Shown: one piece after another, positions 1 through 64,000 of the stretch
Layout: each line of letters begins with the position of its first letter
Position numbering within the stretch: position 1 is the stretch's first letter
DNA from: Brachynemurus nebulosus
Lineage: Eukaryota > Arthropoda > Insecta > Neuroptera > Myrmeleontidae
Reading direction: 5' to 3'
NCBI GenBank assembly: GCA_035578155.1
Contig: JAPWDM010000016.1
Coordinates: 8,855,044 to 8,919,043 of the forward strand
DNA: 64,000 nt
Notes under the pieces: generated by a model
Told to the model about the DNA's origin: nothing
Databases searched by the model: none
The model's input: the letters and a program-made list of their open reading frames with translations, nothing else
Position numbers and translations under genes: made by a program

Positions 1-164
1 ATCTCTAAATAAAAACACATTTTTTTTTATTTTAATAAATTTTTTTTGAAAGAAAAATTTGCAATAAATATTTAAATGTTATTACAATAATATTTGTATA
101 TAGATATAACATTTTCCATGGCGTTGATATGTTGATGTTTTGATCATCCAGTTTAAAATACAAA

Positions 165-1755
165 GAGAGCATTTGTCGTTTTTTAATACTTAAACATAGA
201 ATAAAATTTATAATAATATACAGTACATATTGAAGTGTAACAATATGCGAAAACTTTTATTCAGCATTGATAACAGATTTCGTATTTAAGATAAATTTGA
301 ATGTTATTACAGCCGTTTACAAAACTAACGCCATAGGTATATGTATATTCAACTAATTTTTTAAATAAATTTAACAAAAACAGATACATTGTTTAGATAA
401 ATATAAAATATTAAAAGGAAATTTTCTTAAAATATAGGGAACATTGTACAATTAATTAAGATTAAGCAATATCTATAACGAGAAATTAATGTTTCAAAAC
501 TACTTTAAGATAATCAAATTAGTGTTTCAAAAATTATTTTAAGATCATTACATATTAAGTTTTAGGAATAAGATTTTTAAAATTTATTCATATCGTAAAA
601 AATATGATTTTTAACGACGTAGAGACTTTTACTTTTAACAGAGTACTGTATAGATCGTACATTTCACAAATTTATCGAAGTATGTATCTCTATTCCTTTA
701 TTAAAATTTTAGCATGTATTTCTTCGATTTTTTATTAAAAATGTTTTAAACTGCTTGAATGCTTTTAGTCAGAAGTGGAAGGATTAACACAACATTAATT
801 TTTTTTATTTCTATAGAAGTGTTTCTTAAAAAAAAATTTTTCTAGAAAACCAGAATTTTCATTTTTATATCAATTTGATTGCTCAGTTTATAAAAAATAT
901 GCTAGTTTTATCGATGGCCAAACATTTTACGTTAAATGAATAGGTTCTTATATTTATCACGCGTACATATCAACAATACTATTCCTGAAAATAAATTTTC
1001 TAATATTGACAGAATTTCCTATTTTTTACAATCAAATTTTCATTTAATATAAAAAAAATTAAACAAGTAGGTGCAATCTTGCTACATATGAGATTTACTT
1101 CACATATGCGAAATGGTAACTTGGAATCTGCCTCATTAGCATTTTCGCTATTTATGATTATAATTTTTGTGTCGTTAAAATACAAATAAATTACATGTAG
1201 GTAGTTAAGAAATTATTTCTTATTTTTTTATTAAATATAAATTGTAGTTTTGAAATTATTATGAAAAAATTTGACTTTTAGAATTGAAAAAATTTAAATA
1301 TAGCTCTGTATAGTTAATCCCCAAGTTTACTGGAAGAAAAATCCATCAAATTTAAGGTAAAAAGAGTTAAGATGTTTGACGTTTTTTAATATGATTAAAC
1401 ACTGAATAATATACAATACATAGGTATTGGAGTGTGACAATATGCGAAAAACGCTTATTCAACATTGATAAAATAATTTCGTATTTAAGATAAATTACTA
1501 TTACAGTCCTTTACATAAACTAGAAGCCACTTAATATGTATAGCTTTCCTATTCATTTCCTATACATATTTAATTAATTTTTAACAATAACAAGTAATAA
1601 ATTTAACAAAAACAGATACATTGTTTAAGTAAACATAAAATATGGGAAAGAAATTTTTCATAAGATTTTTTTAAAAAATATATTCATATCGTAAAATATG
1701 ATTTTAATTGTATAGAAATCCTTACTTGTAACGGAGCACTGTACATATTAAATTA
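165..1755. repeat. Diverged direct duplication, offset about 1.2 kb
   Basis: The segment around 175-680 recurs, diverged and with indels, around 1375-1745. Shared landmarks include ACAATATGCGAAAA followed by a TTATTCA.CATTGATA block (242 and 1438), AACAAAAACAGATACATTG (374 and 1606) and TTCATATCGTAAAA (588 and 1684). The sequence between is AT-rich and no gene is visible on either strand. This reads as an old tandem duplication or two copies of one interspersed repeat. Confidence 0.6.
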
Positions 1756-2151
1756 CAATTTTTTAGATAAATGGGAAGAATGCGTATTCTTACAATACAT
1801 AATTAAAGTAAATACACGCTATAGCGTGAACCTTGCTATAGTGTGAACCTTTAATCTCAAATTAAATTTTTTAAAACTTTTGATAATAGTTTTCAAACTT
1901 TTTTCTACTAATAACCGTTTTTATTTAAATTATACAATGTTTATAATACTTTTAATTTCAAATGTTATCGAGTGCCTGTGAAACATTATTAGTGTATGGT
2001 GGATTTTTATCCGTATTTAAACATACACCAATATTCATATGTTCACTTAATGTTCAGCTTTGGCTGATACTTGAACACTCGATGTACTTTGGCAAATGGC
2101 CAATTCATTATGTTAATTAAAATTGACATAGTGTTTGAAAAATTACCAAAC

Positions 2152-2223
2152 TGGATCGGCTGGGACTCGAACCCGGATCTCTTGGTTACCAGCCAAGCGC
2201 CTTACCAACTAGGCCACCGATCA
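2152..2223 (-). tRNA. tRNA-Thr(GGT)-like gene, copy 1
   Basis: Read on the minus strand, a 72-nt cloverleaf folds. The acceptor stem is TGATCGG/CCGATCC with a mismatched first pair. The D arm is GCCT..AGGC, the anticodon arm CTTGG-CTGGTAA-CCAAG gives anticodon GGT (threonine), and the T arm has loop TTCGAGT with one C-A mismatch. A box TGGCCTAGTTGG and B box GGTTCGAGTCC match Pol III consensus, and a T5 run follows about 13 nt downstream. GGT is an unusual threonine anticodon in eukaryotes. With the two stem mismatches, a tRNA-derived repeat is as likely as a working tRNA. Confidence 0.6.
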
Positions 2224-2499
2224 CTTGTTCGAGTGCCACTCCAATTCAGTAATCAATCAAACACAACCTCTCTCTAATGCGAGACGCAGTTTTATACTTT
2301 TAATTTCAAATGTTATCGAGTGCCTGTGAAACATTATTAGTGTATGGCGGATTTTTATCCGTATTTAAACATACACCAATATTCATATGTTCACTCAATG
2401 TCCAGCTTTGGATGATACTTGAACACTCGATGTACTTTGGCAAATGGCCAATTCATTATGTTAATTAAAATTGACATAGTGTTTGAAAAATTACCAAAC

Positions 2500-2542
2500 T
2501 GGATCGGCTAGGACTCGAACCCGGATCTCTTGGCTACCAGCC
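2500..2542 (-). pseudogene. Truncated tRNA-like copy 2 at the palindrome centre
   Basis: Only the 3' half of the tRNA-like sequence (T arm and part of the anticodon arm) is present. It breaks off in the anticodon arm, exactly where the unit orientation flips. It cannot fold as a tRNA. Confidence 0.7.
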
Positions 2543-2812
2543 TTGGTTTTCAAACACTATGTCAATTTTAATTAACATAATGAATTGGCCATTTGCCAAA
2601 GTACATCGAGTGTTCAAGTATCAGCCAAAGCTGAACATTAAGTGAACATATGAATATTGGTGTATGTTTAAATACGGATAAAAATCCGCCATACACTAAT
2701 AATGTTTCACAGGCACTCGATAACATTTGAAATTAAAAGTATAAAACTGCGTCTCGCATTAGAGAGAGGTTGTGTTTGATTGATTACTGAATTGGAGTGG
2801 CACTCGAACAAG

Positions 2813-2884
2813 TGATCGGTGGCCTAGTTGGTAAGGCGCTTGGCTGGTAACCAAGAGATCCGGGTTCGAGTCCCAGCCGATCCA
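2813..2884 (+). tRNA. tRNA-Thr(GGT)-like gene, copy 3
   Basis: Same 72-nt cloverleaf as copy 1, on the plus strand, with intact A and B boxes, anticodon GGT and a downstream T5 run at about 2895. It carries the same two weak points: acceptor pair 1-72 and one T-stem pair. It is the mirror image of copy 1 in the palindrome. Confidence 0.6.
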
Positions 2885-3160
2885 GTTTGGTAATTTTTCA
2901 AACACTATGTCAATTTTAATTAACATAATGAATTGGCCATTTGCCAAAGTACATCGAGTGTTCAAGTATCAGCCAAAGCTGAACATTAAGTGAACATATG
3001 AATATTGGTGTATGTTTAAATACGGATAAAAATCCGCCATACACTAATAATGTTTCACAGGCACTCGATAACATTTGAAATTAAAAGTATAAAACTGCGT
3101 CTCGCATTAGAGAGAGGTTGTGTTTGATTGATTACTGAATTGGAGTGGCACTCGAACAAG

Positions 3161-3232
3161 TGATCGGTGGCCTGGTTGGTAAGGCGCTTGGCTGGTAACC
3201 AAGAGATCCGGGTTCGAGTCCCAGCCGATCCA
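3161..3232 (+). tRNA. tRNA-Thr(GGT)-like gene, copy 4
   Basis: Same cloverleaf, 348 bp after copy 3. One D-loop change separates it from copy 3 (CCTGGTTGG instead of CCTAGTTGG), so the A box is slightly altered. A T5 run follows. It is equally a candidate tRNA or tRNA-derived repeat. Confidence 0.58.
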
Positions 3233-3490
3233 GTTTGGTAATTTTTCAAACACTATGTCAATTTTAATTAATGTTTATAATAACAAATATACATATGCAA
3301 CTATATGAATTTTATATCGAATTATAATATTCGAGTAATGTTTCGTACTTTAAATAAAGCAAATTATAACATAATTATTATTTTTTGCATATTAGACTGA
3401 AATTTTCGTTCGTAGTATTAGTAGGAATATATCTGTTAATGACGTCAGTAAAACATGCATACACACGATTTATTTAAGCAAGCTCACACC

Positions 3491-3499
3491 TATAAAAAC
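3491..3499 (+). promoter_or_regulatory. TATA box of the 3570 gene
   Basis: CTATAAAAA lies about 75 nt upstream of the ATG at 3570, a spacing similar to that of the intact relatives near 34 and 41 kb. Confidence 0.45.
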
Positions 3500-3569
3500 C
3501 AGTTTTATTTTAAAGAAAACATTAGTTACTGAATTCTAAGCCGAACAGTTTGACTCTAGACTTCACATA

Positions 3570-3960
3570 ATGAAGACCGACGCTGCGATTGTTGATTTCC
3601 AAGGCTTTATAAGCACAACAAATGGGGGAATTCTACATAAAGGAATTGGCTGTGTTGAAATTCGATTCTTTCGAAGAAAATTATGGTGAAGATTATATAC
3701 TACAACACTATGTATGCAAATCACCAATACCGTTTTGCGGATTAAGTGAAAAAAATCAGCACACAGCTCGTTGGTTGCGGAAAAATCATCATGGGTTCTC
3801 CTGGATGGATGGAAATATTGAATATGAGGAACTACAATATATTTTAATAAACAATCTTCACGGAACTCGAATCATCTATACGAAAGGTGACGAAAAAGTG
3901 CGGTATTTGAAACGACTACTACCATCATCTCCCATTATGTGTAATCTTTGTGTTAAATAA
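3570..3960 (+). pseudogene. Frameshifted relative of the 140-codon arm gene (RWL.KNHHG / YTKGDEK family)
   Basis: Two overlapping frames together make one member of the family found intact at 34357-34779 and 41730-42152. The first frame starts at ATG 3570 and carries the IVDFQGF motif that matches FLDIQGY in the intact copies. The second frame (3622-3960) carries YIKELAV, ARWLRKNHHGFSW and IIYTKGDEKVRYL. The frames meet in a run of five G at 3624-3628, where one extra G accounts for the break. Protein similarity to the arm copies is low away from these motifs, so this is a separate, older lineage rather than a copy of the 12-kb element. The conserved acidic residues (D in the first motif, E in KEL) suggest a nuclease-like fold, but that is inference. 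A TATA box and an ATG are kept. A programmed frameshift is possible but less likely than decay. Confidence 0.6.
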
Positions 3961-5040
3961 GTAACAAAACCCTGTGTTAATATAACATTTCGTGTTTGTG
4001 TTAAATTAAAATATTAACAAAAATTTTGATTTAACAGAATAAAAATGTTAATCTGTTTTAAACAGCAAATAATAACATCACATTTGTGTCAAATCAAAAA
4101 TAACATCTTATTTGTGTAGTTTCAACACAAAAAAACCGGTTTTGCGCGCTTGTTTCGTATGTTTGAGTAGTTATGACAACACCGAGGTGGTGAACACATA
4201 CATTATAAATATTCTAATTCGAAGCATCAAATAAACAAGTTATTTTTGTTACCTATTAAATAATAAATGCGTTCATTGTGTTGTTCCTAACATTTCATCA
4301 AATTGAAATCAGATATCGCATTGCCAGTGTAGCAGTCAGTTAATTTCCATCAGTCACAACAATGAAACCGACAAAAATCATACAGATATTAAATATTCAT
4401 TATTAGGTAAGTTAATTAAAAATATTATAGATTGAATTTTTATAGACTAAATTTTTTTCTTTGTTTGCAGAATTTATTTCAATTAATTAAAAGATTATCG
4501 AATATTCGACGTTTAAGTGGTACGTTCCATTTTGTCTTCCACGTTAAGTTTCACAACGATCTTCTCAATTTTTGGGTATTGCTTCAACATTATTTTCATC
4601 AAATACCAAGTGAAATTCCACCAATATCATCGTCGAAATCTTTACAAAAATTGTAGAAATATTAAATAAAAAAGTTTAAGTACTGAAAAATTATTTTTTT
4701 ACTATTTCCTTTCATTTACATAATAAATAATAACAAAATACCTATACCAACACATTTATTGCGTAAACTTCTACATTCTAAATCAGTTAGTTTTACATTC
4801 ATTGTGTTAAAAAGATACACTAAATAATGGTTATATTAACATATTTACTGGTAAAATTATAACTAAGTAATTGTGTAAAATTAACACAAAATATATGTCC
4901 TCTTGTGTGTTAAATCATTGACACAAATCTTGTGTATAGATTTGACACATATGCTTTGTGTTAAAATAACACAAAAAATTGAGTGGACCGTTCTGGACAT
5001 GTGGAATGTGTTAATTTTAACATAAATTTTTTGACTGTGT
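3961..5040. repeat. TGTGTTAA/TTAACACA-rich repeat region
   Basis: Short inverted words such as TGTGTTAA..TTAACACAAA cluster at both ends (3972-4130 and 4860-5035) around an AT-rich core. This suggests a foldback-type element. No target-site duplication was identified and the ORF at 4432-4656 looks incidental. Confidence 0.4.
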
Positions 5041-6421
5041 AGATGTCGTTAGATTTGAGACCAAATTTTTGCTCCACCCACCGCCGGAGGCTTCTAGAAC
5101 CGCCCCGGTAGTTTTGCCACCATCCGAAGTCGCTCAAAAAAGTCGGATGATGGGATGGTGAATCTAGAACTCTCATATTTCTACTACTAATGAACATACT
5201 TTTATAACAAATGCAATACATACATATTAAGTAATTTAAAAATATTATTAAAGTCACTGTTTATTTATAAAGTAGGAATTTTTGATTATTATTTATAAAA
5301 TAGAAATTTTTGATTTTTTTGGAAAGAAAAAATATCTTCATAAAGGCCTTCCAGTTTACTATTTAAAGTCCTTTTTTTTAATATTTAAAAATAAAACACA
5401 AAGGCAATTGGCGGATAAGCATGGGTAGGAATGCCCTCGTACGAATTGTGTTGGCTTTTTTCCTGCTAACTGCTATCGGCACAAAATTGAAATTTACTGA
5501 GATTCAGCCCTTAAAAACGTAAAACCTTTTTTTAAAGCCCCCGATCATCCGGACACTCATCATCAGTTTTAAAACCACCAAAATGACAAATCGCTTGTAG
5601 ACTTTTAATCACATTTCGCTATAGACATTCAATACCGAAGATGAGGGAAAAATTCGACTTCCGTAATGGGGCTCCGCTGCTCACGGCGTTTTTTTATTCT
5701 ATAATATTAATTAAATTCGTGTTGACTTTTGTTATTTAATGGTTTTTAGATGATTAATTGCCTAAGCACTGAATATCACACCTTAGGCGTACTTTTTGAT
5801 GGTCAGTCAGGTTAAACAATGACGCCTTTGAATCTGGTGGAATATTAAAGGACAACGGGTATGGGTTCGCTTCAGGAAAAACAGAATACTAAGCTAACGT
5901 CTCAATACGCTCGCAAACATAATAAAACGAATTTAAGAAAATGTCGACTCGGGAAATCCAAAAAAATATTGTTTTAAATGAGTGTCTTGGACCATCTCGA
6001 ATTTTACGAAAATCGGTTGTCTATACTAATTTTACCACGTATTGTTAGAAAATCATGGTCTCATTCTGGTTCCGTGGCGTCTTCATATTTTTACAGCACA
6101 TCAAGTAGTTTTTTAATCCTCTTCTGCCGTGACCTTGGAATGACCTTCAATATATACCAAAAAATAGCTCTCCCTCTGCTCTATATGCATGTCGATTTTG
6201 AAAAAGATCCGAGCACGCAATTGAGGAAAAACTTGGAAATATTCGAATTTCACTTAAAGTGGTTATACCCGAAGACGATTACGTTTAAAGCCCTAATATT
6301 GTATATAAGACTTACTATCACATATAGGCACTTCTACCCCTCTTTACCCCGAAGGATCCTTTGGAATTTTTTTGATCCTTTAATTTTTTCCGCTATAGAA
6401 TACTATATATATAGAATTTTA
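5041..6421. other. No gene recognised
   Basis: A 163-codon ORF at 5978-6469 has no recognisable domain, and its 3' end runs into the arm of the TA-centred foldback at 6422, so it is treated as incidental. Nothing else was identified. Confidence 0.5.
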
Positions 6422-6500
6422 ACTTATCCAAGCCAATCCGGATTACAGCTCGTACACCAAATTTCATAAGAATTTAACGTTTCGTTCGAGAGTTATCGCG

Positions 6501-6567
<67 letters not shown>

Positions 6568-6609
6568 GAATTTAGTGTGCGAGCTGTAATCCGGAATGGC
6601 TTGGATAAG
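6422..6609. mobile_element. (TA)n-centred foldback element, family 1
   Basis: The arms ACTTATCCAAGCC at 6422 and GGCTTGGATAAGT ending at 6609 are inverted repeats, and both sides carry a CCGGATTACAGCTCG-type block. The centre is a TA dinucleotide run (about 6505-6566) preceded by a CGTTTCGTTCGAGAG motif, which recurs at 20335, 58530 and, diverged, at 60920 and 61020. This is a non-coding MITE. Confidence 0.65.
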
Positions 6610-8144
6610 TCCGCTAGCCAGATCAGTAATACTGCGAGTATTTACTGATGAAAAATAATAGATTAGTTTCATAATATACATTTTCTATACAGTTTCTTTA
6701 ATATTATCAATAAACGATCAGTGATATAATATCAGTATTTCGAAATACTGGCAGTTTTACTGGTCGTGTACAGGGTGCCTCACATACGAATAGTCCAGTT
6801 TCACTAGCACTTGTGACACCACATACTACACATGCCATAATTTGTTTATTATCTTTGGAATATGCTCACCATATTTCTTTCTCTGTTTCGGAAATTTTTT
6901 CTATTCTGCAAAACAGAGAAGGAAATATGATGTTTATATTCCAAACATGATAAACACATTATACACATCGTCGAATAATAATGAGTACATGAAAACTAAT
7001 AAGTAATCTGAGGGAGCAATTAATTACCGTAGTGTTACTTAAATAGTTTAAATTAAACTTGTATCAAAGATACACATTTCTATATTAATCCAGTTACATT
7101 AGGCTATTACTATAAAGAATAAATATTTTAAGTACTCAAGTAAGTGTGAGCACAGGCCGGGGAAGGTCTACCTGAATGGTAATTAAGTAATTATATTGCA
7201 TACTTGACATAAGAGCTAAAACGTAACAAATTGATCAAAACAGGTGTTACATTTTCTTTGTCGAAATCCAAATCTACTTGACTTTAATTGTGTTCAGAAA
7301 TTATTACCTACTTGAGTGTTTTGGTATTAGTCAAGTTAGTCAAGTAGTGCAATATATCATAATTATATGACATTCACTTACAATTAGACCGTAAGATGAC
7401 CGTTTTGGTGTGTCCGGTCCTTTATACCATTACTTCAACGGTCATACTCAATTTAAGTCACCCCTATACAAGAGAACAAGTTAACTAGATTTTTTTACGT
7501 AGATTCGAATTTTTTAAGAAAAAGATTAGTTTTTTTTAGTTTATCTTTTTACAAACTTGATACCTTTTAACTATTCCAATTACGTCTTTTGATATAAATT
7601 AGATAAACTGCATACTAATATATAGTCTCGAAAAAGAGTAATAGCGCCAATTTAAGCTTTTGGTCTAACTTACCGTTTTGAAGATATTTAAGAAATGCAA
7701 TTATTACCGTGCAAAATACTGTTGATGCTTTACATATACATACAATATATCAAAGAATAGATAAAATTGATGAAGTACACCTTAATGACATTCCTTGTTT
7801 TGGTTGTGGCTTTTTAGCAAAATTTCGAATTTAGAAGGCCTAAAGACACAAATACTTCTTTCCTTTTAAAATATAAGCTAAATAATTGCAGCAGTTGGTT
7901 CGACGATAAAATAATTTTTTTCTACACCGTGGCTAAATGTCTCTCGATAGAATCGATAGATTTACATTATAAAATTCATATTTCCTACGTTAAGCAGATT
8001 TTATGTTTGTTATAATTGCATGTATCAGCCGAAAATATGGTTGTTCTACACATGCGCGAGGAATGTTGGGAGCACTAATACAACCGGGGTTCGACTTTAT
8101 ACACACCGCCCGTCCACCGGACACAATAGTATATTGTACAATAA
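6610..8144. other. No gene recognised
   Basis: AT-rich sequence without a convincing ORF, RNA gene or repeat end on either strand. Confidence 0.5.
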
Positions 8145-8243
8145 GTGGAAAAAGAGGCTTATTTCTCACGAATATGAGTTTGTTGCGCGAGCCCGCAGGG
8201 CGAGTGCAACAATTCGTATGAGTGAGAAATAAGCTTTTCCCAC
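8145..8243. repeat. About 99-bp imperfect hairpin
   Basis: GTGGAAAAAGAGGCTTATTT and AAATAAGCTTTTCCCAC are inverted around a GC-richer loop with GCGAGCCCGCAGGGCGAG. The two short ORFs across it (8003-8232) are incidental. It is a small palindromic repeat of the MITE type. Confidence 0.6.
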
Positions 8244-9634
8244 GTATTTTACACTATACTTTTTCTACGAGCACATTTTTTTCGTAAAATTTTAACATAA
8301 ATAATACTAGGCAACAAAAAAAAAGTTTTTTTTTCCTCAAGAACGAATTTATGTGATTCGTATTCCTCATGCCTTCTATAGTATAGAAACGTAAATAAAA
8401 CATTTCGGTCAAGTCACAATTTTATGAGAAAGGCGTTTATTTATTTTTAAAATTTAATGATATTTCTAAAGAAGAAAAATGTATGTAGACCTTAAAAACG
8501 AACTTTTTTAATTTATTTTTTAAATTTTAACATGCATGTGACTCTAAGTACATATGTATGTTAAAATTAAGAAAAAAAATTAAAATGCCATCAAAACTAT
8601 GCGAAATAGTATTGTAACGTGATTGTAAGTGAGTAAATCTGATGAATAGCTAATGTTTGTCGTTCTTTTTTATGTGTATTTATTGGTAGAAGCGTAACTA
8701 CCAATTTTGCGCCTTAGAGCGAATTTGATTAAAGCCTCAGAAATTATTTTTTTCTGTAAATGAGCAAAATAAAATGGCTGTAAATATGTAAAATTTTCGT
8801 TTTTACGCCAAGCAAAAAAATAAAACAAAGCGTCCATTTTTTCTTCTTTCTTTCCCGCAAGAAATACCGCTAACTAGCAAAGAAATTTCTAATTTTCTTT
8901 TACAGGTTCTAAGGACTATAACATAAAAACACTAACACCAATAAAAAATTTATTTTACTTCTTGCACCTACATTTTATAGATTATGTCCCTTCTCGCCGT
9001 GCGCCCTTGAAGCGACTACTCCACATGCTCCATTGTAATTACGCCTCTGCTTATTGAACTATAAAATATATCCTTAATTTAATGTTTTTCCGTGAAATAG
9101 ACAAAATTTTCTTACATTTTTGTCATTTTTTTGCTTGGTTCTAAATAAGATATAGTGTTATAATCTTCCGTGACGTTTTAAAAAATTCCCACTCTTTAAG
9201 ACGTGACTGAGCAAAATTAATATTATTCTAGTATCAGGAATGATACCACCCACACATTCCAGGGTATGTTGTTCTTGAGGTTTTTTTAGTGTTGCCCAGA
9301 GTAATTAAAAAAAAATTTAAATAAGTAGTCAAAATTTTTTAAATTTATAATGTCAGGGGTAAGATGTTCAAATTTTTGCCAAAGCATACTTTGAAACTAT
9401 GGAAACAATAATAAATAATCAACATACATATGTATATTTTTAGTATTATTTCTATATATTATATATTAAACTAACGGAACAGCCTACTTTTTTTATTATA
9501 TTAAGGCGTGCGAAATAATTTCCCACTGTACTCCCGTACAGTGTGGGCAATTGTTAATTTTTACATATAGTTAGCCGTGCACAAAATGTTACTTTTAATA
9601 GTAGGAGTAGAAAAAATAAATTTCTTAACAAATA
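8244..9634. other. No gene recognised
   Basis: AT-rich non-coding sequence. The only structure noted is an 8-bp stem, CACTGTAC/GTACAGTG, near 9532-9551. Confidence 0.5.
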
Positions 9635-9775
9635 TGTGCCTATATACACCATTAACTAAAGTTGTAAAAAATATAACAAAAGATGACCCTTCATAAAATC
9701 ATTGATAATAGTGAATGCATTTTAACGGAGATTTTAAATAAAATGTAAGTACTTACGTAAGTACAAAAAGTATAA
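9635..9775 (+). repeat. Dispersed repeat also present in the outer arms of the 12-kb element
   Basis: GTTGTAAAAAATATAACAAA and the following GATGACCCTTCATAAAA block match 43326-43440 in the right outer arm and, inverted, about 32220-32335 in the left outer arm. This is a third, more diverged copy outside the element. Confidence 0.65.
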
Positions 9776-9783
9776 ATAGACGA

Positions 9784-12700
9784 GGTGCTAGGTGACATCG
9801 AGTATGCACTAGAAGAGGTATCGAATTTGAATTTTGATTATAATTAGGGGGTCTTAGGTCAGTATGAAAACGCATGTCGTCGACCTTTAGGGTGGTCGAC
9901 AACTTGGAGGGAAGTGGGAAAAGTTGCGGAAAAAGCCGATCCGGAAATCACTTATATCTAGCTTACGATTGATCGTAGAGTGATGATTTTTTCTTTAATT
10001 TGTTTACAATCAAATGATCTAAAATTTATGTTATATGCAAACTTTTGATATACCTTTCGTGTAAAAAATGAAAATAGAAGGCAACGGTAAAATTTAAGTA
10101 TTTTGAGTATACAGAGCTAGTCAAAAGTATGAAAAAGTCAAAAATCTCAGCGGGAAAGCATTTTTGGGATAAATGATGAGGACAAAGGTTTCACCATTTG
10201 TTACGGTGCATCCGATGATAACCTTCACCTTGATCTCAAAGTCAAGGTTCAAGGTCATATCAAGGCCAAGTCCGTTTTTTATATGACAACCCCCACTTTT
10301 GACCCCGGAAATGGAAAGATCGAAAAATTCTGTATCCGTCAATTCAAGGGCAAATGTTGATTTTTACTGCCTAGCTGACATTAGGTATGCACTGAAAGAG
10401 GTATAGAATTTGCTATTGATTATTATTAAGGGGTCTTAGGTGAGTATTAAACCGCATGTCGTCGACCACTTGGGTAGTCGATAACTTGGGGGAGGAGGTA
10501 AAGTTGCGGAAAAAGCTGATCGAGAAATCGCTTATATCTTGCTTATTATTAACCGTACAGTGATGATTTTTTTTTAGTTTGTTTGCAATTAAATGATCTA
10601 TAGTTCATGTAATATGCACCTAACAGTTTTCGTGTAAAAAAATGAAAACAGAAAATAACGGTAAAATTTTAGAATTTAGATTTTTCCCTTGAATTGATGC
10701 TGATCATTGACCTTGAGGTCAGGATCAAAGTCATATTCGGATGCAGAATTTTCCGCTCTTTCCATTTCCGGGGTCAAAAGTGGGGGTTGCCATATAAAGA
10801 AACGAACTTGATCTTGATATGACCTTGAACCTTGACTTTGAGGTCAAGGTTAATGTCATCATCGGATGCGCCGTAACAAATGGTGAAACCTTTGCTCTCA
10901 TCATTTATCCCAAAAATGCTTTCCCGCTGAGATTTTTGACTTTTTCGTACGTCTGACTAGCCCTGTATACTTGAAATACTTAAATTTTACCGCTGCCTTC
11001 TATTTTCACTTTTTTACACGAAAACTGCTAGGTATATCAAAAGTTTGCATATAACATAAATTTAATAAATACTCCCGATCGGCTTTTTCCGTAACTTTTC
11101 CCCCTCCACCCCAAGTTGTCAGCCATCCCAGAGGTCAACGACATGCGTTTTCATTCTCACCTAGGACCAGGGTTGGCATGTTTAAAACAAAGTGTTTTAA
11201 ATCACATGTTTTAAACACTGTTTAAAACTCAAGCTAAATAAAACATGTTTGAAATTAAAGAGTTTTAAACGATGTTTTAAAGTATGTTTAAAACAAATAA
11301 AAAACATTACATATTAAACTGTGTTCTGAACAATCTTTAATTAAATTCTTTCGGTTAAGTTGTGAATAAAATGTATTGAAATAAAAAAATAGCTTAATTA
11401 TATCTTTAGTAATTAAAAATTAGGCAGTTCTATTCCAATATGCATCAGTAATAAAATAATAAAACAAAATTAAATTTTTAATTAGGTTAAACTAAAGTTA
11501 TTTAAGCATGTATTTATATTTATGTTGTTTTTCTTTTTCTTTTATGTTAAATACTAATTTATGTTAAGTATTTCCATTTAAATCCAAAAAAAACAGCGAC
11601 TAGTATTGCAGCTCTTTCTACTAAGTCTACAGTCGAATGCAACTGTGTTACTAAATCAAATGTGTTGGGGTCGGTTTGTGATTTTTGTGATAGCCGCCAT
11701 TTTAAAGCACTGACTTGTATTTAATTATCGTATTTTATTTACCAGTTCAACTAACAATAAGATTTTTAACTTCTCTGTACCGTAATTTAAACTCTTTTAT
11801 TTTAGTATGTATCAAATTCAGTGTTGCCAGATTGACTCATCATTAATCAAAAATCCCTCCAAAAAATGCATTTTAGAGAAGACAACCTCCAAAAAATTGA
11901 AAAAAATTTAACGCACATGAAATACGTAAGCAACGTCCGAGTAGCCCAAAAATAACCAATATTTAAAGTGGTCAACTTTTTGAAAAATGTCTTTCTTCAA
12001 AAATAATATAGTTGACGAACAAAAAAAAAAAAAAAATAAAATAAAATAAAATAAAATAATTTATAGTAAAATATAATTCTAATATTATTTTCAAGAAAAT
12101 GTTTACTGTATTTTTTTAAACAATAAAATTAGACAAAATTGATTGTTGACTTCTGACGTTGTCTTAAAATACGATACCACACATTTAAATTTAATGGTTG
12201 ATTTGAAACTAGTTTTTGAATTTGAATATTTTTAAGCAGGATTGCAAATATATGTGTATGTTTAAAATTTAATTAAACCTCCAAATTCCCCCTAGTTTGA
12301 AAATGTCCAGCCAAAAATTCCTTCAAAGAAATTATCCCCCCAAAATTCCCTCCAGCAATTTAAAAATTCTCTCTTAAATTTTGGAGGGAAAAGCCCCCCA
12401 GTTTGGCAACACTGATCAAATTTTATAAAATTTCTCAGTAACGTCTTTGTACACAGTATTCAACACGCATAAACGACAAACGATTCTATAAATTTTACAA
12501 CAAACAAAATATTCAAATGTTTCCATTTAATGCCATTTATTACAAATTAATAGTACATTATTTTATGCCACTGTCTGACGGCAAAAAGACAGACATTTCG
12601 AGACAAAAAGTTTTTTCCATATGGTTCAATTAAAGGAATTAAACCTGTTTAAAACAAGTTTAAAATGTTTAAAACATATGTTTAAATTAAACTAATAAAA

Positions 12701-12866
12701 ACACGATTTTAAACATAGGAACACTTGTTTAAAACATTTTGAACTGTTTGTTTTATAAATTTAAAAAAAAAAAACTGTTTTTTTTCCATCCCTGCCTAGG
12801 ACCCCCTAACAATAATCAAAAGGCAAATTGTATACCTCTTTCAGTGCATACTCAACGTCACCTACC
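9784..12866. mobile_element. Foldback element with inverted arms, split by a hAT insertion
   Basis: The left end AGGTGCTAGGTGACATCGAG is mirrored by the right end GTCACCTACCACCT near 12860. Long inner blocks (CCGGAAATGGAAAGATCG with CTTTCCATTTCCGGGG; CATGTCGTCGAC with GTCAACGACATGCG) are also inverted. The left arm holds a second, partial repeat of its own end at 10371-10700. The ORF at 10121-10342 is just one reading of an arm. Without the hAT insertion the element is about 1.45 kb. Confidence 0.75.
11168..12794. mobile_element. Non-autonomous hAT element, 1627 bp, 8-bp target duplication
   Basis: It starts CAGGGTTGG and ends CCATCCCTG, and is flanked by a perfect 8-bp target duplication CCTAGGAC (11160-11167 and 12795-12802). 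An 8-bp duplication with CAGGG termini is the hAT signature. Both ends are rich in TTTAAAAC words. No transposase ORF is visible. It interrupts the right arm of the foldback element at 9784-12866. Confidence 0.88.
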
Positions 12867-15741
12867 ACCTGGGCTAAAGCAAGTAAGTAAAATAGCATGA
12901 GTAAATGAAGAAATTTAAGTAAATGAGTTGAGAAAAAATAGGAAAAATAAAAAAAGATAAGTAGGGTAAGAGACCCGATGACCGATCACTATTTTTAGCT
13001 GTATCATTAAATTAGCTTAAAAAAATTAAAAAATAAACAAAACACCCATTTTTTTTTCTTAATAAGTATGAAACCAAGTTTTTTTTATCCAATGGATATG
13101 TTTTTAAGAAAATATAACCCAAAAATTTTGATTTATTAATGTTTTTGTTTTATAATTTGTTGACGTCTATAAAAAAGCGGACAGAAAATATTAACCTCCT
13201 TTGAAAGATCAATACACTGACCCCTATGAAAAATCGCGCATTAATGTACATGAAGTACCTTCTACTATCGAATATTCGAACCATTCTCTTCCAGCCACTT
13301 TGACACTCTATCCACTACTAGGTGAGGCTATATGTCATAGAGTATTATCATAGAGTGACATCTAGTGAAACATAGAACGTCAAAGCAAAAGCCAAGAACG
13401 GTTTAAATATTCGATAAAATAAACCATTAAAATCACAATTTCGTTTCGCTCTCTGCTCATCTTTTAAAAAAACATTGTATAAGATCTGACTTAGCCGTTA
13501 ACCATTGTGAATTTTTAAACAGTTAAATTTAGTTTATATTGTATCTGTATGTGTCGTTTCAGATGTAATACATACATATCATACATATTATGTTTGACGT
13601 TTTTATTTGAAAATACCTATATAAATAACAATTTGGAAGTTTTAATTCAATATTAATTATTTTTCAATTGATTTTACGTTCTGAAATAAATAAAATATTA
13701 AAGTAAAATTATAAAAACGGTTAGTTAAGTGTTTTAAACCCAAAAATTAATTAAAAATGTTTATAAAATAGGTATGCAATAATATAATTCTCAAAATGCG
13801 GTACCTAACTGTAAAACTCAGATCCCAAGAAGAATCAGTCATACAAATAATATTTAACGCATATAAAATTTAATTTAGCTATCCTAATCTCTTAAGTGGA
13901 CTAATAACAATTGTTTGTATACTTTTATTATGCTAATAACTTTAAAAATTCGGTGAAAAATGTTACAATTGACGACATGGGTGGAATAATAGCCTAACTC
14001 GCGTTAGAAAGTTTTTCCGTAAATTACATTTTTTTGTAGCTCTGGGATAGCTCTATTTGTAAAAAAAAATTCACTTTAAAATCTTAAAAAATAACGAAGA
14101 TATTAACAATTTTCTGTTAGGTTGTTATTTTCGCAATTTGCTATTAGTTGACCTAACTTAAATTAAACCATGTAACACATACATATATATTAATTTATTA
14201 GTATGTGCATGAAAAATTGGGTTCTAATAAGAATTATATAGGTACGGTACGTATATCCAACAAAAATATTGTTTTCATGAGAAAAAAACATGATGGAACA
14301 GGTTCTACTACCCCTAATAAAGATAAAACATTAATAAAATTTTGTAAAATATTTTTAAACCTATTTTTATACAGTACCTTCAGAAAATGAAGGTACAATA
14401 AATGACTTTTTCCAGTTTAAAAATAAAACTGATTTTTTTTTATATTCATTTATATTCTTAAATGTAGCCTATAAGGTACTTCTGATTATAATTAAAAGAA
14501 AATTATTACCGAACCTTTTTTATATCGTCGAACCTCGGCTTAATTCGACGATATAATAATTTTGTTGTGTGACCAAAGGAAGATTATTAACATTATTATT
14601 ATTATTATAGAAAAGTTCATTTACGTTTCTATGAAAATTTATTCTCACTTTGCTGGGGCTATTTTTAAAACAGAAAAAAAAACTATTAATGAAATTTTTT
14701 AACCAAAACAGATAGTTTGACATTCAAATAGTCGTACTATTATTAAATTTAAGGCTAACTTAACAACCAGAGACAAGAAAACACCCGAATAACATTAAAA
14801 AATTTCCCACGTCCCTGTGTACAAATATATGTATTATACTGATGTTGAAAGCGTAGTTTACACGATACAATAATTTTTTCTTACTGTCCCATAATTAGAA
14901 GATATCTTTAAATTTGATACTGAACAATATTAATTTCCTATAATAGCTTTGAGGACATTTAATAGCAAATTAAATATATTTTTTTATTCATTTTGCATGT
15001 TCAAAAGCTAATTTATTGGAATTTATAACTTAGTAAGTTGTAATTGACTATTAAGTGATGTGTCACATGTGACACATGTAAACTGAACTATACATATTTT
15101 GTTTTCAGAATAGCTAGTGTCATCTCTGTTCGAATTTATAAACTATAATACCGGCCATTTCAAAAGATTAACATAATTTTTTGTATTTTTTCAAATAAAT
15201 TTATATTTTACAGTTAATTACGGGTAAATTGACTACACTGAGAGAAAAATGGCAACTTAAAAATAAATACGGTCATTATTATTTCAATAATGTCCAACTT
15301 AACAAAAAAATGATATTGGAAATCCTTATTTTATTTTATTTAATAATATTTTCTACTTTGAATTAATGTTGTTTTCATATACTTTGTGCACACGATATGA
15401 AATCAATATTGTTTTTACGTTGAACAGCATTATTTCAAGCTTTTTACAATATTAACTCGGAAGGTAAGTTTCCAGCATATTAAATCAATAAAAAACGTTA
15501 TTAAATCAATAAGAAAGATTGTCAAATCAATATGGCGACATTTTAATCTGAAATGGAAACAATTTAAACACATTCATTCGCTATAGTCATACCTAAACAA
15601 ACTGAATTTCACAGTTGGTAAGTTGTGTTCAGATACTAAATTTTTTGTGTGAAAAAATGTCGGGAATTAAAAGTGATTTATAATTAATGTTAATCGATGG
15701 TGTGATAGTGTGGTGAAATAGTTAATTTGTGGTGAAATCAG
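12867..15741. other. No gene recognised; one 12-bp hairpin
   Basis: AT-rich sequence without convincing ORFs. At 14521-14555 TATATCGTCGAA and TTCGACGATATA form a perfect 12-bp stem around an 11-nt loop. ACACTGAGAGAAAAATGG at 15236 looks like a repeat end, but no partner was found. Confidence 0.45.
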
Positions 15742-17575
15742 TTAAATGAAAAGGACGAAGACGCCGAAAAATTAACCAAGTGGTTACAGCAGTCTGGCTT
15801 GGAAAACATTTTGCCATATTTACAAAGTAAGTTTTCTTACTTCAATTTCTTATATGTGCCAAATATTATTTTTGGGGATACTACGATTAGTACGGCGCCA
15901 AGATTTGATGACACTTCCTTATATAACTTGACAAAATAAAACGAAAAACAAGAATAAAATTTTTCGAGATCTCGCTTCGTTGTCGAGATATCGATCGTTA
16001 AACTTGTATTTAAGGTTACCCTTTGCCCGAAAGTTAGGCTTGTTATGACAATAAACTTCGATTTTTGATATAAAAACTAAGTGGTGAGGTTAGTTAAGGT
16101 TACCCTTTGCCCGAAGGTTGGGCCAGTTTTGACAATAAACTTCGATTTTTGATATAAATATATTTCACCAATATTTCACCAAATACAATATATCCGAATT
16201 TCATGAAAACTTAAATACAAGTTTAACGATCGATGTCTCGAAAACTAAGGCGAATTTCAAAATTTTTTACTTTTTATTTTTTGCTTAGAATGCCAAAATC
16301 TATCAGATCCGCTTGTCAAATTTTGTCGCCTCGGATATCGTACTCGTGCCCACATCCCATACATACAATATATTGGAATTCAAAAACAAGTTTAACTCGA
16401 AAACGAAGCGAGATCTCGAAAAATTTTATTCTTGTTTTTCGTTTTATTTTGTCAAGTTCTATAAGGAAGTGTCATCAAATCTTGGCGCCGTACTTATCGT
16501 AGTCTTGCCTTATTTTTTATTTGATTTCAAATAAATCGTTAGAAAACTTCTGCTAATGCTAGAAACTAGAAATTAAGTTTGAGCGTCCATTGGAACAGAT
16601 TGATAGCAATTACAACTAATTTTTTATATTTTATACAGTTTGAATCTGTTGATTGTTTTGCTAATGTTTGTTCCATAAGAGATGTGAGATCGTTGATGTG
16701 TTGGGAATAACTATTGATGTTTATCTTTCTTTTCTGTGCTTTTTCAGGAATACTACTTTATCCCACGGGAAGGTAAAAAAACACCTGTGGTAGGCTGTAT
16801 CAAAAAGATGTGAACAGCAAAGTCAAGAAGAGGAAAACGAAGACGCTATCTCCAGTCGACTCAGTAGCAGAATCCACAGCGCAGTCAGCAGCAGATTCAG
16901 TTGAAGAAAACTCGGAAATAGATAGTTCTATTGCTTTAGCTCTTAAAGTGTCATTAGGCAGAGATACAGCGAATTGGAATGAAGTGTGTGACAAATGGCA
17001 AAAAACCTTTGTTATACGGCGAAAGGAATTGTCAACTTTAAGCAACATTGACTTTTTAAAGGCCTGGCCTATTTATGCCGATTCCAGAAGCTCAGATTTG
17101 GTAACTAAAATTCTATGTGAATTAAAATAAATTTTAATCAAAAAACGATTTATTTCAGATGAAAAAAGGCTTCAACCTCCTATATCCCAACAAAGAGCAT
17201 ATGTTGTATGCGAAATGGGACAAATTTAAGAAATAAATTCAAAGATTTTATGAGACAGAACCGCGGAATGATTATTGCAAGGAGCTTTGTACAATAGCTA
17301 AGTGCACCGCAAATAAAGGTAATAATGTAATTTAAGTAAAATTAAAAATGAATAACATTTGTTATTGTTTAGATTCCCAAGACTATATTTTTGCAACACT
17401 TCTCAACGGAATACTGCCTTGTTCAGCGAGATTTAAGGACAATTCTGGAAAATGCAGCAGAAAAGCCACTATTTCAGATGCAAAAGAAAGTTTTGCCGTT
17501 CGACTTTTGTGCATCAATGATTACGAGAAACAAATTGATGAGCTTGTCCCAAATTACTTTTCTTCTGGACAGTGA
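15742..17575 (+). pseudogene. Multi-exon pseudogene with SAM-like start and a DAKESF-type C-terminal region
   Basis: Four segments join in phase. The first, 15742-15826, follows an AG, reads LTKWLQQSGLENILPYLQ (SAM-domain-like) and ends at GTAAGT. The second, roughly 16793-17100, is K/R- and S/E-rich, then reads IDFLKAWPIYADSRSSDL, and ends at GTAACT. The third, 17159-17318, begins after TATTTCAG, reads LLYPNKEHMLYAKWDKFKK, then hits an in-frame TAA at 17234-17236 before continuing to a GTAATA donor. The fourth begins at 17373 after TTTAG and contains ATISDAKESFAVRL before a TGA at 17573. I recognise the layout (SAM-like start, WP.Y..S.....I..DF..LYP, K.TI.DA.ESF) as a repeated uncharacterised family in animal genomes, but cannot name it. 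The internal stop, the abrupt end and the unclear join between the first two segments argue for a pseudogene. A MITE sits in the first intron. Confidence 0.5.
15877..16506. mobile_element. MITE with about 110-bp inverted ends
   Basis: The left end ACTACGATTAGTACGGCGCC is matched by GGCGCCGTACTTATCGTAGT at the right. The inner parts (ACACTTCCTTATA...TTTTCGAGATCTCGCTTCG) are inverted as well. The ORFs at 16233-16534 are readings of this repeat. It lies inside the first intron of the neighbouring pseudogene. Confidence 0.75.
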
Positions 17576-17734
17576 GACAGGAATATACAAATATCTCAAA
17601 AGCAAGCTAAGTGCGCTTCAAAACAAGTGTAATGTGATTAAAAATAAAAGTAAGCGACTTTGGCTTACGCCGATACGAAATGGCCCATTTCAAAGGTTTG
17701 CTGTAAAATTCTTTTAATTTTAATAATATATAGG

Positions 17735-17795
17735 TAACTATACCCGGTTATATACCCAGGTATTATATAACTATACCCGGTTATATAATACATAA
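17735..17795. repeat. Short tandem repeat with ACTATACCCGGTTATATA
   Basis: AACTATACCCGGTTATATA occurs twice, with a related TACCCAGGTATTATATA between the copies. Confidence 0.6.
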
Positions 17796-17890
17796 TAGCT
17801 ATTATTTAAGAATATTTTTGTTTAAATTCTTGTTCCTTATCTTTTATTAGTAAGAGATATAAAATTTATTATAGGGATTCTATATAAATG

Positions 17891-19674
17891 TAGAGTCCCT
17901 ATAATAAAAATAGAGTCGTGACATGTCAGCCATTTTCTATCCAAAACAGAGCGGGAAGCTTCAAAATTAATTATCACATATTTAAGTAAATGTTTTTGAA
18001 TACATAATTATTGTTAATAAGTTATGAATTTATGAACAATTAAAAAATTTTGATTTAATTATTCTTTCTAGGTTAAACTAAATGATTTTTGTCAATATTT
18101 AATTTATTTCCAATCTATTTTACGCAAACTTGGGACAAAAAATACCGGAACCAATCAGCGTTCCGCACACATGTCACGATTCTAATGCTCTAATGTAGAG
18201 TGCCTATAATAAATAGAGTGATGACATGTGTGCTGAACGCTGATTGATTCCGGCATATTCTATCCAAAGTTTGCGTAAAATACATTGGGAATAAATTAAA
18301 TGTTAACAAAAACCATTTAGTTTAATTTAGAAAGAATAATTAAATTAAAAATTTTTAATTGTTCATTAATTCATAACTTATTATGGTTTATTTCACTTAA
18401 ATTTAACCATGTTTCATCACCTTGAATTTAAATAATTTCCGTTTTCTTGGCTTTATCTCTTTCATTATTGCATTTACGTAAATTTTAGATTTGCAGTTTG
18501 TTTTTAGAAAAGAATAGAAGATTGATTTGCTTTGAATATAAGAATTATTTAATTTTTTAACGATAACTCATGATCAGTTGTATTTGAAATGAGGTATAAC
18601 AATAATTATGTACTCAAAAATATTCACTCAAACATGTGATAATTAATTTTGAACCTTCCCGCTCTGTTTTGGATAGAACATGGACGACATGTCACGACTC
18701 TATTTATTATAGGGACTCTACTCTAATTTAGAGTCCCTATAATAAATAGAGTCGTGACATGTCTGCTGAACGCTGATTGGTTCTGGCATTTTGTATCCAA
18801 AGTTTTCGTAAAATATATTGGAAATAAATTAAATGTTAACAAAAACCATTTAGTTTAATATAGAAAGAATAATTAAATTAAAAATTTTTAATTGTTCATT
18901 AATTCATAATTTATTATCGATAATTATATACTCAAAAATATTCACCCAAATATGTGATAATTAATTTTGAAGCTTCCCGCTCTGTTTTGGATACAAAATG
19001 GATGACATGTCACGACTCTATTTATTATAGGGACTTTACTCTAATTTAAAGTCCCTATAATAAATAGAGTCGTGACATGTCTGCTGAACGCTGATTGGTC
19101 CCCGCATTTTGTATCCAAAGTTTTCGTAAAATATATTGGAATTAAATTAAATGTTAACAAAAACCATTTAGTTTAACATAGAAAGAATAATTAAATTAAA
19201 AATTTTGAATTGTTCATTAATTCATAATTTATTATCAATAATTATATACTCAAAAATATTCATCCAAATATGTGATAATTAATTTTGAAGCTTCCCGCTC
19301 TGTTTTGGATACAAAATGGATGACATGTCACGACTCTATTTATTATAGGGACTTTACTCTAATTTAGAGTCCCTATAATAAATAGAGTCGTGAAATGTCT
19401 GCTGAACGCTGATTGGTTCCGGCATTTTGTATCCAAAGTTTTCGTAAAATATATTGGAATTAAATTAAATGTTAACAAAAACCATTTAGTTTAACATAGA
19501 AAGAATAATTAAATTAAAAATTTTGAATTGTTCATTAATTCATAATTCATTATCAATAATTATATACTCAAAAATATTCACCCAAATATGTGATAATTAA
19601 TTTTGAAGCTTCCCGCTCTGTTTTGGATACCAAATGGATGACATGTCACGACTCTATTTATTATAGAGACTCTA
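17891..19674. mobile_element. Tandem array of five MITE copies
   Basis: Five copies, each beginning TAGAGTCCCTATAATAAA and ending with its inverse (GACTCTATTTATTATAGGG), start near 17891, 18196, 18729, 19047 and 19365. Copies 3-5 are about 310 bp. Copy 1 is inverted relative to the rest. Copy 2 is about 525 bp because of extra sequence at about 18380-18570. The same 8-nt spacer CTCTAATT (CTCTAATG once) separates neighbouring copies and follows the last. No transposase is present. Confidence 0.85.
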
Positions 19675-19695
19675 CTCTAATTTAGAGTATGTGGA

Positions 19696-19815
19696 TAAAT
19701 AACCGCAACCAAATAACCGTGTACAAAATAACTGAATGACAAGATAAACTTAGACAAAATAACCGAACGATAAAATAACTGTACGACAAAATAACCGAAC
19801 AATCAAATAAACATC
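19696..19815 (+). repeat. Degenerate 16-20-bp tandem repeat
   Basis: Words like ACAAAATAACCGAACGA recur five to six times with small changes. It directly follows a stub of the MITE array. Confidence 0.6.
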
Positions 19816-20030
19816 GTTAATTATTCTTTTGAGTTAGGGTACATGCGGCTGTGATATGATTAAGATTTTTCTTGCTCCCAATATATAAAAGATGGCTAAA
19901 TTGCAATAGACCTTAGATGTTGGTATTTAAACTATTGCATTTAAAACGAACGTTAATGGGTGAAAACTATTGTATTTAAAAAGCTAGGCTTGGGAAAGAT
20001 TAATTTGAAAAATCAAATAGTAGATGATAT

Positions 20031-20450
20031 AATACCCCTGTCGCAGCATTCTGCATAACATAGCGAATTTCCGTTTATAGAAATTAGTTTTTCTCGGAAA
20101 CTAATTGACATAGAACAATAGTTTAAAGAGCTTTTTTATGTAATTTTTTCTCCTCTTTTAAATGGTGTAAAGAAATTTAGCAAAAATTTTTGAATAAGTG
20201 GAAATTTTGGCAAAAAACTAATTTTTTACAAGAACAAAAACCATGCTCCTGGCATCCGACGTGTCTGGCTGAAGAACTCATTCAAGGGTTTGGGACTTTC
20301 AATGTTTTCAACAAATTTCGTAAATATTAGATACTTCGTTCGAGAGTTATCGCGCGGACACATATATACATATCGCTCGTTTTCTGTCCCAATCTCTCCA
20401 AGTTTTGGACACACAACATAAACGTATTTAAATCTGTGTTTTCATCACAA
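20031..20450. mobile_element. Solitary half of a foldback element, family 1
   Basis: AATACCCCTGTCGCAGCATT matches the terminus of the complete foldback at 60736-61248. GGCATCCGACGTGTCTGGCT at 20250 matches the inverse of 58605-58630, and CTTCGTTCGAGAGTTATCGC at 20337 matches the TA-flanking motif at 6481. The ORF at 20226-20414 is incidental. Confidence 0.6.
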
Positions 20451-20924
20451 TGAACTTAAGATTTATGCTAATTACTAATAAGATATAATATAAAAATCTC
20501 ATGTCACAATGTTTGGCTAGGATAAGCTCTGAAACTACTGAACCGATTTTGATGTGAGATGATATTAGTTAGTGCGTGTCAAACACGCACTTGACGAATT
20601 TTATTTTATTTTAAATGTAGTGTTTTGATTTTGAATTGACAGTTGAGATGATTTTCCTATAAGAATGTCTAATTTCTAAACATAAATACATAATTCTTAA
20701 TTCTTAAATGTTAAATATGAATGATAGTTCTTTACGATAGGTATATAACTACAAATGAAGTATATATAAGTTTATAAAATATTGTTTTTAAATCATATAA
20801 AATAATTTGTTTTCTCCTCATTTCATAACGGCACTGTATGTGTATCTGTATGTATTTTAAAAAAATATTTTTGGTTTGCCAATTATGTGTGTTTATATAT
20901 ATACATACCTATATTACCTATGTA
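20451..20924. other. No gene recognised
   Basis: AT-rich sequence without a convincing gene or repeat boundary. Confidence 0.5.
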
Positions 20925-21352
20925 CACTGGAGCATCGATTATGCGAACTATAATAGGTTTGGTTAATCGATCATTTTCGAAAAAAAAAAAAACATTAGTG
21001 TTATATTATGTATATGAGCATAGTGAAACGAATAAACAATAATAATAAACCCAAATATCTTTTGTACATACTACGATGCTTACACAAAAACAAATAAATA
21101 AAAATTACATATAGTACATAAAGGTACATAACGCTAAATAATGGTAAACACGTAAACAGCAGGTTTATATTTTAGAAAACAACAAAAAGTTCCACAATAG
21201 AGGTAGGAGTTACAAAAGCATTAATTTGCCAAGGGAAAAAACTATCAAGGAATAAGGTGATTAAAGAAATAGACGGAACTACTACTAAATTTGAATTTTG
21301 TCTTCTGGAACGCGTTTGGTTAATCGAGGTTCAGATAATCGATGCTCCACTG
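20925..21352. mobile_element. pogo/Tigger-type MITE, TA target duplication
   Basis: The ends CACTGGAGCATCGATTATG and ATAATCGATGCTCCACTG are inverted and flanked by TA (20923-20924, 21353-21354). GGTTAATCGA words near both ends resemble pogo-class termini. No ORF of note. Confidence 0.8.
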
Positions 21353-22304
21353 TACTTATTTTATTACTTGTTTAGTATCCATGTTTAGTATAGCTGGTGT
21401 ACTTTTTATTTAAAAAATCTTACTTAAATTTTTAATTTAATTTAGGTTGTTATTGTATCCAAGTTGTCATTTTCATATTAATCCGTCGCCAATAATTTTA
21501 TTTGAATTTCGGAAATAAGAACCTAATTTCTGAAATATTTAAATCAATTTATCTCAAAACTAGTATTTTGAAATTAGGCTATTATTCCACCCATGTCGTC
21601 AATTTATAACTCATGTGTTTTACATAATGATCATCCATCATACTAAAAATTCACGAATTCAACAAAAATTTTTCGATATATATATGTATTTCTTAAATTA
21701 AGTGAGGAGGCATTAAATGTGAGGTGAATTTAAATTGAAAAATAATCATTCTATTAATAATAATTTTTTTTATCAAAGGTTTCTTTCAGAAATAACTTCA
21801 TTAAGATATAAATGTCAAAACTGATCGGACTTATAACCCCGATCGACAATGGGGTCTTTTACCCTAAGTAATATAAGATTTTATTTAACATACCATCAGT
21901 GGCGTAGCGTGGGTGTCGGCTGCCCGGAGCGGAAGAAAATTTTACCGCCCTCTTATGTAGGTATTTCAGTTTAATGTATACTATACATATGCTATACATA
22001 ACATACATTAATTATAGAGAACTTTTCGGCAAGAACAGTCATCATTTTTTTTCATTATACAGGTTAGAATTTAAATAAAAATTTTATTTAAGTTTTACAA
22101 TCACATTTATTAATACAAAAATTCTTATACTTCAACCACTTAGATACATTGATATAACTTAGGTACCTGTCACTTAAAACTACACATTGACGATCGACAA
22201 GATTAAATAATTAGCGAATTGAATATAAAACGCAAATCAATTTTTAATTAAAACTACAACGATACTATAATGTAATATTTTTATATTTATTGAAAAGTAA
22301 TATA

Positions 22305-24242
22305 GGGTTGGAGTGCTAAAAGTTCGCCACTTAAACAATTAACGACGTGCAGAATTCTGAATTTTGAATTTACGCGTATTTTGATTATCGCATTAAATAC
22401 TTTTAAGTATTGCGTTTCTAACTAAATGGAGATTAATTTTCTAAATTAATAAACAATTAAAATATTTTAACTTTTATCTTTAAAAATGTATTTGCCTTAA
22501 GTCGGCCAAAAATGTTCCTAAGGTCGCCCACCTGGATTTTTCATAATATAAATGAATTACCCGATTGTAGTTTATTATGACGCTAAGGAAAACGCTTAAG
22601 GAAAACTATTCTAACATTATAATATAATATTAATTTAAATTTAAATCAAAACAGAATTATAAAAGTACATTTTTAAATATTTTTTAACCAATATCAATAA
22701 TTGGTAATCATGATTACAAACTACATTTAGAAAATGTAACTTTATTTTATTAAATTTTCGATTAAATTACATTTTGTAATCGTAATTTGTAACCGTTTTT
22801 GAATTACAAAATATATTATTTAATTACATAATTACGATTAATTTTGCTTAAGTTACCTATAAATAAGAATAAAACTGCAATCTAAATTAAAGCAATTTCG
22901 ATAGTGAAACAGTTAGGTTAAAGGGTAAATTAAGGTATGGTTGGCAAATAGATTGTTTATTTTATTAATTTGAGGCCTAACAGAGCCTAAATTAATCAAC
23001 TGTAATCAATTTATGATAATTAATTCGATATCGATAATTTTCGATAACGAAAAGTAGGTTTTGATAGTCCCAATGGTCCCAATATGTTCGGAGTATCCAC
23101 AACTTGCTTCGATTAAGTCTTCAAAAATTTCGTTATTTTTTCGCTACGACGCACCGTTTACGACATATTTACGATCAAAAGTTTACGTTTACGAAAAGTA
23201 TCGAAAACTAATTTTTTCGAAAGTATTCTAATGGTGATTAAATCAATGAGACTAACAGAGACTAAATTAACCAGTTATAGCCAATCTATGATAAGTTACG
23301 CGGTATCGATAATTTTCGATAACGAAAAGTAGGTCTCGACAGTTCCAATTTTACGATCAAAAGTTTACGTTTACAAAAAGTAACGAAAAGTAATTTTTTT
23401 CAAAAATGTGTTACGGCTAACCAACTCAATCGGACTAATAGAGTCTAAATTAACCAGTTATAACCAATTTATAATAACTAATTCAATATCGATAATTTTC
23501 GATAACGAAAAGTCGGAAAAGTAGGTTTCAGAAGTCGCAGTAGGATTGGAATAACAATAACTCGCTTCGCTTAAGTCTTCAAAAATTTTGTTCCTTTTTC
23601 GTTATGATGCGTCGCTTATGAGGTATTTACGATCAAAGTTTTCGATTACGAAAAGTATCGTTTAAATACAAACAATAAAAAGACATTTAGATTTTAGAAT
23701 TGCGTAACTTTAGGAGCACTTTTTATAACTACTACTTACAGCCAGTGTGTTAATAATAACATAATAAGTACAAGAAAACTAGTGTGTTGACGGCCTGGCC
23801 GACCTTAGGATTTCTCTACAAATTTTATCCCTAATGTCGGCCGTACGTTTTTTTTTTTTTTTTTAGATTTCAAACGATAAACGTTTTAAACAATTTCTAA
23901 CTTCTTAGAGGTGTATAACGTTATCAAATTTCGTAAATTCAATCGTTATTGATAAAAACTTATAAAGTAATAGCTTATTTCCCGCACTGACTAAACTTAG
24001 AAATTATAGAATGGCCGATCCATTTTCAACACAAGTTGTCATTTATGAATCTATTATGTGTAATAAAACATTAACTACTTGATAAAAATTATTGATTTTA
24101 AAAATCGTAAATCCAGAATAGATGAGACTTTTGTTTCTATATGATTATCAAGCATTTTCGATGTTTTAAAAGCTTGCTTTTTAAAAAAAAAACAACTAGT
24201 GGCCGACCTCAGGGCACCGGCCGACATTAGGCAATCCCACCC
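22305..24242. mobile_element. Probable TA-flanked element nested in the hAT element
   Basis: GGGTTGGAGTGC at the left and GCAATCCCACCC at the right are near-inverted and flanked by TA (22303-22304, 24243-24244). Both sides include GTCGGCC-type words. The TIR is short and imperfect, so the call is moderate. The ORF at 24075-24308 is incidental. Confidence 0.5.
22974..23680 (+). repeat. Three imperfect repeats rich in TCGATAACGAAAAGTA
   Basis: Blocks starting near 22974, 23250 and 23431 share CTAA.AGA...TAAATTAA and CGATAATTTTCGATAACGA followed by a TTTACGATCAAA block. They are internal repeats of the nested element. Confidence 0.65.
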
Positions 24243-25543
24243 TATTAGGTATTTGTTAGAATTAAAAATAAAACTTCCGTCTTTAATTAAAAAAAAAAAA
24301 TTCGTCAAATGCGTGTTTTTGACACGCTCTAAGTAATGTCATCTCAGTGAAATGTTAATTTATGATTTTTTGTTAACTCTATAGTTGTTCAGAGCTCTAC
24401 AGTCCTCTTGCGTTTATTCAATATGGATGTACAACTCAATAATTATTCAGTCACAAAACGATATTAATATGTCATCTTCGATGACATAAAAAAATTTATA
24501 CGTTTACTTTTTTCAAGAGCAAAGTCTTTTATTGTACCATCAATGTCTATGGCATCACACACCTCTTGCTAAATAGACAAGATAGCCAAATTAGTTAGTC
24601 TTAGAGTACTACTATAAATTAAAGTTTGAACAACACATCAGACAGTCCAACATACAATTACATAAATATAATATTTAATACTCACACAGTTGAATGTTAG
24701 GTACACGTAGCGGAAAAATTCAATTTTTCACAAAGTTGTTGAATAATTTCATAACCACTACACCTAGTTATTTACACAAAAATCACAATTTGGAAAGCGT
24801 AACATAATTAAGATACGAGACAATGTGAAATGGACAACTGACGATCCATCAATAAAACTTTCTTTGAATTGTCAAACTTTGTCAAAGCATTATGTAATTC
24901 TCCGTACCTTAAAGGGACTTCCCCGTACGTGAAATAAAATATATTGAACTTAATATAAATTGAAGTCATTCTCACTGATTATTAATCATAAACGGGGAAT
25001 TCCCACAAGTACAGACGTTGTTGCCAGTCGCTACCAAATATCATTCAAAGAAAAGGGATTCCCCGACTTCGCCACAAAATAAGTAATGAAAAATTTCATG
25101 TTCCTTTCAATCGGTCCGAATTTGTAGTTGCGATAAAAATATAAAATGGTTCAAATATTTACAAAATATTTTTATTATTTATTGTTAAATTTTGCCGCCC
25201 CTGCCGCCCCCACTACGCTACGCCACTGCATACCGTTATCTGCTAGTCGCCGTCGGCGGCATGACTGCTCTCAATATGTTTATGAATGAATTATAAATTT
25301 ATGAGGAAATATGAATTTCATAATTGTGATTTTGCTAGCAAACGTTTAGTCATAGTGTTTTTTCTATCATAAAATTTGAAAAAAAAATGTGTCACTTCGA
25401 AACGCAGCCTCTCAAACATCAACCATTTTGACTGACGTCGTTCTCACATTTATAACATTATAGTTTTTGGAGTGCTTGAAAATTTTTGCACATCACCTTT
25501 TGCTATCTTTTAATATACCTACATAGTTATATTTATTTAATTC

Positions 25544-26172
25544 TTACTGTTTTAACAACTTTTCTTTATATTCATTCTGTGCATTCCGTTTCTTTCTCAA
25601 AACCATCAAGTTCTCTTCTTTTAATTTACTGGCATTTTCTACTATTCCTTTTCGAATATCGTCTACATCTACTGTCGCTTTCGTACATAATTCAGTTTCA
25701 AATTCTCGCTGTTTGTTTCGTTCGTACAGTGTTTCTGAAAGCATTACTGCACTTTTGACCGCTTTTACTGCATCACTTTCGTAGAATATTTTCCGTTTTA
25801 ATTTTTTGATCAGATCTTGTCTCGCTTCTTCATTTTCTTTTAGTACATCTACCAACCATTTATTTTGTTGTTCACGTTTTAGAACACGTTGGTTAATTAG
25901 ATTTTCGAACCGTCGTCGACGTATATTTTCAATAGAATTTGGCCATCCTTTTTTCATTTCGATTGAACTATTCTTCAGAAAGTTTGTCCATGCCGTTTCA
26001 TAATCTTTCGCTTCTTGTAACAATCGTTTTTTATCCAGTTTACCAGTAATTTGTTGCCAACACTTATATGAACATAAGAGAGCTTTTTCACGTTCTTCTA
26101 CTTTGGTATTTTCTAAATTCTGTCCAGGTTTCAAATTCCATACTTGTATCATACCCTCATACGGTGTGACAA
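25544..26172 (-). CDS. Terminal exon of a charged, coiled-coil-like host protein (partial gene)
   Basis: An open frame of 202 codons from the first Met extends upstream as VTPYEG to an AG at 26173-26174 (ATTTATAG on the minus strand), so this is best read as a 3'-terminal exon starting at 26172 with two bases of a split codon. It ends in TAA at 25544, with AATAAA on the minus strand a few bases further on. The protein is rich in K, E and R with long heptad-like stretches, for example EEREKALL, NIRRRRFENLINQR and KRNAQNEYKEKLLKQ. The N-terminal part has tryptophans (VWNLKPG, CWQQITG, KKGWPNSIE). The style resembles coiled-coil proteins of cilia and flagella, but I do not recognise the family and that is only a guess. 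Upstream exons should lie beyond 26172 but were not identified. Codon use and lack of breaks fit a working gene, the only one of host type in the window. Confidence 0.6.
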
Positions 26173-26199
26173 CTATAAATATTTAGAATATTACAGTTA

Positions 26200-29100
26200 A
26201 TTAATGCGCTAGAGAACTAGAAAAATGAAAATACAAAATAATATTATTTTTTTTTAAATAGCTAAGTACATATCGTACATGCATTGACTTAGGGTTCCAT
26301 AGCTGTAATTTTTGGTAACTTTTCGAAATATAAAAAATGTAATTATATTTAGCGTAGCTCATTATAAAAAAGATAAATATATAATACGATAATATTACTT
26401 TTTCACATGTGAACACAATGTAAAGTGTGTCTTACATTTGATGGTTTTATAGGTAAAGTTTAAGAAGGAAAAAAATTAATCTCGGTGTCTGGTGATATCG
26501 GTAAATTTAAGAAAATATTTTACGTGAATAGTTAGGAATTTTGTTTAAACGTAAATCAATAAATTGTAACTATATTTGCCCATCCAACATCATCGAATCA
26601 TTTAAATTTGTAATATTTTATTTTATAATAAAAGAAAATATTAAAAATTTGGAAAGTGTCTGAAAGGTTTTAATAAACTGGAGAATCAATTATTATATTA
26701 TGTGTATGCTACCCAGTAAACACTGTTACATAGTTGTTACATAACCATAATATAATTTCTGTGACATTTTTGTAGTTACGTCCCGTGAAAGTTAAGTAAG
26801 TGTTGCTATTTTCGCCTCAGTTATATAACACTGTTACATAACATTGTTACATAAAATGAAATGTAAAAGAATATACGTATAGTTAGTGACATTTTTTCAT
26901 TTTTACCCGACTGTATCAGAAGAAAGGTAGTGTGTTTAGGAAGTATGTATGTATCCTCTGATTATATCTGTTTCGGTGGCGCAGCCTGCAGCCTAAACGA
27001 CTTGACGCATTTTGGTAAAGAAGGTGTCGCTGGATTCGTCTTAATCTTGGGAGTGCTATAGGCTATACGAAATTTCAAAATTCATCCCCTAAATAAGGGA
27101 TGGAAAAGGGCATAGCCGGGTAAGATACGGAAAACGGCCCTTGACGCAAAATTGATTGTTTTTATAGGAAATAATACTTCTTAGCCCCAGATGCATTCCT
27201 GCCAAATTTGAACCCTCTGTAAAAATTTCAACAATATTGTCACAGTTTCAAAAATAAAAGTGGTATTTTGCAAAGTAAAGTATTTGTTGATATATTAATA
27301 GTTATTAAATTTTGAATAATGCAATAGCAAAATTTATTTCCTTTAACGTAAAAATGATGTTATTAATTAAGCGATCAAAAAAATTAACTGCCTACTCAGT
27401 TCCTTTGTTTCTTGTACTAGTATCTCTATTGGTTATTAGATGGCTTGAAATTGCTACTATATTTGACTGATAGTTTTTTAATTTTCGAAAAATTATTAGA
27501 AATTTCATATTTTTTTTTTAAATCATACAGTAAATTTTTGTTATAAATAATAGTGACAAGAAGTTATTTATAAAGAAAGTATTTAAAGAAATTGCAAATA
27601 AAATCATAAACGGCTTGCTAGAAATTACAAAATTTCGGTTTCTCTATTTATTAATAATAAATTTATATTATGTATTTACATTTTCAGGTGCGATATGGGG
27701 GTGCTGAAAATGTTTAGATTGTCAAGTAAAGAGAGACAGCGAAATGAAAAGTTGCATAAATTTCCCTAAAATTTGCAAAGGTAATTATAAATAATATGAG
27801 TCCCAGCTACCACCCACATCAAAAATTGTATAACGCAACATGTGTAAAATGTGTAAATTGTAAATAAAGTATACAAATAATGATGTGGGTGACGTCTGCT
27901 ATAGACAAGTAGTCTTAAAAACGAACGCTAACCCACATTATTATTATTAATACAGTTACTAAAAAAAAAATAAATAGAGGAAAATAAGAATTTGGTAATA
28001 TTTTAAAGAAATTTAGGGAATAGTATGTCAGTCATAGGTCTTTGAATTCGAAAAAAATCACTCAATAAACTGTACTTTTAATAATTAAAATTAATTTTTT
28101 TTCAGATGTAATGCTGCTATTAATTCGGTTCCTGCTACTCAAACACCCTACAAGTTTTACTACAAGAGTTTTTATTAAAAAAAAATCACTTATTTTGTTA
28201 ATTAACATCTTTGCTACTGATCTTTTAAAATTTTTTTACATCAATGAGTATACCTTTGTTCAGCATATTAGACATTATTTTAAACAAGCGTTTATTTTAA
28301 TTAAAATTTGTAATCTTACGTTTTTAAATAAACGTAATTTAATAATTTTAAATAATATTAGGAAGTTTTTAATTTTTCAAAATTAAAAAATCATGTTAAC
28401 ATACCCCTAAATTTGATGTACATATTGTGCATCAGTAGCGAAGAGGTTAATCATGTTTTGTTTTTAAAATATCTTAGTTAAGAAAATCGGAGCAGACTGG
28501 TTTCTAACTTCTTCAGGAGCACCGCGTTGACTTGTTTTACTTGAGTAAATTGGTTCCCGAAACGGTCAATAAGGGTCGTAGACCCAGTTTCATTACATTA
28601 ATATTTATGTCAAGAGCAAAAAAAAGATCATCGGATGAATTATATTTCCCAAGATGTTACTGAATTTGTGAATTTATCAGGGGGTTTATCTAAAATCTAA
28701 AATCATGAAAAATCATGACAAGGGATCGATGAGACGAAGAAGTTTAGGAACCACTGCTCTACATAAAACGTAAAATTATTATTCACTTTTATGTCAAATA
28801 ATAATTTTTTATTAACGTTTAATTCATTGACCTGTCAAATTCAGTATTATTTTTTTTTTAAAATACGTAATTTATTAAGAAAAAAATTCATTTTTAATTG
28901 GCACTTTTATTGTTGTACTTACACTGGTCTAATTTTAGAAATAAATAATGCCGATTAACTTAAAAAATGATATTTTTATAATATTTTGTGTTTAGTTTTA
29001 ATATTATTATTAGTTTTGTTAAGTATTTACTGGAACTTTTCTGCACGACTCTATAATTGAGATCGCCTCGATCTACACTTCTGTAAAAGAGTGTTACGGA

Positions 29101-29249
29101 ATCAGGTCTGAATTTCTAACATAAACAAGCCTAGAGTATCCGTTTTCGAGACCTTTTTCCCTATTCCTATTTCATCTTTTTTATATGTCCATAAGTAAGA
29201 GCCATTCTTAAACCTGCATAGGAATAAGTTTCAGTACATGAGAAAAGCA
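26200..29249. other. No gene recognised
   Basis: AT-rich sequence. The upstream exons of the 25544-26172 gene may lie here, but none could be delimited. The ORF at 28111-28386 is low-complexity and incidental. GTTTAGGAACCACTG near 28741-28755 looks like a hAT terminus, but its partner was not found. Confidence 0.4.
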
Positions 29250-29327
29250 CATATCGCGCGTACTCTTTCAATACCTCGTATATCAAAAATTGCATGTTTT
29301 AGGATACACAAAAAACATTAAATATTG

Positions 29328-29402
<75 letters not shown>

Positions 29403-29410
29403 TATATAAC

Positions 29411-29446
<36 letters not shown>

Positions 29447-29454
29447 TATATAAC

Positions 29455-29531
<77 letters not shown>

Positions 29532-29672
29532 GGTAGCCAACATCAAAGGGTGTAATTAGCATAAATCTTAAGTTCATAATGATGAAAACACAGATTTAAG
29601 TACGTTTTTTTTTGTGTCTCGAAAAATTGGGACTTTTCAGATGCGAGGTATAGAAAGAGTACGCGCGATATG
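29250..29672. mobile_element. (TA)n-centred foldback element, family 2
   Basis: ATATCGCGCGTACTCTTTC at the left and GAAAGAGTACGCGCGATAT at the right are perfectly inverted. The centre is TA-rich (about 29333-29528) with ACTATATAACTACTATATA interruptions. Single arms of this family recur at 44000-44160, 46756-46805 and 47302-47350. Confidence 0.8.
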
Positions 29673-30289
29673 TAGTGTGTACTCACGCACACTTCAGCAC
29701 AAGAGTACACTCTATTTATATGGTATTTATAAATTTTAATTATTATTTTTGTAATTTTTTAATATTTAAATATTACGTGCATTTAGTATCTGCAAATTAG
29801 ATTATTATTCATAATTTTGATGTTCATCGATTTTTAGAGGGTAGCGTATACTCATATCTTCATAAGCCAATGTCATCCTTCAGTTTTTTACTATTTTTAT
29901 AAAAAAAAACGTAAATTAAACCCCTACAAAGTTCGGAGCCAGTTTACTCTGATCATTACGAGACCTCGAAGTCAGATTTGAAATTACTTAATAAAAAAGG
30001 TCAATGAAGCCAGTTTACCTTCGTCCAAGAAAATATATAATTACTTTTTCTACAGTAGTTATCAATTATTTGTTAGTATTGCCTTTCCGATGTTAAAAAA
30101 TAAAAAAGATCCTTTTTAAAAAAAGGCATTCGTATGTAATAATCATACTAATCTAAATTGTAAAATAAACAAAAAAAAGCTTGAATTCAAAAAAATTTTG
30201 TAAAAATATTACTATTTTAAGTTATAATGCAAACTTATTGTAACTATTTTTTTAAATTTAATAGCTGGTATTTTGTTAGTTAACAATAA

Positions 30290-30790
30290 TTTATATAATT
30301 GTTAAGTTCCAAAGAGGAGAATGAGTCCCCACAAAATAGTGAATTGTAATTTTTTCCCCCGATATTATAAATTTCAAATAATTTTTCGGATAGTTTATGC
30401 TCAAGAACAGGAATTAAATTATAACACAAATAAAAAAAAAATAAGCTAGTGTTCAAAAAACTTATTTTAACTATTTTTAAAATCTTATACCGGTATTTTA
30501 TTAACTACAAATAATTTTTCCAACAATTTTTGCTCAAATATAAAAATTATAAAATTGTATAATTGTAATAGTAATTATAAAATTGTATAAATGCTTATAT
30601 TCTTATATCATAATTAATGAAATTTTTAAGCTATAAAGAGGAAAATGAATCCAAATCCACAAATTTATAATAATTTGTAATATTTTTCCCTATTTTGTAA
30701 TCAGCAAATAATTTTTCGGACAATTTGTGCTTAAAAATAAAAGAAATTATATTTTATAGTGTAATTATTATGATATTTATTAACATTATT
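30290..30790. repeat. Two to three diverged copies of a roughly 325-bp repeat
   Basis: AAAGAGGAGAATGAGTCC at 30312 and AAAGAGGAAAATGAATCC at 30637 head similar blocks that each contain AAATAATTTTTCGGA. A third AAATAATTTTTCCAACAATTT occurs near 30508. Non-coding. Confidence 0.55.
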
Positions 30791-31232
30791 TAATTGTTAA
30801 TGTTTTTTGTAATATAATCAAATATATATTAAATAAAAAAAACTTTTTTTAAAAAAAATGTGTTTTATTTATGAAACATTTAATTCAATATTTTTATATA
30901 AGCATGTACACAAAAATAGATTTGAATCTCCCGCGAAAAGTAAACATCTGGCCTGTCGGGGAATTCAAATCTACACTTTACATGCTTACGTAAGGCAGAT
31001 CAGTACGTAGCACGTAGACACATTCGTAACACCATGGTAAAACTCCTACATATAGGCAACCGACTTTATACCTTGCTTCCCCCTCAGCAGGAGCAAATAA
31101 ATTAAAGCACAATTCCCCCTGGGGCCCAGAAACTGTTTGAGGAGACTAAAAAAATAGCGGAGTTACCGTACCGTGGTGTCATATATATGGTATAGTGGTA
31201 TACATATATTGCTAGCAACGTATCTAGCCTAT

Positions 31233-31795
31233 GGTAACGTTTAGACGTTAGATTACAGTCGGATGAAAATCGTATAGCCATCCGACCAACTGTTTACATG
31301 CATACGAATTTAATCTGACAATGTACTGAATCAAAATGGTGGAGAATGAAGTTTCAACTTAAAACAACTGTCAATACGTAACCTATTACATATGTTATAC
31401 ATTTGTTTGCACATAACCTATATTATACATTTTTGTATAAAATTGTTGAAAAAATAGTTACCAAACGTTATCTGAGTTAAAAAGAACTGAATACATAAGT
31501 AACCATTAATGGATAAAAAAATTAAGGTTGCAAGCGCCGCTGAAATATTTGTCAATGATTTTTGACAACTGTCATTTGAAATTTGATCAACACAAAAATT
31601 CAAATGTAGCCATCTTCACATCTTGATTATACTCGTTAACTTTCGATTCTACTATGAACGGATCGTATATTAATCGGATGGGATTCTATTTTTTCAAAAT
31701 CTGACCGATATCCGAAGGTCATCCGACCTATGTGTTTAGACGTACGATCTACGTTCGATTTTCATCCGATTATAATCTTACGTCTAAACGGTACC
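31233..31795. mobile_element. MITE with about 40-bp inverted ends
   Basis: GGTAACGTTTAGACGTTAGA at the left and CTTACGTCTAAACGGTACC at the right are inverted, as are TCGGATGAAAATCG and CGATTTTCATCCGA further in. No ORF of note (31418-31603 is incidental). Confidence 0.75.
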
Positions 31796-31842
31796 TAAGA
31801 GAGGAATTGGTCGCCAACAAAGAGAGACAAACAATACAGAAA

Positions 31843-32440
31843 TAGTCATTGAGCGATATTCTAAAAGATGCTCATGCTCATGCTCATACTCATACTCATA
31901 CTCATACTCTACTTGCTCATACTTACTTTGCTTCATTTGCTTACAATAATTTTCGTATACCTTTTCCAACAATTTTTGGAATGACTTTTCGAGAGGGTGT
32001 TATTAGTGACTATAAACTTTCAAGATGTTAAATTATTTTATTGCTTACAACAAATACCACCCTATGTTCACTCCAATTGTATTTAAATTTGTTACCTGTT
32101 TCACAAGCAACGGTTTCTTTTTGCATTCATACAGATAAGTAGGTAACATGCTGCGAACAATACTGCTGATTATTGCCGTACTTGAAAAGTCATCTCATTT
32201 AAATATTGAAAAACTATACTTACGTACATAAATTATATACCTACATTTTTTCAAAGTCTGCGTTGAAATGTATTCACAATTATTGTCAATAGTTTTATGA
32301 AGGGTCATCTTTTGTTATATTTTTTACAGCTTGGACTAGTGAAGGTAGATATTTGTACAGATTAATTTCTTTTATTTAATAAAAACAGGTAAATTTTTAA
32401 GAAATTGTTCTAAATAGATATTTATGATAATTGTTATTTT
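31843..32440 (+). repeat. Left outer arm
   Basis: Inverted copy of 43218-43843. It begins with the (CTCATG/CTCATA)n hexamer tract (31870-31910), and its inner part contains the block shared with 9635-9775. Confidence 0.8.
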
Positions 32441-33299
32441 CTTATTTTTAATATGAATTTATATAAATATAAAATCCTTATATAAAGTCTATGTCAGACT
32501 AAACTTTTTTAGTTAGTTAGACTAAAGTTATATAATATTATGATAATAATTATTCATTCAATCATTTGTCGAAAGCTCTATCATTATGTGTGTGGAAATA
32601 TTTGGATAACTAGTAACTTTTCCTATAAATTAAAATATATCAAAGAATGGACAGATTTTTATTTTTTCTGTATTAATTATTTTGAGTTTAAGAAATATTA
32701 CCCTAATTTTTAAAGTTTTATTTTTGTAAAATATTGCATTAATTTGGACATCGAAATTTGTATGTTTGACTGTATTGCATATTTGTATGAAATTTTTCTA
32801 ATGCATAATCGTCGATTGTTAATTATCGAAAAATTTTCCAATGCTATATATGGAAAAGCTTGTTAATTTTAAATAAAACAAGGAACCGATAGGTTAACTG
32901 ATTGTTAAAATTTTATGTCACTGATGGGACTAAAATTATGTGCAAGCTTAGTTTTTAAAATTAAACATTTACAGATTGATGGTTTACATGATTTAGTAGC
33001 AAAACAGTAATTTTCATTATAATCAATAATTACCAATGCCTTATATTGCATAGAATGTAAAAATGTACAGTATGAGAAAACGGTTAGAAATTACTGTCCT
33101 CGACTCTTAGCGTCAAAAGTATCGCTTAGAGAAATTTTGAACATAGAGAATACTTGATTTTTGAAAAAATATTTACAATAATAATAAATATATCTTTGTC
33201 ATTAATTAAAAATATCATAAAGGGGTGGAAAAACCATATAAAAATTTAAATAGAAAATGTGTTTTTAAGTCTACCTGCCAAGTTCCAGGTATATTATCA
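32441..33299. other. Sequence unique to the left arm
   Basis: AT-rich with no ORF. It has no counterpart in the right arm, where about 210 bp of different sequence (43010-43217) sits instead. It is either a later insertion here or a deletion on the right. Confidence 0.55.
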
Positions 33300-34356
33300 T
33301 TCATCACTATATACATTTGACCCCAACACTCGCTTATACTGTTGGACTTTAAAGACATGAGTCATCACTTCGACATAATAAATTCAAGTTAACCCATTAT
33401 GCGTCATCACAATTTACTCATCACAATTTGGTTTTGTGTTAACCCATTACCCGCCATAGTTTTTGAATGCAAACCTAACGCATGCGCAGACTGAATTTTA
33501 GGCCACAATTTGATAGATGGGGTACACTATCGCGTCAAAATCTGGGGAATACCCTAACTCGGGGGTGGCCCACGGGGTGGCCCCAAACTTTTGACACCGT
33601 ACAGTACTTAAATTTTTGGTATACTACCGTGTTAAAAGTGCGGGCTCCCCCTGACCAAAAAGGTATCCGATCACTTTTTGAAGCGTACTGTGCTTATTAC
33701 GTGCAAATCTTGCCCTCACTTAATTGCGTCATCTTAAACGAAAATTGGGAGGCCGCTAAATTTTATGGGGGGCACTGTACCAAGCGCTAGTCGCAATCAC
33801 GACTTCAGACTCCAGACTCCAGAGTCCAGATTTCTGACCGCTACTGTACTGCCGGAAATCTGGGCGTCAACTGTACCTCAGGAGTACAATTTTTGTATAT
33901 GAGTCAGCACTTTATACGATTAATTTGTTTAAGTTCAGTTTGTTTATTTAAGATTTTTTAGCTAACTATTTATGATGATGTAATAGATACATATATTATA
34001 TTAATATATAATATCACATATAATATATAACGGGTGTATATTTAGTATTTTTAATAAATATTTTAGTATACAGGGTGTATCATGAAATATGTTTCTCAAT
34101 TAGAATAATAAATTTCATACGATTTTTGTTAATACCCTTATAGGTTAACGAAAGTAACTTCTTTCTGTCAAAAAATTGGGGAATTTAGGGTAATAATTAA
34201 ATAAAACGCACATAATTTTCTTTTTTTTAAATTTTATTTATAGAATATGTATACAAAAAATTAAATTGCTTAAATCTATATATTACTTAAAATCTATTTA
34301 TTTTCCATATAAAATTTTTTTAAAAGAATACAATTTTCTAATGAACAAATTTTATC

Positions 34357-34779
34357 TCAATGAAGCATACAGCGTCTTGAATAATATTCATCTCGCAGAA
34401 TGGAAATCTTCGGTACATCAAATATTTCTTCCAAATTCAGAATCCACGGCTGGTTTCCGGTACCATTAAACAAATTTGAAATCCATTTCTTCTTTTCACT
34501 GCCCTTGACGTAAATGACATCATACTTCTTTAATATAGGTTTCAATATGGTAGGAAGTTTTTGGTACAGAATAAATCCATACGACCAAGGTATCCCATGC
34601 CAATTTCGGCAAAGCCAACGGGCAACTCGTTGAAATTTCTTCGGCAACTCGTTGAAATCAAACGGTGCGTCGAATATAAGATGTAATATATCATCTGAAT
34701 TTTCTGCAGCAATACCAACTTCTTTAAAATAAAATTCGTTGTTAGCTCCTTGATAGCCTTGTATGTCAAGAAACGCCAT
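34357..34779 (-). CDS. Arm gene A, left copy: 140-aa family protein (possible nuclease-like fold)
   Basis: Intact frame with ATG at 34779, TATA box at 34825-34833 and AATAAA (34297-34302 on this strand) after the stop. Motifs in order: FLDIQGY (residues 3-9), FYFKEVGI (about 17-24), ARWLCRNWHGIPWSYG (about 53-68), VIYVKGSEKKKWISNLF (about 88-104), LNLEEIF near the C-terminus. I recognise the pattern D.QG-KE-RWL..N.HG..W-YVKG.EK..W as a family scattered in arthropod genomes near other small viral-like ORFs. Spacing of the acidic residues suggests an RNase H-like or DEDD exonuclease-like fold, which is inference. This copy keeps the family's N-x-HG motif. It is near-identical to 41730-42152 in the opposite arm. 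It probably acts in the nucleus on the element's DNA, though nothing in the sequence proves that. Confidence 0.7.
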   Translation of the reverse strand: MAFLDIQGYQGANNEFYFKEVGIAAENSDDILHLIFDAPFDFNELPKKFQRVARWLCRNWHGIPWSYGFILYQKLPTILKPILKKYDVIYVKGSEKKKWISNLFNGTGNQPWILNLEEIFDVPKISILRDEYYSRRCMLH

Positions 34780-34824
34780 TTTTTACCACCGCCGTAGAAC
34801 TGAAATTATTCACACAATCCACAA

Positions 34825-34833
34825 CTTTATATA
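34825..34833 (-). promoter_or_regulatory. TATA box of arm gene A (left)
   Basis: TATATAAAG on the minus strand, about 46 nt upstream of the ATG. The same motif occurs at the same position in the right arm. Confidence 0.65.
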
Positions 34834-34942
34834 GAATAATTAAAAGTGGTGGGGATAGTTAGTTAATTAGTGGAATGTATTCGAAAATGGCTACTGATAG
34901 CTATTGATAGTTTACAATCAAATTACAAACTGTTAATAATAT

Positions 34943-35119
34943 TTAGCACATTGGTGAGTACCAAGTTCTTTTCACTTTAAGACCTAGTGATTTAAGGAAT
35001 GCTAAATTTTCGGGTGAAATGTGTTGTTGCTTAAAAGTTTTACGTTTATTAATCTTAGGTTTCGAAAGTCCATTGCTAGGTTGTCTAGCGGTGAACTGCG
35101 CTGAATTGTAAATTAACAT
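34943..35119 (-). CDS. Arm gene B, left copy: 58-aa basic protein with a FLKSLGLKV motif
   Basis: The ATG at 35119 was chosen; the open frame upstream begins only with GTG. The protein is basic (KPKINKRKTFKQQ), then SPENLAFLKSLGLKV at about residues 38-52, ending WYSPMC. The motif S/TPEN..FL.SLG is one I recall from small ORFs beside arm-gene-A relatives in arthropods; function unknown. It is transcribed in the same direction as arm gene A, about 160 nt upstream of it. TATA-like TATAAAATAG lies at 35226-35235, about 107 nt upstream. The right copy has one more residue before its stop because the sequence after the Cys codon differs. Confidence 0.6.
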   Translation of the reverse strand: MLIYNSAQFTARQPSNGLSKPKINKRKTFKQQHISPENLAFLKSLGLKVKRTWYSPMC

Positions 35120-35225
35120 GGTTCCAAAATGTAGTTGTTTTACCACGAAAGTATAATTTTCGGCGAAAGAGATGTTAACTCTTTAACAACCACCGGTAAA
35201 TAGATAATATTTTGTGTAAGTTCAA

Positions 35226-35235
35226 CTATTTTATA
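35226..35235 (-). promoter_or_regulatory. TATA-like box of arm gene B (left)
   Basis: TATAAAATAG on the minus strand, identical in the right arm at 41320-41329. Confidence 0.45.
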
Positions 35236-35329
35236 CCCTTTAACCATGATAAGGTGTATGAGCTGGAGTATAACTCAGCAAATTATATAGCGGTGGTGAC
35301 GTAACACACAAATGCGGTAGTTGTGTTGC

Positions 35330-35575
35330 GGTTGTGGCAGTTGTGTGGTGGTGGCGGTGGCGTTGTTTGTGTGGCGGTTGTGATGGTTTTGTGGTGGTGA
35401 CGGTGGTTGTGTGGCGGTTGTGGTGTTTGTGTGGTGGTGGCGGTAGTATATGTGTGGCGGTTGTGGCGGTGGCGGTGTTTGTGTGGCGGTTGTGTGGTGG
35501 TGTTTGTGTGGCGGTGGCGGTGGTGTTTGTGTTGTGGTGGCGGAGGTTGTGTGGCGGTTGAGGCGGGGGCGGGGT
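35330..35575 (+). repeat. GGTGGC/GTTGTG-type G-rich minisatellite, left arm
   Basis: Irregular tandem words GTGGTGGTGGCGGT and TGTGTGGCGGTTGTGG. The other strand reads as a T/P/H-rich ORF (35240-35614) starting MIKLFTSAANTAAT and ending in a non-repetitive tail that includes NLLSYTPAHTPYHG. The right arm has an equivalent ORF start, but its tail is in another frame, so the ORF is not convincingly a gene. Confidence 0.8.
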
Positions 35576-35797
35576 AGCAGCGGTGTTTGCAGCTGAAGTG
35601 AACAATTTTATCATTAATTCAATCGAAGTAGCAATTTACTGTAGACAATGAATCGGTGGTGACATCTCGCGGTGTTTGTTGAACGCTATATCTAAATTAA
35701 TCAATCTGGTGACGTTCCTGTTCCCCTGCTCTTATAATGGAAGATTATTAAATATCGATTTTAGATAAAATATTGGAAAATTTCGGTCAAAAAATAC

Positions 35798-35806
35798 TAT
35801 AAATAG
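35798..35806 (+). promoter_or_regulatory. TATA box of the Cys-rich gene
   Basis: TATAAATAG. Its distance to the ATG at 35865 (about 65 nt) matches other genes of the element. The earlier ATG at 35832 would lie at the expected transcription start, so 35865 is the better start. Confidence 0.55.
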
Positions 35807-35864
35807 AACTGAATTATTAACCGGATGTCATATGTTGGTTAAGTTTCAGTGGATAAACAGCAAC

Positions 35865-36053
35865 ATGCCGATTTGTGGTATTTGTAAATTTCAACCGTCA
35901 CAGTGTAAGTGTGCCTTCTACGAGTATTATGATAGGTGTCGAAATGAAAAACGAATTTGCATGTGTTGTAAACGATGTATGATGCCATTTCCAAACTGTG
36001 TTTGCAATTATATAAACTGTACCACATGTAAAAGCCGCTGCAATTGCAAATAA
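35865..36053 (+). CDS. 62-aa cysteine-rich protein, copy 1
   Basis: The protein starts MPICGICKFQPSQCKC and contains 15 cysteines in 62 residues, arranged C-x2-C-x6-C-x-C, then RNEKRICMCCKRC, then PNCVCNY and a C-terminal TCKSRCNCK. There is no signal peptide, so an intracellular metal-binding role (zinc-ribbon-like or metallothionein-like) is more likely than a secreted disulfide protein. That is inference. I do not recognise the family. The frame is open upstream to ATG 35832, but TATA spacing favours 35865. It is the first gene of the core, just inside the left arm. A diverged second copy follows in tandem. Confidence 0.55.
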   Translation: MPICGICKFQPSQCKCAFYEYYDRCRNEKRICMCCKRCMMPFPNCVCNYINCTTCKSRCNCK

Positions 36054-36085
36054 TTTAGTAAAATCAATCATCTGAACATACTACG

Positions 36086-36199
36086 TATTGACCAATTCCA
36101 CGGTTGCTCAAACCAACGTAAGCATTTATTTATTACGCAATGACCAGCGATGTAATGAGGCATAATGCATATTTTGTGTAACAGTGGAATTGGTCAATA
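36086..36199. promoter_or_regulatory. Hairpin formed by perfect 16-nt inverted repeats after the Cys-rich gene
   Basis: TATTGACCAATTCCAC (36086-36101) and GTGGAATTGGTCAATA (36184-36199) are perfect inverse complements separated by about 82 nt. The second unit carries the same pair in altered form at 36548-36642. Role unknown: possible terminator, protein-binding pair, or ends of a tiny foldback. Confidence 0.6.
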
Positions 36200-36231
36200 T
36201 CGATTAAATATCGATTTTTTTTTATAAAATA

Positions 36232-36510
36232 TTGGATTATTTGGTTTTCAGTAAAAATACTATAAATACAACTGAATTATTAACCGAATATCATTTGTTG
36301 GTTAAGTTCCAGAAGGTAAAAAAAACAATTTGTGGTATTTGTAAATTTCAACCGCCAAAGTGCGGCTGTTCATTCCCCGGGTATTGTGATAGGTGTCGAA
36401 ACGAAAAACGAATTTGCATGTGTTGCAAACGGTGTATGATGCCATTTCCAAACTGTGTTTGCAATTATGTAAACAGTCCCACATGTAAAAGCCGCTGCAA
36501 TTGCAAATAA
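36232..36510 (+). pseudogene. Cysteine-rich protein, copy 2, without an ATG
   Basis: This is a tandem repeat of the Cys-rich unit, about 455 bp downstream. The region from TICGICKFQPPKCGC to the C-terminal TCKSRCNCK is conserved, again with 15 cysteines, although one Cys is gained (YYDRC to YCDRC) and one lost (NINC.. region now NSPTC). The position of the start Met in copy 1 is Thr here, and the earlier ATG is TTG, so no initiation codon remains upstream of the conserved part. A TATA-like CTATAAATAC is kept. It is either a dead copy or translated from a spliced or non-AUG start. Confidence 0.55.
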
Positions 36511-36547
36511 TTTAGTAAAATCAATCACCTGATTGCCACATCATAAG

Positions 36548-36642
36548 TATTGATCCATTCCACGGTTGCTAAAACAAACATTAGCATTTATTTAGTAATG
36601 AGGTATAACGTATATTTTGAGTAACAGTGGAATTGGCCAATA
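36548..36642. repeat. Decayed copy of the 16-nt inverted pair
   Basis: TATTGATCCATTCCAC and GTGGAATTGGCCAATA, with three mismatches between arms. Confidence 0.5.
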
Positions 36643-36817
36643 CCTGTTAATCAGTATTAAAATTTTTGTTGAATACTCAAATATGCATTATACTACATTG
36701 CATTGCCAGCCATATCATTATAAATAAATGTTAATGTTTATTTGATATTTTCCATTGGTTGTGGTTGCTTCAGAGTAACTTAATTTGTAGCTGTGTGGGA
36801 ATAAATATATCGGTGGG

Positions 36818-36892
36818 GTAAAATGAGCAACTCAAATTTTGTAGTTGTGTTGGGGTGGTGGTGGTGGCGGTGGTGGTGGTATTTGTGGTGGC
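36818..36892 (+). promoter_or_regulatory. Promoter module: GTAAAATGAGCAACTCA plus GGT/GGC tract
   Basis: The 17-nt motif at 36818-36834 is followed by (GGT)nGGC(GGT)n and then an AT-rich TATA-like stretch (CATAAAATATTTAA, 36897-36910), about 50 nt before the ATG at 36950. The identical motif and tract precede the zinc-finger gene at 40142. Confidence 0.6.
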
Positions 36893-36949
36893 AACTCATA
36901 AAATATTTAAGGGACGTGCTGAAACAGAAATTGGCAGTGTATTGGCAAA

Positions 36950-37262
36950 ATGTCTGAACAACACGGTGTTGAGTTAAGTATAAGTGATCTGTGGACCACT
37001 TTTACTGCCACTGATGAGACATTGGATCCGGTTTTGGAGAAGTTGAATAAACTTGGTGCTGTTAAACCATTCAAATCGCTATCTACGCTCAAACCGTATG
37101 AAACGTGGAAAATTCTTTTTCGTACGACGCATGGAAACTCGATATCGATTCGCGGATTTGGATGAGCAGACCATGCAATGTTTACGTACAGGACAATATT
37201 TTATTACATATAAAGGCACTGATTCTAGTGGTTTTTTACATATTGTGGAATTTAGTAAATAG
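36950..37262 (+). pseudogene. Small acidic-to-mixed ORF with a +1 frame break
   Basis: The first frame (36950-37165) starts MSEQHGVELSISDLW and includes VLEKLNKLGAVKPFKSL. The second frame (37053-37262), reading METRYRFADLDEQTM and then YFITYKGTDSSGFLHIVEF, looks like the natural continuation. The two meet near 37105-37125 in a T-rich stretch (ATTCTTTTTCG). The C-terminal pattern (TRY..., then Y.ITYKG) reminds me of a small ORF type that accompanies arm-gene-A relatives in arthropods, but I cannot name it. AATAAA follows near 37368. It is either a recent single-base lesion or programmed +1 frameshifting. Confidence 0.5.
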
Positions 37263-37400
37263 GTATCACATGTATGACGTTAGGTGTAAGATTAAGGAAA
37301 CTGTCAGATGTGAAAATGAATTGATTTACTTTTTTAATTTTAATATTGTAGACGTATATTTTTAAAAAAATAAATTATTTTACGTATAAATTCTTATATA

Positions 37401-39875
37401 GGGACCGAGCTTGACGACATTATTGCCATCTGGTGTCAGATTTAGCGATGCATTTCGGGTATGACATAGATATACATATCTATTCTTAGATTTTTGGATG
37501 TCTTGTCTATAATGTTATTAAATGTCAAATTAAATTTTGTTAATATTTAAAATGCACTTTCTGATAATTAAATTATCAATCAAATAATATTATTTGTAGA
37601 ATTAATATCAGCATGAATTTCGTAATAAGATATTGTTGTATTAAAAGTTGTTCCAATTTTCTTGGTAAAAGTAAGTATAAAAAACTTATAAACGTTTTGC
37701 TGATGTGATTGATATTGATGTTAGTTTTGCAAAACTGCGTACAAACAACTGCCCATAACGGAATCGAGAATTAAGTGCTTAACATGCTTAACATACTTAA
37801 TATAGCAGATAATATCCCAGTAATAATTAGTCATAATAGTAGATGTCATACAGAAGAATGTTTCGAAGAATGTGTCAATCCAAATTTAGTGTAATTTAAA
37901 CAACATAGATGGGATAAGATATACGGAAATGCAAGTTAATATTAACGTGAAGAAAACTTTAAATACAATCTGTGAGGCTAACATTAAAATCACCTCAAAA
38001 AATAAAATGAAAGATGGAAGTTATGATCCATTATGTTATTAATTCTGAAACGACGCTTTGTTCAGGTTTTTAAGGGCTAGAGGCCATAAAAAACGAAGAA
38101 AAATATAATAGTATAATGGGCGTTACAAGTGAGGTGTTTAAATCAAATGCCGCTCCCCACTATCAGCATTTCTTCACACGTTTGCTCTAAAATATGTTAT
38201 AAAAAGCGTTTCTTGAGAATAGGCATTTATTTAGACCCATACTCTTACTTTCTTAAGAACTTTTATTTTCTGTGATGCAACTCCGAATAGTCTGTTTTCC
38301 ATCAAGTTGCTTTCTATTGAAGAATTCAATCGCATTTGGGTCGTAGTATTACGGAGGTATTTACAAATCCTAAAGAATTTTTTGAAGGGAAATTGATTGT
38401 AGCCTTAAAGAGCATTCAGATTTACAATTAGTCTTTACTGTTCGTTTTTTTTTATTGAAAAAATACTTGCAGCCACTACAATTCTACCTCCCTAGGCTGT
38501 AACTCAGTCAGTCCATACGTAATATGCCCGTAGGTGTTACATGTAATGTGTAGGGTTGTTTTTTAAATGCTATTACAGAAAGTAAAAAGTTTCCAAAAAA
38601 ACAAGATTGTTCATTATACTCATAAAATTAAAAAAAAAAAAGATTGTATTATTCAGCTTTAACTGTATTACATATTCCAAATTCATCGTATTTTTATATG
38701 TATATAAAAAAAAAATATTTATAGTTACTATTTCAACGTTACGTATCTTGCCAGAAAAATTCATTGTGTGACCGTTAAAGGCAACTATAAAGACTTGTAG
38801 GCCTGAAATATTTAAACAAAACTTTCTGAACACATGTATAATCATAGACTGTACTGAAATGCACAAATGCAAAAAAAGGTATTAATGTGCTCAGAGTACA
38901 AAGATGAGTACACAATCAAATTTTTAGTTGGATGCTCACCAGAAGGGTTCATAAGTTCACAAGATCAAATTGTTATCGAGGTCATAATAGTGATTGTTTT
39001 ATAACAAATAAAATTGAAGAAATTTATAAAATTGTTTCAGTGTAAGGATACCATGTTGGAAGAAATATACAGAAAAAATTTTTTTCTTTTATTTAACGAT
39101 AACTGAATTTGTTTGAATTTTTTCCCTTTTATTATAGTTCTTTTAAAAGGAGTCATTCTGCCAATATTATTCGACAGAGTTAAGATTTAAAATTTCACTT
39201 TCAAATAATTATTTCTTTACATATTAAAAGAACAATAATAAAAAACTTCAAAATTATTGCTTTTATTTATTTTAACTATTAAAAAGAACCGTAAATAACT
39301 TTCAATTAACACTTCGGTACTAGATTGGGTTCATTTAAATTTTTTCATTTTATATTACTGTTTAATATAAATTTCATTTTATTTTTGGATTTTCTACCAC
39401 GCTTCCGTTAATACGACATTATCATATGTCACCAGATTTTCAGTTAATAATTCATTTACTCCAAGAATTAACTTTTTTTCAACAACGCCGCGCCGGATAG
39501 TATAGTATTTTCTAATTATTTATTTTTAAGTTTCGTATACATGTTTAAACAGATTTACTTATTTTCTATGCATAATTTTAAATTTTTAGCATCATTTTTT
39601 ATAGAAATATAACAAAAATTCCGTATTTTCCATTAGAGTTTATGTACGTGTAATTTGGTGATATATTGCTTTTTTCTCAACAAGAGTCCTCAGTTTCTTT
39701 TAATTTTTATTAACTGACAAGCAAAAAAAAAAAAAATTCAAATCAAGTAACACCATAGTAACACTCATTTTTATTTCCCCCATTTCTCATTCACCATTAA
39801 TATGTTTCATTTTTAGACATATAAAGGCGCCACTATCGGTGCCAGTGCTGCCGTCTATAGTTCAGGCTCGGTCCC
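37401..39875. mobile_element. TA-flanked Tc1/mariner-type element inserted in the core
   Basis: GGGACCGAGC at the left and GCTCGGTCCC at the right, both bordered by TA (37399-37400 and 39876-39877). The 2.5 kb interior is AT-rich with no transposase frame; the ORF at 38573-38872 is low complexity. It splits the gene-bearing core of the 12-kb element after insertion. Confidence 0.7.
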
Positions 39876-39877
39876 TA

Positions 39878-40141
39878 TTGTTCTTATTTTACAACACATT
39901 AGAACCTCCCAAATTATATCTTGAATTATGATAAGACTCTTAGTAGGTATGGGGCCAGTTGGCAACGCAATGTAATTGCCTATATTCAGGAGCAAGTATT
40001 TTAATGTTGGTTTTGAGTAGATATGTCGTCACCTGACACTTGCATATAGCTTTTCATTCATTTTTCTGAACTAATTTCCGAATCGAAAGAGCGTAATGGG
40101 GGCAAAATGTGTAAGCCGGATGTCAACCGCTACTTCATGGA
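39878..40141. other. Upstream region of the zinc-finger gene
   Basis: No ORF. It ends at the shared promoter motif at 40142. Confidence 0.5.
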
Positions 40142-40202
40142 GTAAAATGAGCAACTCAGATGTGGTGGTGGTGGTGGCGGTGGTGGTGGTGGAGTATATA
40201 AG
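40142..40202 (+). promoter_or_regulatory. Promoter module of the zinc-finger gene
   Basis: GTAAAATGAGCAACTCA (40142-40158) is followed by (GGT)nGGC(GGT)n and TATA box TATATAAG (40195-40202), 71 nt before the ATG. The motif is identical to that at 36818. Confidence 0.65.
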
Positions 40203-40265
40203 TAATCGCTAACACAATTCTGAATTAATCTTGTAAGACTAGTTGAGCTTTACACATCTATTATA

Positions 40266-40751
40266 ATGTTTGAGTGTACACAGTGCTATAAAAGCTTCTC
40301 GCGGAAAGATTCTCTTTCACGTCATATAAGAGATACACATATGCGGGAATTTTCACCAAAAAGGTTTGAAAATAGTTACTCTCTTGATCCGCTAAAAAGA
40401 CAAACATTAGACACGGCTGATGACTTATCTAGTTATGATACCGGGAGGAATGTTGATGATGAATTTCTAAACAATAAAGTTGAAGAAAGGTCCAATCCAC
40501 TTGAACAAAGAATTAAAGCTGCATCAAAAGCAATTCAAACTAAATTTAATAATTTAAGAAATCAAAATAATGTTTACACACCCAGCGATGAGACTTCAGA
40601 GATTGGTGAAAAAATACTCAATATTATTCGGAGTTTAGAGGAAAATAAAAACATGTTGTTTACCGTTGACGATAGTGAAGCTTTAATCGAAGAGTTAGAT
40701 GCTCCAAGAGAAACTACTGTCGGTCAAGAAATATCCTCTATACTTCGTTAA
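40266..40751 (+). CDS. C2H2 zinc-finger protein, 161 aa, with a possible acidic extension behind the stop
   Basis: An N-terminal classical finger, residues 4-25, has the form C-x2-C-x12-H-x4-H (FECTQCYKSFSRKDSLSRH). The rest is charged and probably helical (KRQTLDTADDLSSYD, KILNIIRSLEENKNML). The frame ends in TAA at 40749-40751 but continues open for exactly 28 more codons to a second TAA at 40836. That extension is strongly acidic and ends SDYDDD. The second stop coincides with the edge of the inverted arm. A single finger plus acidic tail fits a DNA-binding regulator of the element, which is inference. The promoter is the GTAAAATGAGC module with TATATAAG. The internal stop may be a recent nonsense mutation of a 190-aa protein or a readthrough site. 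Confidence 0.7.
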   Translation: MFECTQCYKSFSRKDSLSRHIRDTHMREFSPKRFENSYSLDPLKRQTLDTADDLSSYDTGRNVDDEFLNNKVEERSNPLEQRIKAASKAIQTKFNNLRNQNNVYTPSDETSEIGEKILNIIRSLEENKNMLFTVDDSEALIEELDAPRETTVGQEISSILR

Positions 40752-40939
40752 CTTCAAACGGCTGATGTTATTGAGCCACTAGGTGATTATCTGGATGAAA
40801 CTGATAAAGAAGATGCCAGCGATTATGATGATGATTAATTTAGATATTGCGTTCAACAAACACCGCGAGATGTCACCACCGATTCATTGTCTACAGTAAA
40901 TTGCTACTTCGATTGAATTAATGATAAAGTTGTTCACTA

Positions 40940-41245
40940 CAGTTGCAAACACCGCTGCTACCCCGCCACCGCCACAACCGTCACACAACCTCCGCCACCA
41001 CCACACAAACACCACCGCCACCGCCACACAAACACCACCAAACAACCGCCACAACCGCCACACATATACCACCGCCACCACCACACAAACACCACAACCG
41101 CCACACAACCACCGCCACCACCACACAAACACCACAACCGCCACACAACCACCGCCACCACCACAAAACCATCACAACCGCCACACAAACAACGCCACCG
41201 CCACCACCACACAACTGCCACAACCACAACACAACTACCGCATTT
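40940..41245 (-). repeat. GGTGGC-type minisatellite, right arm
   Basis: C-rich on the plus strand (CCACCGCCACCACCACAC words) and longer than the left-arm copy. The reading frames at 40921-41272 are low-complexity T/P/H strings; the MIKLFT start is kept, but the tail differs from the left arm. Confidence 0.8.
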
Positions 41246-41319
41246 GTGTGTTACGTCACCACCGCTAAATAATTTGCTGAGTTATACTCCAGCTCATACA
41301 CCTTATTATGGTTAAAGGG

Positions 41320-41329
41320 TATAAAATAG
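41320..41329 (+). promoter_or_regulatory. TATA-like box of arm gene B (right)
   Basis: TATAAAATAG, mirrored from the left arm, 107 nt before the ATG at 41436. Confidence 0.45.
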
Positions 41330-41435
41330 TTGAACTTACACAAAATATTATCTATTTACCGGTGGTTGTTAAAGAGTTAACATCTCTTTCGCCGAAAATT
41401 ATACTTTCGTGGTAAAACAATTACATTTTGGAACC

Positions 41436-41615
41436 ATGTTAATTTACAATTCAGCGCAGTTCACCGCTAGACAACCTAGCAATGGACTTTCGAAACCTAA
41501 GATTATTAAACGTAAAACTTTTAAGCAACAACACATTTCACCCGAAAATTTAGCATTCCTTAAATCACTAGGTCTTAAAGTGAAAAGATCTTGGTACTCA
41601 CCAATGTGCTATTAG
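41436..41615 (+). CDS. Arm gene B, right copy: 59-aa basic protein
   Basis: Identical to the left copy apart from KPKIIKRK for KPKINKRK, KRSWYS for KRTWYS, and an added Tyr before the stop. The ATG at 41436 was preferred to the upstream GTG. SPENLAFLKSLGLKV is retained. It lies 114 nt upstream of arm gene A on the same strand. Confidence 0.6.
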   Translation: MLIYNSAQFTARQPSNGLSKPKIIKRKTFKQQHISPENLAFLKSLGLKVKRSWYSPMCY

Positions 41616-41675
41616 TAGCCATTTTCGAATACATTCCACAAATTAACTAACTATCCCCACCGCTTTTAATTATCC

Positions 41676-41684
41676 TATATAAAG
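41676..41684 (+). promoter_or_regulatory. TATA box of arm gene A (right)
   Basis: TATATAAAG, 54 nt before the ATG at 41730. Confidence 0.65.
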
Positions 41685-41729
41685 TTGTGAATTGTGTGAA
41701 TAATTTCAGTTCTACGGCGGTGATAAAAA

Positions 41730-42152
41730 ATGGCGTTTCTTGACATACAAGGCTATCAAGGAGCTAAGAACGAATTTTATTTTAAAGAAGTTGGTATTGC
41801 TGCAGAAAATTCAGATGATATATTACATCTTATATTCGACGCACCGTTTGATTTCAACGAGTTGCCGAAGAAATTTCAACGAGTTGCCCGTTGGCTTTGC
41901 CGAAACTGGCTTGGGATACCTTGGTCGTATGGATTTATTCCGTACCAAAAATTTCATACCATATTGAAACCTATATTAAAGAAGTATGATGTCATTTACG
42001 TCAAGGGCAGTGAAAAGAAGAAATGGATTTCAAATTTGTTTGATGGTACCGGAAACCAGCCATGGATTCTGAATTTGGAAGAAATATTTGATGTACCGAA
42101 GATTTCCATTCTGCGAGATGAATATTATTCAAGACGCTGTATGCTTCATTGA
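41730..42152 (+). CDS. Arm gene A, right copy: 140-aa family protein
   Basis: Same length and frame as 34357-34779. The differences are few but include the conserved motif: NWHG in the left copy is NWLG here, FILYQKLPT is FIPYQKFHT, and FNGTG is FDGTG. The left copy keeps the residues shared with the distant relative at 3570-3960 (N.HG), so this right copy looks like the one beginning to lose constraint. The remaining motifs (FLDIQGY, FKEVGI, YVKGSEKKKW) are intact. AATAAA follows at 42207-42212. Other notes as for the left copy. Confidence 0.68.
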   Translation: MAFLDIQGYQGAKNEFYFKEVGIAAENSDDILHLIFDAPFDFNELPKKFQRVARWLCRNWLGIPWSYGFIPYQKFHTILKPILKKYDVIYVKGSEKKKWISNLFDGTGNQPWILNLEEIFDVPKISILRDEYYSRRCMLH

Positions 42153-43217
42153 CATAAAATTTGTTCATTAGAAAATTGCATTCTTTTAAGAAATTTTTAT
42201 ATGGAAAATAAATAGATTTTAAGTAATATTTAGATTTAAGCAATTTAATTTTTTGTATACATATTCTATAAATAAAATTTAAAAAAAAGAAAATTATGTG
42301 CGTTTTATTTAATTATTACCCTAAATTCCCCAATTTTTTGACAGGAAGAAGTTACTTTCGTTAACCTATAAGAGTATTAACAAAAATCTTATGAAATTTA
42401 TTATTCTAATTGAGAAACATATTTCATGATACACCCTGTATACTAAAATATTAGCTAAAAAGTAGCGGTCAGAAATCTGGACTCTGGAGTCTGGAGCCTG
42501 CAGTCGTGATTGCGACTAGCGCTTGGTACAGTGCCCCCCACAAAATTTAGCGGCCTCCCAATTTCCGTTTAGTATGACGCAATTAAATGAGGCCAAGATT
42601 TGCACGTAATAAGCACAATACGCTTCAAAAAGTGATCGGATACCTTTTTTGGTCAGGGGGCCCGCACTTTTGACACGGTAGTGTACCAAAAATTTAAGTA
42701 CAGTACGGTGTCAAAAGTTTGGGGCCACCCCCGAGTTAGGGTATTCGCCACATTTTGACGCGGTAGTGTACCCCATCTATCAAATTGTGGCCTAAAATTC
42801 AGTCTGCGCATGCGTCGTATACTAAAATTCAGTTTGCGCATGCGTTAGGTTTGCATTCAAAAACTATGGCGGGTAATGGGTTCACACAAAACCAAATTGT
42901 GATGAGTAAATTGTGATGACGCATAATGGGTTAACTTGAATTTATTATGTCGAAGTGATGACTTAAGTCAAGTCCAACAGTATGAGCGAGTGTTGGGGTC
43001 AAATGTCAACAACAAATTTTAAATACATGTACTCGGTACGTGCCGGGTCAAAGGTTAAGGTTTGCACATCAATACATTTTGATGACTCATCAGTTCAAAT
43101 GTGTAGTACCGTAAATGGGTGCAATAGGACCGTAAGTCACACGCTTTCAAACATCGTCAAAGGGGTTCAAGTTACTCCGTTTTGCGGTGGCCCAGAACCC
43201 GTACAGCTATTCTACTA

Positions 43218-43843
43218 ATAACAATTATCATACATATCTATTTAGAACAATTTCTTAAAAATTTACCTGTTTTTATTAAATAAAAGAAATTAATCTGTAC
43301 AAATATCTACCTTCACTAGTCCAAGTTGTAAAAAATATAACAAAAGATGACCCTTCATAAAACTATTGACAATAATTGTGAATACATTTCAACGCAGACT
43401 TTGAAAAAATGTAGGTATATAATTTATGTACGTAAGTATAGTTTTTCAATATTTAAATGAGATGACTTTTCAAGTACGGCAATAATCAGCAGTATTGTTC
43501 GCAGCATGTTACCTACTTATCTGTATGAATGCAAAAAGAAACCGTTGCTTGTGAAACAGGTAACAAATTTAAATACAATTGGAGTGAATATAGGGTGGTA
43601 TTTGTTGTAAGCAATAAAATAATTTAACATCTTGAAAGTTTATAGTCACTAATAACACCCTCTCGAAAAGTCATCCCAAAAATTGTTGGAAAAGGTATAC
43701 GAAAATTATTGTAAGCAAATGAAGCAAAGTAAGTATGAGTAAGTAGAGTATGAGTATGAGTATGAGTATGAGCATGAGCATGAGCATGAGCATGAGCATG
43801 AGCATGAGTATGAGCATCCTTTAGAATATTGCTCATTGAATTA
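43218..43843 (-). repeat. Right outer arm
   Basis: Inverted copy of 31843-32440, with a longer (GAGCAT/GAGTAT)n tract (43745-43815). Confidence 0.8.
43624..43836 (-). CDS. Doubtful 70-aa ORF at the element end (His-dipeptide repeat)
   Basis: It has an ATG at 43836 and reads inward through the hexamer tract as (AH/TH)n, then a unique tail including FRIPFPTIFGMTFREG. The left-arm equivalent is open over the same stretch, but its start codon is TTG. Since the arms are near-identical, conservation of the frame adds little. A short AATAAAAAT lies about 40 nt upstream. More likely non-coding. Confidence 0.2.
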   Translation of the reverse strand: MSNILKDAHTHAHAHAHAHAHAHTHTHTHTLLTHTYFASFAYNNFRIPFPTIFGMTFREGVISDYKLSRC

Positions 43844-43999
43844 TGAAGTTTTCAATGGGAAATAGTGTACCATTTTTATTCTGCGCATGTCTAGCGGTTC
43901 AAGTAATAAATAAACTCATTCATATTTCTAATATTTTATTGGTTGATTTTTTACGTCACGAATGACAATTTTATTTATCCAAATAATAAATAAACACAT

Positions 44000-44160
44000 T
44001 TCGCACATACTCTTTCTCAACCTCGTATAACAAAAATCACAATTTTCAGGAAACACAAAAAACATATTAAATACTGTATTTTCATCATTATGAATTTAAG
44101 ATTTATGTATGTTACACTTTTTGATGTTTGCTACCTATGTAGACATGAAGCAGACATTTA
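44000..44160. repeat. Single arm of foldback family 2
   Basis: CGCACATACTCTTTCTCAAC followed by CTCGTATAACAAAAAT and AGGAAACACAAAAAACAT matches the left arm of 29250-29672. Confidence 0.6.
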
Positions 44161-44334
44161 AATATTTTAAATTACAAGCTATCGATGTTTTTAGTAAATA
44201 CGAGTTTGCTGCTCACTTTTTTTTACAATATACGAGCTTGTGAAATAAATCGATTTTTTTCTTCTTTTTGCATATTCCGATAATCTAACTAGTAACTTAA
44301 ATTTTAAACGCGTTTTTCTCGAAATTACATTTTT

Positions 44335-44963
44335 CAAAGGACAATGGGCAAAATTGTCTCCCAGCGCCCACTGATAAGATATATATTTTCTGAGAGCCCC
44401 TTCCTAGTAGGTCACAAATATATCCATCTTAGGTATGGAGAACCTGGTCTTCAAAAGTTCTGACGTGCAGTAGGTTTCGCATACTCCACGTAGCCATTTC
44501 TTAAGGAAACGATGTGTGTTGACCTGCAGCAGACATTAGAGTCTCCTTCGGGAAGGTGCACTTCGAACTACCTTATTTCGGCAATCTGCCAAGAGTTTGT
44601 CAGAAATCGCCAACGGTAGGACTCCCAATGTACAGGTCTGAAGCCATTCGGTACGTCTTCTGCTATAGGCCACGTGAAAAAACGAGGTTAGGCCACTTGC
44701 CAGGAAAGTGGTTGTACACAGTGATAGGACGGTCCACGGCATGTCTCATAACACATTTGTACCTATACAGAGTATCCCGTTTGGCTATGGCCACATGCAG
44801 ACTTTTTGTGCATTTGACGCCCTATAACTTTTGAAGGCCAGGTTCTCCCTGAACGTGCCCATTGGCAAAGTTGGGCTACTTGACCAGGACTATCGATCGG
44901 CACCGGTCTCAATCTTGGGCGCTAGGGGGCAGCTGCCCATATAGTTTTGCCCATTGTCCTTTG
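44335..44963. mobile_element. GC-richer MITE-like element with 18-20-bp inverted ends
   Basis: CAAAGGACAATGGGCAAAA at the left and TTTTGCCCATTGTCCTTTG at the right are perfect inverse complements. The interior is GC-richer than its surroundings and has only short unrelated ORFs (44536-44834). No target duplication could be fixed. Confidence 0.7.
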
Positions 44964-45949
44964 CTACGATTAAACTCGAAGACAAATCATCCGATCGATT
45001 TGATCCTTACTGCAACTTCTTTTATATAATGTGTTGTTGTATAATTATATTAGTTGTTTCTAGTAAATACGAGGTTACAATCCACTTTTTTTGTATAGAA
45101 TTATAAGGATAGGAAATTATGCTTAGAGGTTATAATTGTCAAATAAAAAATACAAAGTGGCAACTATAAATCATGAAATAATATTTATTTTATGTCAGTA
45201 TATTTGAGCCGATGAGTCTCAAAACCATCTAATTAACATAAATAAAAATGTTCAGGAAACACAAAAAACTGTTTTCTCACTTATAATAATGATTTTGATG
45301 TGGTTTTTACCATTAAATTTTTAGGAAAAACCATAGTTTTTATAAATAAATAATAACAACGATACCGCTCATCAATAATTAGCAAATAACGATTAAAAAT
45401 TATAATTAACTACTTTTTCAGCAGTTTGATTTAATTAGATGGTTTTGAAACGGTTGATTTTGTAATTAGCTACTTTTGCAACACTAACATTAACAATTAG
45501 ACACTTTTGCAGCAGTAACACTAACAATTAGACACTTTTGCAACAGTTTATTATTCTTTCAATATAGGTTTTAAATAAAACAACATTCGTACAAATCTGT
45601 CTATTTACATCGTAGTACAACGTCTTTTTTATCATAACTTATGAAAACTAAAATAGTTTCCTATAATTTAGTAGAATATTCTCCCATAAAACAAGTCTCT
45701 TTACGGTAATTCAACAGTAAAACTTAAATCAGAACTACGATGTTTCACACAATTTTATTCTGTACACATTCGCAACCTCTTATCTTTGACGAAAAATCAA
45801 TTCCACCATATAATTGGTCATTGAAAAAGAGGCCAGATGGCATATTTTGACAAATGTTTTGGAATATTCTATTCGTCAACTAGCAAAAATATCCAAAAAC
45901 AGACGTCACCATTGTCGTCAACTAGCAAAGATACATATCAGTAAAAGAG
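44964..45949. other. No gene recognised
   Basis: AT-rich; TTAGACACTTTTGCA-type words repeat near 45420-45545. No ORF of note. Confidence 0.5.
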
Positions 45950-46345
45950 CGGTATGGGTTCTGTCGCACACTACCGCGTGAAAAGTATGGGGACACTCTG
46001 ACCCAGGAATGTGCCCACACTTTTGACGCCGTACTGTACTTAATGTTGTGGTACACTGCCGTGTTAAACATGTGCCCCCCACTGGGTTAAGGTGTCCGAT
46101 CACTTTTTGAAGCGTACTGTACTTATTTTGTGGAAGTACAAACCTTGATATTTGACTCCAACACGCGCTCGCTTAAATAAGTACAGTACGCTTCAAAAAG
46201 TGATCGAACACTCTCACCCAGGGGGGCACACTTTTGACACGGCAGTGTACCACAACATTAAGTACAGTGCGGCGTCAAAAGTGGGGCACCCCCCCCCCCC
46301 CTGGGTGAGAGTGTTCGATCACTTTTTGAAGCGTACTGTACTTAT
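45950..46345. repeat. Repeats of a unit shared with the inner arms
   Basis: Words such as GTACAGTACGCTTCAAAAAG, TGATCG.ACAC and TTTTGACACGGCAGTGTACC occur several times in both orientations. The same words lie in the arms at about 33500-33690 and 42590-42790. The ORFs at 33482, 42653, 45918 and 46152 are readings of this unit. Confidence 0.7.
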
Positions 46346-46477
46346 TTATATATAATATGTACTTGTTTATATAATAAATAATATTTACCGGCGCCTCAAA
46401 TAAAAGTTTACCGACGTTCCCGATCTTCCGATTTTACGTACTTCCCCTTAAATTTGCACCGACCACTACGTACCATT

Positions 46478-47351
46478 GGATTTGTGGTGTACAGCACCTG
46501 CGAACTCTAGTATCAGATAGTTGTATCCGTTGTATCTTGGTCAAGTACGAGGGTATGCTGATAAAAATGTTACTATTTAAAAAAATAATTTTACACAAAC
46601 TCGTATACCATATACCAGGTTTTGTCAGAAAACTAAATTAGGTTATGATATACGAGTTTGAATTTTATTGGATTAAAATTTTTCCATTAACTATTTTGCA
46701 ATATTTCTTAGTGCATCATATGGGGGAGTGAATTATGTACATGTATGACTTTCTAACTCAAAACCGCCAAAAAACGTTATACGAGGTTGAGAAAGAGTAT
46801 GCGCAATTTATTGCTTATTAAATAAGATTTACTTTGCAATTTATACTCGTACTTGATAAATGATAACCTAAGTGACTAAAATTGAAGCATTTTTGAAATA
46901 GCCAGCGCATGCGGACAATAAAAATAGGTACACTAAATAAAAAGAGAGAGTATAAATATCGCCTACACTCTAATGTTTGCGACCAAAAATGCAAATTGAT
47001 AGCAATATTGGTATAATACATATATGCGTGGTGTACAGCACCTGCGAACTCTAGTGTCAAATAGTTGTATCTTGGTCAAGTACGAGGCAGTACGAGGGTA
47101 TGCTGATAAAAATGTTACTATTTCAAAAAATAATTTTACACAAACTCGTAACAATATACCAGGTTTTGTCAGAAAACTAAATTAGGTTGATATACGAGTT
47201 TAAATTTTATTGGGTTAAAATTTTTTCCATTAACTATTTTGCAATATTTCTTAGTGCATCATATGGGGGAGTTAATTATGTACATGTATGACTTTCTAAC
47301 TCAAAACCGCCAAAAAACGTTATACGAGGTTGAGAAAGAGTATGCGCGATA
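46478..47351 (+). repeat. Two direct copies of a roughly 330-bp repeat
   Basis: GTGGTGTACAGCACCTGCGA starts the copies at 46483 and 47029. Each ends with CGTTATACGAGGTTGAGAAA, the arm motif of foldback family 2. Copies are nearly identical, 546 bp apart. Confidence 0.75.
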
Positions 47352-47666
47352 TACTAGGTGTTCTAAGTTATTTAATCAGTAAAAATTAAAACATTTACCT
47401 TTATTCTGTAAAGTAACTGTTAAAATTAATTTTGTTGGTGATAATTTGAAGACCTAGAAAATTTTTTCTTGCTAAATATTTATGACAAGTTTATTTGCAA
47501 TTACTATATAAATTTAATAAAAACGGTTTTAATCATACCCAAAAGTACAGCAACTTTCTAAATGGGAAAAATTATTATATATAACATGTATACCCTTTAA
47601 TAGAAATGATTCTTGATTTTGAAAGAAATTGATTCATGTATATCCTTTACAAGAAATGCTTTTTAA

Positions 47667-47951
47667 GGGTGGTGGAGAGACAAGACGCTACCACCCCGAA
47701 CCACTATCATGACTGACTGCTGGAGTGGTTATAATACAGCTCTTTTACAGCGATTCCGTCATTTGATTGTCAACCACCGCCAAAATTTCGCGAGTCCTGG
47801 CAATCGAAATATTCATACCCAAAATGATGAGTCAAACTGGGCAAGAATTAAATTGGATATGAGACGGGAAATTGGCAGGATGTCAACCACAAGAATTGAA
47901 AATCATCTGATTGAATATATATGGAGAAGTCTCCACAACACAAGCGAGTAG
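47667..47951 (+). pseudogene. ISXO2-like (Merlin-type) transposase fragment
   Basis: The frame contains TTIMTDCWSGYNTALL, HLIVNHRQNF, HTQNDESNWARIK and IEYIWRSLHNTS. These match the conserved C-terminal half of ISXO2/IS1016-type DDE transposases, as found in Merlin elements: the second catalytic D in TD.W..Y, then N-x3-E-S-x-W with the catalytic E. The frame is open only from 47667, so the N-terminal half with the first catalytic Asp is missing. No TIRs were recognised. A dead fragment that ends at a natural-looking stop (TAG at 47949). Confidence 0.75.
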
Positions 47952-48164
47952 CTATTTCACGATTTTTTTCGTGCCGTTAATTATTTACATCCCGTTTAAT
48001 TTTTGTTACATTTGCTTATTACCGCCTATATCCATCGATTTTTCATCCCTACCTATTATCCTTTCGTGGTAATTAACGACAATAATTTTTTTTTTTTGTA
48101 AATATTTTCAAAAATGGACAAGGCTCTATGAGTCGTTAATTACGTTAATTTAATTAACGCACAG

Positions 48165-48651
48165 AATTACATTTACAGGCATATCATATTTATGTGGTGA
48201 GTGGCTTACAATTAAAGTATATAGTTACCTTCATTACCGAGTCGTAACAATAAAAAATAAATTTTATTTTTAATATTTACAAAGTTTTATTTTGACGGAT
48301 TTCAAATGTTACAAACATTTCTATGCAATTATGGTACAAACTCCAAAAGACTAATTGGTAGCTTGGCGGAACCATGTATTTATGCCTTTCTCTCATTGTC
48401 AGTATTCTACAATATTCTTTGTGCTTATTAAACTTTTGGTTTTAATTTACATTATGTGCTCAGCCAAACTATTACAAATGTAATATAATATTTAAGTTGA
48501 AATTGTTTATAAAACACTGAAATATAATATTATTATTTATTATTATTTAAAAATTGTTTACTTTAGATAAAGAAATATTATAATTGAAAATAAAGTGCTG
48601 ATCAAATTAATAATATATTATATTGAGGTACATTATTTTAAGAACGTAACT
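48165..48651 (-). mobile_element. Errantivirus-like 3' LTR (487 bp)
   Basis: On the minus strand it starts AGTTACGTTCTT and ends GTAATT (possibly running on to CTGTG, shared by both copies). It is preceded by a purine tract (GGCGGGAGG). A second copy at 51575-53110 is the same length once two nested insertions are removed. The AGTTA start is typical of gypsy/errantivirus LTRs. Confidence 0.75.
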
Positions 48652-49040
48652 CCTCCCGCCTTAGACGGAAGTGCCGGCCATAGAAGTTTCGCTTCTTGGG
48701 CAGGTGTTGACGGAGTATAGCTGACTCGTATCGGTTGATTATATTTTTTGGTATAAATGTGTCTGATTATATAGATTGTCGTTAATAATACCACAGTAAT
48801 GGCTCCCATTAGGATGCAATACATCGTTGTTATATGGAAGGTTTCCTGCTATTTTATCAGGTGAATTTCCTCCGTGATTTTGATGTGGAAATTTTCTAGC
48901 TTCTTGAGATTAAGTTTTGTTTCGACGTTGGAAACGTTGACTTGAAGATTGTCTAAGGTATGAGATTATTGAGCAGTTGTCGAAGTGTATTATGATTGTA
49001 CCAGTTACGTTATGATTTTCCATACCACAGGTGGATGTCA
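48633..49040 (-). pseudogene. Endogenous errantivirus-like envelope C-terminal remnant
   Basis: The 3' part has a hydrophobic membrane segment (around 48760-48820) followed by a short tail with LLWPALPSKAGGVTF, ending in TAA inside the LTR start, as is usual in insect errantiviruses. An in-frame TAG lies at 48849-48851, and upstream of about 48960 the similarity continues only in another frame, so at least two lesions break it. Residues typical of errantivirus envelope ectodomains (short NCS and TEE motifs) are seen before the membrane segment. The rest of the provirus is absent. It is an old, non-functional copy. Confidence 0.65.
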
Positions 49041-49344
49041 AGTTTATTCCTTTAGTCCAATGCAATTAGGTTTATACCTCGGAATATAGTTATAATGAAT
49101 GGATTTGAATGATTTTGGATTTTTTGAATTTCTCATACTCAAAAGTAAAAAGTTTACCTCTTTAAATCTTCCGCTTTTTTTTCTCTTTTTTTTTTTAAAG
49201 GTAGTTTAATGAAAATGACGTTACTTTTAGTATAATATATTCTTTCTGCAGCTATATTTTTCTTTTCTTTTGAGAATTATTTAAATTCTGTATAAAGTAC
49301 ACAAAGGGGTAGCAAACGGCATTGAAAGGTAGGCATTTAATGTA

Positions 49345-49685
49345 CAGTAAGACCTCGATAATCCGGCTTAAATGGGCGGCCGGTAGGCCGGATTCACGAA
49401 AAAGCCGGATCATCGAGAGACCGTTTAAAATGTAATGAATTCGAGACCCCTTATAGCTACTCTAAGAAGTTAACAGCAAGCACTGCTGTTTAGGCACTAG
49501 ATTTGTAGGCAGTTCTGCGTATCGCCCAATTAATTACTCCACAATACAATTCTGTTTTGTACTGTACTAAGTGACTGTAAATATAGAATGTAAATGTGTC
49601 TAAAATTGTATCTACTATTTGTTAAATCGGGCAATTTTACTGAAGGGTCCGGATTTTCGAAGGCTGAATTATCGAAGTACTACTG
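49345..49685. mobile_element. pogo/Tigger-type MITE, 341 bp
   Basis: The ends CAGTAAGACCTCGATAATCC and TAATTCAGCC-type inverse (GAATTATCGAAGTACTACTG) are flanked by TA (49343-49344 and 49686-49687). Central TCCGG words lie near both ends. No ORF. Confidence 0.8.
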
Positions 49686-49890
49686 TATAAGAAGAATGGG
49701 AATATAGTGAGAAAGTATTGATAGCGAAGAGTTCGAGGGACAGCTGATACTCTACTAGAAATACAGTCAGGGTTGCCAGATTGGGCGTATTTCCGCAATT
49801 TGGGCGGATTTCAAACATGTCTTGCGCTCATAATTTGTATTGCGCGATTTTCTACAATTTGGGCAATTTTGAAAGTAGTCTATATGATAA

Positions 49891-50399
49891 CTAAACAATA
49901 TCTTCACTAATGAAAATGTCGTCTCCGATATTTTGCAATCGGGTATTTTATGCATTTTAGCATTATATGGTGCTCCTAAAAATGAATGTAACATAAATAA
50001 TTATCGATACCGATCCTTTCTTAAAGCTACTAGTAAAAATATTTGTGTCAATTTGGCTTCATTGATACCTACCCACGATGCTAACTTAGAACATATAAAA
50101 AGAGTATATTTGCAAGTACAGTTGTGGATGGGACATGAAAAGTTGCCAGAAGAATGGCGATGGCAAAAAAAGATAGTTTTTTAGTACCAGTCACAATGAA
50201 CCAACCACCGGCATCTGAAAATTTATTAAAAATGATTTTTTGTTCTTGTAAAACTGGTTGTAGCTCTGCTTGTGGATGTAGAAAGAGTGGCTTACATTGT
50301 TCAGTAGCGTGTTTACAATGTAAAGGAGTTAGCTACTTGAATGCTCCACCAATAATATTAATGGATGACATCAAAAGTGGCAACGTCGAAGAAAATTAG
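49891..50399 (+). pseudogene. CXC-type (C.C..GCSSACGCRKSGL) transposon-associated protein, frameshifted
   Basis: The first frame (49891-50184) contains ALYGAPKNECNINNYRY, SLIPTHDANLEHIKRVYLQ and EEWRWQKK. The second (50154-50399) continues with VPVTMNQPPASENLLKMI and CSCKTGCSSACGCRKSGLHC, then VACLQCKG. I recognise this order from C-terminal regions of repeated uncharacterised insect proteins: LYG..., P.....A...H..R.Y.QVQ.W, W.W, P.P..LL..I.C.C..GC...C.C.K.GL.CS. The break lies in an A7 run at about 50164-50170. The upstream part is missing. Probably a transposon-derived gene relic. Confidence 0.65.
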
Positions 50400-50499
50400 T
50401 TTAAACTAACTGTACGCGCGACGTCATTCGCGCGACACAGTGTTATCAACTCAGTATATAAATGTAATAATTATACAGAACTTGCATAGAACAATAATT

Positions 50500-51115
50500 T
50501 TTGCGTAATGCATGCACATGCTCAAAATGTTTTTTTTTATTTTCCCGTGGGAATGAGACATTTTCCCGGACTAAAAAGTATCTTAGATGTTGACCCAGGT
50601 AATAAGTTATCACCAAGCCAAATTTCATCAAAATCCGTTCAGTAATTTTCCGTAGTGTGTGCACATGTTGAAAATGATTTTTCTATTTTCCCGTGGGAAT
50701 GAGACGCTTTCCCAGAGTAAAAAGTATCTTAGATGTTGACCCAGGTAATAAGTTATCATCATACAAAATTTCATCAAAATTTGATAAAAATCCATTCAAT
50801 ACTTTTTGCGTAGGTAATGTGTGCAGATGCTCAAAATAGTTTTTCTATTTTCGCGTGGGAATAAGATATTTTCCCGGAGTAAGAAGTATCTTAAATGTTG
50901 ACCCAAGTAATAAGTTATCACCAAGCCAAATTTCATCAAAATCCGTTCAGTAATTTTCCGTAGTGTGTGCACATGTTGAAAATGATTTATCTATTTTCCC
51001 GTGGGAATGAGACATTTTCCCGGAGTAAAAGGTATCTTAGATGTTGACCCAGGTAATAAGTTATCATCATACAAAATTTCATTAAAATCCGTTCAGTAAT
51101 TTCTGCGTGATGCGT
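50500..51115 (+). repeat. Four tandem units of about 145-165 bp with TTTTCCCGTGGGAA
   Basis: Units near 50530, 50685, 50845 and 50990 share TTTTCCCGTGGGAATGAGAC and GATGTTGACCCAGGTAATAA followed by AAATTTCATCAAAATCCGTT. The last runs into the GACA microsatellite. The ending AATCCGTTCAGTAATTT..GTGA.CAGACAGAC is typical of insect non-LTR (RTE-like) 3' ends. Confidence 0.7.
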
Positions 51116-51188
51116 GAACAGACAGACTGACCGACAGACAAACAGACAGACAGAAAGAAAGAAAGACAGAAAGACAGACAGACAGACA
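51112..51188 (+). repeat. (GACA)n/(GAAA)n microsatellite
   Basis: ACAGACAGACTGACCGACAG and following CAGACAGAAAGAAAGAAAG runs. The ORF reading NRQTDRQTNRQT is an artefact of this repeat. Confidence 0.85.
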
Positions 51189-51919
51189 AAAATTTTAAAA
51201 ATCGATGTTTTGATATCTACATCGATTACTATTTACAGTACCAGTACAATTTTCAAAAAATATTCCATATACAGAAACGGTCTCGTTATAGTTTTATTAT
51301 ACGAGTATGTATAGATAACTGCCCTTTTAACGAAATATAACAATCATTATTTTCCTGTAAAAAAAATATTCAAAAAATTTCGATAATTGCATTTTTTATT
51401 GATATCTTATTAGAAAACCACCCAAAAAAAAATTATTTAAATCCATTCATTATAAATGGATTCCGTCATTTTCCCTTAATAACGACTAATTGCACTACAC
51501 TACTTATGAATTTTTTACTACGATGTAATTATTTTGCAGTTGCTTGATTTCGGAAACGTTGTCGTATTCCACAGAATTACATTTACACGTAGATCATAAT
51601 TATGTGGTTAGTGGCTTACAATTAAAGTATATAGTTACCTTCGTTGCCGAGTCGTAATAATAAAAAATAAATTTTATTTTTAATATTTACAAAGTTTTAT
51701 TTTGACGGATTTCAATTGTTACAAATATTTCTATGCAATTATGGTACAAACTCCAAAAGACAAATTGGTAGCTTGGCGGAGCCACGTATTTATACATTTC
51801 TCTCAGTATTCTAGAATATTCTTTGTGCTTATTAAGCTTTTGGTTTTAATTTACATTATGTGCTCAGCCAAACTATTACAAATGTAATACAGTATTTAAG
51901 TTAAAATTGCTTATTAGAC

Positions 51920-52314
51920 CAGGGCTGCCAGATTGTATAATTGGATACAAAATCTGTATAATTTGGTTGTATTGTGTATCCTCTTTGTATAAAAAACTTT
52001 CCTGTATAATTGGATACGAACGCCAAAAATTTAAATAAATTGAATCCGCTGAACACAGCAGCTTCAATATTTTGTTAATATTATATCGCGTTAGACTCAA
52101 AGAAACTACATGTTATGCCCTTATGTATATATGAATTTCCTTTCGTTCTGGCAAGATTACAAAAATGATTAAAATTTAATCGAAAGTTAGAAAAATCGGT
52201 GGGCTTATTTTTTACTCTCATTGTACCGAAAAGTTGTTTTGTATAATAGAATCCAATTTTGTATAATTTCAAAGACCTGACGGTATAAAATAGAAATTTT
52301 TACTGGCAGCCCTG
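51920..52314. mobile_element. hAT MITE, 395 bp, 8-bp target duplication TATTAGAC
   Basis: It starts CAGGGCTGCCAG and ends CTGGCAGCCCTG, flanked by TATTAGAC on both sides (51912-51919 and 52315-52322). The uninterrupted site is visible in the other LTR copy near 48510. Confidence 0.92.
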
Positions 52315-52418
52315 TATTAGACACTGAAATATAATATTATTATTTTATTACTATTTAAAAATTGTTTACTTTAGATAAAGAAATATTATAATTAACAATA
52401 AAGTGCTGATCTAATTAA

Positions 52419-53061
52419 CACTATGAGGCCCGAGCACTTTCACAGTAAACTTCCCCGGAAGCCGACAATATTTTTCAACAAATTTTATGTAAACAAGTAC
52501 ATAAAATGATTCCACAGAACACTAAATAATTCAACATGTATGTGTTAGGGTCCGTCCACACGACACAAGCTTTACCACCGACTTACTTGCGCAAACCAGT
52601 TTGTGCAAGTAAACATGTACGTATGGACGGGAAAAAACGTAGCGACTTACTTGCACAAACCTGGTTTGCGCAGGTAAGTCGGTGGTAAAGCTTGAGCGTG
52701 TGGACGGGTCCTTAGACAGGTCCAAATATGAGTACATAGTTATTATTATTTTGATAAAATACACATATGCATACAAACATACAATACACACATGCATACA
52801 TATGTGGATATAAATATTATTTGTAAAGAAAAGATGCAGCCTAGATATTTTGATAATAAAACATGTTATGTAATTTATATGTACAAAAATGAAAAGTGTC
52901 CGGTACATAGTAATAAATTATTTTTATTAGAATAACATAAAATCTTTTTTATAAATATTTTTAAGTATTTTGTTTATTATTCTAACATAAATATTGCTCG
53001 CGCTCGGCCTCTGAGGATGTTTTGTTTGGTTTCGGATGCCGAAGCCATGGGACTGAAAGTG
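52419..53061. mobile_element. piggyBac-type MITE, 643 bp, TTAA target duplication
   Basis: The ends CACTATGAGG and CTGAAAGTG are flanked by TTAA (52415-52418 and 53062-53065). The empty site TTAATAATATATT is seen at 48607. TTAA duplication is the piggyBac signature. The ORF at 52531-52908 is incidental. Confidence 0.8.
52551..52713. repeat. Palindrome nested in the piggyBac-type MITE
   Basis: GGGTCCGTCCACACG and CGTGTGGACGGGTCC frame inverted blocks AAGCTTTACCACCGACTTAC and GTAAGTCGGTGGTAAAGCTT. It is a foldback of about 160 bp. Confidence 0.8.
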
Positions 53062-53110
53062 TTAATAATATATTATATTCAGGTAGGTACATTATTCTAA
53101 GAACGTAACT

Positions 53111-54003
53111 ATATACTACATAAAGTACGCATGGAAAAATTACTTTTTTGAATACAATGGTAAAAATTTATTTTTTAACTTTTTAAACGATTTAAGGGAA
53201 CTTTTTTGTAAAGCATCAGTTAGACTACAAAACTGTCATTTAACTTTTTATTCTATCTTTAACTCGCCAATTCCCAAGCCGCGATCTATCGACAAAATAT
53301 TCTTATTTTGTGCTAGTTTTTACTTTAGGTACTCAACATTTAAAAAATAAAAAATTGAAAAAAAAAATACCCTTTAATTTTTTTTAATAGTGTGTCACTT
53401 ATAGGTCATACTGGGCGTTATTTGTAATATGAACTGAGTAAAACGGTATAAAATTACCGGCAAAAAATCACTTTCATTATTAGCTTGATTCTTAAATAAT
53501 AATTTGTTATAACAATAATAACAGTACCTACTCTTTAGATATTTTTATAACAGCGAAAATACCACAAGATACACTCACGCGCAATAAAACAGAAAATCGT
53601 TTGAAACAACAGAATTAATTTGACCGTAAACATAACTTCAGTGTTACCAAATTAAAACCATGAATACTACTAAGTATTAACATTTTAGTCGTAATACATT
53701 TATTTTTAAAATTTGTTATATTGTCTGTAAAAAAAATCACAAATCACTGTCACCTAGAGGTGACACTGGGAATTAATGAGTTAATAGTTTAGCTTAAAGG
53801 ACCCCCCCCCCCGGATAAGATAGGTTAATATGCCTAAGGTCCAACCTGGGTCAGGGATGCCATGGTAGGGTTCGCTCTTACACATGTATTCCATAGCTGC
53901 AATATTAGGTCAAGGTTGCTTTGCGTATTCGAGTTATATCAGAATGTTCAATTTTCAATTTTTCCCGATTTTCCACTTTTCTTCCCCCTAAGTGCATAAG
54001 TAT
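53111..54003. other. No gene recognised
   Basis: AT-rich non-coding sequence with a C9-10 run near 53801. Confidence 0.5.
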
Positions 54004-54087
<84 letters not shown>

Positions 54088-54090
54088 TGC
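54004..54090. repeat. (TA)n microsatellite
   Basis: An almost pure TA run with a few CA steps. The ORF across it is an artefact. Confidence 0.9.
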
Positions 54091-54377
54091 ATGTAGGGTT
54101 CTAAAAGCTCCATAAGATGTTTAGAAGAATATATCTGCAAAAATTTCTAAATTTAGAAATACAGAAACGCACAAAACGCGATCTTGGACCAAAATGAGAC
54201 ATAGATTTTTGAAATCTACGCCTTTGAATTAGTAAATATATGTCTAAAACTATTTCACAAAATTGGGCCAAGTAAGGCTAATTTAAGGATTTAAATATAA
54301 GGGGCTCTAGTGACACTTGGTGTTGCAGTCAAAAAGAATTGAATCGATTCTTTTAACTCGTGAATTGAAAGAATATA

Positions 54378-54445
54378 TTATGTCATACACTCACTCACTC
54401 ACTCACCCACTCACTCACTCACTCACCTAAGAGTGTATGACATAC
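54378..54445. repeat. (CACT)n microsatellite flanked by an inverted TATGTCATACACTC
   Basis: TATGTCATACACTC before and GAGTGTATGACATA after the CACT run are inverse complements, so the microsatellite sits at the tip of a palindrome. Confidence 0.75.
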
Positions 54446-55034
54446 GAGATTCTATTCAAATTTCAGTCTCTATTTCAGTTTACTTATTACAATATACAGA
54501 GCGACAGAAACTTGTTTCCACAGACATCTGTTTTTACAACTGTGTATATAACATAACGTGTATATTATATCGTATATACTAATAGTACTATGGGACGGTA
54601 GGTACCTATATATAACCTGATATTTTTTTTTTTTAGAACTAATATTTCAATTTTTTTTACTATCCTCTATTTTCTAAAATGCATAAAACAAATTTTAACT
54701 CAAATTTAGTCCAAATGTCTAATAAACTAATAAAATAATGTGCTATAAGTATGGATCTTAAAAAGATTCTAAGAAAACTATATGTATTTTATTATACAAT
54801 ATTTTCAAATTTTTAAAATAAAATTTGTCCGTTTATTGTCAGATTATCACGTTTTCAAAAATTAATTTTTTTTCAAAACAACACTGAGTGGATATCTCCA
54901 TTTTCCTACATAAAATTATTGTAGTTTTTCACAATCAATATTTTTCATTGTTATTTCTTTTCAACTGTGTATTTTTAATGCTGCATTAATTTTTTATTTT
55001 AATTTGTTGTGTCAGTTACGTGCATTAATTTTAA
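54446..55034. other. No gene recognised
   Basis: AT-rich non-coding sequence. Confidence 0.5.
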
Positions 55035-55545
55035 ACATAGCCGCCTTAGTGGACTAGTTTAGCCATAAAATATGGTGACGCCTTCCTCTCACTCTTAAAA
55101 AAAGCAAGCGTGTGCGATTAAGACTCATTACCAATGTTTTCATCAGTATGGAAAGGTCTCACAAAATATCATAAATCAAAAAACATGACTTTTGTCACAA
55201 AAGGGTAAACTGAAAAGTTAAATACAAGTTATCCTTGAATTCCTATCGCATTTATTGAACAGTTTTGTTAAGGGTACATGCTTCTTAAGGTTCCTTACCC
55301 CCAACTTATCATTATCCACACTTAACGAGCCATGCCATTGTCGAGGAGGTAGGGCGAGGACCTAGTGAGCGTGTTTTTTTTTTTAAATTTTTTATGTTTT
55401 GCAAGACCTTTCCGGCAGGAAACACTGGTTATGAGATTTTATCACGCACAGCACACGTGTTTTTACTTAAAATGACAGAAAAGCTTTGTGACTTCCTATG
55501 GCTGGATAAAGCCATTAAAACGACTATAAAGCCGCGTGTCTAGAG
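55035..55545. mobile_element. Possible MITE with diverged inverted arms
   Basis: GGAAAGGTCTCACAAAATAT at 55149 and GTTTTGCAAGACCTTTCC at 55395 are near-inverse. The outer blocks (AAGCGTGTGCGATTAAGACT and ATCACGCACAGCACACG) also pair loosely. Ends not resolved. Confidence 0.35.
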
Positions 55546-57989
55546 CTCCTTGCATTTACAGAGCATTTGCATTGGTACAACTCGAAAGCTAGTTTGCCTC
55601 AACATTGCCAGATATTTTTTGATTTTTTTTTATTACCTCGAAGCTATATTATGTCACATAGCCTATGTTTGTCAGAGTAAAGTAAGAATTTTAACTATAT
55701 ATCACCTCCATCTAAATTGCTTCAGACACTTTTCCATGCTTTTTAGTGGCAGTGCTTGTCTGTCTACCCCACTGGTTTTTCTACGACGTCACTTAGCCTA
55801 TATTACTCAGAGTAGGTAACGTAAGGATTTTTATGATACAATAGACATTTATTTAAATCGACTAACATGTAGTTGCTGCCATCTATCACCTAACAAGGGG
55901 TCGATTTTGACCAGAATATCACAGTCAGCACAAAAATGTTGAGTAACTTGTTGTAAACAACTACTTCAGTAACAGTTCAACTAAAAACACATTAATATAC
56001 TCGTTTAGGGATTTTTTATAGGGTTCTCATCATATATCAGTGTAAAGATAAGTTGGATAAAGTTCTTCGGGGAATTGCTGTATTGTAACTGTAATTAAAT
56101 TTATCATAAATATTTAGTAAGAAAAAATTTTTTAGGTCACCAAATTATCAACAACAGAATTAATTTTAACAGTTACTTTACAGATTAAAGGTAAAAGTTT
56201 CAATTTTTACTGATTGAATAACTTGGAACACCTGGTATATGCAATATACATAAAGATAATGCATAAATATATACGTAAGTAATAAACACAAAACTGTATC
56301 ATAAATGATCTTTTTTTAATTTTTTCAAAAATCTCTTGCTGTGAAAAGGGACCAATTTTATGATAGCTATAAAGACCCTAGCCCGTTCCTGCCTACCCTT
56401 TCATTTTGCTTATAACAAATTCAAATTTAGTATTTATAAAAAAAATATACATGATTTAATAGATATTCAATAAAAAAAATTATATTAACTTACCATTTGT
56501 AAATGCCATTGTAAGTGAATTTCTATTTATTTAAGAATTCATTATGGGCTGAAATTAATAAAACATATAACTTCTTAAATAGTTCACTGATTTGGATGTT
56601 ATTTTTTAACCGGTACTGTAAGTAAAATCGAATTAAATAAGTAATAATTTTGTTCTAAAATTCTTAAAAATTACCTATTTAAAATTTCTTAATATTTTTT
56701 TAAATAAAAAATGTATAAAAAAAAAATTAATACGGTAAACTAACAATAAGTCTAGTTATTTATTTTGGTAACCACAATAAAATAATTATTATTGATTAAA
56801 CAAGAAACGAGAAGATTATTCAATGCTTAACATAAATTACAAATTATAACAATTATGTCAATGAAAAAGCGTATAACTGTTAAAGAGTTAGGGGAAGTTC
56901 GGGTGACCCCGGACAGGGGGTACTCCCGAACTCTTCAGTTTTTGAATAGATACGCGCATATAGCTAGCCATTGTACCTGACAAAATATGATTAATGACAT
57001 CAAATGGCAGGGTTGAATAAGTAATGTCATATGAATTGGGAATTTGCCCTATTATCAAAGAATGAACAACATCGGATGGGTACACCCCGTGACCCTCTTA
57101 CAATTAGCCAACACAAAATTCAAAAAGTCAAAATTTCAACTTTTTCCTTATATCAATCGTTTGTGAATGTTTGTGTTACTTGTAAACTTGTTTGTGACTA
57201 TAATTAGTTCTTTAGTTATTAATTTGTTAATTATGAGCTTACGATTAGCTAACACTTGTTAAAAATTAATTTCTATGTAGGCTTACTGGAACTCAGTCGA
57301 TTGGAAATCGTTTGTGAATTCCAAATATATTTATAAAAACGTTTATGACTGCATTGTTTTTGAAAAAAATAAATAAAAAATTCATCTCAAATCTTTTACA
57401 ACATTATGTTTATTTTTGTGGCCACAGGGTTTAATTGGCGCTATAGAGGGATGATATTAGTGCACATTCTGTATATTGTACATAAGTACAGTAAAGTGCT
57501 AGGTTGTTGCAATTCTTATCACATCCGGGCGTACAGACTAAACAACCCATTATTAGAAGTTGATTATCAACGAGAACCGAGACAAGTAACGCTGTGCATA
57601 TGAGAATGCAATTAAAGATATGGGAGTATAACTAAGTATCCGATATACAAAAAAGAGATTGAAAAATGCAAAAGTGATAAGGAATGCAAGAACGAGACTT
57701 ACGGGAGCGAGTCAGAACGTTTTGAGCAGAGAGTGTGAACAGAGTTTTAGAAACTTTAATAACGAGATTCTGGGCATGGTTTATGGGAAATTGTGTCGGG
57801 AAAATTAAAGTAGGTAATCGGTTGGGATAAGTAGATCAAGAATTAGGAATACGTAAGTGAAAGTAAATTTGTATAGAGTAAGTGGATGTTTCATTAAAAT
57901 TTGTGTTGAAATCAGCGAACAATACGTCCTTCCTGCCGTTATTAGGAGTAGTGAGAACTAACGTTAATCTACAGAAAAGTAGGTGGCTT
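55546..57989. other. No gene recognised
   Basis: AT-rich sequence. The ORFs at 55550-55819, 56888-57085 and 57406-57603 show no domain and no signals. A GC-richer patch at 56885-56940 with GGGTGACCCCGG may be a repeat end. Confidence 0.45.
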
Positions 57990-58376
57990 GCGGTATCTTA
58001 TAGAAATTTTTAATATTCATTTTTAACATTGCATGCAATAATATTGCGTTTTTCTATTTGAGTTTATGATTAAGTATTATAATCCTGCTATTTAGTATTT
58101 ATAAGTTTATTGACTTTACAAACTTTTAATATTTATTTTTAACATTACAAGCAGTTATATTGAGCTTTCTAATTGAGTTTATAATTAAGTAGTAAAATCC
58201 TGCGATTTAGTAATTACAAGATTACTGATTTTATAGAGATTTCTAATATTCATTTTAACATTGTATGCAGTACTATAGCGTTTTCTATTTGAGTTTATGA
58301 TTAAGTATTATAATCCTGCTATTTAGTATTTATAAGTTTATTGACTTTACAAACTTTTAATATTCATTTTAGCGAA
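57990..58376 (+). repeat. About 115-bp tandem array, left block
   Basis: Units contain ATTTGAGTTTAT.ATTAAGTA, ATCCTGC.ATTTAGTA and AACTTTTAATATTCATTTT. The array stops at 58376 and resumes at 61249. Confidence 0.8.
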
Positions 58377-60086
58377 TTTTCAGAATGAAAATTCAGCTAT
58401 TACAGCAGCTCTTATGGTAAGACCTAAGCCCGGGACTATGGCAGAAATTTGTTTTGGAGCCTCTAGAACCCGAAAATCTACTTCACTAAAATTTATATAT
58501 ATATAGATATATATATATGTATTTATGTGTGTACACGATAGCTCTCGAACGAAACGTTTAATGCTTATGAAATTTGGTGTGTAGGTTTGAATTCAATTTC
58601 GCTCGCCTAAGTTCGTTAGCCAGACACATCCGATGCCACAGACCGGATATTTTGGGCTTTAAAGTCTTTTTTTGTGTTTTTTGATCAGAATTTATAACTT
58701 TTTCAAAAATTTTGTTATACTATCAAAAAAATTGTAAGAAGTTATATTAGCGAGCTTTTTAAACTTTTCCTCTGTATAAACTGGTTTTCAAGAAAAATCA
58801 AAAATAATTTTTATATAGAGTCTCTTTTTATCGTATTATCTCTTTCTGTTGTATTGGAAAAATCCTATTTTTATTTATTTTGATTATACACGTATTTTAA
58901 GGGTATTACTACACTTAGTACTTCTACTACCTATCATATTTCAAATTTCTTTGGATAAATATTCAGAATAATGCCTTAATAAATTTCTACGGTTATATAA
59001 ATGTAATATTATTAAATTTAATTAATTAAACTATAATATTTCTTTGATTAAATAAAATTTTAAAATTATATTTTTGGTAGTGCACAAATAGCCTTATGCA
59101 TTTGTAAACATAATATCTCTAGTATAAGTAGATTAAATCTGTTATTTTGTTTTCGAAAATTTATTTTTGCTTTCAAATTCAAATTGTAGTAGAATTGATT
59201 TTTTTTTCCTAAATACTGCACATTATTTTAATCTCTTTATTTAACACATTACGTTAAAAAATTATAATAATATTTTTAAAATTATTAATATTTTTAATAA
59301 TTTAATTATTTAAACAAATTCTTTAAATATATTTAATAATTTTTTATTTTAAAAATTCTATTGTGTCAGCGTTTTTAACCAGATAGCACCACAGGTATGT
59401 ACAATACTGCCAAATTAGCTTGAATTTAAACTAATATTTCAACAATCAGAATTTCAAATCAACTCGTCTTTGTGTTGAAATGTTGACATATAGATTCGGT
59501 GCTGATATTTGACTGATATTTGAGAAAAATAGGTAATAATTCATGTTAATTTATATATTACATTTTTAAAATCAAATAGTAATTAATATTTGTCCTATTA
59601 TTTGTTTTTTGTTTTGTTTTATATAGGTAAAAAATTTAAAACCACATTAAAAATTACATGAAACCGTGAAGCAAATGTTATTTATATACGAGAAGAATAT
59701 AGCTAAAATAAAAAAGAAAATATAAATTCTAAACAGGCAATTATTAATAGAATTTGTCAACATAATAAGGTAAATACATATCTATTAAAAACTGTGGATT
59801 TTGTGATTGAATTTTTTCTAATAATTTGAATGTACATGTTAAAAGATAATATCAACAGCAATACTTTTATGTATTATAAATTCCTATTTAAAACATGGAT
59901 GGTGAATTTAAAGATATAATAAGAAGAAAAAGAGAACACACAGTAAACTAAAAACTTGGATTAAGAAGGAAAACATCAACTAAGTACATGCCGGATAAGC
60001 CCTTGAATAAAGGTCCAACTTTAGTTTTGTTTCCGTGTCGAATGGTTATTTTCTTCAGCAAGAGAATTTAAAAAGGTAAAATCGTC
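58377..60086. other. Sequence between blocks of the tandem array; no gene
   Basis: At 58510-58630 an arm of foldback family 1 is present (GATAGCTCTCGAACGAAACG, and GCCAGACACATCCGATGCC). The rest is AT-rich without ORFs of note. Confidence 0.5.
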
Positions 60087-60472
60087 GGTACACAGAAAGA
60101 GTGACACAGTTCAAAAAAAAAAAAACAGCTACTTCAATATCTCTATTCAAAAGTTTTATTATTTACTTCAAAAGTTATCATAGTTTCGGATTTCTAAAAT
60201 TTTCAAAATTTTTTTGGAGATAACCCGTTGATACTCACCTTGTATTCGAACAATAAAAATAACAAGTTAATTTTGATAACATTAAAGATTTTGATAAAAA
60301 AAATTCGCTACTTTGAAGTAAGGAAAAAACGACAAAACCGCCTTCTAGCGGTTAATTTTGGAAGTAGCAATATGTCGTTCTGGGACATAAAAATATGCGA
60401 ATTTTGCTATACATTTACACAATAAACTCGAAAATGTAAATTTTTGAGTTGTGTCACTCTTTCGGTGTACCG
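60087..60472. mobile_element. MITE, about 386 bp
   Basis: GGTACACAGAAAGAGTGACA at the left and GTGTCACTCTTTCGGTGTAC at the right are inverted. The internal ORF (60228-60425) is incidental. Confidence 0.75.
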
Positions 60473-60735
60473 TCGAAATGTTTTGTTACGTTTGGAAAAT
60501 AAATTCCGTTCTAAATTTTTTTTCGTAACCGTTAAAAAATTTAGCTCAAAATATTAAATTCAGTATTGGTAAGGCAAAGATTCTCAGTTGTGCCTCTGGT
60601 GGTAAAATTAGACCTAGTGTCAAGTAAAAATACGTATATGTTTAATTGGTGATAAAAATACACATAATTTGTATAATAGATATTTCACCGGTCATTTCTC
60701 TCACCGGCCCTGTACATAAACGCATCTGTTATTAA

Positions 60736-60951
60736 AATACCCCTGTCGCAGCATCCTGCATAACATAGCGAATTTCCATTTACAAAAGTACGTTTTTCTT
60801 GGAAACTAGTTGATATAGAGTAATTGTAAATAAAAAAAACTTTATGTGATTTTTCCGCCTCATTCCGCCAAATTTTTTTCACGAAACGTTTTCACGATAT
60901 TTTTTAAAAATAAGATGTTTCGTTTTTGAGTTATCGTGCGGACACACACAC

Positions 60952-61006
<55 letters not shown>

Positions 61007-61248
61007 TTTACTAAGTGTCCGCACGATAACTCAAGAACGAAACATCTTATTTTTAAGAAATTTTGTGAAAACGTCTACGGTTTTTTGGGCATTTTTTTTG
61101 AAAAAATTTGGCGGAATGAGGCGGGAAAATCACATAAAGAAAGTTTTTTTTTATTTACAATTACTCTATATCAACTAGTTTCCGAGAAAAACGTACTTTT
61201 GTAAATGAAAATTCGCTATGTTATGCAGGATGCTGCGACAGGGGTATT
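60736..61248. mobile_element. Complete (TA)n-centred foldback element, family 1
   Basis: The left end AATACCCCTGTCGCAGCATC and right end GATGCTGCGACAGGGGTATT are perfect inverse complements, and about 220 bp on each side are inverted. The centre is (TA)n preceded by CACACACACG. Its right edge abuts the resumed tandem array. ORFs at 60685-61204 are readings of the arms. Confidence 0.85.
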
Positions 61249-62345
61249 TAACATTACAAGCAGTTATATTGAGCTTTCTATTTGAGTTTATAATTAAGTA
61301 GTACAATTCTGCTATTTAGTAATTACAAGTTTACTGATTTTATAGAATTTTTTTTAATATTCATTTTTAACATTGTGTGCAATAATATTGCGTTTTTCTT
61401 TCTATTTGAGTTTATGATTACTTATTATGATTCTGCTATTTAGTATTTGTCAGTTTATTGACTTTACAAACTTTTAATATTCATTTTTAACATTACAAGC
61501 AATTATATTGAGCATTCAATTTGAGTTTATAATTAAGTAGTACAATCCTGCGATTTAGTAATTACTAGATTATTGACTTTATAAATTTTTAATATTAATT
61601 TTTAACATTGTATGCAATCATATTGCGTTTTTATTTGAGTTTATGGTTAATTATTATAATCCTGCTATTTAGTATTACAAGTTTCTTGACTTTACAATTT
61701 TTTTTATGTTCATTTTAGCATTACAAACAGTTATATTGAGTTTTCTATTTGAGTTTGTAATTAAGTAGTAAAATCCTGCGATTAAGTATTTACAAAATTA
61801 TGGACTTTATAAATTTTTACTATTCATTTTTAACATTATAAGCAGTTATATTACGTTTTACTATTTAAAGTTATAAGTAATTATTATAATCCTGCTATTT
61901 AGTATTCACAAGTTTATTGTCTTTACAAATTTTTAATGTTCATTTTCAACATTGTAAACAGTTAGAACGAGTTTTCTATTTGAGTTTATGATTAATTAAT
62001 TATTAAAATCCTGCGATTTTATTAGTATATACAAGTTTGTTGACGTTATAAATTTTAATATTCCGATTCAACATTGCAAGCCGTTATATTGAGTTTCTAT
62101 TTGAGTTTATAATTAATTATTAAAATCGTGCTATTTAGTATTTATCGGTTTATTGACTTCATATATTTTTTAATATTGATTTTTTTTAACATGGTAAACA
62201 GTTTTATTGAGTTTCGACACTTCGATTTGAGTTTATAATTATAATCCTGCGATTTAGTAATTACAAGTTTATGGATTTTATAAATTTTTAGTATTCTATT
62301 TTTAATAATTTTTAACAGTGTACGCAGTTATTTATTTTATTGAAT
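61249..62345 (+). repeat. About 115-bp tandem array, right block
   Basis: Nine or so further units of the array seen at 57990-58376, with small indels and the same TTTGAGTTTAT core. Confidence 0.8.
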
Positions 62346-62399
62346 TTCGATTTGAGTTTATAAATAATGACGGGAAAGTGAAACGGATAATTTGGGACA

Positions 62400-62799
62400 A
62401 TTAAACCCGGATTTACAGTGAAACCTTATTATAAATCAAAACATATATGTAGGTAAGGGAATCTTATGATACTAGATTCATATTACGGTTGAGGATTAAT
62501 AACTTTTTGTAACGATTGTATTGTGTATAATTTTAGATTGTTATTTGTTTTAATAAACTGATATATTATTATTGGAAATTTTTACCCCTTAGTGTTATCT
62601 ATCGAGATACCCTTTCATCCCTAGCCTCCCCGAAAAACCTCACGGCTGCCCCATAGGAGTACGCTGTGAGCGCGACTATTAGGCTCGCGTCGAACCCGTG
62701 TAGTCAAACCCCCCGCTTATCATCTCCCCTCTGGACAGCCGCTCGTCTAGAGGGTGATCCCCAGTACGTCACCTGGGTGGGATTACCAGTTTGTTACAA
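62400..62799 (+). mobile_element. Probable 5' LTR (3' part) of an LTR retrotransposon
   Basis: AATAAA at about 62552 is followed by a GC-richer U5-like stretch ending just before a primer-binding-like TGGTGTCAGGTGTGG (62800-62814). The 5' border of the LTR was not resolved. Confidence 0.5.
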
Positions 62800-62814
62800 T
62801 GGTGTCAGGTGTGG
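62800..62814 (+). other. Probable tRNA primer-binding site
   Basis: TGGTGTCAGGTGTGG directly follows the putative LTR end. TGG at this place complements the CCA end of a tRNA primer. Confidence 0.5.
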
Positions 62815-63201
62815 GGTGGTTTATTTGGTAGGGGAAACTTGGATGAAATTTTAGCGGTAGTTTTAGGGGATGAGTTTTGTCGCCTTGATGTTACAGCTTA
62901 TCGGTTTGGTAAATGTTGACGGTTGAGTTCGAAGGAATGGAGTTTTAAGGAATGATATTTGGGGAATGAAAAACTTTAAGAGTTGCTCGAGCCACGTACC
63001 GAGCGTTTCAGGTACCGTAGACTAGAAATAGTAATTTGGGAATGGTCCGGTGAGCTGAAATTTAATTAGTAGATTACGTGGATTGGGTAAAATTTGCTAC
63101 CGGGTATATCAAAAGCCTTGACCTTGACTGTGAGAAACTTAAATTCAAGTAGTGGTTCTCAAATATTCATAGTACAGATATTCTAGATCGAAGCCGAGAG
63201 A

Positions 63202-63556
63202 ATGGATCTACCAACAGCAGAGCGGTTAGCTCCAAGAGCTAGTCAATCGGGATTGGCGGGTTCGCCACAAAGAGGGAATGCGTCGGTGTCAAGTCAGGGT
63301 ACAATTAAAGAGGAACCAAAACCAGTTGTACAATACGAGATTGCGCGCCTTAGTTCCTTTGTTATGCTACCGATAGTTTTTCAGGGAAAGAAAATGTTAC
63401 GGAGTTTTTTGAAAGATTAGAACTGCGAGCTGCGTTGGATAATTTAAACGATGAACAGTTGTTAAGGGTGACACGTTGCAAATTAATAGGGAAGGCGTAT
63501 GAGTTTTATAAGGGGGAGTCGACTTTACAGGGTAGCACCGCGACTTATGGGCAATA
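63202..63556 (+). pseudogene. Broken gag start of an LTR retrotransposon
   Basis: ATG at 63202 opens MDLPTAERLAPRASQS, a Ser/Gly/Pro-rich head. The frame breaks near 63390 in a GGGAAAGAAAATG stretch. The next frame carries VTEFFERLELRAAL and LRVTRCKLIGKAYEFYKG, the start of a gag core typical of gypsy/BEL-type elements (P..F.G...V..FF.R). It stops at TAG 63554, after which unrelated sequence begins, so the element is truncated by an insertion or deletion. Confidence 0.6.
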
Positions 63557-63837
63557 GGGTACTTGACTGAAGTTACAAAAATATTCTAAAAGCATTGTTT
63601 TTCTATATCAGTTAAGTGATTTTTCTTATTTTCGACAGATTCTGTAAAAAATCATCAAAAAAAGTAACCCTACAATTTTAAATAAGAAAAAGGCGGGAAA
63701 AGCACCTCACTATAGTGACGTCACAATTTGAAGCAACTAAAAGTCAATGTCAATATTTATAACCTCAAAACTTTGATTATATTCATAGAATGTCAAAGTA
63801 AAAGCAAGTATTTATTTGAATTCTTGTCGATTATTAT

Positions 63838-63896
<59 letters not shown>

Positions 63897-64000
63897 CTAA
63901 TAGAAATATTCAAAAGAAAACACAATTTCACCTCACCGATAAAAATTATCAAAATCGACATATCTAGCTACAAAATGTTACGTCATTTTCAAAAAGTGGC
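63557..64000. other. No gene; (TA)n run
   Basis: AT-rich sequence with a (TA)n microsatellite at about 63840-63894. Confidence 0.7.

Follow-up and report, generated by a model that had tools for sequence, protein, structure and literature searches.

Polinton/Maverick elements, among them the adintoviruses, are recognized by a protein-primed PolB, a retroviral-type integrase, long terminal inverted repeats, a target duplication of 5-6 bp, and capsid and packaging genes. Drosophila-associated adintovirus 2 is one such Polinton-type virus. Maelstrom is a conserved factor that silences mobile DNA in animal germ lines. A further system for comparison is Galileo, a P-type transposon whose arms are long, variable and internally repetitive, reaching up to ~1.25 kb, and which makes 7-bp target duplications; in its non-autonomous copies the arms were enlarged by taking in internal sequence, and no virus-type genes are described in the accessible part of the source (PMC3573991).

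We compared with these systems an element found in a window of 64,000 nucleotides from Brachynemurus nebulosus. The element resembles Polinton/Maverick elements and adintoviruses in having inverted terminal repeats, a possible short target duplication and a gene, here called gene A, with a structural relative in them. It also carries a zinc-finger gene of the kind reported in some adintoviruses. Unlike these elements, it yielded in the frames scanned neither a polymerase or integrase gene nor one for a protease, a packaging ATPase or a capsid protein, and its arms are 3.0-3.8 kb long and carry genes. Without its nested insert it measures 9.5 kb, compared with 13-15 kb for three Drosophila-associated adintoviruses. 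Because neither a polymerase nor an integrase was found, we did not class the element as a Polinton.

Structure of the element

The boundaries and arms were placed as follows:

31846..43839, no strand assigned: whole element including the candidate target duplication, 11,994 bp, delimited by aligning the inverted arms and by the direct repeat at either edge
31846..31852, + strand: left copy of TCATTGA, a candidate 7-bp target duplication, or a 5-bp one (CATTG) with AGC...GCT termini, or the tip of the inverted repeat
31853..35703, + strand: left inverted arm, mosaic, with 874 bp at 32439-33312 and 202 bp at 33846-34047 absent from the right arm
40832..43832, - strand: right inverted arm, with 210 bp at 43007-43216 absent from the left arm
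43833..43839, + strand: right copy of TCATTGA, a direct repeat of the left-edge copy

Self-alignment of the window bore out the long inverted arms of the first-pass annotation, ~3.8 kb on the left and ~3.0 kb on the right, and resolved them into three paired blocks. The outer block pairs 31868-32438 with 43217-43787 (571 bp, 99.1% identity), the middle block 33313-33845 with 42461-43006 (88%, gaps included), and the inner block 34048-35703 with 40832-42461 (93%, gaps included). Between the blocks the arms are mosaic: an unrelated 210 bp in the right arm replaces the 874 bp of the left arm, and the further 202 bp occur in the left arm only. The arms differ by 0.9-5% plus large indels, and therefore they are probably not one copy assembled twice; an assembly artefact as their origin is disfavoured by this divergence, by the 874/210-bp replacement and by the further indels.

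Outside the 571-bp block, about 21 further bp pair in inverted orientation with 2 mismatches and reach TCATTGA, which is directly repeated at both outer edges. In a chance control, a 7-mer was shared in 155 of 200,000 random junction pairs. The duplication is ambiguous, as TCATTGA comes close to being a palindrome, and the repeat can be read as 5 bp, as 7 bp or as a repeat tip. Short tandem repeats lie at the termini of the element.

Genes in the arms

Each arm carries a copy of gene A and a copy of a second small gene, gene B:

34357..34779, - strand: gene A, left copy, MAEL-like, 140 aa, C terminus cut short compared with its relatives
34943..35119, - strand: gene B, left copy, 58 aa, open frame
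41436..41615, + strand: gene B, right copy, 59 aa, open frame
41730..42152, + strand: gene A, right copy, 140 aa, same stop as the left copy, L in place of H in HGIPW

The two small genes per arm had been described as intact and TATA-driven. A clear TATA/initiator layout was confirmed for gene A, where TATATAA is followed 30 bp on by TCAGTT and then by the ATG in both arms. The intactness holds only in part: the frames of A and B are open in both arms, but in each of them gene A ends just short of the C-terminal part found in full-length relatives, and in the HGIPW motif its right copy carries L instead of the H of most relatives. Between the arm copies of genes A and B, eight of ten base changes alter an amino acid, and there is therefore no sign that selection has acted on the copies since the arms were last alike. 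In their present form they appear to have little or no function. A diverged relative of gene A lies at ~3566-3960, outside the element and without arms, which shows that the family is not restricted to elements of this kind.

These observations bear on the possibility that the locus is not a mobile element, but a local inverted duplication of host DNA that copied old viral-derived genes by chance. The gene-A stop and an inserted repeat are common to both arms, as they would be after a late duplication of worn DNA; the tip of the duplication is ambiguous, and the relative elsewhere in the window has no arms. However, homogenization of the arms, by replication or gene conversion, would equally explain the common stop and repeat. 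Moreover, on either side the homology stops precisely at the directly repeated 7-mer, seldom shared in the chance control, next to the tandem-repeat termini. We regard such a duplication as a possible, if unlikely, origin.

Genes of the core and the search for hallmark genes

Five features were delimited between the arms or at their border:

35832..36053, + strand: Cys-rich ORF, 73 aa
36295..36510, + strand: second copy of the Cys-rich ORF (75% identity), its Cys-rich part not preceded by an ATG
36950..37262, + strand: core ORF, interpreted as a frame-shifted gene, with overlapping frames at 36950-37165 and 37098-37262
37401..39875, no strand assigned: probable nested TA-flanked transposon, inverted ends matching at 13 of 14 positions
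40266..40838, + strand: C2H2 zinc-finger ORF (zf-C2H2 E 1.2e-5), stop at 40749-40751

The single-copy core had been described as carrying a Cys-rich pair, a frame-shifted ORF and a zinc-finger gene. All of these are present, the Cys-rich pair in tandem, but the second Cys-rich copy lacks an ATG, the zinc-finger frame meets its stop before continuing for 28 codons to an acidic end, and a probable nested transposon takes up much of the core (37401-39875). Gene B, whose S/TPEN..FL.SLG motif the first-pass annotation had likened to arthropod virus-like loci, the Cys-rich ORFs and the core ORF had no Pfam match above cut-off, and gene B had no locus in IMG/VR.

The absence of polymerase, integrase, transposase and capsid genes stood up within the 16 of 33 element-overlapping frames of at least 70 codons that were scanned in Pfam. 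No match was obtained there to protein-primed PolB, a retroviral-type integrase, capsid or packaging genes (including the packaging ATPase) or a P-type transposase. The frames left out include those of the CA/GT array and antisense frames, and decayed remains in stop-rich frames could be missed by such a scan.

Relatives of gene A and its proposed MAEL-type domain

In structure comparison, a protein of Drosophila-associated adintovirus 2 and four ichnovirus ORFs emerged as relatives of the gene-A family. The query for the adintovirus match was the model of a relative, P0006; the element's own gene A protein gave a poor model (pLDDT 46.7). In addition, two sequence relatives bear bracovirus names in NCBI (MdBV-1-9 and MdBV-1-10, Microplitis). 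The ichnovirus ORFs and the MdBV proteins belong to the same protein family as gene A; they sit in wasp-associated virus systems, and no other polydnavirus-type gene was recognized in the element. The MAEL-like domain described below makes more specific the resemblance to arthropod virus-like loci that had been noted for gene A. With the right-arm gene A as sole query, the protein search returned nothing. No confirmed relative of gene A or its family members, the zinc-finger protein or gene B was found in IMG/VR, and GTDB genomes and phages gave none. Few insect sequences are expected in these collections, and absence from them therefore carries little weight.

The modelled fold of the gene-A family is DnaQ/RNase H-like. 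As in the Maelstrom MAEL domain (PF13017), an RNase H-like fold is combined with an Asp in strand 1, a Glu 15 residues on (a D-to-E spacing found in 8 of 9 proteins) and a C-x2-H-x6-8-C stretch. The Glu-Cys-His-Cys (ECHC) zinc motif of Maelstrom is present at matching spacing in all six relatives that reach the C terminus; in the element's own copies it is incomplete within the open frame, the stop preceding the last Cys of the motif region. Unlike Maelstrom, gene A has no HMG box. An active 3'-5' exonuclease was also considered, because DnaQ-type enzymes tie with MAEL in the structure scores; it is disfavoured by the DEDD pattern, which past the first Asp is not conserved in the family alignments, a feature that the family shares with the MAEL domain.

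The gene-A family has no model of its own in the Pfam copy searched and matched none above cut-off, and the best score against PF13017 came from P0004 only (15.5 bits against a cut-off of 22, E 0.014). With hhalign, the family scored 11.8 against one fly Maelstrom, under the best of 100 shuffles (18.4), and 15.5 against fly and silkworm Maelstrom, a comparison made without shuffles. Against fly, silkworm and human Maelstrom together the score was 20.3, higher than all 150 shuffles (best 17.7), with a match limited to the C..H..C stretch and a probability of 1.7%. Global mode gave nothing useful, and a sequence search of solved structures with gene A, P0006 and family profiles gave no Maelstrom and no convincing match. 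Because these sequence statistics are weak, our reading is based on fold and motif spacing, by which gene A appears akin to Maelstrom, with a MAEL-type domain.

Origin of the locus

With moderate confidence, we interpret the locus as an integrated, non-autonomous and decaying relic of a linear insect DNA virus of the Polinton/Maverick (adintovirus) type, in which accessory genes were kept, replication and capsid genes were lost, and the ends were enlarged by inverted duplication. The ancestor would have lost its polymerase, integrase and capsid genes. One end, with genes B and A and reaching to where the zinc-finger gene ends, would have been copied in inverted orientation onto the opposite end. 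Such copying is possible if one end of a linear genome with inverted ends is repaired or primed with the opposite end as template. From then on, replication and integration proteins would have had to come from a full-length relative. The first-pass annotation had suggested a non-autonomous virus-like element that duplicates accessory genes in its arms; this fits the adintovirus, ichnovirus and bracovirus links, but its genes are partly broken and their changes mostly alter amino acids. Kinship with Polintons and adintoviruses rests mainly on gene A, because genes for PolB, integrase, packaging ATPase and capsid were all missing from the frames scanned, and gene A, as an accessory gene, could move between unrelated viruses. 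Other points against this reading are the adintovirus match, which is structural and was made through the model of P0006, the ambiguity of the target duplication, the lack of an IMG/VR locus and the diverged gene-A relative outside the element.

Another candidate is a separate, undescribed class of insect virus or transposon with its own replication strategy, which exchanged accessory genes with adintoviruses and polydnaviruses. The frames scanned hold no Polinton hallmark gene, gene A is not confined to one virus group, and gene B and the Cys-rich and core ORFs match no Pfam family. On the other hand, there is no positive sign of another replication system either, and the arms, the possible 5-bp duplication, the zinc-finger gene and gene A are each consistent with a Polinton relic; we consider a separate class rather improbable. 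A Foldback/Galileo-like transposon of the P superfamily that captured viral genes is very improbable, since, despite the 7-bp direct repeat at the edges and arms apparently enlarged with internal sequence as in Galileo, the arms here far exceed those described for Galileo and carry virus-type genes, and the frames scanned hold no transposase, which a non-autonomous Galileo copy would also lack.

Possible role of gene A

The gene A product was probably a zinc-stabilized protein of Maelstrom (MAEL) type that bound RNA and was catalytically dead. Its likely job, a guess from fold and motif, would be RNA binding or mimicry of host Maelstrom, by which small-RNA silencing would be blunted or redirected. 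A broader proposal, which we offer as doubtful, is that insect Polinton-type viruses, along with elements that descend from them, encode Maelstrom-domain proteins of their own (represented here by the two arm copies) that bind RNA and interfere with or hijack host piRNA silencing, and that the same gene was passed to wasp-associated viruses. A Maelstrom-related domain encoded by mobile DNA, common to an adintovirus, ichnoviruses and bracovirus-named wasp proteins, would offer a concrete candidate protein for counter-silencing or mimicry, and a group of unnamed wasp-virus proteins would gain a suggested fold and job. With their genes, the arms would exemplify how terminal repeats can grow in a Polinton-like relic. 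In the literature covered, from which subscription papers are mostly absent, no paper joins "Maelstrom" and "adintovirus", and no title or abstract opening reports a virus- or transposon-encoded MAEL protein, which does not prove that such a protein is unpublished.

The features behind the relic reading are the inverted arms, terminal tandem repeats, candidate target duplication, small genes, C2H2 ORF and gene A. The arms also contain a pair of tandem tracts:

35240..35614, - strand: tandem tract of the left arm, G/T-rich on the + strand, containing an open frame
40921..41268, + strand: C/A-rich tandem tract of the right arm, counterpart of the left-arm tract

The open frame in the left-arm tract is probably not a gene.

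Arm architecture and element ends

An inverted-arm structure had been proposed for the element (31846-43839, about 12 kb), and our self-alignment bore this out: two inverted arms flank a single-copy core.

Blocks of the arms, from the outermost inward
31868-32438 / 43217-43787, inverted: outermost block, 571 bp, 99.1% identity
Next: non-matching stretch, 874 bp in the left arm against an unrelated 210 bp in the right arm
Next: block of about 530 bp, holding a repeat that recurs at 45968-46341
Next: 202 bp, left arm only
34048-35703 / 40832-42461, inverted: innermost, gene-bearing block

Between the arms, the outer block shows 0.88% mismatch, the block with the repeat 4.66%, and the stretch 34072-35703 2.72%. 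Tandem repeats of 6 bp lie at the start of the arms. Beyond the outer block about 21 more bp pair in inverted orientation (two mismatches), reaching TCATTGA, a direct repeat at the outer edges (31846-31852 and 43833-43839). For comparison, two random junctions with three offsets allowed had a 7-mer in common in 155 of 200,000 trials. Being nearly palindromic, TCATTGA allows three readings: a duplication of 7 bp, one of 5 bp (CATTG, with AGC...GCT termini), or the inverted repeat's own tip.

The GC-richer repeat, present in both arms (33522-33845 and 42461-42771), occurs twice more, inverted, at 45968-46341, 2 kb outside the right arm and at 74-79% identity. An outer-arm stretch (32238-32332) matches 9659-9751 at 85%, so part of the arm end recurs elsewhere in the window.

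Arm genes

Two open frames are found in both arms.

34357-34779 (-) and 41730-42152 (+): gene A, 140 aa
34943-35119 (-) and 41436-41615 (+): gene B, 58/59 aa

Both arms carry TATATAA ahead of gene A, with TCAGTT 30 bp further along; such an arrangement of TATA box and initiator is a normal arthropod promoter layout. The arm copies of A and B differ by 10 base changes, and since 8 of these alter the amino acid, no purifying selection is visible from the time the arms last matched. The stop of gene A is identical in both copies, and in both the frame continues for 20 codons past it, into what is the conserved C-terminal part in the relatives.

Relatives of gene A

A protein search with right-arm gene A as the sole query returned no relatives. 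When a relative from outside the element (3622-3957) was added to the profile, two proteins matched, and a second profile round gave seven at E 0.1 or better.

Second-round relatives
P0001 and P0006, from contigs; P0007, from ENA
Microplitis demolitor "putative Bracovirus particle protein MdBV-1-9" and "putative Bracovirus protein MdBV-1-10"
Cotesia glomerata, two hypothetical proteins

The two Cotesia proteins, P0003 and P0004, apparently carry two MAEL-like domains each (MAEL, the Maelstrom domain), and their names (KQX54_007805 and KQX54_007811) suggest that the genes adjoin. The outside relative in the window (3566-3960; 36% identity to the left copy) ends early and looks frame-shifted, its start being in a different frame from the remainder. 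Its presence shows that in this genome the family is also found outside such an element. The relatives, with the promoter layout, suggest an insect host.

The model of P0006, built on an alignment of eight family sequences, reached pLDDT 72.8 and pTM 0.72, against a pLDDT of only 46.7 for the element's own gene-A protein on three sequences. Seven predicted viral structures, two of them nameless, matched the P0006 model at an E value of 1e-3 or below.

Named structural matches of the P0006 model
Ichnoviriform fumiferanae GfV-D6-ORF1: 3.9e-9
Ichnoviriform fumiferanae GfV-B38-ORF1: 1.6e-5
Apophua simplicipes AsIV-cont00151: 8.5e-9
Apophua simplicipes AsIV-cont00163: 6.6e-5
Drosophila-associated adintovirus 2, uncharacterized protein: 2.4e-8, TM 0.71

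Among solved structures, no Foldseek match of this model reached 1e-3. In VIA-align, DinG (Z 11.3, 145 aligned), Maelstrom (10.6, 153) and pol III epsilon (10.5, 136) tied.

Comparison with Maelstrom

The account of the Bombyx Maelstrom structure names residues D122, N124, E137, C290, H293, C302 and R306, describes a structural zinc bound by the ECHC (Glu-Cys-His-Cys) residues, and reports the catalytic DEDD exonuclease pattern as gone after the first Asp (PMC4408791). Of the nine gene-A family proteins having both the strand-1 Asp and the Glu of KEL/KEV, eight place the Glu 15 residues after the Asp (14 in P0002). C-x2-H-x6-8-C was present in all six relatives reaching the C terminus, the fragment P0007, which is without it, falling outside this count; shuffling four family members produced it in 211 of 20,000 cases. 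Fly and silkworm Maelstroms have C-x2-H-x8-C. The open frames of the element's own gene A stop ahead of the motif's last Cys.

Pfam Maelstrom appeared in only one scanned family member, Cotesia P0004 (E 0.014, below the cut-off). Profile comparison of the family sequences points weakly, at most, to Maelstrom: against one Maelstrom the score fell below shuffles, and against three it beat 150 of 150 shuffles with a probability of only 1.7%. Since arenavirus exonucleases, as described in PMC7968707, pair the same fold with an ECHC site, the motif alone names no function. Overall, a relationship of the gene-A family to MAEL is likely, not proven, and we propose a role for gene A in small-RNA silencing.

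Core genes

The core holds a Cys-rich ORF and its tandem copy (75% identical, with no ATG ahead of the Cys-rich part), together with two ORFs overlapping in different frames, which we read as one frame-shifted gene. A C2H2 zinc-finger ORF matched Pfam zf-C2H2 (E 1.2e-5); its frame stays open for 28 codons after the stop and finishes in an acidic tail at 40838, where the right arm has its inner edge. An upstream module, TAAAATGAGCAACTCA with a G-rich tract behind it, occurs at 36825 ahead of the frame-shifted core ORF and at 40149 ahead of the zinc-finger gene, which suggests common control of the two. At 37401-39875, inverted ends matching at 13 of 14 bases have TA on each side, as a TA-targeting transposon would leave, and make the stretch a candidate nested transposon. 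Minus this stretch, the element would measure about 9.5 kb.

The first-pass annotation had held that polymerase, integrase, transposase and capsid genes are absent. This agrees with the Pfam scan, in which 16 of the 33 frames of at least 70 codons overlapping the element were covered and gave no match to any of these families. Some very weak hits in unrelated families were all below their cut-offs.

Relation to known elements

Criteria listed for Polintons/Mavericks are PolB, a retroviral-type integrase and inverted terminal repeats, sometimes with 5-6 bp duplications (PMC12220804); of these, the element has outright only the inverted repeats. The genome of Drosophila-associated adintovirus 2, 13,277 bp long, is described as near-complete; its protein set is almost identical to that of adintovirus 1, in which PolB, an integrase, a capsid protein, a protease and FtsK are encoded (PMC8363768). 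Zinc-finger regulator genes are reported in some adintoviruses (PMC11071296). The element works like a virus of the adintovirus type and probably descends from one, but we do not class it as a member. Enlargement of arms by internal sequence is known in Galileo, whose longest arms are described in non-autonomous copies (PMC3573991).

Other features of the window

1946-3271: three tRNA-Thr (ggt) genes within 348-bp repeats, inverted and tandem
47667-47948: fragment like an ISXO2/IS1595-type transposase (PF12762, E 7.9e-6; 26.4 bits, just short of the cut-off of 27)
58004-58370 and 61247-62305: two related tandem-repeat arrays, period about 115 bp
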